From positions 19,409 through 83,408 of the IMG/VR virus record IMGVR_UViG_3300020183_004379: a stretch of 64,000 bases of DNA; one strand, written 5' to 3'. The stretch's first letter is position 1, and each line of letters begins with the position of its first letter. The notes under the pieces were generated by a model, which was not told the DNA's origin, did not search any database, and saw nothing but the letters and a program-made list of their open reading frames with translations. The stretch comes from a virus. Positions 1 to 64,000 of the stretch are shown here, piece by piece. The translations under genes were made by a program, and so were the position numbers.

Positions 1-626
1 ATGAATATAGTTTCTCGGGTCCGTACAGGCCAACACCAGCTGACATCTATATCATAGCTGATACGATTACTAACACCTGCAAACCACACACGATCAAACT
101 GTGTGCCGTTGCTTAGATGCCAGCCATGGGCAGAGGTTACTGTCATGTTGGGCGAGCTAAAACTTTGCACAATGCTTATGTCGTGTGCAGCCAAACTCAG
201 CACAGGTGTGGTTCTTGTTTGATATATGCCCCAGTTGAGTCTGCGACTGGTAATGTGTTGCAGTGTTCCAATGCTGTTTTTATCAAGACAGTTTTTTATC
301 AATTGCAATTGAGGATGGTGCAAAAATATATGGCCAACCATGAACAATTGATTTGGCTGTAGTATTAACTGCATTTTGGCCACTTGCACAGCAGATTCAG
401 CAGCTGGTTTTTCAACATAAACATCATGCCCACGAGACAGTAAATGCACGCATTGATCATAATGATTCCATAATGGCGTGGCCAAAATTACTGGATCAAG
501 AGTATCGATGTCGTTGATGCTTTGATTATTTTTTATGTCAATGATCTTGGCATCAACTCCCAGTTGAGAGAGACTATGATGAAGCTTTGTACCCCAATAG
601 CCTGCACCTACCAACCACATGTTCAT
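1..626 (-). CDS. Gfo/Idh/MocA-family sugar oxidoreductase, N-terminal part (cut by window edge)
   Basis: The reading frame is open to the left edge, so only about 208 N-terminal residues are present. A Rossmann NAD(P)-binding motif (GAGYWG, residues 7-12) and an EKP motif (residues 72-74) are visible; both mark the Gfo/Idh/MocA dehydrogenases, which oxidise sugars or nucleotide sugars. The ATG overlaps the stop of the upstream DegT aminotransferase as ATGA, so the two are translationally coupled. A 3-dehydrogenase feeding an aminotransferase, as in the WbpB/WbpE pathway of bacterial surface sugars, fits this pairing, but the exact substrate is inference. Confidence 0.82.
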   Translation of the reverse strand, partial: MNMWLVGAGYWGTKLHHSLSQLGVDAKIIDIKNNQSINDIDTLDPVILATPLWNHYDQCVHLLSRGHDVYVEKPAAESAVQVAKMQLILQPNQLFMVGHIFLHHPQLQLIKNCLDKNSIGTLQHITSRRLNWGIYQTRTTPVLSLAAHDISIVQSFSSPNMTVTSAHGWHLSNGTQFDRVWFAGVSNRISYDIDVSWCWPVRTRETIF

Positions 627-1708
627 TGCGCGAATGCCTTGATTTGATCTACTATGTAACTGATTTGATCTTCAGTCATGCTATACCAACAGGGCAAGCT
701 CAATATCTCGTTCACTGTTTTTTCTGCCACAGGGCAGGGTGTGTACCACTGAGAGAAGGCAGGCTGGTTGTGAACAGTGGTGGCATAATGAACATTAGTG
801 CCGATGCCCATGTTCTGAAGGTGTCGTTTGAGTTCATCTCTTTTGGGAGTTTGAATAACATACACATAGTAACTGTGTGTGTTGCCAAGTTCAATACGAG
901 GAATTTGAACATAATTCCTCAACTGGTCAGAATAAAAATTGCACAATCTGCGTTTGCGTTGCAACCAATCTTTAAGATGTGGCAGTTTTGCCATCACAAT
1001 GTTGGCCTGCATGTTGTCTATGCGAGCGTTATAACCAATTTCTTTTATTTCATAACGACCGGTTCTACCATGATCTCTATACACACGCACTCGGTCCATC
1101 AATTCTTTGTTGCCTGTGCAAGCCCCGGCATCGCCCATGGCGCCTAGATTTTTAACTGGGTTAAAACTAAAACAAGTTATATCTGCCATGCTGCCAACTT
1201 TTTCCTGTTTCCAAAAGTTTCCAATACTGTGTGCAGCGTCTTCAACAAGGTAAAGATTGTGCGTTGTGCAAATCTCTCTCAAACGGTCCATGTTAGGACA
1301 TTGACCATAAATGTCAACACTGAGCACTGCCTTGGTCGTGGGCGAAATTTTAGAAACCAATTGGTCTAGATCTATTAGATGTGTAAGTGGATCAATGTCA
1401 ACAAACACGGGAGTAGCGCCAACACTCACAATGGCTTCGGTGGTGGCAACAAAAGTATGTGGAGTGGTCAATACTTCGTGACCTGGTCCTATGCCAAGAG
1501 CCCGCATGGCACATAGTAGAGCAGTTGTGCCTGATCCAGTGGCTGCGCAATCTTCAGCACCAACATATTTTGCAAATGCAGTTTCAAATTTGGTTGTGTC
1601 TGGACCTGTGATAAAGCTGCTGTTAACCACACTGTCAGCAATGGCCTGATTGATATCTACTGCACAATCAAGATACTGTTGATATAGATTAGTAAAAGGC
1701 ACATTCAT
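623..1708 (-). CDS. DegT/DnrJ/EryC1-family PLP sugar aminotransferase
   Basis: 361 residues with the DegT/DnrJ/EryC1/StrS pattern: a GSGTTAL phosphate-binding stretch near residue 60, an EDAAHS motif near residue 155 and a catalytic lysine in the FSFNPVKNLG context near residue 185, which would form the aldimine with PLP. These enzymes transfer an amino group to keto-sugars on nucleotide carriers. A TTG lies four codons upstream, but the ATG at 1708 overlaps the stop of the upstream SDR as ATGA, the coupling used throughout this genome, so I start there. It sits between two sugar enzymes and probably makes an aminosugar for a glycan. Confidence 0.9.
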   Translation of the reverse strand: MNVPFTNLYQQYLDCAVDINQAIADSVVNSSFITGPDTTKFETAFAKYVGAEDCAATGSGTTALLCAMRALGIGPGHEVLTTPHTFVATTEAIVSVGATPVFVDIDPLTHLIDLDQLVSKISPTTKAVLSVDIYGQCPNMDRLREICTTHNLYLVEDAAHSIGNFWKQEKVGSMADITCFSFNPVKNLGAMGDAGACTGNKELMDRVRVYRDHGRTGRYEIKEIGYNARIDNMQANIVMAKLPHLKDWLQRKRRLCNFYSDQLRNYVQIPRIELGNTHSYYVYVIQTPKRDELKRHLQNMGIGTNVHYATTVHNQPAFSQWYTPCPVAEKTVNEILSLPCWYSMTEDQISYIVDQIKAFAQ

Positions 1709-2646
1709 TTTTTTAACCAATCATAATACCTGCGAAAGCCTTCTTCAATATCTATTTTAGGATCAAACCCAAAATCTCTTCGAGCAGCATCTATATTCAA
1801 TGCGCCCCTGCTGGGAAAGTCTGCATCTTTATCTTGGACTTGTATGCTACCTTGCCCCACTATGTTTACTGCCAATTCAGCTGCTCGTAGTAAACTATGA
1901 CTATGACTCTTGGTAATATTGTAAGTTTTATTGTTTGTATAGGCACTACAGGCAGCGGCAACTATACCGTCAGCAGCGTCGTCAACATAGGTAAAGTCAA
2001 GCGTTTCATCAGCTCCATTTACCTTGAGTACTTCGCCTCGCATGGCGCTAAGAATAAACTTGCTGATCACACGATCCTCAACATCTAATTCGCCGTACAC
2101 CGCACTAGGACGGATAATGGTATGGCTTATGCCATAACGACGAGTGTAATCTTTAAGCAACCACTCGCCTGCTAGTTTCATTATGCCGTATTGCCCTTGT
2201 GGATTGCACACAGCATCTTCAGTCACTTGATCGTCAAAGTCTCCGTATACCATGCTAGAACTGATGTACACAAATTTGCCCACTTGATGTTTGACTGATA
2301 ATTCCAACAGGTTAAGCAGGCCCTCGCTCATAACTCGCGATCCTAGTCGTGGATTTACATTCACAATCTTTTGTCTGGGAAAGCTGGCTAAGTGGATCAC
2401 AGTGTCTGGTTTGTGCTTGTCAAACATCCAGTCCATGCCTTGATTGTCTGCTATGTCAACACCGTAGATACGCGATGTTTTCACAATCTTTTGGATGCGC
2501 TGAGGCATAATTATGTCAAGTTCTGCCTGCGGAATCAAACCATAAGTGGTGCGTGTGTCTGTTACAAAAATGTCATGCTGCTGTTCTAATCGCTGCACAA
2601 CATTGTGACCAATAAGTCCAAGACCGCCTGTAACAAGAATTTTCAT
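1705..2646 (-). CDS. NAD-dependent epimerase/dehydratase (extended SDR)
   Basis: 313 residues. The N-terminus MKILVTGGLGLIG is the glycine-rich NAD-binding motif of extended short-chain dehydrogenases; the YxxxK catalytic pair appears as YGIMK near residue 150, after an SSSMVYG serine motif. The family includes sugar-nucleotide epimerases, dehydratases and reductases; the sequence alone does not fix which. It opens a three-gene sugar operon (SDR, DegT aminotransferase, Gfo/Idh/MocA oxidoreductase) joined by ATGA overlaps, and its own ATG overlaps the stop of the upstream small gene. Confidence 0.88.
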   Translation of the reverse strand: MKILVTGGLGLIGHNVVQRLEQQHDIFVTDTRTTYGLIPQAELDIIMPQRIQKIVKTSRIYGVDIADNQGMDWMFDKHKPDTVIHLASFPRQKIVNVNPRLGSRVMSEGLLNLLELSVKHQVGKFVYISSSMVYGDFDDQVTEDAVCNPQGQYGIMKLAGEWLLKDYTRRYGISHTIIRPSAVYGELDVEDRVISKFILSAMRGEVLKVNGADETLDFTYVDDAADGIVAAACSAYTNNKTYNITKSHSHSLLRAAELAVNIVGQGSIQVQDKDADFPSRGALNIDAARRDFGFDPKIDIEEGFRRYYDWLKK

Positions 2647-2876
2647 GTGTACTTCAACCTGTATATGATTTCATCGCATTCGTTAAGTTCACCGTAAATG
2701 GCGCATTTCCATCCATAGGTTTCTAGACTAGGCATTATCCTAAAACTAGGCGTCTCAATCGCATGCTCCATGACCCATCTTCCTTGATCACTGTTTTGCC
2801 AATTAATGATAGGTTGGGCGGCATAAAGTTCTGGATCTTCAACATCGCCCATATAGAATTCTTTGAACACAATCAT
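2643..2876 (-). CDS. Conserved-looking small phage protein, unknown function
   Basis: 77 residues, acidic, with a tryptophan- and tyrosine-rich C-terminal half and no motif I recognise. It ends in an ATGA overlap with the SDR gene. A TATAAT box lies 6 bases upstream of the ATG, so the transcript may start at or next to the start codon; no Shine-Dalgarno sequence is present. A second ATG at codon 9 is possible. It is separated by 7 bases from thyA. Confidence 0.6.
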   Translation of the reverse strand: MIVFKEFYMGDVEDPELYAAQPIINWQNSDQGRWVMEHAIETPSFRIMPSLETYGWKCAIYGELNECDEIIYRLKYT

Positions 2877-2882
2877 AACTGT

Positions 2883-2888
2883 ATTATA
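2883..2888 (-). promoter_or_regulatory. TATAAT -10 box, possible leaderless start
   Basis: A perfect TATAAT on the minus strand, inside the 3' end of thyA. Six bases separate it from the ATG at 2876. The -35 region is poor (TAGCAT at a 17-base spacing), so strength is uncertain. The same TATAATACAGT-ATG arrangement recurs before the gene starting at 6040. Confidence 0.45.
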
Positions 2889-3795
2889 CAGCCATGTCTG
2901 CAGAAATGCTAGAGTGACTCTGGTAGTTTTCTAACCGGATGTCTTCAATTCGAAACTGAGTAATATCTTTTATGTCAGGATTGAGCCAAAGTCGTGGAGC
3001 AGGGAATGGTTCACGTTGCATTTGTTCGTTTACCTGCTCTATATGATTCAGATATATGTGTGCATCGCCGAGTACATGAACAAACTCACCTACTTGCAAG
3101 CCACACACATGAGCAATCATGTGTGTGAGCAAACTATAGCTCGCGATGTTAAAGGGAACACCCAAAAACATATCGCAGGATCTTTGATACATCTGACACG
3201 ACAGCCGGCCATCGGCTACATAAAATTGTGCAAAACAGTGACACGGGGGCAAGGCCATGACTTCTAATTCGCCTGGATTCCATGCAGTTAATATATGTCT
3301 TCGTCCGTATGGGTCTGTTTTGATACCCTTAATTAACTTTTTAAGCTGATCAACTTCTTTTATACTCACTCCGCCTTTGATGGTGTATGTATGGCCAAAT
3401 TCATTGGTAAAACTACCACCAATAACTTTTTCTGCTGTTCGCCAGTGTCGCCATTGCACGCCATACACCCTACCTAGGTCACCTGCATACTCTGCCTTGT
3501 GTTGCCAATAGGTTGCCGTGGCATTGTCGGTCCAGATGGTTGCTTTGGTTAGGTCTCGCGTACCATGGAGAATTTCCGCCAAGCGTCTCTCGTCCCCTGA
3601 CCCTTCAATGAACCACAGCAACTCTGACACCACTGACTTCCAAGCCAGCTTCTTTGTAGTAACAGCAGGAAATCCTGCACTCAGGTCATAGCGTTGCTGC
3701 ATACCAAACATGCTCAAAGTGCCTACACCGGTGCGGTCTGAGCGTACTTTGCCTTGCTCCAGCACAGTACGCAATGCGTCATGATACTGTTTCAT
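2884..3795 (-). CDS. thyA: Thymidylate synthase (ThyA type)
   Basis: 303 residues, full length. It converts dUMP and methylene-tetrahydrofolate to dTMP and dihydrofolate. The dUMP-binding RSDRTGVGT motif (residues 18-26), the catalytic cysteine in PPCHCFAQF, and RSCDMFLGVPFNIASY are all present. It overlaps the upstream DHFR gene as ATGA, matching the functional link: ThyA makes dihydrofolate and DHFR recycles it. T4 carries the same pair (td, frd). A moderate insertion around residues 95-150 is normal for phage versions. Confidence 0.97.
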   Translation of the reverse strand: MKQYHDALRTVLEQGKVRSDRTGVGTLSMFGMQQRYDLSAGFPAVTTKKLAWKSVVSELLWFIEGSGDERRLAEILHGTRDLTKATIWTDNATATYWQHKAEYAGDLGRVYGVQWRHWRTAEKVIGGSFTNEFGHTYTIKGGVSIKEVDQLKKLIKGIKTDPYGRRHILTAWNPGELEVMALPPCHCFAQFYVADGRLSCQMYQRSCDMFLGVPFNIASYSLLTHMIAHVCGLQVGEFVHVLGDAHIYLNHIEQVNEQMQREPFPAPRLWLNPDIKDITQFRIEDIRLENYQSHSSISADMAV

Positions 3796-4289
3796 TTTAG
3801 TCTAAAAAAATGTTTGTACACACACCAATTGATAGTTCTTGCTTGGTTTGGCATGCTACTGGTTATTCTTGTGCCTAAAAGATATCTGTTCATGTCTACT
3901 CGTACATCAGTGTAGTAACTGCCCTTGCGATGTGCTACCCACATTTCTTCACAGATGTCTTTGGTTTTCATCAACAGATCAGCACCGCCAATTACCCAAA
4001 TATGTTTTTGCGGATTAATTGATTGAAGCTCTTTTATTATATCAATTGTATTTCCGCGTTTGACAACAGCATGTTGGATATAAGACTTACTTGTTAGTAC
4101 CACGCAAGTGCATTTTGGCATCGGCTTGAGAAATTTTGGATCGTCCCAGGTGCGGCGCCCCATGACCACCACATGTCCTTCTGTGGCTTCTCTAAACCAT
4201 GCCATATCGTCTGGGTCATTGGCCCAGGGCAGGGTGCCTTTGTTGCCAAGGCCTCCCCGCTGGTCTACTGAAAATATACTTCTAATCAT
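3792..4289 (-). CDS. folA: Dihydrofolate reductase
   Basis: 165 residues. It reduces dihydrofolate to tetrahydrofolate with NADPH. Typical features are the N-terminal strand leading to GGLGNKGTLPW, the conserved VVVMGRRTWDD segment and the WVIGGADLL motif near residue 110. Coupled by ATGA overlaps to thyA downstream and to the small gene upstream. The T4 equivalent is frd, part of the nucleotide precursor complex. Confidence 0.94.
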   Translation of the reverse strand: MIRSIFSVDQRGGLGNKGTLPWANDPDDMAWFREATEGHVVVMGRRTWDDPKFLKPMPKCTCVVLTSKSYIQHAVVKRGNTIDIIKELQSINPQKHIWVIGGADLLMKTKDICEEMWVAHRKGSYYTDVRVDMNRYLLGTRITSSMPNQARTINWCVYKHFFRLK

Positions 4290-4612
4290 GAAAGGTGTTT
4301 TAAGATGTCGTCTGTGATTGGTTGAACAGTTTTTGCTACAGTTTCTATACTGATAAAAAAGTCTACATCCTTGATAATCTCATCCATTTTACGCAACTTA
4401 TCATTGAGTTCGTCTTTGATTTCGTCTGGGTTCTGGCCTTCGGCTAATAATTGCAAAATATCAACTTCGACCATGGTTCCATCAATGAGATTTACATGCA
4501 CCTTTTCTAATAGGTTAATTGGCACTTCGTCCTTAGATACTGTTTTAAGAATCTGTTTCCAACGGTCACGAGCATCTACATTAATTCGCCTTGACTTTGG
4601 TTTTCGCGCCAT
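4286..4612 (-). CDS. Hypothetical phage protein with coiled-coil tendency
   Basis: 108 residues. A basic N-terminus (ARKPKSRR) is followed by charged helical sequence rich in Asp, Glu and Lys. No enzymatic motif is seen. It overlaps the gene upstream by 32 bases and DHFR downstream by ATGA, so it belongs to the same operon. The sequence style fits a protein-protein adaptor, which is only a guess. Confidence 0.7.
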   Translation of the reverse strand: MARKPKSRRINVDARDRWKQILKTVSKDEVPINLLEKVHVNLIDGTMVEVDILQLLAEGQNPDEIKDELNDKLRKMDEIIKDVDFFISIETVAKTVQPITDDILKHLS

Positions 4613-5273
4613 TTGTTTTCTTAACCTTTACACCAGGGGTTAGTGAAGCTGCTTCTTCGGTCAGCCTTTTTACTTCTGCCATAAGACTCTCAGCATCACG
4701 CTGCATACGCCGAGCTTGAGCCAGTAAATTCTGTGCGATATCTGAATCAGATAATATACCGTCGGCAGCAGGTACTTCTACTGGTTTGGCAGCATTTGGT
4801 GGCGCACCAACCTCACGACCTTCTACTACTTTGTCTTTTGGCTTGGCAGCTTCGCGTTCTTGCATGCCTGGTTTCCAACCAGTCACTTTGGTATCAAGTT
4901 CTGCCAGGCGTTGTACAGCTTCTTGGCCCTTAGCCATTTCGTCTAGAATGTCATTGAGTTCATCTAGTCGCACAGTACTCTTGGCATTGGCTTGAACAAT
5001 AACCTGATTGGTAGGAACTTTTTGTATCATACCTTCTGAATGCAATACCTGAAGGGTGTTTCGTCCGTCAGGCATAATGTTGCGAAACAAGGCATCGGCT
5101 AAATCGCTTGCCTGTTGACCCGGAGCACTTTCTAATACCTTCATAATTTCGTCATGAATCATTCTGGGCAGCAGATCGCTGTAAACCAAAAGACACATAT
5201 GATCTTCACCGGGCACTCTGCGATACAACAGTGCAGCTCGGCGATTATTGTGTTTTACCACGTGCTTTAGCAT
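4581..5273 (-). CDS. Conserved-looking phage protein with basic Lys-rich tail, unknown function
   Basis: 230 residues from the ATG at 5273, chosen because AAGGAG lies just upstream; a frame extension to 5348 has no such signal. The N-terminal half (RRAALLYRRVPGEDHMCLLVYSDLLP) looks globular; the middle is Pro/Ala-rich and the end is helical with a Lys-rich C-terminus. Function not recognised. It overlaps both neighbours, consistent with a tightly packed early operon. Confidence 0.75.
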   Translation of the reverse strand: MLKHVVKHNNRRAALLYRRVPGEDHMCLLVYSDLLPRMIHDEIMKVLESAPGQQASDLADALFRNIMPDGRNTLQVLHSEGMIQKVPTNQVIVQANAKSTVRLDELNDILDEMAKGQEAVQRLAELDTKVTGWKPGMQEREAAKPKDKVVEGREVGAPPNAAKPVEVPAADGILSDSDIAQNLLAQARRMQRDAESLMAEVKRLTEEAASLTPGVKVKKTNGAKTKVKAN

Positions 5274-5517
5274 TTTTTTTCTCCTTTGGTTCCGCTGCTG
5301 TTTCTGTTGACGGTGCGGTATCGTCAGCCGTAGTTCTAGTAACAGCACCAGCTGCTTCTAGAAATGCGATCAATTTGTCATAGGTATTGCCAACTGTGCT
5401 AAGTTCTTCGGTTTTCCAGCTGCCTCTGCTGGTAGCCAATTGTATAATCTGGGCAATGTTCACCAAATCGTTTACGCCAAGCGTAGGACGCGGTTCGGGT
5501 GATTCCACTGTACTCAT
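5245..5517 (-). CDS. Conserved small phage protein (LGVNDLVNIAQII type)
   Basis: 90 residues with the segment LGVNDLVNIAQIIQLATSRG followed by a short helical stretch and a disordered, Lys-rich tail. From memory this N-terminal segment recurs in T4-like marine phages, without known function. A GGAG ribosome binding site precedes the ATG. The end overlaps the next gene by 29 bases. Confidence 0.78.
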   Translation of the reverse strand: MSTVESPEPRPTLGVNDLVNIAQIIQLATSRGSWKTEELSTVGNTYDKLIAFLEAAGAVTRTTADDTAPSTETAAEPKEKKNAKARGKTQ

Positions 5518-5597
5518 AAATTCTCCATTTGAATTACTGCTATTTTATTTACGGCAATACTGCCAGCCAATATTTTTTCTTTACCAAATACTATCAT
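5514..5597 (-). CDS. Possible 27-residue peptide
   Basis: A 27-codon frame (MIVFGKEKILAGSIAVNKIA...) fills the gap between the genes at 5581-5874 and 5245-5517. Its stop overlaps the next ATG as ATGA, the coupling pattern of this genome, and its composition looks protein-like. There is no ribosome binding site and it is very short, so it may be chance. Confidence 0.35.
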   Translation of the reverse strand: MIVFGKEKILAGSIAVNKIAVIQMENL

Positions 5598-5874
5598 TGT
5601 TTGAGTTATTGATTTGATCAAGGAACAGCCCCAAGTATGTGCTTTCGCTATGATTCTCAAATGCCAAAAGTTTGCACATGATTCTCTTGCCTGTGCTGTC
5701 AATGCTGATATAATCTCCAAAATAAAACCGACCATACAAATTTGTATAGACCCAATCTAAAATGTTTTGTTCATTTACACACAAGTCAAAAGGCACACGA
5801 ACAAAATGCGGAGGACAAAAGTCCATGCGTCTGAGACCGTGTACATTAAGAGGATTGATTTCTGGAAATAACAT
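5581..5874 (-). CDS. Hypothetical phage protein
   Basis: 97 residues with a Cys/Pro-rich N-terminal half and a central FYFGDYISID stretch that looks like a small beta-rich domain. No recognised motif. It begins with an AAAGAA-type weak ribosome binding site and overlaps the upstream gene by 29 bases. Confidence 0.65.
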   Translation of the reverse strand: MLFPEINPLNVHGLRRMDFCPPHFVRVPFDLCVNEQNILDWVYTNLYGRFYFGDYISIDSTGKRIMCKLLAFENHSESTYLGLFLDQINNSNNDSIW

Positions 5875-6040
5875 GTTTCTTTAAGATGAATACATCGTTG
5901 TGTATGGTTACCAATTCGTACCCGCTTTGCCCCAAAGCGTTTAACAGTTCTAAATAATCTGTTGGATTGGTAGTGGTTTCGTTACTGGCCAACACCATCG
6001 GGAGCATGGTGTATTGATAAGTGTGTTTTTCATCCGCCAT
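5846..6040 (-). CDS. Small protein resembling DUF4177-type domains
   Basis: 64 residues. The pattern of LNALGQSGYELVTIHNDVFILKK (only partly quoted by motif: GYELV followed by a short strand) is like the small DUF4177 fold; function unknown. A strong sigma70-like promoter (TTTACA-17-TATAAT) ends 5 bases before the ATG, so the mRNA is probably leaderless. Confidence 0.72.
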   Translation of the reverse strand: MADEKHTYQYTMLPMVLASNETTTNPTDYLELLNALGQSGYELVTIHNDVFILKKHVISRNQSS

Positions 6041-6045
6041 ACTGT

Positions 6046-6074
6046 ATTATAACGAATTACAGTTTGTTTGTAAA
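6046..6074 (-). promoter_or_regulatory. Sigma70-like promoter, predicted leaderless transcript
   Basis: Minus-strand -35 TTTACA (6074-6069), 17-base spacer, -10 TATAAT (6051-6046). The ATG at 6040 follows the -10 box by only 5 bases, so initiation would fall on or next to the start codon. Confidence 0.8.
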
Positions 6075-6695
6075 CAAAATTATGGCTCGTTTGTTTTTCA
6101 AACGACTGCGATAATCGTCACTGGCATGCCATTGTTTTCTATCAAACAACACCAGGTCGCCGCGTTGCCATTCATACACTTTGTGTATGCTGAGAAAGAA
6201 TCTATCCAGGGCTCTACAATGTCCAAGCATGTTGTTCCATTCAGTATGAGGCACATGATTGGGGATAGGTCCGTGTTCTTGTTTATAGCGGCCAAAGTCT
6301 TTATATGCAGCCCACTGATCAAAAAACACTGTGCGGGTAGACACAGTTTCTAATGGTATCATCACAGCATAATAAGGTTCTATGTCGGTGTGTTTGCATT
6401 CGATAATGTAGTCATTGTGAACATCCCATGGCAATTGACTTTCAAGTATATAACTAGCCATGCTTATATAATTGCCTAGTAAAGGATGTAAGATTTCGTC
6501 CAAGGCAGATTTGACATCTGCATTGTCCGGGTTATCCCAATCCCAGATATGATGATTGGCCACTAGCCCTTGATTGATCCAAACACCTTTAGAGTCTTGA
6601 TAAGGAACCAATTGACTCTTTGAGAGAATCAATTGTTCAAGTTCATCAAGTGTGCTGTTGTCGAGTTTTTGCGGGTGTATTTGCAATGGTAGCAT
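6057..6695 (-). CDS. Possible 2OG-Fe(II) oxygenase-like protein
   Basis: 212 residues. A candidate iron-binding HxD (HND in WDVHNDY, near residue 97), a distal histidine in RKQWHASDDY near residue 190 and an arginine shortly after (KNKRAII) are spaced as in small phage 2-oxoglutarate oxygenases of the double-stranded beta-helix fold. The assignment is motif-based and moderate; a cupin-like non-enzymatic protein is the alternative. An AATAAATA late-promoter-like box lies 5 bases upstream of the ATG. Confidence 0.6.
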   Translation of the reverse strand: MLPLQIHPQKLDNSTLDELEQLILSKSQLVPYQDSKGVWINQGLVANHHIWDWDNPDNADVKSALDEILHPLLGNYISMASYILESQLPWDVHNDYIIECKHTDIEPYYAVMIPLETVSTRTVFFDQWAAYKDFGRYKQEHGPIPNHVPHTEWNNMLGHCRALDRFFLSIHKVYEWQRGDLVLFDRKQWHASDDYRSRLKNKRAIILFTNKL

Positions 6696-6700
6696 GCAAA

Positions 6701-6708
6701 TATTTATT
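6701..6708 (-). promoter_or_regulatory. T4-type late promoter-like box
   Basis: AATAAATA on the minus strand, one mismatch to the T4 late consensus TATAAATA, ending 5 bases before the ATG at 6695. No host -35 is needed for such promoters. Confidence 0.55.
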
Positions 6709-6912
6709 TTACTTGGACTTGTATTTTTGCATTTCTTTTAGATAGTGAGCACAGTCAGCTCGCTGTTGATCAGTAATTTTATTGCGCTCAACCATAATAC
6801 CGCAATCTCTACGCAAAGCAGAGGCCTCGCGGTCTGCACGGGTAAAATAATAGACTATAAAAAAAACAGCGACTAACAAAGTAGTCGCTCTAATTAACTC
6901 TTGATGTATCAT
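6709..6912 (-). CDS. Small single-pass membrane protein
   Basis: 67 residues. One hydrophobic segment (residues 9-24, TTLLVAVFFIVYYF) is followed by a charged cytoplasmic or periplasmic tail with two cysteines. Function unknown. It sits two bases after another membrane protein gene. Confidence 0.65.
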   Translation of the reverse strand: MIHQELIRATTLLVAVFFIVYYFTRADREASALRRDCGIMVERNKITDQQRADCAHYLKEMQKYKSK

Positions 6913-6914
6913 TT

Positions 6915-7172
6915 CTACTTGGAATCTTTAATTATCTTAACAATTTCTTCCTGTTCTTCATTGTACTTATTCCAGGCATTTTTGATACCATCATACAATA
7001 TCCATTTAGCAACATAGCCAAGTATAATCACTGCGGCAGGAACTGCAAAAAACTGTTTGTACGCATCAGGAGCAGTTAAAGCACAACCAAAAAGAAACAT
7101 GGCCAACAGCCAGAACCGTTGCCATGTTTCAAACTGCCGCCATCGCCATTGTAAAAAGTACCAAATCTTCAT
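6915..7172 (-). CDS. Small two-pass membrane protein
   Basis: 85 residues from the ATG at 7172, which overlaps the stop of the VWA gene as ATGA. Two hydrophobic segments (WLLAMFLFGCALTA and FFAVPAAVIILGYVAKW) lie between Trp-rich and charged ends. No function recognised. A longer frame reading back to 7226 lacks a separate start signal. Confidence 0.7.
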   Translation of the reverse strand: MKIWYFLQWRWRQFETWQRFWLLAMFLFGCALTAPDAYKQFFAVPAAVIILGYVAKWILYDGIKNAWNKYNEEQEEIVKIIKDSK

Positions 7173-8452
7173 TTGCTTTTTGCCGCCTCCTCGTAATGAG
7201 CCCACACACCAAATGGTGGTTGACAACCAGGATTACCTTTGATGATCCAGCACACATCGCAGTAGGCTTCTTCACCCCACTCGCCAAACGGCATACCGTC
7301 AGTAAACATTACAAACTTCTTGGGCTGAATATCGTTGGCCTTCATCCATTCGTAGTTTGCCATAAAGTCTGTACCGCCGCCACCAGCTGGTTGGTAGTTG
7401 GCAATGTCTTCTAAGTTTTCACTAGTAAACACCTGCGGATTGTAAATCTCAGTGTCAAAGCACCACACATGAATCTTGTATTCATCGTAGGCTTCCATGA
7501 TGCCTTTGATCTCGGCCATGAAGTCTTTGATGTCGCGCTCGCTGATTGAACCCGAAGTGTCAATTGCTACACAAATATCAATCTGTGTGCCAGGCAGCAT
7601 GCCAGGCATGATAGCATCCATGTGCCATCCTTTGCGACTAGGCTTCATCCAAGTAAAGTCACTCTTGATTGTGCTCTGAATTTGCTGTTCCAACAATGAG
7701 CGCCAATCAATCACACTTTCAGTCAAATCCTTGATCAGACGCTTGACACCTGCAGGCAAGTTGCCTGCACCTGACTGCTGAGCGGCATTCAGTACTGCTT
7801 CGCGAATCTCGTCACGAATCTGCTGTTTTTCTTCTTCGCTCAAACGCGGACGACCTTTACCATCCTTGTCACTTTCGCCGTCGCCTTCTCCGTCCTCCCC
7901 GTTGCCGTCCAAGTGTTCATCTAACAATTGTTCAACCAACTGTTCCAGAGATATTTTTTTGGCATTTTTCATGAGATCGTCGTAGATCTCTTCTGAACTC
8001 ATACCGCGATATTTTGAATCGTACAGCATGGGCACAACATTGATGCGCTCACCAACTTTTTGATCAACCAAATCGCTGTTCACAGCAAAGTCATTGGCCA
8101 CATTAAAAATCATAGGATCACGGTCGCCTCGGCGACTCATGTGATCATATACTGCATGTAACACTTCATGTCCGACCAAGAACTCTAACTGCTTGGGCGG
8201 GAGCTTCTCAACGAATACAGTATTGTAATAAAAGTTACGGCCGTCCGTGGCTGCAGTAGGACACCAGTCATCGGCATTGATCAACTTCATGCGAGTTGCA
8301 AGATTGCCAAAGAACGGCGCCTTGAGTAACAGTGCAATACGAGCAGTGATTAGTTTTTCGCGGACGGCATTGTCGCGCTTCTGATCAAACTCAATCTTGG
8401 GTAAATCTTTTTTCTTAACTTTTTCGTTAAGTGTTGTGCTGGCTGTTGACAT
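7169..8452 (-). CDS. VWA-like protein with N-terminal metallopeptidase-like domain
   Basis: 427 residues. The N-terminal part has a zincin-type GHEVLHAVYDH motif near residue 90. A charged linker (residues 190-215) leads to a von Willebrand A-like domain with a MIDAS-type DTSGSIS motif near residue 295 and a later TDGMPFG. This matches the DUF2201 architecture. Next upstream is a MoxR-like AAA+ ATPase; such pairs (for example RavA-ViaA) act as chaperone-like or metal-insertion machines. The AAGGAG site is well spaced and a sigma70-like promoter lies just upstream. Confidence 0.88.
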   Translation of the reverse strand: MSTASTTLNEKVKKKDLPKIEFDQKRDNAVREKLITARIALLLKAPFFGNLATRMKLINADDWCPTAATDGRNFYYNTVFVEKLPPKQLEFLVGHEVLHAVYDHMSRRGDRDPMIFNVANDFAVNSDLVDQKVGERINVVPMLYDSKYRGMSSEEIYDDLMKNAKKISLEQLVEQLLDEHLDGNGEDGEGDGESDKDGKGRPRLSEEEKQQIRDEIREAVLNAAQQSGAGNLPAGVKRLIKDLTESVIDWRSLLEQQIQSTIKSDFTWMKPSRKGWHMDAIMPGMLPGTQIDICVAIDTSGSISERDIKDFMAEIKGIMEAYDEYKIHVWCFDTEIYNPQVFTSENLEDIANYQPAGGGGTDFMANYEWMKANDIQPKKFVMFTDGMPFGEWGEEAYCDVCWIIKGNPGCQPPFGVWAHYEEAAKSK

Positions 8453-8475
8453 GCAGGCTCCTTGTGTGAGTATGT

Positions 8476-8504
8476 ATTATAAAACAGAGCGGGTTTATGG
8501 TCAA
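8476..8504 (-). promoter_or_regulatory. Sigma70-like promoter for the VWA gene
   Basis: Minus strand: TTGACC (8504-8499), 17-base spacer, TATAAT (8481-8476). It gives a leader of about 17 bases containing the AAGGAG site of the gene starting at 8452. It separates this gene from the MoxR ATPase transcript. Confidence 0.82.
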
Positions 8505-8520
8505 ACCCACTCTGTTCATT

Positions 8521-9642
8521 TTAGGATTTCTCGCGAGCACTTGCAGCCAAGATGTACTTGCCAAATCTCTTGTGGAACTCGTCAAAGTTCTTGAGCTTGT
8601 TGGGGATCAACGGCAGGTTGTAGGTGGTGAGTGCAATACGCGAACCCATGACCACCAACTCAGTGTTGAAATTGTCCATCATATACTTGAGGAACCTGTC
8701 GGCCAACGGGTGCCATGCATCCATTTTGGCCTTGTCGCCTTGTACTTCCTGAAACTTCTCTTGCAGGCTGTAGCACAAGCTCACTGCCAGCGAGTACTGA
8801 GCACTAATTTCTTTGGTGTCAAGAGTAGTAACTTTGCCGCTGAGCACATCGTCGGGCTTGGGCATCTTGCCTGCAACCTTGCGGTGTGCCATAAACTTGA
8901 TGGCAATACCTTCGCCAACTGTACCTGCAATCAGGTTAGTTAACTCTGCGTCAGTTGTATCTTCGTCTTCACAAAACTGGCTCACGAAACTCCAGGTGCG
9001 TGGAGAAGCAAACGCACGGCTGGGACTGCGAGAGTCAAAGTCAAACAAGTCTTGTTTAGCGAAGCCAATATAACCGACCACATCTTTGTGGATTTTATTG
9101 TTCACTGCCCACTGTTCCCAGGCGCCGTGATCCACACGCAATTCCTGGTGAACAAAGCGGTTGGCAAGAGGGGTCGGCATGCGGAATGTAACACCCTTGT
9201 CGCTTTCGCGGTTACCGGCGGCAACCATAACCACATTGTCGGGTAGTACATATTTGCCCACACGCCGATTTAGAATCAGCTGATACGCCGCACTTTGCAC
9301 AGCCGGCGCCGCTGAGTTAAGTTCGTCCAAGAATAGAACGATAATAGGATACTGGCTAGCCAGTTCTTGATCAGGCAAGTCAACAGGCGGAGCCCAATCC
9401 ATCTTGCCCAGATCTTTGTTGTAAAACGGAATGCCTCGAATGTCAGTGGGCTCCATTTGACCTAGTCGCAAGTCGATCATGAAACCTTCAAGTTCGCCAG
9501 TGATTCCTGCCACAAGCTCGGATTTACCGATGCCTGGAGGGCCCCAAAGAAATACAGGACGCTGTTTCTTAAAGCATCGCATGATAGTCTTGCGAGCTTC
9601 AATTGCTGTGAGAGTACGATTTTCGCTTGTCTGTGCCGCCAT
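8521..9642 (-). CDS. MoxR-like AAA+ ATPase
   Basis: 373 residues. Walker A is GPPGIGKSE near residue 38, Walker B is IIVLFLDELNSA near residue 105, and a sensor-like AAGNRESDKG follows near residue 150. The family uses ATP to remodel partner complexes, usually with a VWA protein encoded next door, as here. Common in large myoviruses, exact role unknown. AGGAG precedes the ATG and a strong promoter lies upstream. Confidence 0.9.
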   Translation of the reverse strand: MAAQTSENRTLTAIEARKTIMRCFKKQRPVFLWGPPGIGKSELVAGITGELEGFMIDLRLGQMEPTDIRGIPFYNKDLGKMDWAPPVDLPDQELASQYPIIVLFLDELNSAAPAVQSAAYQLILNRRVGKYVLPDNVVMVAAGNRESDKGVTFRMPTPLANRFVHQELRVDHGAWEQWAVNNKIHKDVVGYIGFAKQDLFDFDSRSPSRAFASPRTWSFVSQFCEDEDTTDAELTNLIAGTVGEGIAIKFMAHRKVAGKMPKPDDVLSGKVTTLDTKEISAQYSLAVSLCYSLQEKFQEVQGDKAKMDAWHPLADRFLKYMMDNFNTELVVMGSRIALTTYNLPLIPNKLKNFDEFHKRFGKYILAASAREKS

Positions 9643-9674
9643 CTTAAACTCCTAAAAATGTGATTTGCAGGACT

Positions 9675-9703
9675 AGTATATTGCAGATGTGAATTTGTGT
9701 CAA
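9675..9703 (-). promoter_or_regulatory. Sigma70-like promoter for the MoxR-like gene
   Basis: Minus strand: TTGACA (9703-9698), 17-base spacer, TATACT (9680-9675). Perfect -35 element, upstream of the ATG at 9642. Confidence 0.85.
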
Positions 9704-9725
9704 CAAAGTTTTGTTGCTGTAGTTT

Positions 9726-9992
9726 TTAAGCAACATCAAATAAATGTCCAAAAACTTTGGCATGGATTGATAAACTTACCCTGGCAGTGTTAGACCATGT
9801 TTGGAAATTGTGTACTTTAGCATGAATCTGATCTAGCGTGGTTACTTGCAAAGGAAGCTCGGTATAATAAGGTGCGTTGGCTTTGGTAAAGTTTGGTGCG
9901 GTACTAGCACATATTACAATACTAAAAACATTTTGGCTGTATGGTTGCTTTTTTAGCAACACTTTTGCATAAAGTGTGTTTGCTGGTTGCAT
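9726..9992 (-). CDS. Hypothetical protein
   Basis: 88 residues, mixed composition with no transmembrane segment and no recognised motif. GGAG-type ribosome binding site (AAGGAGCC) before the ATG and its own sigma70-like promoter upstream. It stands alone between two promoters, which suggests an independently expressed early gene. Confidence 0.65.
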   Translation of the reverse strand: MQPANTLYAKVLLKKQPYSQNVFSIVICASTAPNFTKANAPYYTELPLQVTTLDQIHAKVHNFQTWSNTARVSLSIHAKVFGHLFDVA

Positions 9993-10018
9993 TTTGGCTC
10001 CTTTTTTACTCTAGCACA

Positions 10019-10048
10019 AGTATAGCAAAATGGAGCCTTTTTGGTCAA
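10019..10048 (-). promoter_or_regulatory. Sigma70-like promoter for the gene at 9726-9992
   Basis: Minus strand: TTGACC (10048-10043), 18-base spacer, TATACT (10024-10019). Nearly identical in layout to the promoter at 62758-62786. Confidence 0.8.
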
Positions 10049-10164
10049 CCGCTAAAAATCCAGCACAAGATGCCCGTGATGCCAATCCAGCAAGGTTGAA
10101 TAGATCAATCGTTGGCGCCAACCCACTCGACCCAGTTCATATTAAATTGATTTCTGTCATGTAA
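10030..10164 (+). CDS. Possible 44-residue plus-strand peptide
   Basis: An ATG-started plus-strand frame (MEPFWSTAKNPAQDARDANP...) fills the otherwise gene-free space 9993-10156. Its composition looks like ordinary protein, but there is no ribosome binding site, it overlaps a minus-strand promoter and it ends in the 3' end of the next gene. It could equally be a gene remnant. Nothing else is seen in this gap. Confidence 0.25.
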   Translation: MEPFWSTAKNPAQDARDANPARLNRSIVGANPLDPVHIKLISVM

Positions 10165-10552
10165 TCACCATGCTGTTTTTTGGTAAACGATTACTAAACA
10201 GTTTGTTACCTCGTTCGCGTATTAAATCTGCCGCTTGTTGGGGGCTATCGTTAAATAACTGCCACATGTGCTGTTCTGTTATACTTGGGTCTACCTGTAT
10301 GGTGTACACTTCGTAAAATCTCTGACTGTTTACCCTAGCTCGCAACAAGATACATTGAATAGTTCTATTCAATGCTGCGCCAGTTCGATCGCCAGGATCC
10401 TTAGCCTCTGGATGGCTTAATATGGCCAACAATCGCATCTGCTCTTCTTGAACACGCAAAGACTCTAGCGTGGTAAGATCTATCAGGCTTTCAAGTCCGT
10501 GGATGTCCCAGCTGAGCAGAAACAATCGATTTTGTTTTATACGCTTTGCCAT
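10157..10552 (-). CDS. Conserved-looking phage protein, unknown function
   Basis: 131 residues, soluble, helical, with a central LAILSHPEAKDPGDRTGAA segment. No catalytic motif recognised. It overlaps the small gene upstream by 62 bases, an unusually long overlap for this genome, but both frames look genuine. Confidence 0.68.
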   Translation of the reverse strand: MAKRIKQNRLFLLSWDIHGLESLIDLTTLESLRVQEEQMRLLAILSHPEAKDPGDRTGAALNRTIQCILLRARVNSQRFYEVYTIQVDPSITEQHMWQLFNDSPQQAADLIRERGNKLFSNRLPKNSMVIT

Positions 10553-10712
10553 GTCGCTGTTGATGCCTGTATTCGCGTTTGAGCCAATATTTATATCTGT
10601 GCCAATATTCTTTCAAAGAGTAAGGTAGTTCGTGAAACTCTTCGTGCTCACGACAGTTTTCTAGCCAGATGTTACGCAGCCAGTTTCTAAAATATTCTTT
10701 ATTTTTAGTCAC
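10491..10712 (-). CDS. Conserved small phage protein (NIWLENCREHEEF type)
   Basis: 73 residues, very rich in Trp, Tyr, His and Arg; the pattern RNWLRNIWLENCREHEEF followed by YKYWLKREYR recurs, from memory, in T4-like marine phages. Function unknown; the basic aromatic composition would suit nucleic acid contact. ATGA overlap with the gene upstream. Confidence 0.75.
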   Translation of the reverse strand: MTKNKEYFRNWLRNIWLENCREHEEFHELPYSLKEYWHRYKYWLKREYRHQQRHGKAYKTKSIVSAQLGHPRT

Positions 10713-11206
10713 ACCATGTGCCTTATGAGTAGGTCAATAGCTTTCTTTTGATCTTTAGTTTCTTCTGCAGTCAGTTCGTGCTGCACAAGTTTTTCGCTGT
10801 GTCTGTACACGCTTTCTTCGCCGTGTTCTGGCAGTTGTTCAGTAAGACCAATTAGCATGCGATAACTTTCCCATGCATGCCTAACACCTTCGTTTTGCAG
10901 CTCGGCCACGGTAGGAAAAAGATCCATCCAAACATACTCACGCGGAACCTTCATCACACCAATGCCGTTGGCACGAGGCTCAAGTATTTTTCCATTGTGA
11001 AACAATTCTAGAGCCACTGTTTCGCATGTGTGTTTGTCTAAACCATACAAATAGGTAGGTTCAGCCAGGTAACTGCCAACCACAGTTTTTACATGATCAT
11101 CTGTTAGCATGTGTGTTCTAGCGATAATGCAAAGAACATCTTCTTGTTGGACAATGCCCTTCACAAGGTCGCGCACACATCGGCCAAAACTGAATCCAAT
11201 TTTCAT
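10709..11206 (-). CDS. Hypothetical phage protein
   Basis: 165 residues. The start MKIGFSFGRCVRDLVKG and the ending AEETKDQKKAIDLLIRHMV are helical; no family recognised. AGGAG lies 7 bases before the ATG and a good promoter lies upstream, so it heads a three-gene unit. Confidence 0.72.
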   Translation of the reverse strand: MKIGFSFGRCVRDLVKGIVQQEDVLCIIARTHMLTDDHVKTVVGSYLAEPTYLYGLDKHTCETVALELFHNGKILEPRANGIGVMKVPREYVWMDLFPTVAELQNEGVRHAWESYRMLIGLTEQLPEHGEESVYRHSEKLVQHELTAEETKDQKKAIDLLIRHMV

Positions 11207-11229
11207 GACATCTCCTAGAATTTACCTGT

Positions 11230-11259
11230 AGTATAAAACAGTAGTGGCGTTTTTGTCAA
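11230..11259 (-). promoter_or_regulatory. Sigma70-like promoter
   Basis: Minus strand: TTGACA (11259-11254), 18-base spacer, TATACT (11235-11230). Drives the gene starting at 11206. Confidence 0.83.
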
Positions 11260-11260
11260 C

Positions 11261-11539
11261 CTAGGCCACAAGCCAAGCATCGTTACGAGAAAATGGTAAA
11301 AAGATGTCTGGCACAAACACTCTTATTACCTCGAGGCCCTGAAACCATTCTACTACAAAGTGGTCGCCTGGTACTAGCCATTCTACTATTAGTTCAGGCG
11401 GAGCAGTAGGGTCTTGATTCAAAACTTTTTGCACTAGGTCTGGGTCAAACAATTTGGTTTGATCTTGATGTACGGTATACCATCCGGTTGTTGGGTTGGT
11501 CAACACAGCCACCCTGTTGTTTTTAACAAATTTATTCAT
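11261..11539 (-). CDS. Hypothetical phage protein
   Basis: 92 residues, beta-rich appearance (VAVLTNPTTGWYTVHQD, LIVEWLVPGDHFVVEWF), no recognised domain. It overlaps the upstream gene by 8 bases and ends just before a promoter. Confidence 0.66.
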   Translation of the reverse strand: MNKFVKNNRVAVLTNPTTGWYTVHQDQTKLFDPDLVQKVLNQDPTAPPELIVEWLVPGDHFVVEWFQGLEVIRVFVPDIFLPFSRNDAWLVA

Positions 11540-11882
11540 CGCCGAGGTTATCTAAATATTGTTTGAGATTACTAGCATGCAACTCCAGCATGATAGCATC
11601 CTGTTCACCCATTAGTTCAATGTGTTTTCTATCACGAACAAAATACGGACTTGCTAATAATCTGTCCAATTGAAGCAATTGAAGATTGGTAATGCTGTCC
11701 AGTTGAAATTTATAAAATTTTATTTGATTTTGCAACAGCAGACGATGCGCTGCCAGAGTAAGTCTAAGACTATTTGGGTTTAGAACATTACGCCAAATTT
11801 GGTCCGAAGGCATTTTGCCATTGGCAAACAATTGTTGTTCCCATTGTCTTTGCCTTCCAGGTTTATGGATAGATTTGATCAC
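11532..11882 (-). CDS. Hypothetical helical phage protein
   Basis: 116 residues, mostly amphipathic helix with leucine-rich stretches and no known motif. Basic N-terminus (KSIHKPGRQRQWEQQ). Overlaps both neighbours by 8 and 20 bases, so it is an internal operon member. Confidence 0.66.
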   Translation of the reverse strand: MIKSIHKPGRQRQWEQQLFANGKMPSDQIWRNVLNPNSLRLTLAAHRLLLQNQIKFYKFQLDSITNLQLLQLDRLLASPYFVRDRKHIELMGEQDAIMLELHASNLKQYLDNLGDE

Positions 11883-12150
11883 CTTGCTTGAGCAGTACCA
11901 CCGAAAACTTATCAGTCTTGAAAAGGCTGTTTAATTTTTTTGCGAGATTGATGGCATGTCCGGGATTACTGAAACTGACTTTTTTATACTTTGGCCCTGG
12001 ATAGGCTATAAGAATATTATGATTCTTAAGATTGATTGGTTTGCTGTCGTAGAATACCGCCCAGATGCCTTCACTGTTTAGCACTTGGTCGCTTTTGAAT
12101 GTGGTCTTGTTCACATGCTCCAACAACACAACCGGTTTAGGTCTACTCAT
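11863..12150 (-). CDS. Hypothetical phage protein
   Basis: 95 residues, basic, alpha/beta look, no recognised motif. AGGAAATTAAA precedes the ATG, and a GATAAATA late-promoter-like box is about 20 bases upstream, so it may begin a late or middle transcript. Confidence 0.65.
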   Translation of the reverse strand: MSRPKPVVLLEHVNKTTFKSDQVLNSEGIWAVFYDSKPINLKNHNILIAYPGPKYKKVSFSNPGHAINLAKKLNSLFKTDKFSVVLLKQGDQIYP

Positions 12151-12169
12151 TTTAATTTCCTAGTAATAT

Positions 12170-12177
12170 TATTTATC
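12170..12177 (-). promoter_or_regulatory. T4-type late promoter-like box
   Basis: GATAAATA on the minus strand, one mismatch from TATAAATA, about 20 bases before the ATG at 12150. Confidence 0.5.
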
Positions 12178-12196
12178 ACAGAAATCTGGGCATATA

Positions 12197-12415
12197 TTAG
12201 AACTTGCCCCCATCTAGTTGTACTTCAATTGTCTGGTTAGAATTATTTTGCAATTGAAGATGAAGCCTGGCTATTTCAGCCAGCATGGTGGTTATGTCAG
12301 CATGTAGATTATTTGCCTCCGCTGCGGTCAGACGCAGTTCAGGGGTACGCAATTGATTCAATGCACGAATTCTGTCGGAAAAATTCACAATATGCATGGT
12401 AGGTTTATAGTCCAT
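12197..12415 (-). CDS. Conserved small phage protein (NFSDRIRALNQLRTPELRLTAAE type)
   Basis: 72 residues from the ATG at 12415, which overlaps the upstream gene by 11 bases; the longer frame to 12475 would overlap much more. The segment with RTPELRLTAAEANNLHADI is, from memory, widely shared among T4-like marine phages. Helical; function unknown. Confidence 0.75.
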   Translation of the reverse strand: MDYKPTMHIVNFSDRIRALNQLRTPELRLTAAEANNLHADITTMLAEIARLHLQLQNNSNQTIEVQLDGGKF

Positions 12416-12875
12416 AACACTTCCTTGCAGCCTGCAATTGTTCGTCGGCGGTGCGCCACGGTCCTTGAAAATCATATCTTTGCAAAGTTATTAATTTAGG
12501 ATTGTATGCCTTGGTCCAGTTATGATTCAACTTCACAAGGTAATAACCGGCACAGTAAAAACTTTTGCTTTTATTGTTTTTGGTGTAAATTGGTAACCGT
12601 TTACTCACATCATATAATGCATTGTAAGGTTTGCCTACAGAAGGAAATCCATTTACTTCAGCAGCAGGTTTCTCTTTCTTTTTAGCAGTGGGTTTCACAA
12701 ATTCCACATTGTGTTTGTTGGCCAACATCTTGATTGTGGGATACTTTTCTCTGCTGGCCGAGTCTACCCATACAATGCCATCGTTGGTGGTTTGGATAGT
12801 GGCCACTTTTTCACCATCCTTTTCCACAATCCAAAATTTATTTTTTACCACAGGGGTTGCTTTGAGTTCGGTCAT
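12405..12875 (-). CDS. Conserved phage protein of unknown function
   Basis: 156 residues from the ATG at 12875, chosen for its AAGG site and because the N-terminus MTELKATPVVKNKFW then begins a strand-rich domain. Two halves, WIVEKDGEKVATIQ and SFYCAGYYLVKLNHNW, are joined by a Lys/Pro linker. The arrangement resembles an uncharacterised protein common in T4-like cyanophages. No catalytic motif. Confidence 0.78.
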   Translation of the reverse strand: MTELKATPVVKNKFWIVEKDGEKVATIQTTNDGIVWVDSASREKYPTIKMLANKHNVEFVKPTAKKKEKPAAEVNGFPSVGKPYNALYDVSKRLPIYTKNNKSKSFYCAGYYLVKLNHNWTKAYNPKLITLQRYDFQGPWRTADEQLQAARKCYGL

Positions 12876-12882
12876 GCTGGTT

Positions 12883-13083
12883 TTACCTTGCTTTCTGTTT
12901 GTCATTTTCTGGTTCAAATTCAATGGTAAAATTAAAACTCAGTTTTCCATCTTCTACCTTGAGAGCAAATGTTTCTTGATCATTGAAATGATTAATCATT
13001 TCATACATCTGTGTTATTTGGCCACGAGTGAGCTGTATGGTGGTAGGCTCATAGCCAAACTTTTCTTTTTTGAATTCAGTCAT
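12883..13083 (-). CDS. Small phage protein
   Basis: 66 residues: TIQLTRGQITQMYEMINHF then a short strand-rich segment ending in an acidic/basic tail. No known function. Two bases separate it from the next gene upstream. Confidence 0.72.
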   Translation of the reverse strand: MTEFKKEKFGYEPTTIQLTRGQITQMYEMINHFNDQETFALKVEDGKLSFNFTIEFEPENDKQKAR

Positions 13084-13084
13084 G

Positions 13085-13621
13085 TCAATCTCCCTTATCT
13101 TCTTTGCATACCCAGCCTAGCTTGTATAGGTCATCGGCAATTTCTTCTGTGACTTCGCCTTCACCCACATAAGTTTTAGTGGGGTCATTACCGTGACCGT
13201 TGCCATTTCCGTCAGGACCCATGCCCGAACAATACCAGTCTATATAGTCCCCTTGCTCACGCATGTCTGCGATAATGCCGCCAGCATAGCGCCAGGAGCA
13301 GGACCAATATTCGTCTCGTAGTATGGGCATGACTTCGCGCTTTTGCCACTCTGTGTTGCACATGGCTGCGTAGAGATTCTGCGCATACGCATCGCTTTCT
13401 CGTACCTTGGTCAAGATCCAGTCAGTGGTCAGGAGATCATACTCAAGGTTGTTTTCTCGGCTGGCGGGATCGTCAAACTTGTGTTTGTGATCTTCGAGTA
13501 TGCGAGCAAACATGTTTATATAGTCTTCGTTGGGAGTTTCACCTTTTTCTTCCATGCGTTTCACATAGCCTTCTCGTTGAAAACTGTGTCGATCAGGACT
13601 TGAGGCCGGTTTAGTCATCAT
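13085..13621 (-). CDS. Conserved phage protein (DLLTTDWILTKVRESD type)
   Basis: 178 residues starting at tandem ATGs (13621 and 13618); the longer frame into the upstream gene is a shadow. A helical core with WSCSWRYAGGIIADMREQGD and a C-terminal GEGEVTEEIADDL segment are, from memory, typical of an uncharacterised protein of marine T4-like phages. The ribosome binding site lies in the A/G-rich Lys codons ending the upstream gene. Confidence 0.78.
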   Translation of the reverse strand: MMTKPASSPDRHSFQREGYVKRMEEKGETPNEDYINMFARILEDHKHKFDDPASRENNLEYDLLTTDWILTKVRESDAYAQNLYAAMCNTEWQKREVMPILRDEYWSCSWRYAGGIIADMREQGDYIDWYCSGMGPDGNGNGHGNDPTKTYVGEGEVTEEIADDLYKLGWVCKEDKGD

Positions 13622-14237
13622 TTTTCTTTTTCTTTTTCTTTTTCTTGCTTTTATCGCCATCCTCGACCCAATATCCATCACCATCGGGGTATTGGCTGTC
13701 TAGTGGACCGACACCGGTCCAGTCATTTAGCATTTCCGCTTGATCTATGGCATCTCGTATGATGCGCTCTATCAGCTGATTCAGCGTGATGTCCTGTTGA
13801 TGTGCTACCTTCATCAGCTCGAACAAAACTGTTTCATCCAAGTCCAGGGGCACTTCTACTCGGGTGTCATAGTCCTCACCTGCGCGGATGGCCAGAGCCT
13901 TCTGGATAAAGTCGTCGTCGGTTTCTAGGTCCACATAGTTAACATCATCCCAGGCCTGTTTGGGATCGACCTTGCGATCGAGAGCTTCATCGTCGTGCGC
14001 TGCCTTGTAATCGGGATTGATCATGCGATAGGCACGCTGATTTTTGAAATCACAGGCTTCAACAGTGTAGACCACCTGTGTGTTGGAATCAAACACGATG
14101 TTAAAACTACAGCCATCGTGGTCTCCGTTCCAAGAACTGAGGCCGAAGGCGTTATCTCCAAAACACTGCCACAGGTAATTGTCGCCTTCAGTGATGCGAT
14201 ATTCTACCAGTTCCATCCATTCTTTGAGAGTGATCAT
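13611..14237 (-). CDS. Conserved phage protein with poly-lysine tail
   Basis: 208 residues from the ATG at 14237, which overlaps the upstream stop as ATGA and has AAGGAAGG upstream. The N-terminus MITLKEWMELVEYRITEG leads to a beta-rich domain. Around residues 140-175, VEVPLDLDETVLFELMKVAH followed by a helix resembles a ribbon-helix-helix arrangement, a DNA-binding fold. The tail is acidic then a run of about nine lysines. Confidence 0.76.
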   Translation of the reverse strand: MITLKEWMELVEYRITEGDNYLWQCFGDNAFGLSSWNGDHDGCSFNIVFDSNTQVVYTVEACDFKNQRAYRMINPDYKAAHDDEALDRKVDPKQAWDDVNYVDLETDDDFIQKALAIRAGEDYDTRVEVPLDLDETVLFELMKVAHQQDITLNQLIERIIRDAIDQAEMLNDWTGVGPLDSQYPDGDGYWVEDGDKSKKKKKKKKNDD

Positions 14238-14458
14238 TGCAAGTACCTTCCTTTGGAGTCTAGTGCGTTGACGAGTTTTTCTGCTTGGTCGGGCTCCAGA
14301 TCGTCCCAATCCACCGGTTGGCTCATGGCCCGGATCTCCTCGGCTGTTTTACCTTCAAACATCTGCACGATTTCTTCCATGGCTTGATCCAACTCTTCCT
14401 GAGTACCTTCAAAGTTTTCAAAAAACGCAGGATCAAAAACGATTTTAGGTGTGCTCAT
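14234..14458 (-). CDS. Conserved small acidic phage protein
   Basis: 74 residues, very acidic, beginning MSTPKIVFDPAFFENFEGT and mostly helical. Similar small proteins are common in marine T4-like phages; function unknown. ATGA overlaps at both ends. Confidence 0.76.
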   Translation of the reverse strand: MSTPKIVFDPAFFENFEGTQEELDQAMEEIVQMFEGKTAEEIRAMSQPVDWDDLEPDQAEKLVNALDSKGRYLQ

Positions 14459-14682
14459 TCTTCAACTCCCATTTGTGCCCTAATGCGATTATATGCCATT
14501 GCTATTCCTGCTTGAAATCCTTTATCAAAATCATCTTCGTTACCTAACCCATCCCCTTGTTTGATAATTGACATACATTCCCTAACAATCAACTCGGCGA
14601 ACTTTTCTGAGTTAAACCAAGAAGGGCCATACTGTCGAGGTTCCCAACATTGGGATTCAAGTTCTTTAATTCGTTCGTTCAT
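14455..14682 (-). CDS. Small phage protein, paralogue of the next gene
   Basis: 75 residues. It shares an EKFAELIV-EC core and a GVEE end with the adjacent gene at 14679-14882, so the two look like a tandem duplication. Such proteins are frequent in marine phages; no function is known. ATGA overlaps at both ends. Confidence 0.78.
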   Translation of the reverse strand: MNERIKELESQCWEPRQYGPSWFNSEKFAELIVRECMSIIKQGDGLGNEDDFDKGFQAGIAMAYNRIRAQMGVEE

Positions 14683-14882
14683 TCTTCAACTCCGAAATGT
14701 TGTTTGATCTTGTCGCTGGGGTAGTTCTCACCATTGTCTTCGTTATTCACCCAATCATCGGCGATCCTAGAACACTCCCCGACGATCAACTCGGCAAACT
14801 TTTCTTGTATTTGCGGATTGATATCAGGATAGTGTGATCCACCTGCTTGTAACTGTAATTTTCTCAACAACTCTTTGTTCAT
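14679..14882 (-). CDS. Small phage protein, paralogue of the previous gene
   Basis: 67 residues with the EKFAELIVGECSRIADDW core and a FGVEE end, matching the gene at 14455-14682. Its ATG overlaps the stop of the RNase H-type nuclease gene as ATGA. Confidence 0.78.
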   Translation of the reverse strand: MNKELLRKLQLQAGGSHYPDINPQIQEKFAELIVGECSRIADDWVNNEDNGENYPSDKIKQHFGVEE

Positions 14883-15874
14883 GTTTTCTCCGGATAGCCA
14901 GCATTCAAAAAGTCTACATACCGCTGTGCCTGGTCACCAATTTTTACAAGATTGTGTTTACCGCAAAACTTCATGAACTTAACTCCAATCTGTGGAATAG
15001 TTTTTGTCACAGAATTGATAGCAATGGTTTCTGCCATCCAACTCTTCACATGATTAGGTTGCGCAGTAAGATCAATCAAGGTGCGATTGCGTTCGTAATC
15101 ATCCAACACGCGATGTTCAATTTCATTATGGTCAACCCAGCGTTGCAACATGAGATTGTTCCAATTGAAACCTTTACGGTCCATGTCGGCAAATGCTTCT
15201 TGCAGGCCTACTTTGTTCTTGCTGCCTTTTACTCGCACACCTGGATAGGCCGAAAACACATTGTCACTCACATCACCACGCATGCACTTCTCAAACAGCA
15301 GCCATTTTGGATCAGGAATAACCTTGGGTTCCTTGGTCTTCTTGTCTATCACACGCCGGCCTTTGTAGTCAAAGATGCCTTCCGGTGTGTGAAGTTCGTC
15401 CGACACTCCATTGTACTGTGTGACATTGTCTGCTAACAGTTGATAGTAGTCTGTGTCGCTGCTCACAATCACATGATTGTCTGCGGGATGACTTTGTATC
15501 CAGCCTGCCACAAGATCATCTGCTTCAAGGTTCTCGTGACGCAAGACTGTGCAGTTGGACTTTTCGTAGAAGAATGTTTTGAGATCGTCAAAGGCCTGCC
15601 AAAATGCACGATCTTCTTCTAGTTCGGCATCGGTGAGTGCCGCACGAGCCACAGCACGATTTTTCTTGTAGGGAGTGTAGTAGTCCTTGCGCCAGCTTCT
15701 ACCCTCAAGGCAGATAACCACATGATTGGCCTTTTGATCACGCCAGGCCTTGTAGATACTGGATAAAGTCACATGAATAGCAAAGCCTACTTTTTCTTCC
15801 AGTGTGCTGGCTCTATGGGCTGCATGGCGAGCCCGAAAGAATGTGTTAGCAGTATCGACAATCAAGTAGTTCAT
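14879..15874 (-). CDS. 5'-3' nuclease of the FEN / T4 RNase H family
   Basis: 331 residues, close to T4 RNase H (305). Acidic metal-binding positions of the FEN family are visible: D7 in the N-terminal LIVDTANTFFR strand, EADDLVAGW, SSDTDYYQLL and the helix-hairpin-helix-adjacent GDVSDNVFSAYPGV. The role would be removal of RNA primers during lagging-strand synthesis. The ATG lies 6 bases after the -10 box of a strong promoter, so the mRNA looks leaderless. Confidence 0.87.
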   Translation of the reverse strand: MNYLIVDTANTFFRARHAAHRASTLEEKVGFAIHVTLSSIYKAWRDQKANHVVICLEGRSWRKDYYTPYKKNRAVARAALTDAELEEDRAFWQAFDDLKTFFYEKSNCTVLRHENLEADDLVAGWIQSHPADNHVIVSSDTDYYQLLADNVTQYNGVSDELHTPEGIFDYKGRRVIDKKTKEPKVIPDPKWLLFEKCMRGDVSDNVFSAYPGVRVKGSKNKVGLQEAFADMDRKGFNWNNLMLQRWVDHNEIEHRVLDDYERNRTLIDLTAQPNHVKSWMAETIAINSVTKTIPQIGVKFMKFCGKHNLVKIGDQAQRYVDFLNAGYPEKT

Positions 15875-15880
15875 GGAGTA

Positions 15881-15909
15881 ATAATAGCACTTTATTTATT
15901 CCATGTCAA
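15881..15909 (-). promoter_or_regulatory. Sigma70-like promoter, predicted leaderless transcript
   Basis: Minus strand: TTGACA (15909-15904), 17-base spacer, TATTAT (15886-15881). Only TACTCC separates the -10 box from the ATG at 15874. Confidence 0.82.
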
Positions 15910-15924
15910 CCACTAAATTTGGAG

Positions 15925-16338
15925 TCAGCTCACTTCGGTCCTGCCGTTGCCCAAATCTTTGCGTTGCAGTGTGAGTCTATCTTCTCTGGGCTGATTGGCT
16001 TCCCACTGTTCGAAATTTTCCATGACCACATTTCGGCAAATGTCCTGGAACCAGCGGTCCACAATTTGGGCATCATCGTTGCCTGTGTAACCTGCTCTTA
16101 CAAGTTTAGCAACAAAATATTCGTTCCAGTCCAGTTCAAATGCTCCGTTGCCGGGATTGGTGTCGTCCAATTCAACACCAATCACAGCCACATAAGGCTC
16201 TTTCTTTCTTGTGGCCACAGCCTTGGGATCTCTGGCTTTGGCCGTTACCTTGAGTGGAATAGTTTTGGCAACAACTTTCTTGGTATCTTTTTTGGGTGCT
16301 GCTTTTTTTGCAGCACCTGTTTTCTTAGCAGTGGCCAT
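15925..16338 (-). CDS. Phage protein with histone-like Lys/Ala N-terminal tail
   Basis: 137 residues from the ATG at 16338. Residues 1-55 are a Lys/Ala/Pro-rich tail (KKTGAAKKAAPKKDTKK) like the tails of bacterial H1-type proteins. The rest (VIGVELDDTNPGNGAFELDW and a following helical part with WFQDICRNVV) is a domain that, from memory, recurs in cyanophages without known role. Nucleic-acid binding through the tail is inference. It follows queE by two bases. Confidence 0.75.
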   Translation of the reverse strand: MATAKKTGAAKKAAPKKDTKKVVAKTIPLKVTAKARDPKAVATRKKEPYVAVIGVELDDTNPGNGAFELDWNEYFVAKLVRAGYTGNDDAQIVDRWFQDICRNVVMENFEQWEANQPREDRLTLQRKDLGNGRTEVS

Positions 16339-16340
16339 GT

Positions 16341-17237
16341 TTATTTGCCCCAGCCATTGCCCCACAAGTCTACATGCAGACGTGGGCTGTAATTATAGCC
16401 TAGATTCAATGCAAATTCGGCAATGTCTTTTTTATGAACATCGTATAACTCGGTAGTGCCGCCAACTGGCATAATATAAACTTGTCCCATAAACCCAGCA
16501 TTACGGTACTCATTTACAGCTCGCTCAACTTCTAACATTGCGTCATGTGTGCCTACAACAAATTTTAAGTATGTCATTCCAAACTGCTGATATTCAGTGA
16601 TAATTTCTGGTTTGATAGCATCCTGCCATTTTTCACCACTACCACTTAGCTTAGGACTAACAGAAAATTGCATCTCTCTCCAACGACCAATGTATTGTTG
16701 GTGATCGTCTTCGGTGGTACCACGCCAAACAGTATGCCATTGCTCGATATATGCTTTGAACTCTTCGTCAAGATGTTGTGTTCCATTTGTTTCAAAAGTA
16801 ATATAATCTAGATCGATCATTCTAGGATGTTCTAATAGGTCTGGGTATGCACGTTGCCAACCCAGCAGTGGCTCACCGCCTGTGATCACCAGATGTACAG
16901 GATTGCCTGAATACTGATGCCAACGATTGTTTGGTGTTAGTTCCAACATTCTCTCAACAACGGCGTCGGTTTCTAGCATGGGACTGAGATCTTTGAATCG
17001 TGGATCCCAGCTGGCATAGCTATCGCAACCTGTATGCACAAGGGGCAAGCTGTTAAATGTTTTATACTTGCTGGGGTCTACGGCATCACGCTCAATACTA
17101 ATTTCTCCATGCGGCATGCCAAATCCACCGCATGTAAAGTTGCAACCAAACGTGCGTAAGAACACGCTAGGCACACCAACATAACGACCTTCGCCCTGCA
17201 GGCTATAAAATATTTCACTGATTTTGATTTTGCTCAT
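16341..17237 (-). CDS. queE: 7-carboxy-7-deazaguanine synthase (radical SAM)
   Basis: 298 residues. The N-terminus KISEIFYSLQGEG is the QueE signature. Cysteines at about residues 32 and 36 (CNFTC) and a third in TGCDSYASWDP about 35 residues later would bind the 4Fe-4S cluster; the insertion between them is as in phage QueE enzymes. VITGGEPLL follows. It converts CPH4 to CDG. With queD and folE nearby and dpdA at 29.5 kb, it belongs to a pathway that makes 7-deazaguanines for DNA. The stop overlaps nothing; the ATG overlaps the epimerase stop. Confidence 0.9.
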   Translation of the reverse strand: MSKIKISEIFYSLQGEGRYVGVPSVFLRTFGCNFTCGGFGMPHGEISIERDAVDPSKYKTFNSLPLVHTGCDSYASWDPRFKDLSPMLETDAVVERMLELTPNNRWHQYSGNPVHLVITGGEPLLGWQRAYPDLLEHPRMIDLDYITFETNGTQHLDEEFKAYIEQWHTVWRGTTEDDHQQYIGRWREMQFSVSPKLSGSGEKWQDAIKPEIITEYQQFGMTYLKFVVGTHDAMLEVERAVNEYRNAGFMGQVYIMPVGGTTELYDVHKKDIAEFALNLGYNYSPRLHVDLWGNGWGK

Positions 17238-18100
17238 TTTATTTCCTCAAGTATCTTATTATACAATGTTTCAAAGTTGGCGTCAAGCCATTGCTCTACT
17301 GACAGTGGATTCCAATCTGGTAACACTGATAATAGTTTATTTAGATTGGCACGACTCTCCCATTGATATTTTTCAATCATGTGATCTGGCATGGGAGTCA
17401 CATACACCTGCACAGATTCTATACCAAACTGCTTTTGCACCATTCGTGCTATGTCTTCGAAAGTCAGTTGTTGCCCGGTACCAATGTTATACACGCCACT
17501 CACACCAAGATCTTTGAGACGCAGCATGGCATGGATGCAATCGTCCACGCTGATAAAATCTCTTGAGCCTAGTTTGCCATTGTGATGCCAAACCATGAGT
17601 TTGCGTGTTGTGGCAGCACTTTCGATGTATCTACGCACAGGACTAGGTTGATTTTTATGCCCTTCATTGCGACCATACACATTGAAGAATCGCATGCCCT
17701 GCACAGGCACTTTGAACCGTTGCTCGGCACACCACATGTCAATGGTAATTTTGCTCACACCATAAGGATGCTGTGGTTGGAATGGTCCCCACTCAGGACT
17801 GTTGCTCCATGGACCATACACACTGGCACTTGATGCATAGGTAATGCCGCATCCATGCTGTTCAGCAAAACGAACCCAGGCCTGTGTGTCTTGGATATTT
17901 TTCCTTACCAGCGCATCCCAGTCAAACACATTGGTTTCACTGATAGCACCCATATGAAATATCCATTCAATGGGTTCGGTAGCAGTCCAGGTCTTGCCGC
18001 GGTCTGCCCAATCAAGCGAATGAACTGTGTGTCCTTGATCTATTAGATGCTTCTTTAGCTCGCTACCAATAAAGCCTCTATCGCCTGTAACAATTATCAT
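17234..18100 (-). CDS. NAD-dependent epimerase, HldD-like
   Basis: 288 residues. VTGDRGFIGSEL binds NAD; SSASVYG and the YGVSK catalytic pair are present, and the GMRFFNVYGRNEGHK motif is close to that of ADP-glyceromanno-heptose 6-epimerase (HldD/RfaD). It may make an L-glycero-heptose nucleotide; another sugar is possible. It lies inside the deazaguanine gene run and near a cytidylyltransferase-like gene. ATGA overlap with queE. Confidence 0.82.
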   Translation of the reverse strand: MIIVTGDRGFIGSELKKHLIDQGHTVHSLDWADRGKTWTATEPIEWIFHMGAISETNVFDWDALVRKNIQDTQAWVRFAEQHGCGITYASSASVYGPWSNSPEWGPFQPQHPYGVSKITIDMWCAEQRFKVPVQGMRFFNVYGRNEGHKNQPSPVRRYIESAATTRKLMVWHHNGKLGSRDFISVDDCIHAMLRLKDLGVSGVYNIGTGQQLTFEDIARMVQKQFGIESVQVYVTPMPDHMIEKYQWESRANLNKLLSVLPDWNPLSVEQWLDANFETLYNKILEEIK

Positions 18101-18540
18101 CAGTCTATGTCTCCGCCTTCGCTGTCACCAACTAATGCTGCGTCTGGCGTTGGTGTCTTTCTATAGTTGCCCTTGCCCGGAATAGTATTGCGTACACCGC
18201 CCACCGGGTCCGGTACATCGCCTTTTCTACGGGGTATAAGATGGATATGAGGCCATGGCACAGTTTGTCCCGCAGCTTCGCCATAATTAAATCCAATGTT
18301 GAAACCATCCCATTCTCCTGAATCTACCATGCGTTTGCCATAATCAAATGCATCTTCAAAGGCTTCTTTGAGTATGCTGGTACTATTATACTGCGGAACA
18401 AACAGCAAGTGTCCTGGCGTACAGGGGTATTTGTCGTTGAATACTGCTATGTGGAAGTCTTTTCTTACAGTGTCATCCCATGGAGCATTGCTGTCTTCAA
18501 TATGATCTGGCCCATTAAATATGCGTTTGTATATGGTCAT
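18100..18540 (-). CDS. HIT-family nucleotide hydrolase
   Basis: 146 residues. A HIT-type motif WPHIHLIPR near residue 105, preceded by GQTVPW and followed by a PVGGVRNTIPG segment, marks the histidine-triad superfamily of nucleotide hydrolases and transferases. The triad is shortened to HxH, as in some relatives. It lies between queD and the HldD-like gene, with 1-2 base junctions, so a role with nucleotide intermediates is likely. Confidence 0.85.
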   Translation of the reverse strand: MTIYKRIFNGPDHIEDSNAPWDDTVRKDFHIAVFNDKYPCTPGHLLFVPQYNSTSILKEAFEDAFDYGKRMVDSGEWDGFNIGFNYGEAAGQTVPWPHIHLIPRRKGDVPDPVGGVRNTIPGKGNYRKTPTPDAALVGDSEGGDID

Positions 18541-18542
18541 GA

Positions 18543-19088
18543 TTATCCTTCGTAGATGGCACTGTTGCCAGCGTGTTCAAACACTTCAACACTAATTAAT
18601 TTAACTCTTTGGTGATCGTCGCCTAGCAAGTTTTGGTATTTGTTGGTTGGATCAGCAGCTAGCCATTGTGCAACATATTTGTAAACAAATTCTGAAAATG
18701 CCTCGCATCCCACAGCAGGAACAATTCGCAAATCAATTACACCTTGATTATGGTATGGGTTTTTCTGAACTTCATCTGGGTTGCCATCAACCTCGGCCAT
18801 GCGACTCCACCCTGCCATTTGTTTGAAACGATCCAGTAGCGGATCATCTTCAGCGATAACGGTGGTATGATCAAACTGTGTGTCCAGCCAAGTCTTGATT
18901 TCTTTGAGTCCGCCAAAGTCTTGAACCCAATTGCGTTCGTCCAGTTGTTCGGCTTCAAACACAAAACGGAAACCTAAACTGTAGCCATGCATGAGACTGC
19001 AATGGCTGTGAGTGGCCTGCCACTGTCTGAAACAGCATGAATAGCCGCGATCGTTGCCGTATGTTTTTGTTGAAAAATGTCTTGCCAT
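18543..19088 (-). CDS. queD: 6-carboxytetrahydropterin synthase (QueD)
   Basis: 181 residues. The PTPS/QueD pattern is clear: a zinc-binding histidine set in THSHCSLMHGY, DFGGLKEIKTWLD, FDHTTVI, and a C-terminal SVEVFEHAGN. QueD turns 7,8-dihydroneopterin triphosphate (made by FolE) into CPH4, the substrate of QueE. AGGAG precedes the ATG and a promoter is just upstream, so it heads the queD-HIT-hldD-queE transcript. Confidence 0.9.
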   Translation of the reverse strand: MARHFSTKTYGNDRGYSCCFRQWQATHSHCSLMHGYSLGFRFVFEAEQLDERNWVQDFGGLKEIKTWLDTQFDHTTVIAEDDPLLDRFKQMAGWSRMAEVDGNPDEVQKNPYHNQGVIDLRIVPAVGCEAFSEFVYKYVAQWLAADPTNKYQNLLGDDHQRVKLISVEVFEHAGNSAIYEG

Positions 19089-19107
19089 GGTACTTCTCCT
19101 ATGTTAA

Positions 19108-19136
19108 AGTTTAGCATAGGCGGCAGAGTTTGTAAA
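19108..19136 (-). promoter_or_regulatory. Sigma70-like promoter for the queD operon
   Basis: Minus strand: TTTACA (19136-19131), 17-base spacer, TAAACT (19113-19108), giving a leader of about 15 bases with AGGAG. Confidence 0.75.
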
Positions 19137-19164
19137 GCGGGATGACGCCGAAAGACCGCTGGTT

Positions 19165-19662
19165 TTATTTCTCGCTTGGACCTTTGCGGTCATCTGGAAT
19201 ACTGTCAAACGCTCCTTCTTTGGCCAATTTGCTTTTGATTTCTTCAGCACTGGCCACTCGTTGGCGTAATTCACTGGAACTGAAACTGTGGTCACGGCCA
19301 TTAAAGAACAAGTCAATGCCACGCTTGTGACAAATTTCTCGCCCTGTGAACTCTTTGCCTTCGTATTCTACTCCTAGAATACGCACATCAATTGGCAGTA
19401 TCAGCAGCAGATCCTCTAGATCCTTTTCAGTATTGTACACCCAAACCTCATCAACATACTTACAGGCAACAAGTTGCAGTTGCCGTTCCACAATACTCTG
19501 CACAGGTTTGTTCTTGCTAGGACGATCCAGTGTTGGATCATTCTGCAAAGCGCAGATAAGATATTCACAATGTTCTTTTGCTTCTTTCAACATAGCCACA
19601 TGCCCTGCATGTAGTAAATCAAATGTGCTTGCGGTAAATCCTATTTTTTTGCCATTAATCAT
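19165..19662 (-). CDS. Cytidylyltransferase-like nucleotidyltransferase
   Basis: 165 residues. TFDLLHAGHVAML contains the HxGH motif of the nucleotidylyl transferases that make CDP-glycerol, CDP-ethanolamine or ADP-heptose. The RNGRDHSFSSSELRQRV-like ending (SFSSSELRQRV) stands where TagD-type enzymes have ISTTKI. The start is the ATG at 19662, overlapping the upstream stop as ATGA. Substrate not determined; pairing with the HldD-like gene makes a heptose role possible. Confidence 0.83.
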   Translation of the reverse strand: MINGKKIGFTASTFDLLHAGHVAMLKEAKEHCEYLICALQNDPTLDRPSKNKPVQSIVERQLQLVACKYVDEVWVYNTEKDLEDLLLILPIDVRILGVEYEGKEFTGREICHKRGIDLFFNGRDHSFSSSELRQRVASAEEIKSKLAKEGAFDSIPDDRKGPSEK

Positions 19663-20228
19663 TTTGCCCACCAATTCTCCCAAGGGAATTCAATCCAGCA
19701 AGGGTTTTCATGTTTGTTAATAATTAGTCCTGCAAAGTCCACGCCTTTGAATTCGCTTGAATCATTGTCTACAACGGTGGCAAATTGAACATTATGATGC
19801 CAGATATCGTTCCAGATTTCGTCGCGGGGCAAGCAACCAGACTCCCAATCGTCCTTGATCCATTGCAATGTGCGCCCAGTATCATTGATATCATCTACAA
19901 TTAAAATGTTTTTGCGAAGTTTGGGGTCAGTTACAGGTGTGTCTTGGGGTCTAGGAACAATGTCTGTAGGTACATAACCAAAGGCAGCCTCGGCCATCCA
20001 CAAGTTGCTTTCTGGTCCCATATCGTTGTCACGAAAGCTAACGTCAAGAGTATGCAGCGGTACATCCAGATATTGACTTAGCAACACAGCTGGCACAAGA
20101 CCGCCACGAGATATGCCAACAATGTAGTCAGGTTGGAAATGAAATTTGTGCATCTGTCTTATGATACTGTGGATGTAACCATTTAACTGTTCATAGCTGA
20201 TGGTAACAATTTTGTTAGGAGTTGTCAT
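19659..20228 (-). CDS. Phosphoribosyltransferase
   Basis: 189 residues with the PRPP-binding motif ILIVDDINDTGRTL near residue 107 and an N-terminal YIVGISRGGLVPAVLLSQYL segment, as in Gpt-type purine phosphoribosyltransferases. The C-terminus ends in the Trp-rich FPWENWW. It would salvage a purine base; guanine, xanthine or a deazaguanine are candidates, given the surrounding genes. Coupled by ATGA to the cytidylyltransferase. Confidence 0.88.
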   Translation of the reverse strand: MTTPNKIVTISYEQLNGYIHSIIRQMHKFHFQPDYIVGISRGGLVPAVLLSQYLDVPLHTLDVSFRDNDMGPESNLWMAEAAFGYVPTDIVPRPQDTPVTDPKLRKNILIVDDINDTGRTLQWIKDDWESGCLPRDEIWNDIWHHNVQFATVVDNDSSEFKGVDFAGLIINKHENPCWIEFPWENWWAK

Positions 20229-20301
20229 ATTCTGGTACCTTTATGTCGTGATTGATAATTGCCTCGTAAAATTTACACATGAGCTGGCATAGGTATGGAT
20301 C

Positions 20302-20775
20302 TTAAACGGCTTTAGTGCCCCCACGCCGGGCGAGATAACTTTCATTGTGTTCCCAATCTTTATTTGGATCTTTACCTACCAAAAATCCCCATTCTCTTTT
20401 GTGTGGACCTGGCATGAACAAGGTCCAAGCAGTTACGCCATCCTTAAGTTCAATACGATGAAAGCTACCAGCCCGGCAACGGCGGAAATGGCCAGGACCA
20501 CGCCAATGCCGTGTTTCACCGATCTTGGTACCTGAGTCATCAAACTCTGGTACCCATTCGTAATAACCTCCCGCAAGTATAAAAGTACAATACGGCCATG
20601 GGTGATCATGTACATCGTCGAGATCTCCTTTAAGGAATTTATGTAAGAAAATATTGAATGGAAAACGATTGCGTTCTTTCAAGAATAGATAATATCTTTC
20701 AAGATAGGGTTCGTCGCTAACTCTATCCATGATGATTCTCTTCCGTTTGAGTTTTTCTAGCAATTTAAGCAACAT
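20302..20775 (-). CDS. Cupin-like phage protein
   Basis: 157 residues from the ATG at 20775; a TTG four codons earlier has no ribosome binding site. HDHPWPYCTFILAGGYYEW and a later AGSFHRIEL give the two histidine-bearing cupin motifs, suggesting a metal-binding double-stranded beta-helix. Enzymatic role unknown. Reading past the stop gives 28 more sense codons in the same frame (see findings). Confidence 0.75.
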   Translation of the reverse strand: MLLKLLEKLKRKRIIMDRVSDEPYLERYYLFLKERNRFPFNIFLHKFLKGDLDDVHDHPWPYCTFILAGGYYEWVPEFDDSGTKIGETRHWRGPGHFRRCRAGSFHRIELKDGVTAWTLFMPGPHKREWGFLVGKDPNKDWEHNESYLARRGGTKAV

Positions 20776-20787
20776 CGGATTGACCAA

Positions 20788-21024
20788 TCAAGTGGGTTTG
20801 GGAATGTATTTCTGATCTATCCCGGGTACTTCTATGCTCACACACCAAGAATTCATGTGCAGGTGTTCTTGCAATGGCGTGCGTGAATTCATAGTGGTAT
20901 TGATGTGTTGGTAACATGTTTTTCTATCTCGAAAATAGCCTTGGTATTGTATCAGCTCACATTTTTCAGCAGGTATGCTACACACGACTATTACAGGTAT
21001 AAACAAAGTTACTAGTTCAATCAT
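20788..21024 (-). CDS. Small exported protein candidate
   Basis: 78 residues. A short hydrophobic N-terminus (LVTLFIPVIVVCSIPA) looks like a signal peptide or anchor, followed by a soluble part with three cysteines. No family recognised. Overlaps the glycosylase gene by 8 bases. Confidence 0.6.
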   Translation of the reverse strand: MIELVTLFIPVIVVCSIPAEKCELIQYQGYFRDRKTCYQHINTTMNSRTPLQEHLHMNSWCVSIEVPGIDQKYIPKPT

Positions 21025-21442
21025 CGAATACTTCTTCTTCTAGATAACGTCTCAGTTCTTTGTCTGTAGGCTCAACTGAATAGTTCTGTTTGAAGAAAAT
21101 CTCATATGAATCGGAACCATATTTGCCGATACCATACAGCATTGTAGCATCATTGCCATTCCAGGTCAAGTAGTCCTTACTCATTCTTAGCAATCTTGTG
21201 TACCGTACATTGACCATGCCCAGAGGCTGTATAATACTTTTGACAAAATCTTCGTCAGCATTAATCAACACTTTAGGCCAAGGAAACCAATACAAGAATT
21301 CGGGTAATACTTTTTTTACAGTTACGCGACTGGTTTGATTGAGCATGATAACCCCAATCATGTGTTCCCATGAGTTGCTGACCTGCTGTTGTACCATGAG
21401 ATCTGGTCTCATGGGCTGCAGACATTCAAGAAATTTTGACAT
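21017..21442 (-). CDS. HhH-GPD DNA glycosylase, MBD4-like
   Basis: 141 residues. MIGVIMLNQTSRVTVKKVLPEF, a hairpin-type LYGIGKYGSDSYEIF and a PTDKELRRY segment match in order the glycosylase domain of MBD4, where the aspartate of the last motif is catalytic. These enzymes remove T or U from mismatches or damaged bases. It is short, essentially the bare catalytic domain. In a phage that likely modifies its guanines it could act in repair, or on the host genome. The ATG at 21442 overlaps the upstream stop region by 17 bases. Confidence 0.78.
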   Translation of the reverse strand: MSKFLECLQPMRPDLMVQQQVSNSWEHMIGVIMLNQTSRVTVKKVLPEFLYWFPWPKVLINADEDFVKSIIQPLGMVNVRYTRLLRMSKDYLTWNGNDATMLYGIGKYGSDSYEIFFKQNYSVEPTDKELRRYLEEEVFDD

Positions 21443-21842
21443 CAACTGTGCCCACGCTAGAGCCTTTGTAGTTTGATTTTAACAGATCGTCCACTCTTTC
21501 TGCAATGGTTTCCCCTGCCGAATTAGGGGGGTCAAAAGCATAACTAGTTGTGCTTTTTGCCATAGCACTGTTTTGAGCATGAGTAGAATCTTTTGTCTCA
21601 AGTTTTTCCAACCTCAGTTGCAGGTTTTTTACATCTTCAAACAGTCTGCGCATGGGTCCTTGCCACAGCTGGTAGCGACGGTCGCCGTGTGCATTATGAT
21701 TACGGGCCAGCGAGGCAATAACCATTAGGTGTTGCAGTGCCTTTTGCACACTGGGATCGTCACTGGTTAGTGCTTCATCAAACAATTCAATGAAAGATTC
21801 TAAATCAAAATCTGCAGAGTCTTTTTCTCTTTGAGCATTCAT
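21426..21842 (-). CDS. Hypothetical helical phage protein
   Basis: 138 residues from the ATG at 21842 (ATGA overlap with the gene upstream). Acidic helical N-terminus and a coiled-coil-like LFEDVKNLQLRLEKLETK stretch around residues 70-90, then a disordered end. No recognised function. Confidence 0.68.
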   Translation of the reverse strand: MNAQREKDSADFDLESFIELFDEALTSDDPSVQKALQHLMVIASLARNHNAHGDRRYQLWQGPMRRLFEDVKNLQLRLEKLETKDSTHAQNSAMAKSTTSYAFDPPNSAGETIAERVDDLLKSNYKGSSVGTVDVKIS

Positions 21843-22054
21843 TTTTGATTCTTCAAATTCCAATAGGTATTAAGTGTTTCAAGTTTGTCGCAATGTTCAC
21901 TCATCTTGCTCAATTCAGAATCAATGGCACTCATGATATCGGTATGGTCGTGAATAGCCATTGGGTTTTCCAACATCACTTCAATGTTGGTTTTGTGTTT
22001 TTCGATGCCTGCTTCAAGATGCGCCTGTGTTGCCTTAATAATATCTTTTTTCAT
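21839..22054 (-). CDS. Small helical protein
   Basis: 71 residues, entirely helical in appearance with heptad-like spacing, no motif. ATGA overlaps at both ends mark it as an internal operon gene. Confidence 0.68.
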   Translation of the reverse strand: MKKDIIKATQAHLEAGIEKHKTNIEVMLENPMAIHDHTDIMSAIDSELSKMSEHCDKLETLNTYWNLKNQK

Positions 22055-22290
22055 AAATCGTCTCCTTCTAGTTGTCTAAGCCAAGCGTCAACTTGGTTTT
22101 CTGCTTCTTCCAGAGTTATGGCATACACTGTGGCAACCATGCGTCCGCTTTTGTTGATCTTTAGATCAAATGGTACTACCCCTGCGCTTAAAATAATATC
22201 AGCATCGTCCAGCTGCCTTACAATGCGGAACTTTTGCATGGCCTTGGCTCTACTGATTAAATTTTCTGTTATTTCCTTAGCTGTTTTCAT
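22051..22290 (-). CDS. Small hypothetical protein
   Basis: 79 residues from the ATG at 22290, which has AGGAG six bases upstream. The pattern VPFDLKINKSGRMVATVYAI is a short beta-sheet, followed by a helix EEAENQVDAWL. No function recognised. Confidence 0.7.
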   Translation of the reverse strand: MKTAKEITENLISRAKAMQKFRIVRQLDDADIILSAGVVPFDLKINKSGRMVATVYAITLEEAENQVDAWLRQLEGDDL

Positions 22291-22298
22291 CAATGCTC

Positions 22299-22517
22299 CT
22301 AGTTGATGCTTGGTGGCGTTATCTTTATAACTTTGCCACGCAAGTCACTAATGTTATCTACCATGTTGTTGTAATCAGTTTCATTTAACGCACTTCTGTA
22401 TAAAGAAAGGCCTGCTGTGCTCAGAACTGCTGCGATTTCAATTACTTCGTAACCTTCGCCACACAGGTTATCTATCTGTTGCCATACAATCTCATGAAGT
22501 TTATTCAAATTTTTCAT
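22299..22517 (-). CDS. Small hypothetical protein
   Basis: 72 residues, helical, with GYEVIEIAAVLSTAGLSLY in the middle. No recognised domain. Overlaps the folE stop by ATGA. Confidence 0.68.
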   Translation of the reverse strand: MKNLNKLHEIVWQQIDNLCGEGYEVIEIAAVLSTAGLSLYRSALNETDYNNMVDNISDLRGKVIKITPPSIN

Positions 22518-23281
22518 CGTGGAGCAAACTCCTGTTGTAGTTTGATATTGTCCATGAACTCTTTCTTAACTCCTGGATCACTTTTGAATACGCCAGTGAG
22601 CACAGTTGTTTGAGTCAATGAACTATGTGCCATGATGCCACGGTTTTCACAACATCCGTGTGTGGCTTGAATGTATACACCTACATCTCGACTTCCAGTG
22701 GCTTTCATGATCTCTCTAGCAATGTCATTGCATAACTCTTCCTGTAGTGTACCACGGCGAGCACACCATTGAGCAAGGCGAGTGTACTTAGACAGTCCAA
22801 TGAGTTTTTCGGCAGCAATGATTCCAATATATGCCACTCCATTAACTGGTTGATGATGATGACTGCACATACTGCGAAGCTCGCTGCGGACAACTAGCAT
22901 GCCGTCATAACGGTCTTGTGTATCGTTTGGAAATGCTGTGGCGCTGGGTGATGGATCATATCTGCCTGCCATAATTTCATGAAAGTACATCTTGGCCAAT
23001 CGCCGAGCTGTACCTTGACTGTTAGGATCTGTTTCTCTATCTATTAACAGTGTATCTAGTACTTGTTCAAACGCAGTTGTGGCTTCATCTATCAACTGTG
23101 TTTTCATGTAATCATCAACATATTCGCTGATATTGTCTCCGGCCCAAAATCTTTTACCATCTCGCCGCATCTTGAATGCAAGATGTTTATGTGCTTGGCC
23201 TATTTCATATCCGCCATTGCCGGGCATAGCATCTAATCCTGTTTCTGAATTATTACTAATGTGTGCTTTGTTGTAAACCAT
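22514..23281 (-). CDS. folE: GTP cyclohydrolase I
   Basis: 255 residues. FolE converts GTP to 7,8-dihydroneopterin triphosphate, the first step of both folate and 7-deazaguanine synthesis. Zinc ligands stand in SMCSHHHQP and in HGCCENRGIMA; GVAYIGIIAAEKLIGLSKYTRLA is the usual core. The N-terminal 50 residues are phage-specific. With queD and queE it completes the route to CDG. A strong promoter upstream begins a transcript of folE and several small genes. Confidence 0.94.
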   Translation of the reverse strand: MVYNKAHISNNSETGLDAMPGNGGYEIGQAHKHLAFKMRRDGKRFWAGDNISEYVDDYMKTQLIDEATTAFEQVLDTLLIDRETDPNSQGTARRLAKMYFHEIMAGRYDPSPSATAFPNDTQDRYDGMLVVRSELRSMCSHHHQPVNGVAYIGIIAAEKLIGLSKYTRLAQWCARRGTLQEELCNDIAREIMKATGSRDVGVYIQATHGCCENRGIMAHSSLTQTTVLTGVFKSDPGVKKEFMDNIKLQQEFAPR

Positions 23282-23320
23282 TTATTTCTCCGAGTTATAG
23301 CCGAGGATGGCTAGCGTTTT

Positions 23321-23349
23321 ATTATAGATTTATTTAGATGTTGTGTCAA
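23321..23349 (-). promoter_or_regulatory. Sigma70-like promoter for folE
   Basis: Minus strand: TTGACA (23349-23344), 17-base spacer, TATAAT (23326-23321). Consensus at all twelve positions; it overlaps the last codons of galE. Confidence 0.88.
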
Positions 23350-24319
23350 CTGAATTTGATGGGTTATTATACCAGTTCCAGGCTGAACGCACAATATTGC
23401 TCAGATCTGAATGTTCAGGACTCCATCCTAGAATTGTTTTTGCCAATTGATTGCTTGCAACCAATCGATCAGGATCTCCAGGCCTTCGAGGGCCAATGGC
23501 TGTGCGAATTTCTCCAATTTCTTTAGTCACGCAATCCATCACTTGCTGGTTGCTATAACCTTGTGACGATCCAAGATTAAGTGCCAAACACGATTCCATG
23601 TCGCTTAACAGATAAGAAACTGCCAGGCTATGTGCATTGGCTAGATCAGTCACATGCACATAGTCTCGTATGCAAGTGCCATCTGGTGTATTATAATCGT
23701 TGCCATTCAGAGTAAACACAGTGTCATTTCGTATGCTCTCAAGAAGTCTTGCCACTATGTGTGTGGCGTCAGGTGCTTGTCCTAATGTGCCTGATTCATC
23801 TGCACCGCAGGCGTTGAAGAAGCGCAAACTTGCACTCTTCATTCCATACGCTCTATTGAAATCTGTAAGCATGATTTCTATCATGGCCTTGCTCTGGCCA
23901 TAAGGACTTAGAGGATTGTAAGGATCTTGTTCCTGGATGTTGTCTTTGTCAGGCGCTCCATACACTGCTGCACTGCTGGAAAAAACAACCACAGGCGTAG
24001 TGTCAAGATATCTAAGTGAATTGAGTAAAGCAGCAGTCTTTGCCACATTGTTTGTGTAGTACTCGCCAGGATTGGCCACGCTTGGACCTACCAAACTGGT
24101 ACCTGCCAGATGAACTACCGCTTGGGGTGCATGCTGTACCAGTGCATCAACGCAGGTTGGGCTATGATAATCAGCTTCAATGAACTGATCCATGTGTTTC
24201 AGAGTGTGTTCTCTGCGCACACGATCAAGACCAATTACTTCATAACCATCTTCTTTTAATTTCTTACACACATGGCTACCAATGTAACCAGTTGCTCCTG
24301 TAACAAATACTTTGATCAT
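23330..24319 (-). CDS. galE: UDP-glucose 4-epimerase-like SDR
   Basis: 329 residues. VTGATGYIGSHVCKKL binds NAD, SSSAAVYG and YGQSKAMIE give the catalytic Ser/Tyr/Lys, and RFFNACGADESGTLGQ is typical of GalE. It interconverts UDP-glucose and UDP-galactose or the N-acetyl forms. It would feed phage or host glycosyltransferases; one is encoded at 26.4 kb. Confidence 0.9.
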   Translation of the reverse strand: MIKVFVTGATGYIGSHVCKKLKEDGYEVIGLDRVRREHTLKHMDQFIEADYHSPTCVDALVQHAPQAVVHLAGTSLVGPSVANPGEYYTNNVAKTAALLNSLRYLDTTPVVVFSSSAAVYGAPDKDNIQEQDPYNPLSPYGQSKAMIEIMLTDFNRAYGMKSASLRFFNACGADESGTLGQAPDATHIVARLLESIRNDTVFTLNGNDYNTPDGTCIRDYVHVTDLANAHSLAVSYLLSDMESCLALNLGSSQGYSNQQVMDCVTKEIGEIRTAIGPRRPGDPDRLVASNQLAKTILGWSPEHSDLSNIVRSAWNWYNNPSNSVDTTSK

Positions 24320-24534
24320 TTTTTATCTCTTTTTTTAACTGCGTCTGACAACATGCTTTTAACCAGTAGAACCACTCTACCTTTTTCTTTTTCCGTTAAC
24401 ACCTGTACCAGCATCTGCTTGTCTTCGTAGCTTTTGGCATTGTCTAAAAATTCCTCAGGCACAGCTAATTTCTTTTTCTTTTTGAGGTCTTTTTTTATCT
24501 TGTCTAACTCGTCTTTGGGATCTGTATCACTCAT
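24316..24534 (-). CDS. Small Lys-rich protein
   Basis: 72 residues, rich in Lys, Asp and Glu, with a KKDLKKKKKLAVPEEFLDNA segment. Helical, no domain recognised. ATGA overlap with galE. Confidence 0.68.
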   Translation of the reverse strand: MSDTDPKDELDKIKKDLKKKKKLAVPEEFLDNAKSYEDKQMLVQVLTEKEKGRVVLLVKSMLSDAVKKRDKK

Positions 24535-25021
24535 CTTCTTTGAAGTCTGTTACATTGCCATGCTCATCTGCAATGATAATACGAACTGTTTCTTCTTGCT
24601 CATTGACAATTTCAATAGGACCCCATATCCAGCATTCGGTGTCACTTAAATACCAATCTTCTTGATCCTCTAGTGCATAGAATCCTTCTTCTTCGATCAG
24701 TTCCATCAAACTATCTTGTTCTTCTTCCGACATGTCATCTGGAAAATCAATATCTTCCCAACAGCCATCCCAGGTTTCAATCAGTTCAACATTCTCAATG
24801 TTGTTGTTGTAACAGTTGTTCATGTCAATACTGTCTTTGCGACCGTCACCACCGGGTACAAAATCATATTCAAATTCCGGAGGATTGTCGTCTGTGGTAG
24901 TCACAGTCCAAGAGCCAGTACGCCAACCAATTTTGCGTGTGATTTCTTTACCGTCCTTGACAAAATGTTCATGCTCTTCAACGGTTTTTTTGTAGTAGTT
25001 CTTAACAGTCCATATAGCCAT
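24527..25021 (-). CDS. Conserved acidic phage protein
   Basis: 164 residues, strongly acidic. FVPGGDGRKDSIDMNNC and WYLSDTECWIWGPIEI mark, from memory, a protein shared by T4-like cyanophages with no known role. Beta-rich with a tail of Asp and Glu. AGGAG lies just upstream of the ATG. Confidence 0.78.
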   Translation of the reverse strand: MAIWTVKNYYKKTVEEHEHFVKDGKEITRKIGWRTGSWTVTTTDDNPPEFEYDFVPGGDGRKDSIDMNNCYNNNIENVELIETWDGCWEDIDFPDDMSEEEQDSLMELIEEEGFYALEDQEDWYLSDTECWIWGPIEIVNEQEETVRIIIADEHGNVTDFKEDE

Positions 25022-25030
25022 GATATCTCC

Positions 25031-26107
25031 TCAATTGATAGATTGTACAGGTTCACCACAGTCAGGGCAACACATTTGGCCATCCCAGTCATTGGTGTTG
25101 TTGGCACTACCACTCCAACCGCAGTGATCGCAATTTAATACTTCATCTTGCTCTTCAACAGCAAGTGACAAATACATTTGATACAATTCGTCACGATGAA
25201 ACTGCTCATCTGGGTCATAGGCAATCCCTCGCCATTGTTTAATTTTTAAGGGCGTTTTTGTTCCCCCCCATTCACTGTGCCAGAACTTGCCAGACCATAT
25301 GGCATAATAGATATGTCCCTGCTTGTCTTCTACTTCATACTTGCCTGCAACTACAGGTTTAGTTTTTTTAGGAAACCAATCAGTGAGCCCGTATTTGATA
25401 TCGTCCATGTCACGATATCTTGTGTACCCTTGGTCCGCAGTGTTACTGCCTGCAATGTAAAATGCAAAATCAGATCCTTTGCCATTGGTATCACCGCCAT
25501 CATTGCACAGTTCTTCACCATCGTACTCTGCACCTGTGATAATCTCATTTGAATCAAAATCATCTATGATCAAGCATAGTTTTTCTGGATCAAAAGGAGC
25601 ACTGAGTTCTATGTCTGCTGAGAAGAAAGTTCCTTTGTCAGCAGTATAACCAAAAAATACAACTGTGCCTTTGGGTTGGCTGTCAATCCAAATTTCGTCG
25701 CGAGTGGTCAACTCTACATCACACCCATCAAGTGCTTCTAAACTGCGTTCATACACTACTTCGCTATTTTCATCCAAAATCTGCATGGTGCCAGATGCTC
25801 GGTCTACTCCGTACACATGTCCCATGTTTTCGCATTCATGCCAAGATCCTGGAAAAAATGGCCACATGGATTCTGGTATATTATGTGTTTCAGCGTAATC
25901 ACTGTCCCAGGCAAAATCAGCCACACTCAGTCTGCGTTTGCGAAAGTAATCGTATATGTTTCTATCAACTGTGCCCATGGCGTACTCGCCGCCGTAGCCC
26001 CACAGCTGGATTTTATAAGTTCGCGGTGTGAACTTCAGTACTTTGATCAGATGTTCGTGGTCCGGGTTAACTGGTTCAGCAGTGTTTTGAGTTGATTTCT
26101 TCACCAT
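25031..26107 (-). CDS. Large conserved-looking phage protein with C-terminal zinc ribbon
   Basis: 358 residues. The body is acidic and beta-rich; the C-terminus has two CxxC pairs, CDHCGW near residue 325 and CCPDCGEP near residue 348, the pattern of a zinc ribbon. Zinc ribbons often bind nucleic acids or partner proteins. No enzymatic motif is recognised. It overlaps the upstream gene by 32 bases. Confidence 0.76.
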   Translation of the reverse strand: MVKKSTQNTAEPVNPDHEHLIKVLKFTPRTYKIQLWGYGGEYAMGTVDRNIYDYFRKRRLSVADFAWDSDYAETHNIPESMWPFFPGSWHECENMGHVYGVDRASGTMQILDENSEVVYERSLEALDGCDVELTTRDEIWIDSQPKGTVVFFGYTADKGTFFSADIELSAPFDPEKLCLIIDDFDSNEIITGAEYDGEELCNDGGDTNGKGSDFAFYIAGSNTADQGYTRYRDMDDIKYGLTDWFPKKTKPVVAGKYEVEDKQGHIYYAIWSGKFWHSEWGGTKTPLKIKQWRGIAYDPDEQFHRDELYQMYLSLAVEEQDEVLNCDHCGWSGSANNTNDWDGQMCCPDCGEPVQSIN

Positions 26108-26315
26108 GATAAGTTCCTTTGAGAGTTTCTAGTAGTTTATACTGTTCAAAAAGTTTTGTCATGTCCACACGCTCGGATCCAGATTGCATGAAAAATTTCT
26201 GATCATGTGCCCAAGCCACAGCACTGCGTTGCAAGATGTCGCGAGCCATGCTAGGATTGATGTCGTGCCAATACACAGTTTCAGTTAACAATTGGTGCCA
26301 CAACTCAAAGTCCAT
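26076..26315 (-). CDS. Small hypothetical protein
   Basis: 79 residues if it starts at the ATG at 26315, which has AGGA five bases upstream; an ATG at 26330 and a TTG at 26351 are alternatives. Helical, with Trp and His residues, no motif recognised. Confidence 0.62.
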   Translation of the reverse strand: MDFELWHQLLTETVYWHDINPSMARDILQRSAVAWAHDQKFFMQSGSERVDMTKLFEQYKLLETLKGTYHGEEINSKHC

Positions 26316-26409
26316 CAGGATCCTGGTCATGATGTTTGGTTTCGCTGTCAACCATGCGTATGAAAAAATACATGGCCACTACCAGAAGAATTCCGAGGAC
26401 ATAAATCAT
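26305..26409 (-). CDS. 34-residue membrane peptide (very small gene)
   Basis: Translation gives MIYVLGILLVVAMYFFIRMV followed by a short charged tail: one transmembrane segment with a positive cap. The ATG lies two bases after the glycosyltransferase stop and the TGA overlaps the next start at 26315, so it fills the gap exactly as an operon member. Too short for a ribosome-binding-site call; none is obvious. Confidence 0.6.
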   Translation of the reverse strand: MIYVLGILLVVAMYFFIRMVDSETKHHDQDPDGL

Positions 26410-26411
26410 GA

Positions 26412-27602
26412 TTAGAATTTACTTTCGTGAGTGTGTTTACGATAGTCAGTGCTCATGCGTAGCCATTGCTCGCCAGAACCTTGCATGATGTCAACAATGC
26501 GATCCACGGTGCCGTTGGTCCAGTCTGAAATTTGTCCTATCCTTGGACTCTCCATGTACAAGAGTTTTTCCAGTTTTTTACAAGCGTCTTTTAATGACCA
26601 AGGAACATATAGTCTTGTATGGTCATTAGCAAAAGTTTCAGGGAAAGACCTATAAGCAGGATATAGAACATTGCACCCAAGAGTATCTGCTTCCGAGACT
26701 GTGTTGGAAACCCAATCTTGAAGGGCGCAATTAAACAGCACACGAGTATCATTGAGCAGAGCATAGTACACATTTTTTTCCAAGTCCTGATGGATCTTCA
26801 ATCTACCGTCGGCCTGCATCTGTCGTGTACGAGCCATGTAGCTGTCGTTGTTGCTACGCAATGGCGCACCAGAGAATACACAAAACTCCACTTGATTGCC
26901 AGGATTGCGTTGGTTGTACAGTTCAATCAAGTCCATGTAAAAATTTGGCTGTTTCTCTTGATCCCAACGAGCTGCAAATCCCACCCGCATGGCTCTTTCC
27001 AAGAAAGGTTTGAGTTCTCCGGGCACACGCTCGCGCACTTCTTCCTTGCCAAAGGCCAGGCCGGATATGTTGTAGATAGGACAGTCCCAACCAGCAATCT
27101 TCATGTGCATGACCATTTCTTCGTTGGTGGCTAGGATCGCACCCCCGGAGTCTCGCACCAACTCGCATACCATTTTTTCATAGATGCCCATCCACTTTGA
27201 CATGCCCCATACATGTACAAAATCATCAGGATCAATGGCTTGAGCAAGACAACGCACAAAAATCCTAGGACGCAGAGACTCAGGCACTTGATTGAGAATG
27301 TAAGGTAAGCTCTCGATACCGGGTTGAAACATGTCTTCAAAGTAGATAACGTCTTCACTTGTGACTTCTCCTTGTTGCATCAGTCGCACCAGATTCATCA
27401 ATTGGCTCATGCCAAAGTAGCTGCGGCCGTGTGCATCCAACACCTGACCAACCACGATCTTTTGCCCGTTGTCTAGTGTAAGGCCAGGAACATAACTAAC
27501 ATCTAGACCGCGCCGCTCAAACACACGCCGGTTCCACTCTGTGAGTTGTAGTGTGTAACGGGCTTTGTATGATTCAAGACCCATGTAGTAGAGTTTACGC
27601 AT
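26412..27602 (-). CDS. Glycosyltransferase, GT-B-like
   Basis: 396 residues. The C-terminal half carries MRVGFAARWDQEKQPNFYMD, VFSGAPLRSN and NTVSEADTLGCNVLYPAY, a layout like group 1 (GT-B) glycosyltransferases in which a conserved Glu binds the sugar nucleotide. The acceptor is unknown: phage DNA, a virion protein or host surface glycan. galE nearby could supply the donor. It overlaps the small upstream gene by 8 bases. Confidence 0.75.
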   Translation of the reverse strand: MRKLYYMGLESYKARYTLQLTEWNRRVFERRGLDVSYVPGLTLDNGQKIVVGQVLDAHGRSYFGMSQLMNLVRLMQQGEVTSEDVIYFEDMFQPGIESLPYILNQVPESLRPRIFVRCLAQAIDPDDFVHVWGMSKWMGIYEKMVCELVRDSGGAILATNEEMVMHMKIAGWDCPIYNISGLAFGKEEVRERVPGELKPFLERAMRVGFAARWDQEKQPNFYMDLIELYNQRNPGNQVEFCVFSGAPLRSNNDSYMARTRQMQADGRLKIHQDLEKNVYYALLNDTRVLFNCALQDWVSNTVSEADTLGCNVLYPAYRSFPETFANDHTRLYVPWSLKDACKKLEKLLYMESPRIGQISDWTNGTVDRIVDIMQGSGEQWLRMSTDYRKHTHESKF

Positions 27603-27906
27603 TGTTGCGATTTCCTGATCTATAGTTGTTCAACCCTCTTGGGCCACGATTGTCTCGATTGAAAGGCTTGCGTGGAGCCTCGTTTGGATCTTTGTTAGCC
27701 CAGTTCCAGTGATTTTTAGTATATCCTCGTTCTTTGAAACGCATGAAATCAGAAAAATCTTTATCGCGTTCATTGTACAATGCTGCCTCATTAAATACAC
27801 GACCGTGTGAAACACAGAACTCGCGATATTTTTCCAAGTCATCATAGATTTGATTGACTTCTGGTTTCATAACAAAGTATTTGGTAAGCCACTTTGGGTT
27901 TGCCAT
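27595..27906 (-). CDS. Conserved small phage protein with basic tail
   Basis: 103 residues from the ATG at 27906, preceded by AGGAGA. MANPKWLTKYFVMKPEVNQI and the following helices look like an uncharacterised protein of T4-like marine phages; the end is rich in Arg, Asn and Pro, a likely disordered nucleic-acid-binding tail. Confidence 0.76.
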   Translation of the reverse strand: MANPKWLTKYFVMKPEVNQIYDDLEKYREFCVSHGRVFNEAALYNERDKDFSDFMRFKERGYTKNHWNWANKDPNEAPRKPFNRDNRGPRGLNNYRSGNRNNA

Positions 27907-27920
27907 CTTGATTTCTCCTA

Positions 27921-28367
27921 TTATACTGGATGGTAAAAAGTTTTTTCTGGGGTGCGGGGATCTCGATAAACAATTTCGCAACCGTTTTCGTCGTCTTCGC
28001 TTACAGAGATAATAACATGTCTGCCAGGATAGCGCAAGTTGATTTGAGTGTACAAGTCGTCTGCGATCATTTCGCAGCTTTTGTAATCCAGTTCTAGAAC
28101 CGAATTGGAACCATTATACAGGCTTTCCAGCCATCGTTTGAATTGGATGAACTCGATGTCCCGATCATTGTGGAACACAGAGATTGACACCCGAAAGTGA
28201 AAGATATGGCGATGAGGGTAACCAAGAAAAGATACATCCGCAAGACGAGGATCCTCCAGTGCTGCTGGGTATTTATGTATGCCTTCTTTTTGAAATCGTA
28301 CCCAGATCATGCGATCTGCAACTTCGCTGTTAATATTTGTTTGTTCGCGTTCTGCAAAAATACTCAT
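27921..28367 (-). CDS. Possible tunnelling-fold (QueD/QueF-like) phage protein
   Basis: 148 residues from the ATG at 28367 (ATGA overlap with the zinc-binding gene upstream). HRHIFHFRVSISVFHNDRDIEF, YKSCEMIADDL and VSEDDENGCEI resemble in order the elements of pterin/deazaguanine tunnelling-fold enzymes, notably the E-DxENG ending. The zinc triad is incomplete, so the call is tentative. Its place in front of dpdA and other deazaguanine genes supports a pathway role. Confidence 0.55.
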   Translation of the reverse strand: MSIFAEREQTNINSEVADRMIWVRFQKEGIHKYPAALEDPRLADVSFLGYPHRHIFHFRVSISVFHNDRDIEFIQFKRWLESLYNGSNSVLELDYKSCEMIADDLYTQINLRYPGRHVIISVSEDDENGCEIVYRDPRTPEKTFYHPV

Positions 28368-28516
28368 TTGCCAAACCATCCTTTGATAGTGTTAATTAAT
28401 GTTAGATATCGAAAGTGATATGGAGTAAAATTCCACATGGGTGGATGCAATGGGCATCGACCTTGATTGTAGTCACAGGCCGGAGTGTACTCTTTGCCGC
28501 AAGTGTCACAGGTCAT
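28364..28516 (-). CDS. 50-residue putative zinc-binding protein (very small gene)
   Basis: MTCDTCGKEYTPACDYNQGR begins a 50-residue frame with cysteines at residues 3, 6, 14 and 21, plausible zinc ligands. Both ends are ATGA overlaps with neighbours, strong evidence that it is translated. Function unknown; small Cys4 proteins often bind nucleic acid or other proteins. Confidence 0.78.
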   Translation of the reverse strand: MTCDTCGKEYTPACDYNQGRCPLHPPMWNFTPYHFRYLTLINTIKGWFGK

Positions 28517-28716
28517 GACAGTAGCCCTTTTACCATGTTTTGTATGTGTGCATCCTCAAGGAAAAACTGATAGGTGCTGTCATTAACTATTTCACCTTGA
28601 TCATTTAGGCTTTCTCCGGTAAACTCCACGCACCAAAGATTCTCCGGGCTTAGACACTTGTTCATACGCCCTTTTAATCTAAATGCAGGTTCATCTCTAA
28701 TTAAAAATTCTTTCAT
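28513..28716 (-). CDS. Small hypothetical protein
   Basis: 67 residues, soluble, no recognised motif, with the strand-like WCVEFTGESLNDQG and an acidic helix at the end. ATGA overlaps at both ends. Confidence 0.7.
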   Translation of the reverse strand: MKEFLIRDEPAFRLKGRMNKCLSPENLWCVEFTGESLNDQGEIVNDSTYQFFLEDAHIQNMVKGLLS

Positions 28717-29231
28717 GTTATCACCTCGTCTTGAGAGTATTTAGACCAGTCTGTAAACACCGCACGATTTTTTAGATCATGCAAACTATGACACCAGACA
28801 CCAGGATTTGTAGCTTGAAAATCTTTGTCGTCAATTTTGATAATTGTATTGTAGTTGTACAATTTGGCATATGGTAGTTTAACACTGATCATGGGTATAA
28901 ATCTATCATGTTCGATCAAACTGCCTTCCAAAAGTCCTTCAGCTGACTTTAGATCTAGATCCAGCGTACACCATGCGCCATGCATGAGACACGCACCAAT
29001 CATGCTTTCCCAGGCATGCCATGTGTCGGCATCGTTCACAACAGGATTAGGAAAACTTTGGTTTGCACCGAAGTAGATATGCTCACAGTTGTTGCGCTGT
29101 GCAGCAGTCACAATATTCTTAGGATCCTGTACGCCAATTACGAATAATGTTTTCATGCCATAGGCAGGACTATGCTCTACTTCGGTGCCAACAAACATTT
29201 GGACTGATTCGTGGCCTGTTCTGTTCATCAT
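28713..29231 (-). CDS. Conserved phage protein of the deazaguanine neighbourhood
   Basis: 172 residues. MFVGTEVEHSPAYGMKTLFV, HIYFGANQSFPNPVV, WCTLDLDLKSAEGLLEGSLI and KIDDKDFQATNPGVWCHSL are striking, well-ordered blocks. From memory a similar protein occurs beside queuosine-type genes in cyanophages. No known catalytic motif. It ends 27 bases after the DUF465-like gene and before a small gene. Confidence 0.68.
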   Translation of the reverse strand: MMNRTGHESVQMFVGTEVEHSPAYGMKTLFVIGVQDPKNIVTAAQRNNCEHIYFGANQSFPNPVVNDADTWHAWESMIGACLMHGAWCTLDLDLKSAEGLLEGSLIEHDRFIPMISVKLPYAKLYNYNTIIKIDDKDFQATNPGVWCHSLHDLKNRAVFTDWSKYSQDEVIT

Positions 29232-29258
29232 ATTTTGAGACTTTCAATGGTTAGGATA

Positions 29259-29477
29259 TTAGTGATCATTGTAATCCTCGGGTAGGCGTTCGTGTTTGTC
29301 TTCCCATTCAAGGCGTGTGAGTCTTGAAATTTCGTCCTTGTATTTTAACTTCTGTTTCTTTAATTCTGCAACCTTTTGTTCATCCACATGAGAATGTCGC
29401 TCCATTTCTGTAATTTTGAGATCAATGACTCTATGCATCTCTTCCAAATGACGGATTCTATTTTTGATGTCACCCAT
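29259..29477 (-). CDS. DUF465 (YdcH-like) coiled-coil protein
   Basis: 72 residues from the ATG at 29477, which has GGAGGAG upstream. A leading helix with LEEMHRVIDLKITEMERHS and a second with VAELKKQKLKYKDEISRL match the DUF465 pattern of short helical proteins. Function unknown. One base separates it from the dpdA stop. Confidence 0.76.
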   Translation of the reverse strand: MGDIKNRIRHLEEMHRVIDLKITEMERHSHVDEQKVAELKKQKLKYKDEISRLTRLEWEDKHERLPEDYNDH

Positions 29478-29478
29478 T

Positions 29479-31080
29479 TCATTCTCCTCCGTGATCGAGT
29501 CTAAGTATGTTTCCAAGTCTAGCTTCTGCTGCTTCTTCTGCCATTTTCTCATCGGCTTCGGTCTCCTGTGCTTCTGGTTCTACAAATTCAAATAGTACAT
29601 TAAATTGACTATGAGCATTCCGGGTCTTGTCACCTTTGAATCCACGAGTGCCCACTATGTCCATCCAGTATCTGTTGTAGTGTTCAATTATGTCTAGGCT
29701 ATCTTGTTTGGTAGGCGCAGCAAAAACTGCATCTACAATGTCTCGAAAACGAGCATGATCGCCTGTGCGACCTTTAGTGCCTTGGTTCCACATCATGGCT
29801 GGCCATGTGCCTGCATCGTACTCTTGATTGGCTCTTTGCACAGCTTCAATATGCGTCCATACATTATGACCCATCATGAGCGCATATGAAAAGCTGTCCC
29901 AAGATGTTTTGCCTTCCTTGCCAATCTTGTTTTTATCACCAGGTTTGTATATACACACATCTTTGATCTGTAGATGCCGGCTTATTGGGCTTTCATCAAA
30001 ATGTGGAAAAACATTATCCTGTAGTACAGTGTCTCGGAAACTTCTTGTGTCAACAGCATACTTCTTGTCATCCGCACTGGGCCCCATTCTATAGCACCAT
30101 TTGTCGTTGTGAGGCAGATCTATATGATGATACATTTGGCCATTTGCTGTAGCCAAGAACGGACTTGCACAATCAAAACTAATGGTAAAATTAGGATTAA
30201 CATATTTTCGCACGGCTCGTTGAATATCAGTGAGCAACAATGCCCATTCTAATTTGCTGGTACCTAAAAAGTGCATCCAGTCATGTACACCTTCTTGCAA
30301 CAGGTTGTCATGGCGTAAAGCAACCAATCTTTTTAGCACAAGATGCACATCGCACATGTTCTGTCCGCCCATGGCCCATCCATCAAAATGCTTTCCTGGA
30401 TATGCAACAGGATCACAGTACACTTTCATGGTGTCATACCATTCGTCGGCACTGGTATGATTATCGCCTTGCAACACATTCAAGAATCTAGCACCACCAT
30501 CTTTAATACCTTTGCGATTCTTGATAAAATACTCATTGTTGTACTTGGTGGCATCTACTGCTTCTTGCAGCGTGGTTATCTGACAAGCTCGTGAAGCTTT
30601 TTTGTCGTGTATGACCCAGGTAGGTATGTCAAGGATCATGCCGTAGTCAGCGATACCGTCTAGCCATTTGAGTATAGAACTGCGTTTCTTTTCTGCCTTG
30701 GCACAACCTGAATTGGCCTTCCAATCACCTTCCCACAAACCCTTGGCAATCTGGAATCCACCCGAGTCGCCTAGTATGAATGAGCCAGGTTCGCGATTAC
30801 GAACCATGTCCTCACTCCAGTCCTGTTTGTTTAGATCTAGATTAGCATGTCCACCTGAGTACAAACTCCATTTATAAGGAAACAAAGATTTTTGGCTGTT
30901 GAGCCAGTTCATCTGTTCCATATCCTGTACGCCTACTGGCATCCTGGCAAGATCAACATAAGGAGACCCAGATGTATCTCGTTGTTTGCCGATAAAAGTG
31001 GCATAGAATCCGCTGATGGCCGGCAAGAACACAGCATAGTCCTGCTGTTTGCTAGTTAGATCATCTTGACTCATGGACAT
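29479..31080 (-). CDS. dpdA: DpdA-like DNA-guanine transglycosylase (7-deazaguanine insertion)
   Basis: 533 residues. SFILGDSGGFQIAKG around residue 105 is the DSGGFQ motif of TGT enzymes, where the Asp contacts the base; LDIPTW and a HFDGWAMGGQ motif follow in the right order. The extra length and lack of a clear tRNA-TGT C-terminal zinc site fit the DpdA family, which exchanges guanine in DNA for a 7-deazaguanine. Together with FolE, QueD and QueE it implies modified phage DNA. No strong ribosome binding site precedes the tandem ATGs (31080, 31074). Confidence 0.85.
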   Translation of the reverse strand: MSMSQDDLTSKQQDYAVFLPAISGFYATFIGKQRDTSGSPYVDLARMPVGVQDMEQMNWLNSQKSLFPYKWSLYSGGHANLDLNKQDWSEDMVRNREPGSFILGDSGGFQIAKGLWEGDWKANSGCAKAEKKRSSILKWLDGIADYGMILDIPTWVIHDKKASRACQITTLQEAVDATKYNNEYFIKNRKGIKDGGARFLNVLQGDNHTSADEWYDTMKVYCDPVAYPGKHFDGWAMGGQNMCDVHLVLKRLVALRHDNLLQEGVHDWMHFLGTSKLEWALLLTDIQRAVRKYVNPNFTISFDCASPFLATANGQMYHHIDLPHNDKWCYRMGPSADDKKYAVDTRSFRDTVLQDNVFPHFDESPISRHLQIKDVCIYKPGDKNKIGKEGKTSWDSFSYALMMGHNVWTHIEAVQRANQEYDAGTWPAMMWNQGTKGRTGDHARFRDIVDAVFAAPTKQDSLDIIEHYNRYWMDIVGTRGFKGDKTRNAHSQFNVLFEFVEPEAQETEADEKMAEEAAEARLGNILRLDHGGE

Positions 31081-31143
31081 AGTTCATGCTGGGATTGCCG
31101 TTGTTCGCCTGTACATAACGGTTGCCGGAGTATATGGCTTTGT

Positions 31144-31872
31144 TTATTTTTGTTGAGCTGGCAGTAGATAGTTGTATTCTGCAATGCCTGAATCAACAGT
31201 GATCTGCATAACACCTTCATCGCTGATTTTCATGTTTTTGTCGCCGGACAAATTTAGAATACCAATCACGGCATTCACTGGCCAGTTCCATGGTTTGTTC
31301 AACACACCCACACCATCCTGGAAAACAAAATCGCCAGCGTGACTGCTGTGGTCACCAAAGAAAAATTTTAGTTTACCGTTGTCTGTTTTGGCGATAAAAG
31401 TAGTTTCTTCGCTGTTTGCGCTGGCTTGAAATTTAAGTCTCTGAATGTTAGAAACTGTGGGATTAAAGTCCACATTCCATTTGACCTGTTTCATTTTTAC
31501 GGCCTTGAGTTTGTCACTTATAATTTCACTTGCCATGAAACGATATTCATTCTTGAAGTCACCATTTTTGTTTTCAAAGTGTATGCCTACGGGCACCTGA
31601 TTGCCGTTGCGATCTTGACTTAGTATGGTTAGCTTTGCATCTTCTTTGTATTCGGGAATGTTAAGGATGGTGTTTAGTTTACCTAGGTTGGGCATGCCAA
31701 ACACTCCGACAAATTCTGGTACTGGATTTTTGAATCGAGCCTGCACGATCACGCTGCGATCCTCAGCGATACTGTCAATAAAGGTTTCTTGATCATTGCC
31801 GGTAATCTTTACTAGGTCAATAATACCAAGGCTGTGCGTGTGTTGCACAATGTCGTGTAAGTAGTCTTTCAT
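31144..31872 (-). CDS. 45: Sliding clamp (gp45-like)
   Basis: 242 residues, close to T4 gp45 (228). Segments such as FVGVFGMPNLGKLNTILNIP and a C-terminal EYNYLLPAQQK are clamp-like. The trimeric clamp tethers DNA polymerase and, in T4-like phages, is a coactivator of late transcription. It is encoded close to the polymerase. GGAG precedes the ATG and a strong promoter lies upstream, fitting early expression. Confidence 0.8.
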   Translation of the reverse strand: MKDYLHDIVQHTHSLGIIDLVKITGNDQETFIDSIAEDRSVIVQARFKNPVPEFVGVFGMPNLGKLNTILNIPEYKEDAKLTILSQDRNGNQVPVGIHFENKNGDFKNEYRFMASEIISDKLKAVKMKQVKWNVDFNPTVSNIQRLKFQASANSEETTFIAKTDNGKLKFFFGDHSSHAGDFVFQDGVGVLNKPWNWPVNAVIGILNLSGDKNMKISDEGVMQITVDSGIAEYNYLLPAQQK

Positions 31873-31894
31873 TGATTCTCCTTTGAGTTTATTG

Positions 31895-31923
31895 ATTATA
31901 ACATGATCTATTTAGATCGTCAA
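31895..31923 (-). promoter_or_regulatory. Sigma70-like promoter for the sliding clamp gene
   Basis: Minus strand: TTGACG (31923-31918), 17-base spacer, TATAAT (31900-31895), 22 bases before the ATG at 31872. Confidence 0.85.
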
Positions 31924-31928
31924 CGGTA

Positions 31929-32894
31929 CTAGGACTTTTTTACTATGCCAATTGACCATTTAGTTTTGTCAGATTGTAAAACACCGGGTACGCTCAACGA
32001 TACTGAAACCAAGTCAGATCCTCGATTGACCCACATAGATACTTCCATTTCTAATTTTAGAGCCATGGCATCTATTTGTGCTCTGTTCATCCCTCCAATT
32101 TTGCCGTCGCTGATGAACGCAGCAGAATTGCTACTGTCAGCATCAAACATGTTGAAAAAAACTTGTCCTCCGGGTCGTAACAGTGGCTTTATTTGTGTTA
32201 AAAAAGTCTCAGCTGCATACAAATTGAATCTTTCAAATAGATTCCACACCACCACAAGACCCATCTGCCCTTTTGGCACTCCCCAGTGCATTTGATGTTC
32301 GTTGAAACCAATATTGGTGTCCCAATCTAAATTATTCCAATTTCGCACAGTGTGAAATTTTACTCTAGGTTGCACACTGTTCTCAATGCTATTGTATTTT
32401 TTAATTAATAGATCTCTGTCTGTATCAATCATGTACAACAGATAGTAACTGATTAATATTTTTATTACTTCGTCGTGTTGAGCATTAATCATGGCCGCAG
32501 GGTATTTCCATGGGTCGTTGGTGCGGCTCCATATCAATAACAAATCTTGAATTTGATTTGGATTGCACAGCCATTTGTCTCGCTGATGGTCAGCAATATC
32601 AAGATGCTGTTTGAACCATGCGCGGTCACTCACATGATCCAGAATCTGTTGATATTCATTTCCTACCTGTTGTTTAAGATTCATTAAACGAGAGTGGCTA
32701 GCAAACAGCATATCTTTGCACTGTGCTAGATCATCTAACTCTTTTTGGACCAATTGGTCCACATCAGGCAACAGTGCCATGAGCTCTTGAGTTTTTTCTA
32801 TCTGTGGTGTAACATCAGTTGCGTTACCAAAGTTTTTTAGTAGATTGCGTAGTTCTGCCAGTCTTGGAAACCTAGAAAGTTGTTCAGGTGTCAT
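31929..32894 (-). CDS. Putative methyltransferase-like phage protein
   Basis: 321 residues from the ATG at 32894, one base after the polymerase stop. Residues 60-180 are helical; the C-terminal part has VVVWNLFERFNLYAAETFLT and IKPLLRPGGQVFFNMFD, similar to the second half of SAM methyltransferase folds. A clear glycine-rich SAM-binding motif is missing, so activity is uncertain. Confidence 0.5.
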   Translation of the reverse strand: MTPEQLSRFPRLAELRNLLKNFGNATDVTPQIEKTQELMALLPDVDQLVQKELDDLAQCKDMLFASHSRLMNLKQQVGNEYQQILDHVSDRAWFKQHLDIADHQRDKWLCNPNQIQDLLLIWSRTNDPWKYPAAMINAQHDEVIKILISYYLLYMIDTDRDLLIKKYNSIENSVQPRVKFHTVRNWNNLDWDTNIGFNEHQMHWGVPKGQMGLVVVWNLFERFNLYAAETFLTQIKPLLRPGGQVFFNMFDADSSNSAAFISDGKIGGMNRAQIDAMALKLEMEVSMWVNRGSDLVSVSLSVPGVLQSDKTKWSIGIVKKS

Positions 32895-32895
32895 G

Positions 32896-35556
32896 TTATT
32901 CAAAAGTAAACAAATTGTCAAATGTGGTTGTGATTTGAGTGTTCTCTGCTATGTTCCATTTTAGAACGCCCAAGAGATTTTCTACCTTTTGTTCCACAAT
33001 AGTTGTTTCCATGAGTGCATCGTCAAATGGCAGTTCTTTGAACCAGGTAGGAATATGCAATTCATCTGTGGGATATCCTACTGAGGTAAAGCCTAGTGGA
33101 TTATCTTTTAATTTACACACAATGGTTTTCATACCGTCCACAATGGCCATTGAGTAGTTGTCACCATGCATGCGTTTGAGATTGTTCCAGTTCATGGCTG
33201 CTCGCACATGACCTGGCATGTTGGCTCGGCCCAGTCGTTCTTCTTCACGAGTGAACTTGGTCAAGTTGTTCACACGCTTGGGTGTGCCTTTTTCCCAGGC
33301 TGGACGATCTTGAAACGCAATCTTGAACTCTCGCACTCGGTCATAAACATGTTCTTTGGCACATCCGGTTAGCACATCTTGTAGCAAACTGCTCAAGAAG
33401 TCTTGTACCACCTTGGGAGTATCGGATCGCTTTAGGTCCAGGCCCATGGCTTTGACCTTGCCTGGTTTTCCATGTGTGTCTAGTCTTGCACCTTCAAGAT
33501 CATATATCAGTACTGCATAACGCTTTTTCTTAATATATAGACCTTTTTCTGCTACAAGTTCTCGTCCACCTTTGATAAGCGACCCCATACTCCTTGGACA
33601 GTGACATGCCCGTTCCATAAACGCAGGGAAACTGGCATTGACTTGATCAGCGATGGTGTCATAGAGCTGTACACAGGTTTCTTTGTTCCACTCCATGCGT
33701 CCTGCGGCAACTTCTTCTCGTATAGCGGGCCAGGCTGTAAAATAGCAGCTATCAGTATCTCCATAGATGATACTTGCACCCACGTGATCGTACTCTCCCA
33801 TGATACACTCGTTAATATAAGCGTCCATGTGTCGCGCGATGATTCTTCCAGTGAGAGTAGTACTCTGACCAATTCGCTTGTCGAAGAAACGGCAACCTGG
33901 GTTGAGAATCGCTCCGTACAAACTGTTAAGATTAATCTTCTTGACCAACTGACGCTTGTCCCAAAAAGCAGTATCTTCAGCGGTGGTGGCTTCTCTTTTT
34001 TTAGCTTGCATCTCTTTTCGTTCTGCATACCACCTCTCTAGTAATCCAGGAATCACACCCTTCTTTTCATAAGTGAAGATTGTGCCGTTGGCACTGAGAA
34101 TCCAACTGCTGTTGCTGTCAAAGATTATGCGCCAGACTTCCGCAGCAGAATGCACGGTTGGGTCTGCACCCTCCCAGTCAATGGTAATTTCTGTGCCTGC
34201 CTGACATTCCATAACGGCTGTGTATTCCAAGGTACCAAACATGTTTTCCCATGCGTCAGCAAAACTGCTACCTGCATCCATTTTCTCCTTGATGTAACGA
34301 TCTGTCATGATTGGTCTTAGCTGACCAACAATGGTTTCTGGCCCCATGTTCAGCGCACGGATTGCACTAGGGTATAGGCTGTTGATATCAATGGCACCAA
34401 CCCAGTCATGCATGCCGGCTTTTGGAAACGCCACATAGGCCCCTGCTGCCTGTGTATCACCCTGACTGTCTCTACTGGTACGATTTGGAACTACCAGTCC
34501 CAGTTGATGTGCTTCGTTTATGATTGCCTGATCTGTTACGGCCACAGCACCCATGGTGGTTTGTAGTAGCACTGTGTTGTCATGTGCTAGTTCGTTGGCT
34601 AGATCCAGGAACCTGAGCTTCTTGTCAAGTTTGGCGACCAGCATAGCATCCTGCCGGTTGTAGTCGATGAATTTTTCAAAGTCTTTGTTGTACAGCTGAT
34701 CCAAGGTACCTTCGTAGGCAATTTTCCGTTCGTCAAGTTCGTATTCGCCAATGGCATCCAAACTGTAGGAGTGTCTTTCTTCATAAGTGTATTTCCTATA
34801 AAGTTGCATGTAATCCATATGCACACGACCGATCAAGTCGAAGGTCAGTGTCTCGGCACCAAAGCGTTCAAAGTATCTTTCCTTGGGATACTGACCCCAT
34901 AGACAAAATCTGCGAAGATCATCGCGACTGAGCACACGATTGGTACGCATCACAAGATAAGGAATATCAAATCCTTCACTGTTCCATCCGCTGAGTACAT
35001 CCGCATCATCAATGATGTCAAGAAATGTGTTTAGTAGATCAGCTTCGCGCTCAAATAAAAAACAGTTGTCGTATCTAGCTGCAATTTCTTCTGCTGTTTC
35101 CCAGCTCATGTTCTTGGGTGGAATGACCAGAGTTACCAGTTTGTTCATCCAGTCAAGGTATACTGTTACAGCGGTTATTGGATTGAAAGGATCTTCTGGT
35201 TTGGAAAAACCTCGCACTGGATCAAAGTCAACTTCAATATCAAAGAACGCAGTTTGCAGTTTGGGAGATTTAGCACCAAGGTAGTTGTGTTCGAGACAAC
35301 GAAATATAGGATTGATATCACTTTCCCACAGGCGTTTGCCTGAGTTGATCTTGATTTCTTTGTGATATTCTTTGCTGTTACGAGTGGCAAACCTGCTCAC
35401 TGGTGTGCCGTAAATTGTGCGGAACTTGCCGCGAGGATCATCGTAGTAGAAAATATATTCTGCGGGAAATTCTTTGTATTCTCTACCGCCGGCATTGCGC
35501 TCAACAACATAGATGCGATCTTTATCTCTGTCAAACAGAGCATCAACATAACTCAT
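32896..35556 (-). CDS. 43: Family B DNA polymerase (gp43-like)
   Basis: 886 residues, near T4 gp43 (898). Exonuclease motifs FFDIEVDFD, GWNSEGFDIPYL and YNRQDAMLV precede polymerase motifs AIDINSLYPS (A), KKINLNSLYGAI (B) and IYGDTDSCYF (C), with the catalytic aspartates in A and C. It replicates the phage genome with the gp45 clamp. I start at the ATG at 35556 because GGAG lies six bases upstream; an ATG four codons earlier lacks one. Confidence 0.97.
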   Translation of the reverse strand: MSYVDALFDRDKDRIYVVERNAGGREYKEFPAEYIFYYDDPRGKFRTIYGTPVSRFATRNSKEYHKEIKINSGKRLWESDINPIFRCLEHNYLGAKSPKLQTAFFDIEVDFDPVRGFSKPEDPFNPITAVTVYLDWMNKLVTLVIPPKNMSWETAEEIAARYDNCFLFEREADLLNTFLDIIDDADVLSGWNSEGFDIPYLVMRTNRVLSRDDLRRFCLWGQYPKERYFERFGAETLTFDLIGRVHMDYMQLYRKYTYEERHSYSLDAIGEYELDERKIAYEGTLDQLYNKDFEKFIDYNRQDAMLVAKLDKKLRFLDLANELAHDNTVLLQTTMGAVAVTDQAIINEAHQLGLVVPNRTSRDSQGDTQAAGAYVAFPKAGMHDWVGAIDINSLYPSAIRALNMGPETIVGQLRPIMTDRYIKEKMDAGSSFADAWENMFGTLEYTAVMECQAGTEITIDWEGADPTVHSAAEVWRIIFDSNSSWILSANGTIFTYEKKGVIPGLLERWYAERKEMQAKKREATTAEDTAFWDKRQLVKKINLNSLYGAILNPGCRFFDKRIGQSTTLTGRIIARHMDAYINECIMGEYDHVGASIIYGDTDSCYFTAWPAIREEVAAGRMEWNKETCVQLYDTIADQVNASFPAFMERACHCPRSMGSLIKGGRELVAEKGLYIKKKRYAVLIYDLEGARLDTHGKPGKVKAMGLDLKRSDTPKVVQDFLSSLLQDVLTGCAKEHVYDRVREFKIAFQDRPAWEKGTPKRVNNLTKFTREEERLGRANMPGHVRAAMNWNNLKRMHGDNYSMAIVDGMKTIVCKLKDNPLGFTSVGYPTDELHIPTWFKELPFDDALMETTIVEQKVENLLGVLKWNIAENTQITTTFDNLFTFE

Positions 35557-35629
35557 TCTATTCTCCATGTGCAGTTTCTAGCCTGCACTTGCTCTACATG
35601 CCGTTTTGTGTCCGACGAGACAAAAATAT

Positions 35630-35758
35630 TTAACGAAACAAATGATCAGTTATGTATTCACATAATCTAGCAAAACACAACGCACTGTACATCATAGTCC
35701 ACATCATGATGGCCATCAGTACCCAGTAAACAATAATTTCTAGTGCTATCAGTATCAT
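35630..35758 (-). CDS. 42-residue membrane peptide (very small gene)
   Basis: MILIALEIIVYWVLMAIMMW and following residues form a long hydrophobic helix with a short charged end. Its ATG overlaps the upstream stop as ATGA. The 35569-35629 stretch after it holds no gene, only the leader of DNA polymerase. Function unknown; membrane-active peptides of T4-like phages often affect the host envelope. Confidence 0.68.
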   Translation of the reverse strand: MILIALEIIVYWVLMAIMMWTMMYSALCFARLCEYITDHLFR

Positions 35759-36042
35759 GTGAGCATTCGTATCAAACCAACGGTGTCAATCGTGACCAAC
35801 AATAGGTAATTGGCCAACATACCAAAGGAACCACGACTATAAGCACACCCAGCGTATATAGCACAACCTGCAATCCAGATTGGGTACAGGACAAGAAGGG
35901 GTGGATTAGGCACGGTGAGGGCCATGACGATACTACAACCAATAGATATAGCCCAAGCAAGGACCTCAAATAAAAAACGAAGTTTATTACTCGAGTAGTC
36001 TTGTCTGATCCAGTTAGCGGTTCCACTTAGTATTTCGGTCAA
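35755..36042 (-). CDS. Small multi-pass membrane protein
   Basis: 95 residues with about three hydrophobic segments (FLFEVLAWAISIGCSIVMAL, LLVLYPIWIAGCAIYAG and MLANYLLLVTIDTVGL). No family recognised. Coupled by ATGA to the next gene and overlapping the DsbA-like gene upstream by 4 bases. Confidence 0.7.
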   Translation of the reverse strand: MTEILSGTANWIRQDYSSNKLRFLFEVLAWAISIGCSIVMALTVPNPPLLVLYPIWIAGCAIYAGCAYSRGSFGMLANYLLLVTIDTVGLIRMLT

Positions 36043-36299
36043 AGTGTCTTGCCTACAGTTTGCAAAATTGTATTTAATTCTTCATTTTCTTTGTTTGTCT
36101 CACCTAGCTTGGCTTTGTGAGCAATACGAATGGCCTTGCTTAACACAGCAGGTTTAATTTCCATTTCCTCAGCAATGGCTTTGACTGTGTCTTTGAGACC
36201 TTCTTGTAGTGTTTCGACTTCTTGCATGACCTGCATGCCTTCGTTAATCAATTGTGTGAGCTTGGCCTTTTCGGCGGAACCAAACATTCTAGTTGACAT
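36039..36299 (-). CDS. DsbA-like double-stranded DNA-binding protein
   Basis: 86 residues, all helical: a first helix (MFGSAEKAKLTQLINEGMQV), then VKAIAEEMEIKPAVLSKAIR and a KLGETNKENEELNTILQ helix. Size and order resemble T4 DsbA, which binds DNA near late promoters. The match is by pattern, not certainty. It has its own promoter. Confidence 0.55.
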   Translation of the reverse strand: MSTRMFGSAEKAKLTQLINEGMQVMQEVETLQEGLKDTVKAIAEEMEIKPAVLSKAIRIAHKAKLGETNKENEELNTILQTVGKTL

Positions 36300-36322
36300 G
36301 ATATCTCCTAATTGAAAATCAT

Positions 36323-36351
36323 ATTATACACTTTACTTACACACACTGCAA
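36323..36351 (-). promoter_or_regulatory. Probable sigma70-like promoter
   Basis: Minus strand: TTGCAG (36351-36346), 17-base spacer, perfect TATAAT (36328-36323). The weak -35 lowers confidence. It precedes the DsbA-like gene. Confidence 0.6.
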
Positions 36352-36364
36352 CACCTATGAACAA

Positions 36365-37138
36365 TTATTCACACTCGGCCCAGATCAAGTTTGTCCACTT
36401 TTTATACAGCCATGATCCTTTTGGCGGTATGCAGTTTCCTAGTTCCGGAAACCGTTCAATTCTATTTTGAACAACAATAGTAAATATTAAAACTATTCCT
36501 ACAATGAACATCAAAACCAGGCTCCAGCAGGTGATTTTATAAATGAACTTCTTGCGCTTTCGTCTGGCAATCTTATCAGTTTCCGCCTGTTTACGCATCT
36601 GTTGAGCTATGGCTAGCTTTTGCTCTTTGCCCATCACCTGCATCATGTCATTTACTTCGGTCCATAATGCGCCCAGCTCTGGAGGTGATTGGTATACCAT
36701 GATTTCTCGCAGTTCGGCGGCCATGTGCTCCAGCTGTTTTTTCATCAGCACTCGTTGCAGTGCTCTCTTGCCAATGCTGGCGTCACCAGTGTACACTTCG
36801 TTTTTGCTTCTACGCTCTTCTTCTTCAAAGATAGCAAAACACTTGTGGTAGTTGTCAAAGTATGTGCCCAGGTGATTGCCAATTTCTGTGTAGATGTTGG
36901 TGGTTTCACCGTCACGCTTGTTCAACTCAATAACGCGATTTTTTTCTGAGATATATTGATTTTTTTCTGCTACTGTGGGAGTGCGGTCTTTGAACTTGCG
37001 GTGAAATTGGTCATCAAGGTCCTTGAGAATGTCCTTGACATCTCCAGCGGCGCCTTTTATATCTTTATAAAGTTTGCACCCTTCTTTGACCAACTTGACC
37101 GCACCATTGGCCAGTGCAAACAGCGTTAACGGATCCAT
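36365..37138 (-). CDS. Coiled-coil phage protein with C-terminal membrane anchor
   Basis: 257 residues. A start like MDPLTLFALANGAVKLVKEG is, from memory, shared with T4-like cyanophages. Long charged helices follow; near residue 205 a basic patch (KIARRKRKKF) leads to a hydrophobic segment (WSLVLMFIVGIVLIFTIVV). Possibly a structural or membrane-docking protein; role unknown. The leader can form a hairpin covering the AGAGG near the ATG. Confidence 0.72.
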   Translation of the reverse strand: MDPLTLFALANGAVKLVKEGCKLYKDIKGAAGDVKDILKDLDDQFHRKFKDRTPTVAEKNQYISEKNRVIELNKRDGETTNIYTEIGNHLGTYFDNYHKCFAIFEEEERRSKNEVYTGDASIGKRALQRVLMKKQLEHMAAELREIMVYQSPPELGALWTEVNDMMQVMGKEQKLAIAQQMRKQAETDKIARRKRKKFIYKITCWSLVLMFIVGIVLIFTIVVQNRIERFPELGNCIPPKGSWLYKKWTNLIWAECE

Positions 37139-37208
37139 TCCTCTTTGATTCCCGGTTTTTCATTTTAATTGACGGAATCAGAGTTTGTAACTTAATTGAG
37201 CTCTAGAG

Positions 37209-37216
37209 TATTTATT
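37209..37216 (-). promoter_or_regulatory. T4-type late promoter-like box
   Basis: AATAAATA on the minus strand followed by C, at the junction after the desaturase stop, about 70 bases upstream of the gene starting at 37138. Confidence 0.5.
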
Positions 37217-37923
37217 TAGGATCGTAAGTGTGCAAGTCGCATGTGTTGTAATATGCGTATATAAAACCAACCAATATCAAATTCCCAAGGCTTTAACGAC
37301 AACTTTGGGTTAGCAGGGTCCAGATGATGATTATTGTGAAGCTCTTCGCCGCCAACAATAATACCCCATGGACTAATATTTCTAGATTGATCTCGTGTTT
37401 GGCCATTGCGATACCCCCAGGTGTGTGCTACGCCATTGATTACCCCTGCAGCCCAAAACGGTATCCATAGCATTTGTACCAGCCAGATGATCAAACCCAC
37501 AGGTCCAAACATCAACGAATTGATCACAGACAAAATCAACACTCCTGCCCAGGGATGAGCAGAGTAGATGTGCTGTTCTATCCAGTCGTCGGGAGTGCCT
37601 ACACCATAGTTTTCAATCATGAGTTTGTTTTTTGCAGCCTTGTTGTACAGCAGTGCCCCTCCAAACAATACTTGCCATATGCCGTATACCACGGGACTGT
37701 GGGGATCGCCTTCGCTGTCAGAGTGTTTATGATGCTTGCGATGCACAGCTACCCATTGTTTTGTGATCATGCCTGTAGTCAGCCACAGCCAAGCTCGCAT
37801 GAAGTGGACCACAATCGGATGAAATAAAACTGCACGGTGTGCCAGGCTGCGATGCAGATACAGAGTTACACACGCGATAGTGATGTGTGTGACTGTGAGT
37901 GTATATAAGATCTCGGTAATCAA
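37216..37923 (-). CDS. Fatty acid desaturase (acyl-CoA/acyl-lipid delta-9 type)
   Basis: 235 residues. Three histidine boxes of the membrane di-iron desaturases are complete: HRSLAH near residue 25, HRKHHKH near residue 62 and EELHNNHH near residue 195. Hydrophobic segments separate them. It would introduce a double bond in membrane fatty acids. It begins with TTG at 37923 overlapping the isocitrate lyase stop (TTGA) with a GAGG upstream, so translation is coupled. A host-derived metabolic gene carried by the phage. Confidence 0.9.
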
Positions 37924-39194
37924 TGAAACTGTTCCTCTTCTGTGCTGCCTTTCAATGCCTGTGTTGAAGCATCTTTTTCTATGGTAGTGGTCACTCTATC
38001 GAAATAACTGGTACCTACTTCTCGCTGATGCTTGACTGCTTCAAATCCTCTGTCAGCGGCAGCGAACTCTTTCTCTTGTAGTTCCACAAATGCTGGCATG
38101 CCTTCCCTAGCATAGCCATGAGCCATATCAAACATATGGTAGTTAAGATTATGAAACCCAGCGAGTGTAATGAACTGGAACCGATAACCCATTGCTCCAA
38201 GCTCACGCTGGAAACGGCTAATTGTGTCTGCATCTAGATTCTTCCTCCAATTAAATGATGGTGAACAGTTGTATGCTAACATCTTGTTCGGGAAATGTCT
38301 ATGGATTCCTTCTGCAAAACGCCGCGCGAAATCAAGATCAGGTGTTCCAGTTTCACACCAGATAAGGTCTGCGTAGGGTGCGTAGGCGATTCCTCTGGCC
38401 AGAGCTTGATCGAATCCGTTGCGGGTGCGGTAGAATCCCTCTACAGTACGCTCGCCAGTGAGAAAAGGAAGATCACGATCATCTACATCGCTAGTGACAA
38501 GATTTCCAGCTTCGGCATCTGTGCGAGCAAGAAGGATGGTAGGAACGCCCAAGACATCGGCTGCCAGGCGAGCTGCCACCAGTTTGTTGACGGCTTCTTT
38601 TGTTGGTACAAGTACCTTGCCTCCCATATGGCCGCATTTTTTTACTGACGCCAGCTGATCTTCAAAATGCACTCCGGCAGCACCTGCTTCTATCATGTGC
38701 TTCATTAGCTCAAATGCATTTAGCACGCCACCGAACCCGGCCTCGGCATCGGCCACTATGGGTGCAAAAAAATCTCTGCTGCCGGTGCCTTCCATCCACT
38801 GGATCTGGTCTGCGCGGGCGAATGTGTTGTTGATCTTTCGCACCACTGCAGGAACTGAATCTACTGGATACAGGCTCTGATCCGGATACATCTCTCCTGC
38901 TGTGTTGGCATCACCTGCCACTTGCCAGCCTGACAGATATATGGCCTTGAGACCGGCCTTGACCTGTTGCAAGGCCTGCAGGCCTGTCATGGCTCCCAAG
39001 GTGTGTACATATGGTTCAGTCTGTAACAGTTCCCACAGGCGATTGGCACCTAGCTTGGCATGCGTGTGTTCCACTTGCCGGCTGCCTTGTAGGTCTACCA
39101 CATGCTCAGCAGAGTATTCGCGGCGCACACCGGCCCATCTGGGATTGATACTCCAGTCTTGCTGCATTTTTTTTATTCTTTGATCACGATTCAC
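37920..39194 (-). CDS. aceA: Isocitrate lyase
   Basis: 424 residues, near the E. coli AceA length (434). It splits isocitrate into succinate and glyoxylate, the first step of the glyoxylate shunt. ADAEAGFGG provides metal binding, the catalytic [12 protein letters not shown] is intact, and WKSWI-type N- and C-terminal segments look complete; no frameshift is seen. It sits among phage genes on the same strand, coupled to the desaturase. A late-promoter-like box is about 25 bases upstream of the ATG, so it is likely expressed late in infection. Confidence 0.96.
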
Positions 39195-39217
39195 AGTTGT
39201 TCCTTTTGATAAAGCAG

Positions 39218-39225
39218 TATTTACA
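39218..39225 (-). promoter_or_regulatory. Weak T4-type late promoter-like box
   Basis: TGTAAATA on the minus strand, two mismatches to TATAAATA, about 24 bases upstream of the aceA ATG, followed by a possible leader with GGAAC. Confidence 0.35.
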
Positions 39226-39861
39226 CTAATCGTAGGTAACTGTGTCGGAATCTCCTAGTCGCCATTTGGGGTTAGTCTCGCACACATATTTCTTTGTGCA
39301 GACCTTGAAGTCGGGAAACAGCATTTCTTTGGGGTTGCTAGCCGCGTCGAAGAACAGGCAGCGATTGTTGGGTTGCGCGGCATACTGTCCGTTGGCCAGC
39401 TGTATGAAATTAAAGCTCTTGTGGTCTTCAGGCCATTCGGAATAACTGGTGTCCAGGACATTTAGATCAGGCGCGGCATTGTCCACTGTGAACATGTAGT
39501 CGCCTGCGTACATGTTTTTGTCTTTGGCATAAAACTTGCATGTGAGATTGCGCAGGAACGCTTTCTGTATCACAGCGATGTCGTAGCTGAAACAGTCCCA
39601 TATCTGCAAGGTGTCTAAAGGTAAAAATTGCTCAGGGTCAATATCCTCTGTGCGTGACACATACGCATGCAGAGGTAGTTTGTCATAAAGTGCTCCATAG
39701 CGTGGAAGATAACTTTCTATACGAAATGCCTGGCTGCGCAGGCTCTTGATTGTGACCCAGATACAGGGTTCATACTCTCCATAGCCCTGTTTGAAATCGT
39801 ACAGGAATTCTTTTCGCACCCAGCAGTGCACCGGCGGGAGATTAGCGACCAGGAAGCTCAT
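39226..39861 (-). CDS. Conserved marine-phage protein ([14 protein letters not shown] type)
   Basis: 211 residues. Blocks such as [36 protein letters not shown] and [13 protein letters not shown] are, from memory, shared with T4-like marine phages and mostly beta-rich. No function known; virion association is possible. Overlaps the next upstream gene by 20 bases. Confidence 0.78.
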
Positions 39862-40165
39862 GTTGTATTGATTTGATTTCTTTGAGATCTTGATGCGTTT
39901 GTTCCAGCAGAGTCTGCGCTGTGTCTACTCGTTGCAGGATGTCTGTCCACCAGAACACCATGTTGTACAGCGTTTTGACTACCCAGACGGTCCAAGCAGA
40001 GATGATCACAAACAAGGATCCGATGATCCACTGAGTGGTAATTCCAACAGTGCCGAGATCAAATACATGATATGCTGCCCATAGAAACAAAGTGCAAACA
40101 AATACCACAGCAGAGATTTTGTATCCCCACTGGCATTCTTTGCATGCAGTTGATGTTGGGGTCAT
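39842..40165 (-). CDS. Two-pass membrane protein
   Basis: 107 residues from the ATG at 40165, which overlaps the Dps stop as ATGA; an ATG eight codons earlier is possible. Two hydrophobic helices (SAVVFVCTLFLWAAYHVF and WIIGSLFVIISAWTVWVV) precede a charged helix. Conserved-looking in phages, function unknown. Confidence 0.74.
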   Translation of the reverse strand: MTPTSTACKECQWGYKISAVVFVCTLFLWAAYHVFDLGTVGITTQWIIGSLFVIISAWTVWVVKTLYNMVFWWTDILQRVDTAQTLLEQTHQDLKEIKSIQHELPGR

Positions 40166-40596
40166 TGCAGTGTAGAGCGTAACATCCATGAATGCTTGCG
40201 ATGTGCATCCATGCGATTGGCCAGGAAATCTGCTAGGCCTTCTTCACCTAACTCTGTTGCGATGTCAAACACATACTTCAAAATCTTTACCATTTTATCA
40301 CTATCATCTAACAACTCGGCGACCATATCGCCGTCGTCAGGAATACTGGTTTCATCTTCAATTTGACTCAACATACTGAATCTTGTGTAGCTGGCAGGAA
40401 CAAAAGCTCCAGCACTGCGAATTTCTTCTGCAAACTGATCAATGCTGCCATACACTTCCTCGTATATTTTGCCAAATAGATCATGTAGTTGACTGAAAAA
40501 AGGTCCAGTCACATTCCAGTGATAATTATGCGCTTTTAGATAAAAACTAAATTCACTTGCAAAAGCTATTTTCAGTGCTTTGTGTAGTTGTTCCAT
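40162..40596 (-). CDS. Dps-like ferritin family protein
   Basis: 144 residues. YLKAHNYHWNVTGPFFSQLH with a following helix DLFGKIYEEVYGSIDQFAEEI matches Dps proteins, where the His/Asp/Glu set at the subunit interface forms the ferroxidase centre. Dps dodecamers bind DNA non-specifically and oxidise iron with peroxide. There is no basic N-terminal tail here, so DNA binding is less sure. It could protect phage DNA or store iron. Confidence 0.85.
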   Translation of the reverse strand: MEQLHKALKIAFASEFSFYLKAHNYHWNVTGPFFSQLHDLFGKIYEEVYGSIDQFAEEIRSAGAFVPASYTRFSMLSQIEDETSIPDDGDMVAELLDDSDKMVKILKYVFDIATELGEEGLADFLANRMDAHRKHSWMLRSTLQ

Positions 40597-40612
40597 TGTG
40601 TTGTCCTAATAA

Positions 40613-41659
40613 TCAACTATCGTCTGCAGGAGCTGCTCTGGTGCCGCCACTGCCGTATCGAAAATTTTCTGCCAACTCCGATGACGACAATGATGGTTCT
40701 TGTGTAAGCAATCGCCAGGTACTTGCTACTTTAATATAAGTTTCGTCAACTTCTATCCAATTGGATTCATCTGTTTTGATATAGGTATTGGTAACTGGCT
40801 TCCATACACCATCTACTTTTACATAAGGCATAGAAACTGGTTCCAGCGATACGATCATATGTCCAGGAGTGCCACTTGTGCCACTTGATCCAACTTTTGC
40901 TGATACTCCGCCAGTGGCGTAAGTAGGTGTCACTGTGTATTCATCAATGCTGGGAGGAGTTCTACCACTGCCTGTGTATGTGGTCGCGCTTACAACTGCG
41001 CCACCAACTGAGGCTACAAAACTTGCACCAGTTCCTCCAGCTAACGCACCTTGGTCGCCGCTGCGTAGTCCGCCGTACACACCACCAAACTTTCCACCAC
41101 CACCACCACCGCCACCGCCACCGTCGCCGTTTTTACCTTGACCGTTTTGCCCAGTGCTACTGCTATTTGCACCAGTGGAAGGCGTTGCACTTGCATTTGC
41201 GCCGGCGGTAGTGCCAACATTGCCGCCGCCGCCGCCACCTCCTCCGCCGGCTGCAATAGCAATTATGGTATCATTAAGCAACAGTACTGATGCACCTCCT
41301 CCACCTCCGCCACTGCCAGAAGTGCCTCTTGCTCCGCAAGGCCCGCCTGTGCCGCCGCCGTAACGATTATTGCTAGTATCAATGTAAGATGCACCTGCTG
41401 CGCCACCAGAAGTGCGTTTACCATTAGTGCCTGCTATTCCTTTATCGCCAATACCAAATTCTAGTACATCTCCTGCGGAAAGATTAAGGACAATTTTAAT
41501 TGCATTACCGCAGGCTCCTGCACCCCCTGCGCCAGGATTATCGTCGCCGCCTGCTCCGCCGCCGGCACCCCATAGATAAACAGTAGCTTGTGGCTGAAAC
41601 CCAGCTGGTATTGTGATTCGTTGTGCGCGAGAAACAAATTGAAAATTGTACAAAGGCAT
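40613..41659 (-). CDS. Glycine-rich adhesin-like protein
   Basis: 348 residues. Six or more runs of glycines (GGGGGGGASV, GGGGGGGGGN, GGGGGGGGGGKF and others) divide the middle, separated by short variable segments. This is the hallmark of polyglycine-sandwich receptor-binding adhesins such as T-even gp38. The N-terminus (ITIPAGFQPQATVYLWGAGGG) also resembles a virion glycine-rich lectin-like domain. Expected to sit at tail fibre tips and fix host range. Confidence 0.75.
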   Translation of the reverse strand: MPLYNFQFVSRAQRITIPAGFQPQATVYLWGAGGGAGGDDNPGAGGAGACGNAIKIVLNLSAGDVLEFGIGDKGIAGTNGKRTSGGAAGASYIDTSNNRYGGGTGGPCGARGTSGSGGGGGGASVLLLNDTIIAIAAGGGGGGGGGNVGTTAGANASATPSTGANSSSTGQNGQGKNGDGGGGGGGGGGKFGGVYGGLRSGDQGALAGGTGASFVASVGGAVVSATTYTGSGRTPPSIDEYTVTPTYATGGVSAKVGSSGTSGTPGHMIVSLEPVSMPYVKVDGVWKPVTNTYIKTDESNWIEVDETYIKVASTWRLLTQEPSLSSSELAENFRYGSGGTRAAPADDS

Positions 41660-41661
41660 AG

Positions 41662-41940
41662 TTATTTTTTCGCAGTCTTGGCAGCATCTCGCCAGGCCTG
41701 TGCAGTTGGCGCTTTGGGATGATCTTTGTCTCTGCTGGTGCCTGCTTTCTTGCGTTTGTTCACATTGTAGTACAGGCCTTTGTTTTCTTCAGATTCCTCC
41801 ACTGGCACACAGTTGTTCACACGCACGCCGCCCTTCATCTTGGTGCCTTGTTTTTTGTAACCAGTCCAGCACTTGGGATCTAAACGCTGTTTGTCTTCAT
41901 TTTTTGCATCCAATGCTTCAAACAATTCGTATATTAACAT
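41662..41940 (-). CDS. Conserved small phage protein
   Basis: 92 residues. LDPKCWTGYKKQGTKMKGGV and VNNCVPVEESEENKG are, from memory, conserved in marine T4-like phages; the C-terminus is Lys-rich. Possibly a virion component. One base overlaps the upstream gene stop. Confidence 0.76.
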   Translation of the reverse strand: MLIYELFEALDAKNEDKQRLDPKCWTGYKKQGTKMKGGVRVNNCVPVEESEENKGLYYNVNKRKKAGTSRDKDHPKAPTAQAWRDAAKTAKK

Positions 41941-42653
41941 TATTGTATTCCTTTTGTTGCTATGCGCTTAAGATTGCTGGTCATAGTTTGAGCAGCTTGA
42001 TTGTTTTTCAAAATTGGTTCTATGGCATTAACCACATGTGCCAATTGTTCTGCATCAGCAGCAGTGGTATGCTGGGGATCTTTTTCTATAGCATCAACAG
42101 TTTTTTGTATGTTCAATGAAGGGTCAAGTTTTTTTAGACCTGTAATATTCTTGGTGAGATCTGCGGTTTGTTTAAGTTTTAATGCTGCCTGTTGGCTGTC
42201 TATTTGTTGTCCAGGTTGACCAGTTTGACCAGTTTGACCAGTTTGACCAGGTTGGTCAGGTTGACCAGGTTGAACGGGTTGATCATTGGCTTTGCTGGCC
42301 AAACTAGATTTTTGATCGCCTTGTGCTTGTAAAGCAGGATTAGTGTTGGCTGTGCCCACACCCGGTGGATTGATCTGTGCCACAGGACTGTTAGGTTGAT
42401 CTGGGTTGGATTTATTCTGCGCAAGATTACCAACTTCAAACATTTTATATTCCAACATGAGACTTTCTACTAGATCTTGATCATAGTATTCTTCTTTGCT
42501 TTCATTGGCCCCAACCAGGCGTCCTGCAAAAGGATGTTTTTTACTGATGCCCCTGGTGGCCTTCTCATGACCGCGTACTTGGTCTCCAGCCTTTTGTTTT
42601 GGCTCTCCAGCAAATTTATCAATGCTCTCTAAGAGCTTGCGCATATCGCTCAT
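41940..42653 (-). CDS. Low-complexity PGQ/TGQ-repeat protein
   Basis: 237 residues. Residues 1-80 are helical and acidic; the middle is a disordered region with repeated PGQ and TGQ units encoded by a 9-base tandem repeat; the end is helical (LKLKQTADLTKNITGLKKLD). No enzyme motif. The repeats resemble collagen-like linkers of structural proteins. Confidence 0.7.
   Translation of the reverse strand: MSDMRKLLESIDKFAGEPKQKAGDQVRGHEKATRGISKKHPFAGRLVGANESKEEYYDQDLVESLMLEYKMFEVGNLAQNKSNPDQPNSPVAQINPPGVGTANTNPALQAQGDQKSSLASKANDQPVQPGQPDQPGQTGQTGQTGQPGQQIDSQQAALKLKQTADLTKNITGLKKLDPSLNIQKTVDAIEKDPQHTTAADAEQLAHVVNAIEPILKNNQAAQTMTSNLKRIATKGIQ
42211..42281 (-). repeat. 9-bp tandem repeat inside the PGQ-repeat gene
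   Basis: Plus-strand units of the form ACCAGTTTG / ACCAGGTTG repeat about seven times, each coding for three residues (PGQ or TGQ). Copy number would change the linker length without breaking the frame. Confidence 0.7.
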
Positions 42654-42829
42654 TTTTTCTTCCTTGGTTTTTTGACCGGCTGCTGAAAAGGGTTATCTCT
42701 CTGTTGATAATCTCCGCCAAACAAAGTGCCTGCACCTGGCTTTATAAAACTGGCCATGCCACCAGCACTAGAACTTCCGCTGCTGGCAAATTCTTGCAAA
42801 TGTTTTGAAACTATTTCTTTTATTTTCAT
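42650..42829 (-). CDS. 59-residue Ser/Gly- and Lys-rich protein (small gene)
   Basis: MKIKEIVSKHLQEFASSGSS starts a 59-residue frame; the rest is Gly/Pro-rich and ends in KKPRKKK. The stop overlaps the next ATG as ATGA. A GTAAATA box precedes the ATG by 5 bases. The N-terminal helix plus basic tail suggests a short internal virion or DNA-binding peptide, unproven. Confidence 0.7.
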   Translation of the reverse strand: MKIKEIVSKHLQEFASSGSSSAGGMASFIKPGAGTLFGGDYQQRDNPFQQPVKKPRKKK

Positions 42830-42837
42830 TATAGTAT

Positions 42838-43164
42838 TTACTCAAGTAAAAACTGTGCCTGAGGTATGCTCACAGTGTTAAGTTTAATATTTTTTAATGA
42901 CACATTCAGCCAACCACTTGGGTCCTGGATTGTCAATTTATAATTGCCGTGGTCAAGACTCAGGTAGTGTGTTTCGTGTATATAAAATGGATTGAAAATA
43001 TCAAACATTCTATCACTTAATAGTTCATTGCTAGGCTCTAGGTAGATCCGATAAGGCACCTGTTTTCCAAGCGCACGCAGCCCTCTACCCATTGGATCTT
43101 TGAGCATTTTTTCTGTGTTCAAAGTCCAATGAACTTCGTACTCTAGTTTTACAGGTTGTTTCAT
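42838..43164 (-). CDS. Hypothetical beta-rich protein
   Basis: 108 residues with aromatic strands (YEVHWTLNTEKM, YYIHE-like FYIHETHYLSLDHGNYK) and no known motif. ATGA overlap with the large gene upstream. Possibly a tail or capsid accessory protein from position alone. Confidence 0.66.
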   Translation of the reverse strand: MKQPVKLEYEVHWTLNTEKMLKDPMGRGLRALGKQVPYRIYLEPSNELLSDRMFDIFNPFYIHETHYLSLDHGNYKLTIQDPSGWLNVSLKNIKLNTVSIPQAQFLLE

Positions 43165-45071
43165 TTCTTAAATGCTCTAGATCTAATTCCGCCTTGTCTG
43201 CGAATGCGTTCTAACTCTTGGTGCGCCAGTTCTATTTCTTGTGCAATAGGATCAAGGTTCAAGTTTTTTAATTTCTTGTACACATGCTCCCACATGGCAG
43301 CATTGTCAAGATGTTCACCGTTCCGCTCTAGCTCGGCGGCAAATTCTTTTACTCTGCGAATCATACTCTGTTTCCAGCCGCGTAAGGTCATGCGACCCAT
43401 GCCCACATCAGGTGCAAATTCGCTGTTGTAGGGATCTGCCTTGTCATATTGATACAGGCTTTCTTCAACATCGTCTTCTGGCAGTTGATGTGTCTTTTTC
43501 AAGGTTTTGAACCTGTTTTTTTTGTAGTCCAAGCCTAGATGTTTGGAGTGGTCGTCTGCTTCCTGCACAGCCACACACGCAACAGGCACACTGATTTTGT
43601 CTTGATTGTGTATGTCAACAACCACAAATTTGCCTGCATAACCAAATGATTCAACGATTCCTGACAAGTTGGTCATAGGTCCTGCTGTGACCGTTACTAT
43701 GTCTCCGATAGCAATCTGAGACTCTGTGGCCAGCATGCGCTTGATATTTCCTATTCTTGCAGCAATATCTCTGTGCTTGGTCCAAACTCTGTGATCATCA
43801 CTGTACTCATAGTCTCTGTCAAACACACGTTCTAGATCTGCCAGTTGTTGTTCTAACTCTTGACGTTTTTCTGGAGACAAAGGCTCAGGTTTGGTCACAG
43901 GCATTTCTCTGCGCAGTGGCTCTTCATTGGTTTTTTCTTTAGAATTTTTTGGATAGCCATGTCGAATTTCTAATGCATATCCTGATAATCCTTGTTTGTT
44001 TAATACATTAGTGATAAATTTTTCTGCTTCTCGAGCATTGCTAAATTTATCACCAAGATTATATTGTCTTACTTCGCCGTCTATTATCACAGTAGCGATT
44101 GTAATTGGTTTAACAGGTTCAGAAGCCTGTGCAGGTGCTCCTAATAAATTAGCAGCGGCTAGTGCAGCTCCGGCTGCTTTACTTTTCCATCCTTCTTCAA
44201 CATCGTCTTCTGGCAGTTGATGTGTCTTTTTCATGGCTTTGAACCTGTTCTTCTTGTAGTGTAGGTGCAGATTTTCATAACTATCCTCATCAAACTCGTC
44301 TTCTGCCAATTGTGCATCGTTGTTGGGCACAGCATCCTGTTTGGGAGTTTTAGATTTCTTGGTCTGGTTGGTAGATACTTTTACAAGATCTTTTTTTGCA
44401 TTTTTCATTTTAGCCGCAGGAGGCTCAACAGGTTCCGGAGTGCCATGCGGAATTTTGTCAAGTATATGCCCTAGCTCTGGGTCAGTGCGCCCGTACAGTT
44501 GTTGTAAAAATTCTTTGCGTTGTTCTGGATTGTCACGCACTTGATTCCATAATTCTCGAGTTTGAGTTCCGTGACTGGCGTCGTAACTCTGGCCACCTAT
44601 GTTAATGCTCTGCGGATATTCAGGTGCAATGATCACATACCCGTGCTCATCGGCAGTTTTGAAATCTTTGCTGTCATTTGGTACTGGTTGGAAAAACCCC
44701 GGGCTACCATCTTTTTTTACACGCCCTGGCTGAAGTCTTTTTTCGTCTGGTTGTCCTATTGCAGTAATGAAAATTATTTGATCTTTGATTGATTCAAATT
44801 GCGCAGGCAAATCATATACTTTGCTGCTTTCAATCACTTGATTGTCAGGAACCCCCATGGCATGCATGAAGCGTATTTTATCACCAAAGTTGAATGGACT
44901 TTTTACACCGTCGGTGTTATTACTAGTGATAATAAAAACATTGTCGCTACCAAATTTGCGTTGCAAACTAGCAAAAACTTCACGGTGCCCTTTGTGGAAA
45001 GGTTGAAAACGCCCAGGATATGTTACAATAATCCTTTTGGCTTTATTTTCAAACAAGTGCGCAATAAACAT
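43161..45071 (-). CDS. Nucleotidyltransferase-domain fusion with internal repeats
   Basis: 636 residues. The N-terminus carries TYPGRFQPFHKGHREVF, an HxGH-type nucleotidylyltransferase motif near residue 20, followed by a domain to about residue 210. Two copies of a segment with LHYKKNRFKAMKKTHQLPEDD lie near residues 272 and 516. Between them are a small SH3-like piece (GDIVTVTAGPMTNLSGIVES) and a linker. The C-terminus is helical and basic. A modular virion or modification protein is likely; activity unknown. GGAG lies before the ATG. Confidence 0.68.
   Translation of the reverse strand: MFIAHLFENKAKRIIVTYPGRFQPFHKGHREVFASLQRKFGSDNVFIITSNNTDGVKSPFNFGDKIRFMHAMGVPDNQVIESSKVYDLPAQFESIKDQIIFITAIGQPDEKRLQPGRVKKDGSPGFFQPVPNDSKDFKTADEHGYVIIAPEYPQSINIGGQSYDASHGTQTRELWNQVRDNPEQRKEFLQQLYGRTDPELGHILDKIPHGTPEPVEPPAAKMKNAKKDLVKVSTNQTKKSKTPKQDAVPNNDAQLAEDEFDEDSYENLHLHYKKNRFKAMKKTHQLPEDDVEEGWKSKAAGAALAAANLLGAPAQASEPVKPITIATVIIDGEVRQYNLGDKFSNAREAEKFITNVLNKQGLSGYALEIRHGYPKNSKEKTNEEPLRREMPVTKPEPLSPEKRQELEQQLADLERVFDRDYEYSDDHRVWTKHRDIAARIGNIKRMLATESQIAIGDIVTVTAGPMTNLSGIVESFGYAGKFVVVDIHNQDKISVPVACVAVQEADDHSKHLGLDYKKNRFKTLKKTHQLPEDDVEESLYQYDKADPYNSEFAPDVGMGRMTLRGWKQSMIRRVKEFAAELERNGEHLDNAAMWEHVYKKLKNLNLDPIAQEIELAHQELERIRRQGGIRSRAFKK
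43461..43529 (-). repeat. Direct repeat copy A in the nucleotidyltransferase fusion gene
   Basis: About 70 bases, the first 40 identical to 44193-44232 on the plus strand; encodes the YKKNRFKTLKKTHQLPEDD segment. Confidence 0.85.
44193..44261 (-). repeat. Direct repeat copy B in the nucleotidyltransferase fusion gene
   Basis: Second copy of the 43461-43529 repeat; encodes YKKNRFKAMKKTHQLPEDD. High nucleotide identity points to recent duplication or gene conversion. Confidence 0.85.
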
Positions 45072-45094
45072 AGTAATCTTTACTCCAGATCACT

Positions 45095-45102
45095 TATTTA
45101 TG
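45095..45102 (-). promoter_or_regulatory. T4-type late promoter-like box
   Basis: CATAAATA on the minus strand, one mismatch from TATAAATA, followed by a leader with GGAG before the ATG at 45071. Confidence 0.55.
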
Positions 45103-45112
45103 CTGGTTTAGA

Positions 45113-45637
45113 CTACAGGCGTTCCAGTAACCAAATGTAAAAAGGTGTGCTAAAACGCAGCTTGTACACGCCGTTGAACCCAAGATTTACACAGCGTTCT
45201 AACATCTGTAGTTCTGTTCCGTTGATTTGTGCAGGAGAATCAAGCTCGTATATTGACTCTTCGTATATCAAGTTTTCAAGATTCATGCTGTCAATTTTGA
45301 CTTGTTCAATGTTTAGTAACACATCTCTTGTGTAAGCACCGTCGTCATTGAATCCGCAGGTGTCAGTTGGCAGTTTATTTTTGAGCCGTATGCCCAGCAC
45401 ATGCTGCCCCGGTCCTAGATCTATGCTGAATTTTTCAGTGTGTAAAGTTTGCAGCACCTGAGTAGCTGTCATGAAATCCTGTCCAGGGATTCCTTTCTTA
45501 CTAGGAGGTGCTGCAATAACACTGTCAACAACGATTTGATCATTGACCAGTATTTCAAACGCTGGATTGCGATTACCCCAGTAGGTGCCACTTAGGGTAA
45601 TCTCAAAGTCTAATTTTTGAATACTATCGTTGCTCAC
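45113..45637 (-). CDS. Beta-sandwich protein, possible carbohydrate-binding module
   Basis: 174 residues if it starts at GTG 45637, which overlaps the upstream stop by 14 bases; an ATG at 45661 is an alternative. GTYWGNRNPAFEILVNDQIVV and a following LGPGQHVLGIRLKN look like a Ca-dependent carbohydrate-binding sandwich of the type found in some marine phages. No catalytic motif. It could help the virion bind host glycans. Confidence 0.58.
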   Translation of the reverse strand: MSNDSIQKLDFEITLSGTYWGNRNPAFEILVNDQIVVDSVIAAPPSKKGIPGQDFMTATQVLQTLHTEKFSIDLGPGQHVLGIRLKNKLPTDTCGFNDDGAYTRDVLLNIEQVKIDSMNLENLIYEESIYELDSPAQINGTELQMLERCVNLGFNGVYKLRFSTPFYIWLLERL

Positions 45638-46562
45638 TTGGTGTAGGATTGGTCTGAGCATGGGCCTGTTGGGCCATGGTAGTAATATCCAGTTTTGCAA
45701 TATCACCCTGGAATTCATAATGTCCAATGTGATTCAACAGAGTTTTACTATGCGCCCAGATCTCGCCACCTAATGTTTGCCAGCGACGGCAGAAAGTCCA
45801 GTCTTCGCTCAAGTAATGACCGCGATGATCAATTTCAGTATCAAAAATAGCATACATCATGGGTTCGTATTGTTTGCCTAGACCAATGTCGTCTACATAC
45901 TTGGTCTCTGGATGAGCCTTGATCAACTTTTCGTATACCTGGCGCTTGAACAACAGGAAGCCTGTGCCCATGGTATCCACTGTGTAAATATCACCTTGTA
46001 CAGTAACCTGTGGCTTTAGGTTAATAACATAGTTGATAGGCAGACTTTTCTTTGGATACAATCCGCCGATCACTTCTTTATCATAAGCCATCATTTGCAA
46101 AATGCTTTCAGGTTGAAAACGAATGTCTGCATCAATAAACATAAAATGTGTGGCACTTTGATTAGTCATCATCTTGGCCATCAAATTGTTACGACCACGA
46201 GGAATCAGACTTTCATTTACCATGGTGTCTAGGCTCCAGTTCAGACCCACTTGCTGTGCTATCAGCACAAAGCGCAAGAAACTGGTCATTGTGGGTTCAC
46301 TGACCATGCCACCATAGCAGGGAATACCAATATGTAAATGGCATTTCGAAAAATCATACGGTGTGCCTTGTTGTTGCGCAGTGGTTTGCTGTTGCTGAAC
46401 TTTGGCAATCTCGTCCAGCACACGGCGTTGTTCAGCAGCACCAGGCGCGCCAGTCATTGGTTGACCGGGTGGGGTGCCGCCGCCAGGCGCAGCAGGTTGG
46501 GCTGTTGTAGGTCCAGGGATAACTATTTTTTTTCCCTTGCGGGGTGCGTTTTGATCTGACAT
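45624..46562 (-). CDS. Glycosyltransferase, GT-A-like
   Basis: 312 residues. After a disordered Pro/Gln-rich N-terminus (residues 1-65), CHLHIGIPCYGGMVSEPTMT, NLMAKMMTNQSATHFMFIDA with a DAD metal-binding motif, and YLSEDWTFCRRWQTLGG form a GT-A-like fold. It likely transfers a sugar to a phage or host target. Late-promoter-like box upstream and AGAGGACC before the ATG. Confidence 0.76.
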   Translation of the reverse strand: MSDQNAPRKGKKIVIPGPTTAQPAAPGGGTPPGQPMTGAPGAAEQRRVLDEIAKVQQQQTTAQQQGTPYDFSKCHLHIGIPCYGGMVSEPTMTSFLRFVLIAQQVGLNWSLDTMVNESLIPRGRNNLMAKMMTNQSATHFMFIDADIRFQPESILQMMAYDKEVIGGLYPKKSLPINYVINLKPQVTVQGDIYTVDTMGTGFLLFKRQVYEKLIKAHPETKYVDDIGLGKQYEPMMYAIFDTEIDHRGHYLSEDWTFCRRWQTLGGEIWAHSKTLLNHIGHYEFQGDIAKLDITTMAQQAHAQTNPTPSEQR

Positions 46563-46588
46563 TTAGGTCCTCTTTGAAAAACAGTTCT

Positions 46589-46596
46589 GTATTTAC
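46589..46596 (-). promoter_or_regulatory. Weak T4-type late promoter-like box
   Basis: GTAAATAC on the minus strand, about 26 bases before the ATG at 46562. Two mismatches to the consensus when aligned as AGTAAATA. Confidence 0.35.
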
Positions 46597-46617
46597 TTTG
46601 GCATGGCAGATGCCGTT

Positions 46618-46785
46618 TTATTTTGCTTCTTCGACTTCAACAATTACACCTTCGCCTACTAGTTCTTGTGTTACTTGTTCTAACGCGATAGCTGTATCAG
46701 CAGTGATCAATTGGGGCGTACTGCTATTGTCCTTAACCAATTTACTTACTTTAATGATTAATACTTCTTCATGAATTGTGGCCAT
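46618..46785 (-). CDS. 55-residue acidic protein (small gene)
   Basis: MATIHEEVLIIKVSKLVKDN begins a 55-residue frame that ends VGEGVIVEVEEAK. GGAG lies 6 bases before the ATG and an AATAAATA box lies upstream, so it is probably a late-expressed gene. No function recognised. Confidence 0.78.
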   Translation of the reverse strand: MATIHEEVLIIKVSKLVKDNSSTPQLITADTAIALEQVTQELVGEGVIVEVEEAK

Positions 46786-46809
46786 TTTGAGCTCCTGACA
46801 TAATATATG

Positions 46810-46817
46810 TATTTATT
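46810..46817 (-). promoter_or_regulatory. T4-type late promoter-like box
   Basis: AATAAATA on the minus strand followed by C, 25 bases upstream of the ATG at 46785, with GGAG between. Confidence 0.55.
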
Positions 46818-47538
46818 GTGTTTTAGAGCTTATTCTAAATTCTTCTAGTCGACCAACCATATTGGCATCTATCATGCTAAACATAGTGGTTATTTGTTTA
46901 TCTTTGACATAAATGTAACCTCCCCAAATCCAGCCACCTCTTTCCAATTGTTCCCAAAGACTTCGAGGAACCTTAACTTCGTCGCCTAGTTGTAACAGAT
47001 AATTTTTTAAGTTTGTTTTTGAATCTATATTATATCGCCCGTCACGGATAATAAGTCTATAGGGCCAATCAATCTTTTTCTTTTTAAGCACAAATCCTTG
47101 TTTCAATAGGTCTGCGTTCTGTTGGTTTTCTGGACACATTACACTTACAAAGTGACTGTTGTCAGTGTGTCTCAGCTTCAGAGAAAGATCTTTTAATGTT
47201 GTAACGTCACTGCTGTAGAATTGAATATGAGGATCTTCAATTCTAACTTTTAAGTTTCCGAGGCGGCTGGTATCTTCTGCGTAGACTATATTCTTAATAA
47301 GTTTCAACAGGTGAACATCCTCATCAGTCAACTGTCTTGTTTGCCGCCAACTGCCTCCGTAACTGTAGGCTCGTTGATTGTAATGGGTGATTTCATAATC
47401 CAATTTTGCTGGGTCACGCAATAATCTACTGCCAAAGCTCAACATGCTCAAACGGTACATGTACTGACCGTGAAGCAGTTTCTTGGTAACCAAAATTTGG
47501 ATACTAGGATTTAATGCCGTCCAGAACGATGTATCCAT
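46813..47538 (-). CDS. Hypothetical phage protein
   Basis: 241 residues, soluble, beta/alpha, with a Trp/Gly-rich WIWGGYIYVKDKQ near the end. No family recognised. It overlaps the ClpA gene by 35 bases. Its 3' end overlaps the promoter of the next small gene. Confidence 0.68.
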   Translation of the reverse strand: MDTSFWTALNPSIQILVTKKLLHGQYMYRLSMLSFGSRLLRDPAKLDYEITHYNQRAYSYGGSWRQTRQLTDEDVHLLKLIKNIVYAEDTSRLGNLKVRIEDPHIQFYSSDVTTLKDLSLKLRHTDNSHFVSVMCPENQQNADLLKQGFVLKKKKIDWPYRLIIRDGRYNIDSKTNLKNYLLQLGDEVKVPRSLWEQLERGGWIWGGYIYVKDKQITTMFSMIDANMVGRLEEFRISSKTQ

Positions 47539-49804
47539 TGCTGTCTATTGAAGGAATTACTGCCAAATTGGTTGTGGTGATATCAAATTCTAACTTGTCG
47601 TTACGATAGTCTACTGAAACTGTGTTGTTTGCCCCTAAACGATCAAAAAGAATTTTACGGCTCAGCGGAACTTTTACTAGATCATTAATTTTACGACTCA
47701 ACGGACGAGCACCCATCTTAGGATCAAACCCTTGGTCGATAATATGTTCAACCGCCGACTCTGATAATTTTACCCTAATGCCCTTGTCAATCAGCAACTC
47801 GTTCATTTCATTAATGAACTTGTTCACAATAAGGCGCATACTGCTCTTTTCTAATTTGTTAAACTTGCATATTGCGTCTAGTCTATTTCTAAACTCTGGT
47901 CTAAAATAATTTTTTACTGCCTTATCATCTTCGTCAGTTTTTTGTAAATCTCTGCCAAAGCCAATATTGTTTCTTTCGCTGTCTGCTGCACCAAGATTAC
48001 TGGTCATTATCACAATACAGTTACGGCAATCTGCTTTCTTGCCATTGCTGCTAGTAACAATGCCTTCATCCATGACAGTGAGCATGATGTTGCTAACATC
48101 AGGGTGAGCCTTTTCAATTTCGTCAAAAAGAATAATAGCATTAGGATTCTTTTCAATGTCACTAATCAACAAGCCGCCGCCCAGGTTACTGTCATCGTAT
48201 CCAACATAACCAGGTGGTGCGCCAATTAGCTTGGCTACACTGTGCTTTTCTTGATACTCACTCATGTCATAGCGTAACAATTTCATGCCTAAGAACTCAG
48301 CTAGCAATTTGGCAAGTTCAGTCTTACCAGTACCAGTAGGACCAGTAAACAAGAATGTACCAACTGGTTTATTCAATGGCTTTAACCCTGCTCGACTTAC
48401 ATAAATCTTTTCAAGCACCATTTCAACTGCATTATCTTGCCCATACAGTCTGCTCTTTACTTTTGATTCAAGATTTTGAATGTTGCTACTGTCGCTTTCA
48501 GCATCGCTGGTAAGTTGCTCAACTGGAATTTTTGTAAACTTGCTCAAACATTCAATGATGTTTTTTCGATCTACTGTCCAATTTGTTTGATAAATCTTGG
48601 CTTTGGCACAAGCAGTATCAATTAAATCAATTGCCTTGTCAGGCAATTTTTTATCGCTTTGATAACGCACACTCAGATCCACAGCACTTTCAATTGCATC
48701 GTCTGAAATATTGCCGCCGTGAAATTCTTCAAAGTGACCACGCAACCCGCGCAAGATATCTTTGGCCACAGCAGAAGTAGGCTCGTCAACAGTGAGTCTA
48801 TAGAATCGACGCATGAGCGCACGATCTTTTTCAAATGACTGCGTATATTCTTCCCATGTTGTTGACGCAATAACTTTAATGCGCCCTTTGGTCAGAGCTG
48901 GTTTAATCATGTTAGCAAAGTCAACGTTGCTACCTGATCCGGATCCTGCACCACGCATCTGGTGGGCTTCATCAATGAACAAAATTGTTTTGCCACGAAT
49001 ATTCAAAGCCTTGATAACATCTTTGAGTTTTTCTTCAAATTCTCCGCGATACTTACTGCCTGCGAGTAAACTACCAATATCAAGATTGTAAACTGTGTAG
49101 TCTTTTAGATAGTCAGGAACATCGCCCTCAATAATGCGTCGAGCTAGCCCTTCAGCGATAGCGGTCTTGCCAACACCTGCGTCGCCTACCATGAGAATGT
49201 TGCTTTTATTTCGCTTGGCAAGTACATGTGCTATTTCATCAAGCTCATGTTCGCGACCGATTACAGGGTCAATCTTGCCCTTGTCGGCTAACTCGTTGAG
49301 ATCGTCACAGTATTCTTTGAGCACTTCAATTGCTCGCTGCTTTGAGGCATTTTTTCTACTGTTGCCTTCTTTGTAGTTTTCGTTATAGAATTCAATTATC
49401 TTGGCCCGGTCGATGCCGTGTTTAATAATGAAATAAGCAGCATGACTGTTTTGTTCGCCTGTGATACTTAAAAATAAATCCATTACCTGCATGTGGTTAC
49501 GACCACTGAACAGCACCTGTGTGAGACTACGATTGAACACACGCTCTAATGCATGAGTTTTCTTTGGCTGCAGGTCCTCATCGTCGGTTAGATTACCATT
49601 GTCAAATCTACTGTTGAAACTGTCAATATCGCTTAGGATTGCATCAACATCTGTACCAAAGTTTTTAAGAAGGTCACCAAATGGACGATAATTGAGTATA
49701 GCGTACAATAGGTGTTCTAAAGTCACATATTCGTGTTTGTACCTTTTGGCATTATCGCCAGCAGCAGAAATAATTAGTTCAATTTCAGGATTAGCCTGTA
49801 TCAT
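47504..49804 (-). CDS. clpA: ClpA-like AAA+ unfoldase (ATP-dependent Clp subunit)
   Basis: 766 residues, near E. coli ClpA (758). An N-domain (residues 1-140), a first AAA+ module with [14 protein letters not shown] and a second with [15 protein letters not shown] and the GYVGYDD pore-loop segment. [10 protein letters not shown] near residue 620 contains the IGF/IGL tripeptide that docks ClpA onto ClpP, so it could recruit the host protease. No ClpP is in the window. It is directly followed by dnaJ upstream. TATAAATA late promoter precedes it. Confidence 0.93.
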
Positions 49805-49824
49805 GCTTTGCCTTTAGATACAAA

Positions 49825-49832
49825 TATTTATA
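49825..49832 (-). promoter_or_regulatory. T4-type late promoter, perfect TATAAATA
   Basis: Minus strand TATAAATA, 20 bases before the clpA ATG at 49804, with an AAAGG-type site between. Matches the T4 late consensus exactly. It lies over the last residues of dnaJ. Confidence 0.75.
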
Positions 49833-50661
49833 GAACTTGCTTTAATTGTTCAATTAGGTTAGCTGCCTGCGGATTGTTAACAATTGGCACAGTAAGCGAA
49901 ACCTCTACTATTAGATTACCACGACGCATGGTATTGATGTCATATAAACCTTGATTGGGTAGTCTCAGTCTTGCTCCAGGCTTGGTCCCAGCTGGTATAG
50001 AAAGCCTAAACACTTTGTTTTCAATGTTAGGCACATCCATGTCTGTACCGGTCATTGCATCCAAACAGTTTACATTGACTTTGTATATCAGGTCAATACC
50101 TTCTAGCTTAAATCTAGGGTCCTCTCTAACCAAAAAATTTATATATAAATCACCTCTTGGTATAGTGGCAAACATATTGTCACCTAAACCAGCATAACGC
50201 ATTTGGTGACCTGATGCTATACCACGAGGTATCTTTACTTCAACCGTTTGTCTTTCGCCGGTGGTGGTTTGCACACTGATAGTTTTGGTTTGATCATTGA
50301 GAGTGCTTTCTAGCTCTAGTTCAATTTGAATTCTAAGATCTTTATTTTTCCGATGCTGTTGCCGCATGTGGGCAAATGGGTCTGGGCCACCGCCGCCAAA
50401 ACCAAAAGAAGCAAAAATTTCATCAAGAGGATTGCCTTGACCAAAATGGAAATGAAAACCTTGATGTTGCGGTTGCGGATGATCGTACTCGTGGCGTTTT
50501 TGTGGATCGCCTAGGGTAGCATAGGCTTCTTGGATTTTTTGAAATTGGTTTTGATCGCCGCCGCGATCCGGATGATGCTCCATCGCCAGTTTGCGATAAG
50601 CTCTTTTGATATCTTCTTCGGATGCTCTCTTGGGAACACCTAGTACTGAGTAGTAGTCCAT
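49828..50661 (-). CDS. dnaJ: DnaJ-like co-chaperone without zinc fingers
   Basis: 277 residues. The J-domain with HPD ([11 protein letters not shown] near residue 30) leads to a Gly/Phe-rich segment ([15 protein letters not shown]) and then two C-terminal substrate domains; the cysteine-rich zinc-finger region is absent, as in CbpA-type proteins. The HPD motif stimulates DnaK ATPase, and this phage encodes DnaK. The ATG at 50661, not 50667, is chosen because it is spaced 6 bases from the -10 box. Confidence 0.9.
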
Positions 50662-50667
50662 GCGCAT

Positions 50668-50697
50668 ATTTTACATGTTAATATAACCATGTGTCAA
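50668..50697 (-). promoter_or_regulatory. Sigma70-like promoter for dnaJ, predicted leaderless
   Basis: Minus strand: TTGACA (50697-50692), 18-base spacer, TAAAAT (50673-50668). ATGCGC then separates it from the ATG at 50661. Confidence 0.68.
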
Positions 50698-50726
50698 GTG
50701 GAAATCCCTCGTAAGGCGATTTCCAC
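50698..50726. terminator. Perfect inverted repeat abutting the dnaJ promoter
   Basis: GTGGAAATC and GATTTCCAC pair over 9 bases with an 11-base loop. It lies directly upstream of the dnaJ -35 hexamer, after the holin gene stop. No U-tract follows on the minus strand, so a terminator, an operator or a bidirectional hairpin are all possible. Confidence 0.5.
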
Positions 50727-50755
50727 TGACTGTTTATGCAATTACTTATAGGCTT

Positions 50756-51238
50756 TTAGGCCGAACCTGATACTTTTTCTTTGGTACGCCCATAAGCCGC
50801 AATACCAAGAACAGCACCCATGGCTATGTGGTATAAGCCTGCACCTTGCAAGGTGAGTGGTTGCCATTGGCTAGTAACTTGACCGCCTTGCAGTGTTTGC
50901 AAAATACTCCAGAGAATTGGGAATATCACAAAGTCAAATGTACAAGTGGTCATGTACAACCAACCCATGGCAGGACGCCATTTGTTGTTGATCCAGTCTG
51001 TGTTTGTGTTTGCCACTGTGCTTTCTGCTCCACCTGCTACTGCGGCAGCGGCACCTGCTGTACGATCAGGTGCATAACCTTGTGATGTGGCTTGAGTTGC
51101 TGGTGCAGCCTGAGCACTTGCTCCAAACCCGGGTGTTACTGCACCAAATCCTGCACTGGGTAACCCAGCTGGAATTCTGCTGTCGGCGTCGCCTGTGTCG
51201 CCTAGATCGCCAATTGGCGTTTTTCCAAATGCTGCCAT
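50756..51238 (-). CDS. Holin-like membrane protein
   Basis: 160 residues. A disordered Ala/Gly/Thr-rich N-terminal 85 residues precede WRPAMGWLYMTTCTFDFVIF and LQGAGLYHIAMGAVLGIAAY, hydrophobic segments typical of the three-helix phage holin family (PF11351-like). A holin forms lesions in the inner membrane to release the endolysin. Lysis genes lie 1-3 kb to the right. Confidence 0.78.
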   Translation of the reverse strand: MAAFGKTPIGDLGDTGDADSRIPAGLPSAGFGAVTPGFGASAQAAPATQATSQGYAPDRTAGAAAAVAGGAESTVANTNTDWINNKWRPAMGWLYMTTCTFDFVIFPILWSILQTLQGGQVTSQWQPLTLQGAGLYHIAMGAVLGIAAYGRTKEKVSGSA

Positions 51239-51251
51239 TTTGATTGCTCCT

Positions 51252-51368
51252 TTATGTTTTCTTGAATGCTGCTAAAATTTTTGCCTGTATAGTTTTGGCA
51301 AATTCAGGCTGGGGGAAATTCCAACCAATGAATGCGCCAATTGCTAACCAAAATAATGTTTCAAGCAT
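51252..51368 (-). CDS. 38-residue membrane protein (very small gene)
   Basis: MLETLFWLAIGAFIGWNFPQ begins a 38-residue frame with one hydrophobic helix and a basic amphipathic end. AAGGAG lies 8 bases before the ATG. From memory such small proteins (MLETLFWLGIGAFIGW type) occur in T4-like marine phages, often near lysis genes. Confidence 0.78.
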   Translation of the reverse strand: MLETLFWLAIGAFIGWNFPQPEFAKTIQAKILAAFKKT

Positions 51369-51380
51369 GGTACTACTCCT

Positions 51381-51944
51381 TTATAGAAATAAAAACACAC
51401 CCTGGGCACTTAAAACCAACCCAGCTGCGGCCACCACAAAACTGCCCCAGAACATGGGCATGCTGACAGCCAAGATGCTGGCAGACAGCACCACGATGGC
51501 CAACTGGTATGCAGTGCTGGCATAGCCAATCCAGGGAGATCCTTTCTTAGCTTCATCACGCAGTCGCTCCATCTCACGAGCTTTTTCCATGATTTCTTTT
51601 TTGTCTGCATCCATGCGCTCTTTTTCAGCCCAGAATTCTTTTTTGAGTTTTGGATCGTTTATAGTTTTGGAAGCGATTTCATAGCTTACACCACGACCAT
51701 TTTTTGCTTGATAATAGGACCATAAATTGTTGGCGCCCAAGGTGTTGTTTAGCACTGTAGAACTTAACTTACCACCGTACCAGGCGTTCACTGCCAGCAG
51801 CAGTGCGAACACAGAAATCACCATGCCTGCCTTGTCTTTGATTTTGGCTTCACGCTCACTACGGCTGCCAGGAGCCGGTTTTGGTGCGCTGTCGTCTTTG
51901 GGTTCTTTGTTAATTAATTTGAGAATAGAATCTTGTATTGCCAT
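51381..51944 (-). CDS. DUF4337-like membrane protein
   Basis: 187 residues. Two or three transmembrane helices (MVISVFALLLAVNAWYGG, TAYQLAIVVLSASILAVS, FVVAAAGLVLSAQGVF) flank a long charged coiled coil around residues 85-130. The pattern fits DUF4337. Function unknown. Confidence 0.74.
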   Translation of the reverse strand: MAIQDSILKLINKEPKDDSAPKPAPGSRSEREAKIKDKAGMVISVFALLLAVNAWYGGKLSSTVLNNTLGANNLWSYYQAKNGRGVSYEIASKTINDPKLKKEFWAEKERMDADKKEIMEKAREMERLRDEAKKGSPWIGYASTAYQLAIVVLSASILAVSMPMFWGSFVVAAAGLVLSAQGVFLFL

Positions 51945-51955
51945 TGTTATACTCC

Positions 51956-52210
51956 CTAAACTGTTTGTGCTTCTGCTATGATAGCAGACAATACACCATT
52001 AAGATCATCCTTTTTTAGAATTTCGTCTGGCGTGGCTGTTACGCTGGTCATTTTCATCATTTCTGTGAACATGTGTGTAAGTGCTGGCTCGGGCATTTCT
52101 TTGCTTTCAAAAAGACGCACAAGATTCTTTGCCTTGAATGCAATGTCGCCTAACCACCCGCCCATGTTGTAGTACATGTCTAGGTTGTCTTTGTGAGATG
52201 ATGTAATCAT
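51956..52210 (-). CDS. Small helical phage protein
   Basis: 84 residues: MYYNMGGWLGDIAFKAKNLV then a helical region with LTHMFTEMMKMTSVTATPDE. No motif recognised. Neighbours are lysis-region genes. Confidence 0.7.
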   Translation of the reverse strand: MITSSHKDNLDMYYNMGGWLGDIAFKAKNLVRLFESKEMPEPALTHMFTEMMKMTSVTATPDEILKKDDLNGVLSAIIAEAQTV

Positions 52211-52222
52211 AATTATTTTACC

Positions 52223-52486
52223 TTATACGCTGGATAGTAAGCTGGCTGCGTTTAACACAGCAGAACAAATACTATTTAATCTTTCTTTGGCAGCCAAATC
52301 ATCGCACTGTGCGTTGATCAAGTTTTCTACCTGCAGGTCAGCAACTAATTCTTGGTATTCGTCGCTACTCATTCTACCTGCCTGAAACTCCATGGTATAC
52401 TCGGATAGCATGCTAGCAGCCTGCGCCATACGAGGATCCTGTGTTTCAGTACCATGCACACTGTCTAGTATGTCTTGTGCTTTCAT
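52223..52486 (-). CDS. Small helical phage protein
   Basis: 87 residues, helical, with MSSDEYQELVADLQVENLIN, a pattern of small SHOCT-like or scaffold-like repeats. No function known. ATGA overlap with the lipoprotein gene upstream. Confidence 0.7.
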   Translation of the reverse strand: MKAQDILDSVHGTETQDPRMAQAASMLSEYTMEFQAGRMSSDEYQELVADLQVENLINAQCDDLAAKERLNSICSAVLNAASLLSSV

Positions 52487-52893
52487 CTTGGCTTTGCTCC
52501 TATTACTTTTTGTATGTTTTCTGCGCTGCGTTCAATGGCTGCAAATTTTGCCTTGCAGTAAACAGCACCAGGCGGTTTGTCGCCTTGATATCTTTTATAA
52601 AACTCGTTGGTAATTGTTGTCAAGGTACTGGCCAATTGAAAACTGTTTTCATTGCGTGGAATCATTTCTGCATAATTCTTGTACTCTTGAGACACCACAT
52701 GAATATATTTAACATGTTCTACAACATCATCTGTGCCGCACTTGGGAGTACCCAACTGTGCATGAGTGCGAATGCGAGTGATATATTGATATTCGTTAAC
52801 ATCAAATTTGGCCATGAAATAGCTGTCCCACACATTTTTAACTGTGGAACAGCCAGTGAGCATGACCAATGACAACACTATTAGTATTCTCAT
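52483..52893 (-). CDS. Lipoprotein, lysis-region
   Basis: 136 residues. A lipobox LTGC near residue 15 follows a short hydrophobic signal, so it is probably lipidated at the cysteine and lies in the outer or inner membrane facing the periplasm. The rest is helical. It adjoins the outer-spanin-like lipoprotein. Confidence 0.78.
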   Translation of the reverse strand: MRILIVLSLVMLTGCSTVKNVWDSYFMAKFDVNEYQYITRIRTHAQLGTPKCGTDDVVEHVKYIHVVSQEYKNYAEMIPRNENSFQLASTLTTITNEFYKRYQGDKPPGAVYCKAKFAAIERSAENIQKVIGAKPR

Positions 52894-53153
52894 TTCACAC
52901 TCTCATAGATTTGTTTTTGTGTTTTATGCCATTCGATCCATCCATCTGTTTTGACTTTGCACTCGTGATACTTGCTGTAGTTTTTGACCACCACTTCAAG
53001 AATTTTACTCAACTGTGTGGTGCCTTCAGTTGTTTGTTCTAACTCAGCACAAGTTGTAGTAAGTTCTGCCGGTGCATCAGGAAACTTCATTACCACTGGC
53101 ACAGTGGTTGAACATCCTGTTAACAACAACAAAGGTAGCAGTAGGTATTTCAT
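52890..53153 (-). CDS. Outer spanin-like lipoprotein (Rz1 type)
   Basis: 87 residues with signal MKYLLLPLLLL and lipobox LTGCS near residue 12. A short helical periplasmic part rich in Lys/Thr follows. Placed after the inner spanin candidate with an ATGA overlap, it should link outer and inner membranes to disrupt the envelope in lysis. Confidence 0.78.
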   Translation of the reverse strand: MKYLLLPLLLLTGCSTTVPVVMKFPDAPAELTTTCAELEQTTEGTTQLSKILEVVVKNYSKYHECKVKTDGWIEWHKTQKQIYESVK

Positions 53154-53623
53154 TTGTCCTCCTCCTTGGTATGATCAGTAGCTGCTTTGTTTAGTATGTC
53201 AATGGCTTCAGAATCAACTTCGCACTTGGCATCAATTATTTTTTCTACTTCCTTGATACGATCAATGTATTCAATTTCTTTTTGCTTGATCACCTTGGTC
53301 TTGTACACAATCTTTTCTTGTATGACAGTGTTTACTTGCGCACTCTTGGCTTCAGCTTCTTGAACTTTCTTTTCAAGTTCGGCCACACGCTCGCGCCAGC
53401 CTAGTTCCGTACCTAGTCCACCAATCAAGAAAGCACCGGCGCCATAAGCCAGTATACCAACCACTTGAGTAGGAAAACGATATTTACTGATAAATGGTAT
53501 GAAACTTACAAACCAGCTGATTAATATCAGAGCAACGCCTGCAAAGAAACAGCCGTAAAAAATTAGCATGAGCAGACTATCAGGTAACCAGCTGACCATC
53601 CAACTTATAGTTGACCAACTCAT
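53150..53623 (-). CDS. Inner spanin-like protein (Rz type)
   Basis: 157 residues. Two or more N-terminal transmembrane segments (LLMLIFYGCFFAGVALIL and VGILAYGAGAFLIGGLG) precede a long coiled coil (VAELEKKVQEAEAKSAQVN then KIVYKTKVIKQKEIEYIDRI), as in inner spanins though with more membrane passes than lambda Rz. Overlaps the lipoprotein gene. Confidence 0.7.
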   Translation of the reverse strand: MSWSTISWMVSWLPDSLLMLIFYGCFFAGVALILISWFVSFIPFISKYRFPTQVVGILAYGAGAFLIGGLGTELGWRERVAELEKKVQEAEAKSAQVNTVIQEKIVYKTKVIKQKEIEYIDRIKEVEKIIDAKCEVDSEAIDILNKAATDHTKEEDK

Positions 53624-53624
53624 A

Positions 53625-54254
53625 TTAATGGCCTTTCAGAACATGCATGGCGTGAGTGATATGTTTGATTCTATCCTCAAGACCAATGTATCCACCATTT
53701 ATTTTTTTGGTCAAAAGTTTGACATCCATCTTGTCTGCTTGAGCATTTAGGTTGTTAGCTTCCCAGAACCAGCAGGCACTTTGTACAGCACCTTCATATG
53801 TTTCCAAGAACTTGACAGTTTCATCTACAGTTTCTTCGATGCTCATGGCAAAGTTTTCATAGTTGTTTTTACCAGTGAGCTGGATCAAGCCACGACCGCG
53901 ATATTTCCATCCATCACCGGACGCTTCATCACTGTTGCCCATGCGACTGGCGTACACTCGATTGGCAATTTTTTCTGGGTTACGAGCATAGGGTTTGGCC
54001 GATTCAACAGTAGGAAAGTATTTCTTGAATATTTTGTTCAAGCCGTCTGCGGAATAGTTTAGATTCTCACGCAGGAATCTGTAGTTGCCACTTTCGTGTG
54101 CTGTTTGCCCTAACCAGCAAGCCACACGCTCGGGTGTGTCAATTTCATAGTCGGGTAGAATGGCGCGAATGGCCAAAAACCATTGATCCACATGTGGGGC
54201 TCTGACCAGTATCTGTCTAAGTTTTGCTTCAGTGAATTCAAATTTGAAACTCAT
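53625..54254 (-). CDS. Endolysin, GH19 chitinase-like
   Basis: 209 residues. AHESGNYRFLRENLNYSADG contains the first catalytic Glu, and YRGRGLIQLTGKNNYENF is the typical GH19 motif. These phage enzymes cleave peptidoglycan glycan strands. No signal peptide, so it needs a holin for export; both are present. Next to two spanin-like genes, forming the lysis cassette. Confidence 0.9.
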   Translation of the reverse strand: MSFKFEFTEAKLRQILVRAPHVDQWFLAIRAILPDYEIDTPERVACWLGQTAHESGNYRFLRENLNYSADGLNKIFKKYFPTVESAKPYARNPEKIANRVYASRMGNSDEASGDGWKYRGRGLIQLTGKNNYENFAMSIEETVDETVKFLETYEGAVQSACWFWEANNLNAQADKMDVKLLTKKINGGYIGLEDRIKHITHAMHVLKGH

Positions 54255-54263
54255 AATTGCTCC

Positions 54264-54794
54264 TTAAAGTATGCCTGCTGCTACTCGCAGGCTTTCGGTA
54301 AAATCGTTTTTAGGTGCCTTGGTGTCGACATTCAGGCCAGCAGCAGTTTTCAGCTGATCAATTTCTTGCTTGCCATACATGCGTTTGTATTCTTCAACGC
54401 TATGCGGAATAACTCTCTTGAGTGTTTCTAGTTCTAGAGGATGCTCTATAGATTGTCGACGATATTTCACTCTGTAATCCTCCAACTTTTGTTCAGTTAG
54501 ATTCATGAGATCAGTCATAAGTTGTAAGATGTTATCCGCACAGTTGTTGTCTCTTGGAAGTTCTACAAACACTATAAAGTCGCCATCTGCCATTTCTCCA
54601 GGACTTACATCTGCGTCAAGCACCCAGTCATATCCTTTTTCTATAAACGCACAAATATCTTGGCCAGGTTCTTTGCCTGCTACCTTGAGGCTTACCACTA
54701 CCACATCCTCATTATTGCCTAGTTTGCTTGAAAACTCGTCAATGTGTAGCTCGTCGTGTACCAATCGTTTTAGATCGCCGTATTCGAGGCTCAT
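54264..54794 (-). CDS. Phage protein of the late region, unknown function
   Basis: 176 residues. YGDLKRLVHDELHIDEFSSK, VSLKVAGKEPGQDICAFIEK and a helical C-terminus. No domain recognised; from memory similar proteins stand next to virion genes in cyanophages. ATGA overlap with the gene upstream. Confidence 0.74.
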   Translation of the reverse strand: MSLEYGDLKRLVHDELHIDEFSSKLGNNEDVVVVSLKVAGKEPGQDICAFIEKGYDWVLDADVSPGEMADGDFIVFVELPRDNNCADNILQLMTDLMNLTEQKLEDYRVKYRRQSIEHPLELETLKRVIPHSVEEYKRMYGKQEIDQLKTAAGLNVDTKAPKNDFTESLRVAAGIL

Positions 54795-55339
54795 ACTTGA
54801 CCTCCAGTAACTGGTTGTTCTGCACTGTTCTGATTTTCTTCTGTCCGATTAACATCATCGTCGGCACCTGCTTCGTAGGCCTGATCAATATCTTGCATGT
54901 CAATCACATCATCTTCTAGTTCCAAACTGCCTTGATTTATTTCTGTAATCAGGCGTTTGGGCATGACTAGTTCAACTAACCAAATTGGTTTGCTATCCAT
55001 GCGTGGATATTTGGTACCAGGCTCGTAGTCGTCTGGACTTTCTACTCGACGAGGAGATTCTAATCTATCACGCTTGTAACGGATTTCGATATCGTATTCT
55101 GTCAATCGCTCAGCTCCGCGAGGATCTGGCATGAGTTTGTAAGGCCACATAAAAATGCAAGTTACAAAATATTTTTCAATGGTAGGACCTTCTACCAGCT
55201 CGCCCTTTTTCCAGTTGCGAAATGCATATAAATCTAATTCATCAAGCACACGCTCAAAGTCCAACAAGGTATTAAGGACACTATCTGTCATATAGATGTC
55301 CTTGGTATTTTCAATGATGTCCTTGAGTGAAGCTGGCAT
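54791..55339 (-). CDS. Conserved phage protein, probable virion-associated
   Basis: 182 residues. LLDFERVLDELDLYAFRNWK, VTCIFMWPYKLMPDPRGAER and a C-terminal acidic tail (IDMQDIDQAYEAGADDD). From memory it is conserved in T4-like cyanophages near structural genes. AATAAATA box and GGAG upstream fit late expression. Confidence 0.76.
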   Translation of the reverse strand: MPASLKDIIENTKDIYMTDSVLNTLLDFERVLDELDLYAFRNWKKGELVEGPTIEKYFVTCIFMWPYKLMPDPRGAERLTEYDIEIRYKRDRLESPRRVESPDDYEPGTKYPRMDSKPIWLVELVMPKRLITEINQGSLELEDDVIDMQDIDQAYEAGADDDVNRTEENQNSAEQPVTGGQV

Positions 55340-55353
55340 TTTATCTCCGTAGT

Positions 55354-55362
55354 GTATTTATT
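55354..55362 (-). promoter_or_regulatory. T4-type late promoter-like box
   Basis: AATAAATAC on the minus strand, followed by GGAG and the ATG at 55339. Confidence 0.55.
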
Positions 55363-56113
55363 TTGTTTTATTGATGATGCTCAAACGCTTCATCAATTGG
55401 CGCCAGCTGTTTGTTACAACTTCGTTGCTGCGTGAAACTTCACTGCCTAGGAAATCTATAACTTTAACAATGGCAGCGTCGGTATTGCCATGCTCTGGAA
55501 TGCATAGTTCTTTGAAATCAATTGGGATGAATGATTGACTTGCAGGTTCAAATACTTCTTTATGATGATAATAACTGATATCATAGGGCCACACATTGTG
55601 CCCTCTGCTCAACAGGTTTAGTAGCAAAGTAAGTCTAGGATCTGAATAACTTTGAGGGTCTTTAAGCAGCTCCATAAAATCCAAATCTGGATCATTATGC
55701 ACATTTTTCACAAAGTTAATGAAATAATCATCCACGAACAAGTGGCCCATACTTTTGAATTGGTCTTCATACACATGATTCCAGGCCATTTGCAAATAGT
55801 CTTGTCTGTTGCAAACTACCTGTATGATTTTGCAGTTGCTAAATTTTTGTCTGATTGTTTCTGCTGACAAGCTGGAAAATCTAACTGGTATATCAGACTC
55901 TGCTTGTGGTAATCCAAGTAATTGTTTTACATCCAATGCACCCTGAGCAAATAAAACATCCTGTTTGTTGGCGTAATCTGGCACCACTGGAGTAGCCCAG
56001 TCTGGTGTTTCAGATGCAGGATTTACTGCGTAATCAATCAACAGACTTAATTGTTTTGCCAGTCCGCCGGGCGGTGCACAAACTATGATATGGTACTTGC
56101 TGTTAGGTGTCAT
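55358..56113 (-). CDS. Hypothetical protein, possible sulfotransferase-like P-loop
   Basis: 251 residues. The N-terminus has YHIIVCAPPGGLAKQLSLLI, a P-loop-like start as in sulfotransferase-fold proteins, and IIQVVCNRQDYLQMAWNHVY further on. The rest is not recognised and the P-loop lacks the usual Lys, so the call is weak. GATAAATA box lies upstream. Confidence 0.5.
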   Translation of the reverse strand: MTPNSKYHIIVCAPPGGLAKQLSLLIDYAVNPASETPDWATPVVPDYANKQDVLFAQGALDVKQLLGLPQAESDIPVRFSSLSAETIRQKFSNCKIIQVVCNRQDYLQMAWNHVYEDQFKSMGHLFVDDYFINFVKNVHNDPDLDFMELLKDPQSYSDPRLTLLLNLLSRGHNVWPYDISYYHHKEVFEPASQSFIPIDFKELCIPEHGNTDAAIVKVIDFLGSEVSRSNEVVTNSWRQLMKRLSIINKTK

Positions 56114-56130
56114 GATAAAGCCCTCTACGG

Positions 56131-56138
56131 GTATTTAT
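56131..56138 (-). promoter_or_regulatory. T4-type late promoter-like box
   Basis: GATAAATAC on the minus strand, 18 bases before the ATG at 56113, with GAGGG between. Confidence 0.5.
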
Positions 56139-56258
56139 CAACGAACACAGTTGTTGTTGGATCTACTAAAACCTTAGTGGTAGCCTAATACTTAGCTTGA
56201 TTTTACCTAAAGAAACAGTACACTTATCTAGTAGCAAGTATGTCCGTAAATATTTGTG

Positions 56259-56279
56259 TAGACTTGTGTGGCAAGTCTA
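56259..56279 (+). promoter_or_regulatory. Hairpin in the phoH leader
   Basis: TAGACTTG and CAAGTCTA form a perfect 8-bp stem with a TGTGG loop, ending 10 bases before the phoH ATG at 56290. It could affect ribosome access to the upstream start. Confidence 0.5.
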
Positions 56280-56289
56280 GCTTGCTAAT

Positions 56290-57063
56290 ATGACAAACTC
56301 TACAACAACATCAATCACAGGAGAGTTACCCTTGAGTAAGAGGAAAAATAGACTGGCACTTCAGCCCGTCCATGCAGATAACACAATAAGTTTCAAAGAA
56401 TACAGTTATCAAAGAAAAGACCCAGTATTAATTCCAAAAAGTCGTAATCAAGAAATCTACATTGATCTACTCAAAGACGATGAGCGTAAAATCGTGTTTG
56501 CCACAGGTCCAGCGGGTACAGGTAAAACCATGCTGGCAGTTGTAGCAGCGGTTAGGGCTCTGCGTTCAGGGCAGGTAAACAAGCTGGTAATCACTCGTCC
56601 AGCTGTGGGTGTGGATGACGAAAAACATGGTTTTTTACCTGGCGATATCAATGCTAAAATGGAACCATGGATTCGACCAATATTTGACATTTTGAAGGAG
56701 TACTACAAACCACAGGAAGTCACTCGTATGCTAGAAGATCAATTGATAGAGATTTCTCCACTGGCATACATGCGAGGGCGGACATTTAAGAACGCATGGA
56801 TCATCGCAGATGAAATGCAAAACGCCACACCAGGGCAAATGAAGATGCTGCTTACTCGTTTAGGTGAAGGTTCTAAAATAGTGGTTACCGGCGACACTCG
56901 CCAGGCCGACCGCGCTGACCCAGACAACGGATTACTGGATTTTAGGCGTTTGGTTGAGCAGTACGCTCAAAGCCAATATGTGGCCGGAATCGAACTGTCA
57001 AGCAGGGACATTCATAGACATCCTGCAGTTGTGGAGGTGTTAAAAATTTACAAAGAAATCTAA
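56290..57063 (+). CDS. phoH: PhoH-family P-loop ATPase
   Basis: 257 residues. Walker A GPAGTGKTMLAVVA near residue 73 and Walker B IIADEMQNATP near residue 175, with the PRAVGVDDEKHGFLPGD-like motif between, mark the PhoH family, common in marine phages; function uncertain, RNA-related. A TTG at 56332 with GGAG upstream (SKRKNRLALQ start) may be the real start instead of the ATG at 56290, which has no ribosome binding site. Confidence 0.92.
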   Translation: MTNSTTTSITGELPLSKRKNRLALQPVHADNTISFKEYSYQRKDPVLIPKSRNQEIYIDLLKDDERKIVFATGPAGTGKTMLAVVAAVRALRSGQVNKLVITRPAVGVDDEKHGFLPGDINAKMEPWIRPIFDILKEYYKPQEVTRMLEDQLIEISPLAYMRGRTFKNAWIIADEMQNATPGQMKMLLTRLGEGSKIVVTGDTRQADRADPDNGLLDFRRLVEQYAQSQYVAGIELSSRDIHRHPAVVEVLKIYKEI

Positions 57064-57078
57064 ATTCTTAAATACTGG

Positions 57079-58089
57079 ATGATAACAATCCAGGAGGTTA
57101 GAGAGGTACATCTAGAGCTTACTACCAATTGTAATGCTAGTTGTCCTCTTTGCCCAAGAAATTTTTTTGGATTCCCGTATAATGCAGGATATCCTATAAC
57201 CGAACTCTCGTTGGCCGATATACAGAAAATATTCAGCCCTGCTTTCATTTCTCAACTGCGCCAGGTCAAGATCAATGGCAACCTGGGCGACTTCATGCTT
57301 GCACATGATGGACTTAAAATAGTTGAATACTTTAGAGCGCAAAATCCCACAAGTCTAATTGATATCAGTACCAATGGCAGTGCAAGGAACACAACCTATT
57401 GGCAACAGTTAGCAGAGTACAAGCCGATAGTGCGATTTGCCCTGGACGGGCTCGAGGACACTCATAGCTTGTATCGCAAGGACACCAATTTTAATACCAT
57501 ACTAAAAAATGCCACTGCTTACATACAAGCAGGCGGCGATGCTGTGTGGAAGATGGTGTTGTTTGATCATAATAAACATCAAGTAGAGCAGGCCATGCAC
57601 ATGAGCAAACAACTGGGATTCGCCGATTTTGAATTGGTAAATCATGGCCGCGACCGTGGGCCAGTTTACAACAGAGAAGGTAACCTGGCTTATGTGATTG
57701 GTAAACCCTATCACGATGTACAGGAGTCCGTGATCACATTCATGGATAACACAAGATATTATAACGGTCGCTATTGGCATTATCGATCAAGATCGCCAGC
57801 CAGCAATCTCAACTGCCAGACCATGAGCAAAAGAAAAACAATCTACATAGCTGCGGATGGGTCTGTTTATCCCTGTTGCTGGACCGGATTCTATCCGCGC
57901 ACCTTTGATTCTGCTCTCATGCAGGGCAATGATCGCATAAAAGAATTGTTAGGAGATTTTAATAACAACGCTCTACAAAGACCGCTGGAAGAGTGCCTGC
58001 AATGGTTTGGACGCATTCAACAAGCATGGAAAGCAGAAACCTATGAACAAGGAAGGCCCTTTGTTTGCGATAGAGCCTGTTCAGTCTAG
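57079..58089 (+). CDS. Radical SAM enzyme with SPASM-like cysteines
   Basis: 336 residues. CNASCPLC near residue 18 is the CX3CX2C cluster-binding motif, and the later cysteines (PCCW near 275, CDRAC near the end) with IAADGSVYPCC suggest a second cluster as in SPASM proteins. The target is unknown; some such enzymes modify peptides or other substrates. Plus strand, 15 bases after phoH, converging with a nucleotidase gene by 9 bases. Confidence 0.88.
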   Translation: MITIQEVREVHLELTTNCNASCPLCPRNFFGFPYNAGYPITELSLADIQKIFSPAFISQLRQVKINGNLGDFMLAHDGLKIVEYFRAQNPTSLIDISTNGSARNTTYWQQLAEYKPIVRFALDGLEDTHSLYRKDTNFNTILKNATAYIQAGGDAVWKMVLFDHNKHQVEQAMHMSKQLGFADFELVNHGRDRGPVYNREGNLAYVIGKPYHDVQESVITFMDNTRYYNGRYWHYRSRSPASNLNCQTMSKRKTIYIAADGSVYPCCWTGFYPRTFDSALMQGNDRIKELLGDFNNNALQRPLEECLQWFGRIQQAWKAETYEQGRPFVCDRACSV

Positions 58090-58566
58090 TGCCAACAGTG
58101 TTTGTATGGTTGGTGTAACATCATACTGATGGTGTATGGCGATTCCGCCCACAGCCGCCCACTCCTCAATGTTACTACGACGATCATCAATCAAGATGTC
58201 GCCTGGTTGGCAATGCACATGTTTGTCTTTGCTGTAAGGACCAAAGTGAACAGGAATGCCAGGATAGTATTTTTCAACCCATTGAACTTTGTCATAGAAT
58301 GACCAGTGCATGTCATTGTCCTTGGGCACAGCAGTAAGAAACATCAATTGATATCCTTTGTCTGCGCAAAACTTTTTACAAGTATCTACCAAGGTATCTG
58401 CGTAGGTTGTTTTTGGCAAGTCCCTGTACAGTCTATCGTTTGAAGCAATAAGTGCCCAGTCTGCGTCTGCATAAAGACCTCCGCTAGGAGGTAAACCCGC
58501 CACAGCATGAGCATAGCTATCAAAGTCGGCAACCACGCCGTCCATGTCTAGATATAGTGTTTTCAT
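58081..58566 (-). CDS. 5'(3')-deoxyribonucleotidase (HAD family, NT5C-like)
   Basis: 161 residues from the ATG at 58566. The N-terminal MKTLYLDMDGVVADFDSYAH has the HAD nucleophile Asp motif DxDGVV, and the end has DILIDDRRSNIEEW. Such enzymes dephosphorylate deoxynucleotides and balance the dNTP pool. Its start lies just after the terminator of dnaK and lacks a ribosome binding site, so expression may be low. It converges with the radical SAM gene. Confidence 0.88.
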   Translation of the reverse strand: MKTLYLDMDGVVADFDSYAHAVAGLPPSGGLYADADWALIASNDRLYRDLPKTTYADTLVDTCKKFCADKGYQLMFLTAVPKDNDMHWSFYDKVQWVEKYYPGIPVHFGPYSKDKHVHCQPGDILIDDRRSNIEEWAAVGGIAIHHQYDVTPTIQTLLALD

Positions 58567-58576
58567 GAAAATTGAA

Positions 58577-58594
58577 AAGGGGCCGAAGCCCCTT
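58577..58594 (-). terminator. Rho-independent terminator after dnaK, UUCG tetraloop
   Basis: Minus-strand stem AAGGGGC / GCCCCTT with a TTCG loop, followed by TTC. A stable, textbook terminator only four bases after the dnaK stop. Confidence 0.88.
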
Positions 58595-58597
58595 GTT

Positions 58598-60523
58598 TTA
58601 CTTTCCGTCTTTGACTTCAGCGAATTGTGCATCTACCACAGTTTCATCATTGCCGGCTTTCTTGGCTTTGACTTCTTCGGCATCAGCTGTTTGTTTTTCT
58701 ACTTCGGCCTGGCCTGCCAGATCAAACAAAGGCATGGCCTTGGGCACAAATGCTTGTAACGCTTCGGTAATTTTATCTGGATCAGTTTCTGTTTTCAACA
58801 GTTCTTTGAGATCATGCAAGCCAGTTTTGATTGCTTCGCGTTGTTCATCTTGCAGTTTATCGCCGTGCTCTTTGAGATTCTTTTCCACACCCCAGATTTG
58901 ATGCTCGGCAGCATTCTTGGTTTCTGCAAGTTCTTTGGCCTTGGCATCTGTTTCTGCATTTGCTTCGGCATCCGCAATCATCTTCTGTATTTCTTCTTCA
59001 CTCAAGCCTGAGTTGGCCTTGATTGTGATGTTGTTTTGCTTGCCTGTGTTTTTGTCCTTGGCACTTACCTTGAGAATACCATTGGCATCAATATCAAACG
59101 CCACTTCAATTTGTGGTGTACCGCGTGGTGCCGGTGGAATACCTTCTAGGTTAAACTCGCCAAGTAGCTTGTTATGCTGTGCCATTTCGCGTTCACCTTG
59201 GTATACCTTGATGGTAACAGCTGGTTGATTGTCGTCTGCAGTTGAGAACACTTGTGTCTGTTTGGTTGGAATAGTTGTATTCTTGGTAACTACCTTGGCC
59301 ATGATTCCACCTTGTGTTTCAATGCCCAGTGACAGTGGTGTGACATCTAGTAGCAGAACATCCTTCTTGTCTCCCGCCAACACAGCACCTTGAATGGCAG
59401 CACCTGCGGCAACTGCTTCGTCTGGATTCACATCTTTTCTTGGTGCCTTGCTAAAGAAACTTTCTACATAGCCTTGCACCATGGGCATGCGAGTTTGACC
59501 GCCCACAAGGATGATGTCGTCGATGTCGGCAGTAGTAAGTCCTGCATCCTTGAGGGCAGTACGACACGGCTCAATACTGCGCTCCACTAGATCTGTCACA
59601 AGACTTTCAAGTTTGCTACGACTTAGTTTAATAGCCATATGTTTTGGACCACTGGCGTCGGCAGTGATATATGGCAAATTAATCTCAGTTTGCGCACTTG
59701 ACGAAAGTTCAATTTTTGCCTTCTCAGCTGCATCCTTGAGTCGTTGTAGTGCCAAAGTATCCTTGGTAAGGTCTGTGCCTGACTCACGCTTGAATTCGTC
59801 GACCAGAAAGTCCATAATGCGTTGATCAAAGTCTTCGCCGCCTAAAAATGTATCACCATTGGTGGCAAGCACTTCAAACTGTTTGTCACCATCAATGTTG
59901 GCAATTTCGATGATTGAAATATCAAAGGTACCACCGCCTAGGTCGTACACAGCAATCTTGGCGTCTTTCTTTGTGGCCTTGTCCATGCCATAGGCCAAAG
60001 CAGCCGCAGTGGGCTCATTTATAATGCGCTTGACATCTAGGCCTGCAATCTTACCTGCATCCTTGGTTGCTTGACGCTGGCTGTCATTAAAGTAGGCCGG
60101 CACCGTGATAACAGCTTCTGTGACTTCGTGACCAAGATAGGCTTCTGCTGTTTGCTTCATCTTGCGCAGGACTTCAGCAGAAATTTGCGGTGGTGCTAGA
60201 TCTTCGTTGTTCGCATTGATCCATGCATCGCCATTCTTGGCTTCAACAATTTTGAAAGGCATCATATCGATGTCTTTTTGCACAGCCTCTTCTTTGAATT
60301 TACGACCAATCAGGCGCTTCGCAGCGTAGATGGTGTTTTTTGAATTTGTTACTGCCTGGCGCTTGGCACTGGCTCCTACCAGCACTTCATCGTTGGCATA
60401 GGCAACAATGCTAGGCGTAGTACGAGCGCCTTCTGAGTTTTCGATTACTTTGGGTTTGTCGCCTTCCATTACAGCGACGCATGAGTTGGTGGTACCTAGG
60501 TCGATACCTATGATTTTGGCCAT
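58598..60523 (-). CDS. dnaK: Full-length DnaK (Hsp70) chaperone
   Basis: 641 residues, normal bacterial length. [20 protein letters not shown] begins the ATPase domain; [16 protein letters not shown] and [20 protein letters not shown] are conserved; the substrate-binding domain and a C-terminal EVKD-type tail follow (FAEVKDGK). The sequence resembles proteobacterial DnaK. It would help folding in infected cells together with the phage DnaJ at 49.8-50.7 kb. No grpE is seen. Own promoter, GGAG site, leader hairpin and terminator make it an independent transcription unit. Confidence 0.98.
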
Positions 60524-60547
60524 TTTTTATCTCCTTAAACAAATGGT

Positions 60548-60582
60548 TTTTCATGCAGGCCCGGTGGGCACCTGCATGAAAA
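60548..60582 (-). promoter_or_regulatory. Stable hairpin in the dnaK mRNA leader
   Basis: TTTTCATGCAG pairs with CTGCATGAAAA over 11 bases with an inner GCCC/GGGC stem. It begins right at the expected transcript 5' end, ahead of GGAG and the ATG. A role in mRNA stability or translation is likely, by analogy with phage leader hairpins. Confidence 0.55.
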
Positions 60583-60590
60583 TATTTATG
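60583..60590 (-). promoter_or_regulatory. T4-type late promoter-like box before dnaK
   Basis: CATAAATA on the minus strand, immediately downstream of the sigma70-like -10 box of dnaK, so the gene may have both an early and a late start. Confidence 0.45.
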
Positions 60591-60593
60591 CCA

Positions 60594-60622
60594 ATTGTAC
60601 TGGAGATTTAGAAAACAATCAA
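60594..60622 (-). promoter_or_regulatory. Sigma70-like promoter for dnaK
   Basis: Minus strand: TTGATT (60622-60617), 17-base spacer, TACAAT (60599-60594). It overlaps the stop of the next gene upstream. Confidence 0.65.
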
Positions 60623-60900
60623 GTTAATTTGATTGTATTTGTGCGTTCTGGGTGTTCTTGTATCCAGCGTATGACCTTGGCCTCGCTGCCCCAGCAGGGC
60701 TCAGGAGCACACATATATACCCAGTTCACAATGTCTTTAAGTGCTCTAGAATTAGATGCATCAGCACGAGAAACAGCACCCATAAGATCATTACTGAGCA
60801 CCGCATGCAAGAAACCACCAACTGGAATACCGCGTTCAATGTATTCAGTCAGCGAAATCTGGGTGTGTTTGGGCACATTGTAATTTGAAAAATTAAGCAT
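60619..60900 (-). CDS. Conserved small phage protein
   Basis: 93 residues. MLNFSNYNVPKHTQISLTEY and FLHAVLSNDLMGAVSRADAS are, from memory, recognisable in T4-like marine phages. Helical with a Trp-rich WVYMCAPEPCWGSEAKVIRW segment. Function unknown. Confidence 0.78.
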   Translation of the reverse strand: MLNFSNYNVPKHTQISLTEYIERGIPVGGFLHAVLSNDLMGAVSRADASNSRALKDIVNWVYMCAPEPCWGSEAKVIRWIQEHPERTNTIKLT

Positions 60901-61279
60901 TGATAGCCTCTTTGTTCACAGTCCAACGATACATGGGTTCAACTTCTTGCAAAAATGTTTTGGTTACATCCATACTCACAAAGTCTGTGCCCTGCATACC
61001 TTGCTCGCTGTAGCTGATATCATCAATTGCCACAGGACTAAAGCCCAGCGTTTTCATCAGCGCACGGAACTCTTCGATCCAGCGTTTGTCAGTATAGATC
61101 AACCCGTCAGTGTCGCAGTCCCAGCCGTGATTAAAATATGCACGAAGCTCGCCCCATGTGCCTTCATCGTTGCAATAGGCCAGTTCCACACGGACCACTC
61201 TTACTGTTCGTTGTTTTGTGCTCCACAGACCATCACCTTGGGTGTGGATTTGCCAATTTACTTGTTTACTGAATTGCAT
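60893..61279 (-). CDS. Hypothetical phage protein
   Basis: 128 residues, alpha/beta, with RVVRVELAYCNDEGTWGELR and no catalytic motif recognised. It overlaps the next downstream gene by 8 bases. Confidence 0.7.
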   Translation of the reverse strand: MQFSKQVNWQIHTQGDGLWSTKQRTVRVVRVELAYCNDEGTWGELRAYFNHGWDCDTDGLIYTDKRWIEEFRALMKTLGFSPVAIDDISYSEQGMQGTDFVSMDVTKTFLQEVEPMYRWTVNKEAINA

Positions 61280-61280
61280 T

Positions 61281-61955
61281 TCATATTGCCTTTACATAAT
61301 TAAGGCTAGTTACCTTTGCACCATTTCGATACTGGTCCTGTTGTACTTTTTTGATCTTGCCCTGTATGCGTCCGTCCTTGGCCAACTGTTCGTGTTGGGT
61401 TAGAAATCCCACGCAATTACCGGCACCGTCGTGACCGAACACGCTCAAACAATTATACTGCTGGAGGAACCTTTTGTCAACTAGCACAAAGTCCACAGTG
61501 ATTTTTTCACCCACACGGCCTAGATATGCGCTGGTACCAGCAAGGGCAGCCACTTCGATCTGCTTGTTTTCTCTCTGAATCTGTCCTTGGAAGGTTTTGG
61601 GCAGGAATGCCATGAGCCCGCAATCGCGTTCGGTGGCAGTCTCCTGCTTGATCAGCTCGATCAAGGAATGCACAAAATCGCTCAGGCGCTGACCTTTCAG
61701 CACCCGTAGCACAGCATCGCCTTGCACTGCCGCAATGGCCTCATCAGCTTGCTCGTAGTCCTGGTCAGTAGGACGCATCTCAAGCCCAAAATTTTCGCGC
61801 ATGATATCCTTGTTGGCATGCACTTCCCGCCAGTCCTGCGACTCGGGATCAAACACACGGCTGTCGCGATGCAAGGTACCATTCATGCGCTGGGCCATGA
61901 AAGCCAGCGCGGCTAGATCACGGGTGGCTATAGTGCGAATCTCACGTTTGGGCAT
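61281..61955 (-). CDS. Hypothetical phage protein
   Basis: 224 residues. Mixed alpha/beta; FVHSLIELIKQETATERDCG, and an ending with EVAALAGTSAYLGRVGEKIT then VDFVLVDKRFLQQYNCLSVF. No known motif. Packed between small conserved genes with 1-2 base gaps. Confidence 0.7.
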   Translation of the reverse strand: MPKREIRTIATRDLAALAFMAQRMNGTLHRDSRVFDPESQDWREVHANKDIMRENFGLEMRPTDQDYEQADEAIAAVQGDAVLRVLKGQRLSDFVHSLIELIKQETATERDCGLMAFLPKTFQGQIQRENKQIEVAALAGTSAYLGRVGEKITVDFVLVDKRFLQQYNCLSVFGHDGAGNCVGFLTQHEQLAKDGRIQGKIKKVQQDQYRNGAKVTSLNYVKAI

Positions 61956-61956
61956 G

Positions 61957-62220
61957 TCAGGCGCTCCAGTAGGTTTCTGAACTAGGTGAACAATAGTAAG
62001 GCGTGTCGTAACGCTCTTGGAACTCCTGTCCGCTCAGCAGGTTCCGGCGGGTCACAAAGGTCTCGTGGATCTCATATCGTTCGCCCCGGCTAGGACGGAT
62101 GCTGTGCTTGACTGTATGTTCCAGCATGGAAAGGTTGTCGGTATTGTAGTCTGTCTTGCTTACCAGGCGCTCGCCCGACTTTTTACGACGGTCTGCTTTG
62201 TAGATTTCGACGGTATACAT
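61957..62220 (-). CDS. Small hypothetical protein
   Basis: 87 residues, basic, beta-rich (YTVEIYKADRRKKSGERLVS), with no domain recognised. One base overlaps the upstream gene. Confidence 0.68.
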   Translation of the reverse strand: MYTVEIYKADRRKKSGERLVSKTDYNTDNLSMLEHTVKHSIRPSRGERYEIHETFVTRRNLLSGQEFQERYDTPYYCSPSSETYWSA

Positions 62221-62501
62221 TATTTGTTCTCCATGATATAAGTGAACAGCACGAACTTGGCACGATTCAGCAGTTGACGCTGATCTTCCATGATATTGGC
62301 CAGTGTGTCAGAATCGTACGGGCCGTAGGCTACCATTTCCTGCGCATCGCTCATCATGCTGGCAGCGACCATAGCAGGACCGCTGAGCTTGAATGTGATG
62401 CTGGATTCTACCGCTTCGCGCATCTGCGCTTCGGTACATCCGTACATGCGCACTTGGCGCTTTTCTTTGTCAGTGAGTGTTTCGTAGATTGCTGTGGCCA
62501 T
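62220..62501 (-). CDS. Small helical phage protein
   Basis: 93 residues, helical, ending in a hydrophobic RAKFVLFTYIMENK. The leader up to and including the ATG is identical over 26 bases to that of the next gene upstream. Confidence 0.7.
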   Translation of the reverse strand: MATAIYETLTDKEKRQVRMYGCTEAQMREAVESSITFKLSGPAMVAASMMSDAQEMVAYGPYDSDTLANIMEDQRQLLNRAKFVLFTYIMENK

Positions 62502-62523
62502 TATCTGCTCCTTGTTGTTTACT
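62498..62523 (-). repeat. Duplicated 26-bp leader, copy 1
   Basis: Identical to 62724-62749 on the plus strand. It carries AAGGAG and the ATG of the gene at 62220-62501, so the start signals of two adjacent genes are duplicated. Confidence 0.88.
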
Positions 62524-62532
62524 GTAAAAGCA

Positions 62533-62727
62533 TTAAATCAGGGTGTCGTCGTACCAGCCAGTGCCGCTGTTTTTGCCGTCATAGTCAAAAGTGCCAGCCA
62601 GCAATTTTTCCCCACTGTCGCCGTACACATAGCCCCTAAAATTTCCGTCCTCGTATTCTTCCACGTCAAACGTGTCTGCTTCAAACAAGCAAAAAAAGTC
62701 TACGTCGTTGCTGTAGTGCTGTTCCAT
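62533..62727 (-). CDS. Small acidic protein
   Basis: 64 residues, very acidic with Phe/Tyr/Gly-rich strands (DGNFRGYVYGDSGEK, GTFDYDGKNSGTG). No family recognised. AAGGAG before the ATG and a good promoter upstream. Confidence 0.7.
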   Translation of the reverse strand: MEQHYSNDVDFFCLFEADTFDVEEYEDGNFRGYVYGDSGEKLLAGTFDYDGKNSGTGWYDDTLI

Positions 62728-62749
62728 TATCTGCTCCTTGTTGTTTACT
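62724..62749 (-). repeat. Duplicated 26-bp leader, copy 2
   Basis: Identical to 62498-62523; carries AAGGAG and the ATG of the gene at 62533-62727. Confidence 0.88.
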
Positions 62750-62757
62750 ATTCCATT

Positions 62758-62786
62758 AGTATAGCAAAAGAGCCCAATACGGTCAA
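62758..62786 (-). promoter_or_regulatory. Sigma70-like promoter
   Basis: Minus strand: TTGACC (62786-62781), 17-base spacer, TATACT (62763-62758). It drives the small gene at 62533-62727 and probably the ones after it. The rest of the gap 62787-62874 holds nothing that I recognise. Confidence 0.83.
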
Positions 62787-62874
62787 CCGTTTTTACAGCA
62801 GATTTAGGTGCTATAAGTCATTGATTTTTAAGGAGTTTTTGGCTTGAAATACTTGCAAAAATGCTAATTTTTGC

Positions 62875-63114
62875 CTATTTTTTCAGCAGACCGCTGTTGT
62901 GTAGGGCGGACAAGTAGTTGGTTTGGGCACGAAGTTTGCTTTCTAATCTGCGTACCTGATCCTGCAATTGTGCAATTTGATGCGACACTGTTTCATTGTT
63001 GCTTTTGATGCCGCGTATTTCTTTATCATGCGAAAACAAATTTGGGCGTGGTATGTTTGGATCCACTGCCCGTTTTTTCTTTTGGCGCATGCTTTTGAGA
63101 AACTTTGGGTTCAT
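62875..63114 (-). CDS. Small coiled-coil protein
   Basis: 79 residues. Basic N-terminus (FLKSMRQKKKRAVDPN) and a heptad-like helix (IAQLQDQVRRLESKLRAQTN). From memory, common in T4-like phages; function unknown. GATAAATA box 6 bases before the ATG suggests a late leaderless start. Confidence 0.75.
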   Translation of the reverse strand: MNPKFLKSMRQKKKRAVDPNIPRPNLFSHDKEIRGIKSNNETVSHQIAQLQDQVRRLESKLRAQTNYLSALHNSGLLKK

Positions 63115-63431
63115 AGTAAATATTTATCGTTGGGCGCACTAGGAATCTTTACAGCCACGGTGTCTGTTTCTTCCAGGAATTCAATTTGGCACAGATCTCC
63201 TGGTTCGAACATAAAAATATCTCCGGCTGCATATATTTCGCCGTTGACCAACATGCGACCACGAGTGACCAGCTGTATTTCATGCACTATTTTGTGATAG
63301 TGGCTGATACTATGACCACGAGCATTGGTTTGCCAATTTACTTCAAAATCTCGGGTGCGCCAGACAGCTTCGGGAAAGTCGCCTATAAACCAGCCCCTGG
63401 CGCCGGTTTCACTTAGCCGCCACTTCTTCAT
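63111..63431 (-). CDS. Cupin-domain protein
   Basis: 106 residues. HYHKIVHEIQLVTRGRMLVN and GDIFMFEPGDLCQIEFLEET are the two cupin motifs, with metal-binding histidines in the first. A small non-enzymatic or sugar-modifying cupin; role unknown. ATGA overlap with the next downstream gene. Confidence 0.82.
   Translation of the reverse strand: MKKWRLSETGARGWFIGDFPEAVWRTRDFEVNWQTNARGHSISHYHKIVHEIQLVTRGRMLVNGEIYAAGDIFMFEPGDLCQIEFLEETDTVAVKIPSAPNDKYLL
63121..63128 (-). promoter_or_regulatory. T4-type late promoter-like box
   Basis: GATAAATA on the minus strand, TTTACT then the ATG at 63114. A possible leaderless late transcript. Confidence 0.5.
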
Positions 63432-63813
63432 ATTCTGCTTCCACGCTGGTTGGGTCTGAGGGTATAGCGGTTATTTCTTCTTCAATTTCTTTGGCCAACT
63501 TATCAAGATAATCAGGATGCAGTTGCCCCATCACAGGAATAAGGTACTTGTTATAGTTATTAAAGTAATAACGGAACAGCTCGTCAAAACTACGATCGGT
63601 TTGGAATGTATTGCGATTGATTGCCAATTGACTTAGGTCCAAGATAACATTAGCAGAACTTGCATCACGATTTTTAAGACCTTTGGTAATTTCTACTTTT
63701 TCATCATAGCGAATATTGGCTGGGTCATCCTTCCACCCCTTTCTACTGGTGTTAACATGATCCTTGGGTTTCATGATATAAGTCGCTACTAGATAAATGG
63801 ATTTTTGTTTCAT
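63409..63813 (-). CDS. Conserved-looking phage protein
   Basis: 134 residues. IYLVATYIMKPKDHVNTSRK, VEITKGLKNRDASSANVILD and a helical acidic tail. From memory it recurs in T4-like phages as an uncharacterised protein. AAGGAG precedes the ATG. Confidence 0.75.
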   Translation of the reverse strand: MKQKSIYLVATYIMKPKDHVNTSRKGWKDDPANIRYDEKVEITKGLKNRDASSANVILDLSQLAINRNTFQTDRSFDELFRYYFNNYNKYLIPVMGQLHPDYLDKLAKEIEEEITAIPSDPTSVEAEYEEVAAK

Positions 63814-64000
63814 TAAGAACTCCTTTGATATTTGGTCATGATTCTTTGATAGGTTTCCAAATCTTGTGCTTTAGGGGCGCACAGTCCACACCAGCAACTG
63901 TGTTTTTTGCACTGTATAATAGGCAGGCTATTTTGCTCCAGCTGACTCTTTAATTTATTCAAAAGCTGTGCGCTGTCAGAAAGATTTCCAATTGGACCTA
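63813..64000 (-). CDS. C-terminal fragment of a cysteine-rich phage protein (cut by window edge)
   Basis: Only the last 61 residues are present, ending at the stop TAA overlapping the next ATG. CKKHSCWCGLC gives four closely spaced cysteines, as in the iron-sulfur ends of some PD-(D/E)XK nucleases (Cas4/RecB types). The upstream part that would prove nuclease activity is outside the window. Confidence 0.45.
   Translation of the reverse strand, partial: GPIGNLSDSAQLLNKLKSQLEQNSLPIIQCKKHSCWCGLCAPKAQDLETYQRIMTKYQRSS

Follow-up and report, generated by a model that had tools for sequence, protein, structure and literature searches.

The 64,000-nucleotide stretch of phage DNA analyzed here (the window; bases 19409–83408 of an 83,408-base IMG/VR record, that is, of a partial genome) carries a gene for a ClpA-type unfoldase directly downstream of a gene for a J-protein. 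In our judgement this locus probably specifies the unfoldase component of a ClpS–ClpAP protease owned by the phage, along with a dedicated J-protein, because ClpP and ClpS co-occur with ClpA in its relatives, the catalytic triad is intact in the phage ClpP, and the prohead protease is a separate protein.

Scanning IMG/VR with ClpA yielded 475 matches, of which 80 were fetched. Nineteen records constitute the long relatives, seven of them at least 240 kb in length; two genomes, G005 and G006, are nearly identical copies, which makes the number of independent records lower than the counts given below. The database set comprised 12 ClpA-bearing jumbo phage records: Atu_ph07, Phosso, PA5oct, RaK2, GAP32, SCTP-2, Vibrio 2.275, XaC1, CBB, pEa_SNUABM_47, Hallingskeid, and LR756501. 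The nearest record, G001 (168 kb), has a ClpA 96% identical to that of the window, and the two are colinear over their shared stretch with a DNA identity of 85%–93%.

Architecture of the phage ClpA

The clpA gene (47504–49804, minus strand) is intact and encodes, from an ATG start, a protein of 766 residues that matches the Pfam domains Clp_N, AAA, AAA_lid_9, AAA_2, and ClpB_D2-small. An N-domain (residues ~1–145) is followed by two AAA+ modules, D1 (~160–435) and D2 (~436–740), the layout of a class I Clp/Hsp100 unfoldase. Both Walker A motifs (at 207 and 488), both Walker B motifs, and both pore loops (249 and 528) are intact, and the motifs are kept in 72 aligned relatives. The alignment of the protein with E. 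coli ClpA covers the full length, and the IGL tripeptide of the latter lies opposite the phage IGF near residue 614; in 76 of the 81 clade sequences that were aligned or inspected, this ClpP-docking loop reads IGF. Recoding of the internal stops in the clpA genes of nine relatives was considered and ruled out, TAA being the true C-terminal end.

Among full-length NCBIfam models, the ClpA model TIGR02639 matched the window protein best (831 bits, against 671 bits for ClpB), though this score falls under the curated cut-off of 993 bits. On that score we class it as a divergent ClpA-type phage unfoldase of phrog_4871 rather than an equivalog of the bacterial protein. A maximum-likelihood tree was built from 26 phage and 17 bacterial ClpAs; the split between the two groups is fully supported and the branches are long and deep, which marks clpA, as far as the phylogeny reaches, as an old phage gene rather than a recent capture from the bacteria sampled. 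The same tree bears on the reading that these are recently captured host chaperone genes, carried as cargo without a selected phage role. DnaK, which resembles one betaproteobacterial-type acquisition in a sub-clade, would fit such a history, but the phage ClpAs stand apart from all the sampled bacterial ones; moreover, their catalytic motifs and gene order are retained across relatives of 62%–96% ClpA identity, and because of this conservation we find the cargo reading scarcely credible.

The J-protein and its pairing with clpA

The dnaJ/cbpA-like gene (49828–50667, minus strand) encodes 279 residues if counted from the first ATG at 50667. The second ATG at 50661, where the first-pass annotation had placed the end of the locus, is the probable true start, as favored by the promoter spacing described below. 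The protein possesses a J domain with the HPD motif and a DnaJ_C domain, and the zinc finger of CxxCxGxG repeats is found in 0 of 78 DnaJ sequences; by this domain content it is a CbpA-like class B J-protein rather than a classical (class A) DnaJ.

On the minus strand, dnaJ is separated from clpA by a gap of 23 nt. It lies directly before clpA in all 78 fetched loci that have sequence upstream of clpA, and the two genes are also adjacent in Atu_ph07 and PA5oct. This recurrence of order and spacing means that the pairing is not a matter of chance. The first-pass description of a ClpA with two AAA+ modules and an IGF loop beside an HPD-bearing DnaJ is thus borne out by domains, motifs, and conserved adjacency.

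ClpP in the relatives

The window ClpA had been taken to lack its own ClpP and, possibly, to hijack that of the host. No ClpP match is indeed found in the window's own 83-kb record. However, this record ends at about 24 kb on the G001 scale, and G001 encodes, on one contig, DnaK at 18.4–20.1 kb, ClpP at 98.5 kb, and ClpS at 118.3 kb; the absence of ClpP and ClpS from the record therefore says little. Given the synteny with G001, the clpP and clpS genes of the window phage would sit past the end of the record, and from its relatives we infer that it possesses both. ClpP (PF00574) is present in 10 of the 19 long relatives, including G001 and all seven records of at least 240 kb, and the nine without it are shorter. 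It is also present in 11 of the 12 database jumbo phages. The exception, LR756501, has neither a ClpP match nor an IGF-like tripeptide at the loop position, a link between the two losses that consists of one genome.

In the hijacking reading, host ClpP would be the docking partner of phage ClpA, either solely or next to phage ClpP, and host proteolysis would be redirected. The IGF loop agrees with the host-type motif, the record itself is devoid of ClpP, and the ClpA of one species often functions with the ClpP of another. Nevertheless, a ClpP of its own is carried by each close relative of sufficient length, and LR756501, which has no ClpP match, has not kept an IGF loop for host ClpP but lost it. 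We thus do not favor hijacking and hold it unlikely. A ClpP gene in the same phage genome, the observation that the first-pass annotation had set against its own reading, is found in each of these close relatives, if not directly in the window record; the case shows how a truncated contig can mislead.

The ClpP proteins of G001–G012 comprise 196–207 residues and align over their full length with E. coli ClpP. They retain the triad Ser97, His122, and Asp171 and most positions of the hydrophobic pocket that receives the IGF loop; Tyr60 is replaced by Leu or Met. The phage ClpA and ClpP are presumed to form a complex.

Some database annotations name the ClpP a head maturation protease, and were it a prohead protease only, it would be uninformative on ClpA. 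However, true ClpP models give these proteins 282–296 bits and the head-maturation ClpP-like model gives 100 bits, a T4-type S77 prohead protease is encoded separately in 10 of 13 genomes, and the neighbors of clpP are a SprT-like gene, lipoprotein genes, and 5′-nucleotidase-like genes. A role confined to the prohead is thus very improbable. The clpP gene is not beside clpA; rather, clpA, clpP, and clpS are far apart.

In nearly all ten clpP neighborhoods (L090–L099), the SprT-like metallopeptidase gene is next to or near clpP; two of these genes were scored by Pfam and the rest recognized by a similar N-terminal sequence. The same ten neighborhoods (from G001–G007 and G010–G012) hold two versions of ClpP, in which the N-terminal half is near-identical and the C-terminal half, containing the handle region, is swapped in G004, G005, G006, and G010. 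The handle is 10 residues longer in these four. The exchange looks like recombination within the gene or its replacement.

ClpS and the N-degron pathway

ClpS was found in all 14 genomes searched. The residues Asn34, Asp35, and His66 of the N-degron pocket and the ClpA-facing Glu79 and Lys84 are kept in G001–G007, G010, Phosso, and PA5oct, and the window ClpA keeps Glu23, Glu28, and Arg86; the roles of these ClpS and ClpA residues are presumed ones. Met62 of ClpS is replaced by Thr in the close clade. No Aat transferase was found in the 14 genomes, so that substrates would have to come from N-degrons that are native or generated by the host.

The ClpS-like proteins of RaK2 and GAP32 (L221 and L222) have lost several of the pocket and ClpA-facing residues, leaving a degenerate N-degron pocket, and bear a C-terminal extension, while Glu23 of the corresponding ClpAs is changed to Thr. 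These changes possibly reflect co-evolution toward another adaptor role. The clpS genes of the clade (L210–L217) are preceded by a TATAAT-type promoter and then by a strong 5′-leader hairpin just before the start codon, the arms of which differ in sequence.

In the Sinorhizobium phage Phosso, a peptide deformylase gene (L103, 5433–5951) is inserted between dnaJ and clpA, and in G001 such a gene is found elsewhere in the genome. Peptide deformylase could affect the N-termini presented to ClpS; as a general partner it is limited to 2 of 14 genomes.

A host-type promoter at the start of dnaJ

Directly upstream of dnaJ lies a sigma70-type promoter of the dnaJ–clpA unit (50668–50697, minus strand), consisting of TTGACA (50697–50692), an 18-nt spacer, and TAAAAT (50673–50668). 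The −10 box ends 6 nt before the ATG at 50661. Sigma70-type promoters with at least 10 of the 12 consensus bases are found at this position in 57 of 67 loci, compared to about 5% of random stretches, and the 6-nt spacing is exact in 35 of these 57; the counts come from related loci and are not independent. Across the 80 loci there are 57 near-perfect promoters, 36 at dnaJ and 21 elsewhere, and a start codon follows at 5–9 nt in 32 of the former against only 1 of the latter. With such a spacing, transcription is predicted to begin on or beside the dnaJ ATG and to yield a leaderless mRNA, which in the window points to ATG 50661. Strong promoters of the host sigma70 type suggest that the unit need not await phage late transcription to be expressed, the timing being read from the promoter class.

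A T4-late promoter before dnaJ was considered and rejected, given that the motif TATAAATA is about as frequent in the window as expected by chance and appears in 3 of 75 upstream regions. Immediately upstream of the −35 box, an inverted repeat (TGGAAAT...ATTTCCA; 50699–50729, minus strand) was read by eye, and its arms, likewise by eye, co-vary in L004, L005, L007, and L008; it may serve the upstream gene as a terminator or operator. In L015, L018, L019, L023, and L039 the −35 box lies inside the loop of a terminator-like hairpin, an arrangement akin to the promoter/stem-loop cassettes reported in T4-type phages.

DnaK is an accessory gene

The first-pass annotation had further joined ClpA and DnaJ with DnaK in one proteostasis set. 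A full-length DnaK (HSP70; 641 residues; 58598–60523, minus strand) is indeed encoded about 9 kb from the dnaJ–clpA pair, and to that extent the proposal stands. For the clade it is weak, as HSP70 is restricted to a sub-clade and found in only 2 of the 19 long relatives, compared to 19 of 19 for the J domain, and GrpE of phage origin was found in 0 of 14 genomes. The DnaKs of the phages group in a single clade apart from the bacterial DnaKs sampled, and their best cellular matches are betaproteobacterial, with an identity of 72% at most. The gene looks like an optional, single acquisition from a betaproteobacterial-type source; this affinity suggests, without proving, a betaproteobacterial host for the window phage. 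By gene content, most phages of the clade must rely on host DnaK.

These observations bear on a further explanation, in which ClpA, DnaJ, and DnaK act as an assembly chaperone or disaggregase, by which virion proteins would be refolded or remodeled but not degraded. The middle domain of ClpB couples ClpB to DnaK. This domain is absent from the phage ClpAs, in which the D1-to-D2 distance is 87–95 residues versus 91 in E. coli ClpA; the phage set thus lacks both the middle domain and the GrpE of a ClpB/DnaK disaggregase. In favor of this explanation, the neighbor of clpA is dnaJ and not clpP, the flanking genes in PA5oct are virion structural genes, and virion assembly or aggregate clearance has been proposed earlier (PMC6102473, PMC7824862). 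However, the IGF loop, ClpP, and ClpS are all retained, and the promoter of dnaJ is of the host type rather than the T4-late motif. We consider a purely chaperone-like function improbable, and about as improbable as hijacking.

A putative model and its known counterparts

Under the preferred reading of a phage-owned ClpS–ClpAP protease, we propose a putative working model. ClpA hexamers would dock via their IGF loops on a 14-mer of phage ClpP, the gene of which lies elsewhere in the genome, outside the sequenced fragment. Phage ClpS would bring substrates to the N-domain of ClpA. DnaJ, translated from the same transcript, might recruit host DnaK, or phage DnaK in the sub-clade, and keep the substrates soluble or unfolded. 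Expression that does not depend on late transcription would fit a role in reshaping the proteome of the host or of the infected cell better than one in head maturation.

The E. coli ClpA–ClpP–ClpS N-degron protease shares with the phage set the domain layout, the IGL/IGF loop, the ClpP triad, and the ClpS contact residues. It differs in that the phages have no Aat transferase match, Met62 of ClpS is Thr in the close clade, and the phage dnaJ is in a predicted transcription unit with clpA.

Among phages, Agrobacterium phage Atu_ph07 similarly has adjacent ClpA (gp292) and DnaJ (gp293), with ClpP (gp676) and ClpS (gp708) elsewhere (PMC6102473), but its ClpA is ~43% identical, no gene X (see below) adjoins its clpA, and the pocket of its ClpS is partly changed. 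The published account lists ClpA, DnaJ, ClpP, and ClpS, names ClpX and ClpB as well, and proposes roles in virion assembly, in the control of replication, or in clearing aggregates (PMC6102473). The PA5oct-like phages (Arenbergviridae; PA5oct, MIJ3, Paride, and others) have the same order of PhoH, virion proteins, DnaJ, and ClpA, with ClpP and ClpS elsewhere; in these, however, ClpA is 41% identical and tail and structural genes directly follow clpA. The RaK2/GAP32-type jumbo phages encode a ClpA of the same family (phrog_4871, 'ATP-dependent protease') together with ClpP and ClpS-like genes, but without an adjacent DnaJ and with the altered ClpS-like pocket and ClpA Glu23 described above.

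A comparative overview treated such genes as scattered: some jumbo phages have ClpP and others ClpS, which would act as an adaptor to host ClpAP, and ClpA may serve as an assembly chaperone (PMC7824862); a 2026 review leaves Clp unmentioned (PMC13282480). The kinds of genes have thus already been reported, in Atu_ph07; what is new is the co-conservation of ClpA, ClpP, and ClpS, the dnaJ–clpA–X unit, and its promoter, for which we found no earlier statement in these sources (PMC6102473, PMC7824862, PMC13282480). Since ClpA, ClpP, and ClpS occur together in the tested ClpA-bearing jumbo phages, and clpA frequently has a J-protein gene as its neighbor, it seems that these phages supply the whole degradation machine and not an adaptor to that of the host. 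Isolated phages such as PA5oct make clean experiments on the Clp set possible.

Gene X, a conserved companion of clpA

Gene X (46813–47538, minus strand; 241 residues) overlaps the 3′ end of clpA by 35 nt. It is present in a single copy in 77 loci and the window, and the overlap with the end of clpA is usual. Its AlphaFold model is confident (mean pLDDT of 91.8). No fold match was found in the PDB at E ≤ 0.001, nor did Pfam, PHROGs, or tblastn against phages assign a function, the matches being uncharacterised viral proteins only. From its position, one may guess that gene X encodes an adaptor. A bolder version of the model would then involve phage-private targeting: a leaderless dnaJ–clpA–X transcript from an unusually strong host-type promoter would deliver J-protein, unfoldase, and the new adaptor X, and, with a ClpS of altered pocket (M62T), chosen host proteins would be fed to the phage-owned ClpAP early in infection. 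We regard this version as unlikely.

Elsewhere in the window, a radical-SAM/SPASM-like protein is encoded at 57079–58089 on the plus strand; the gene adjoins that of PhoH and is present in few relatives.
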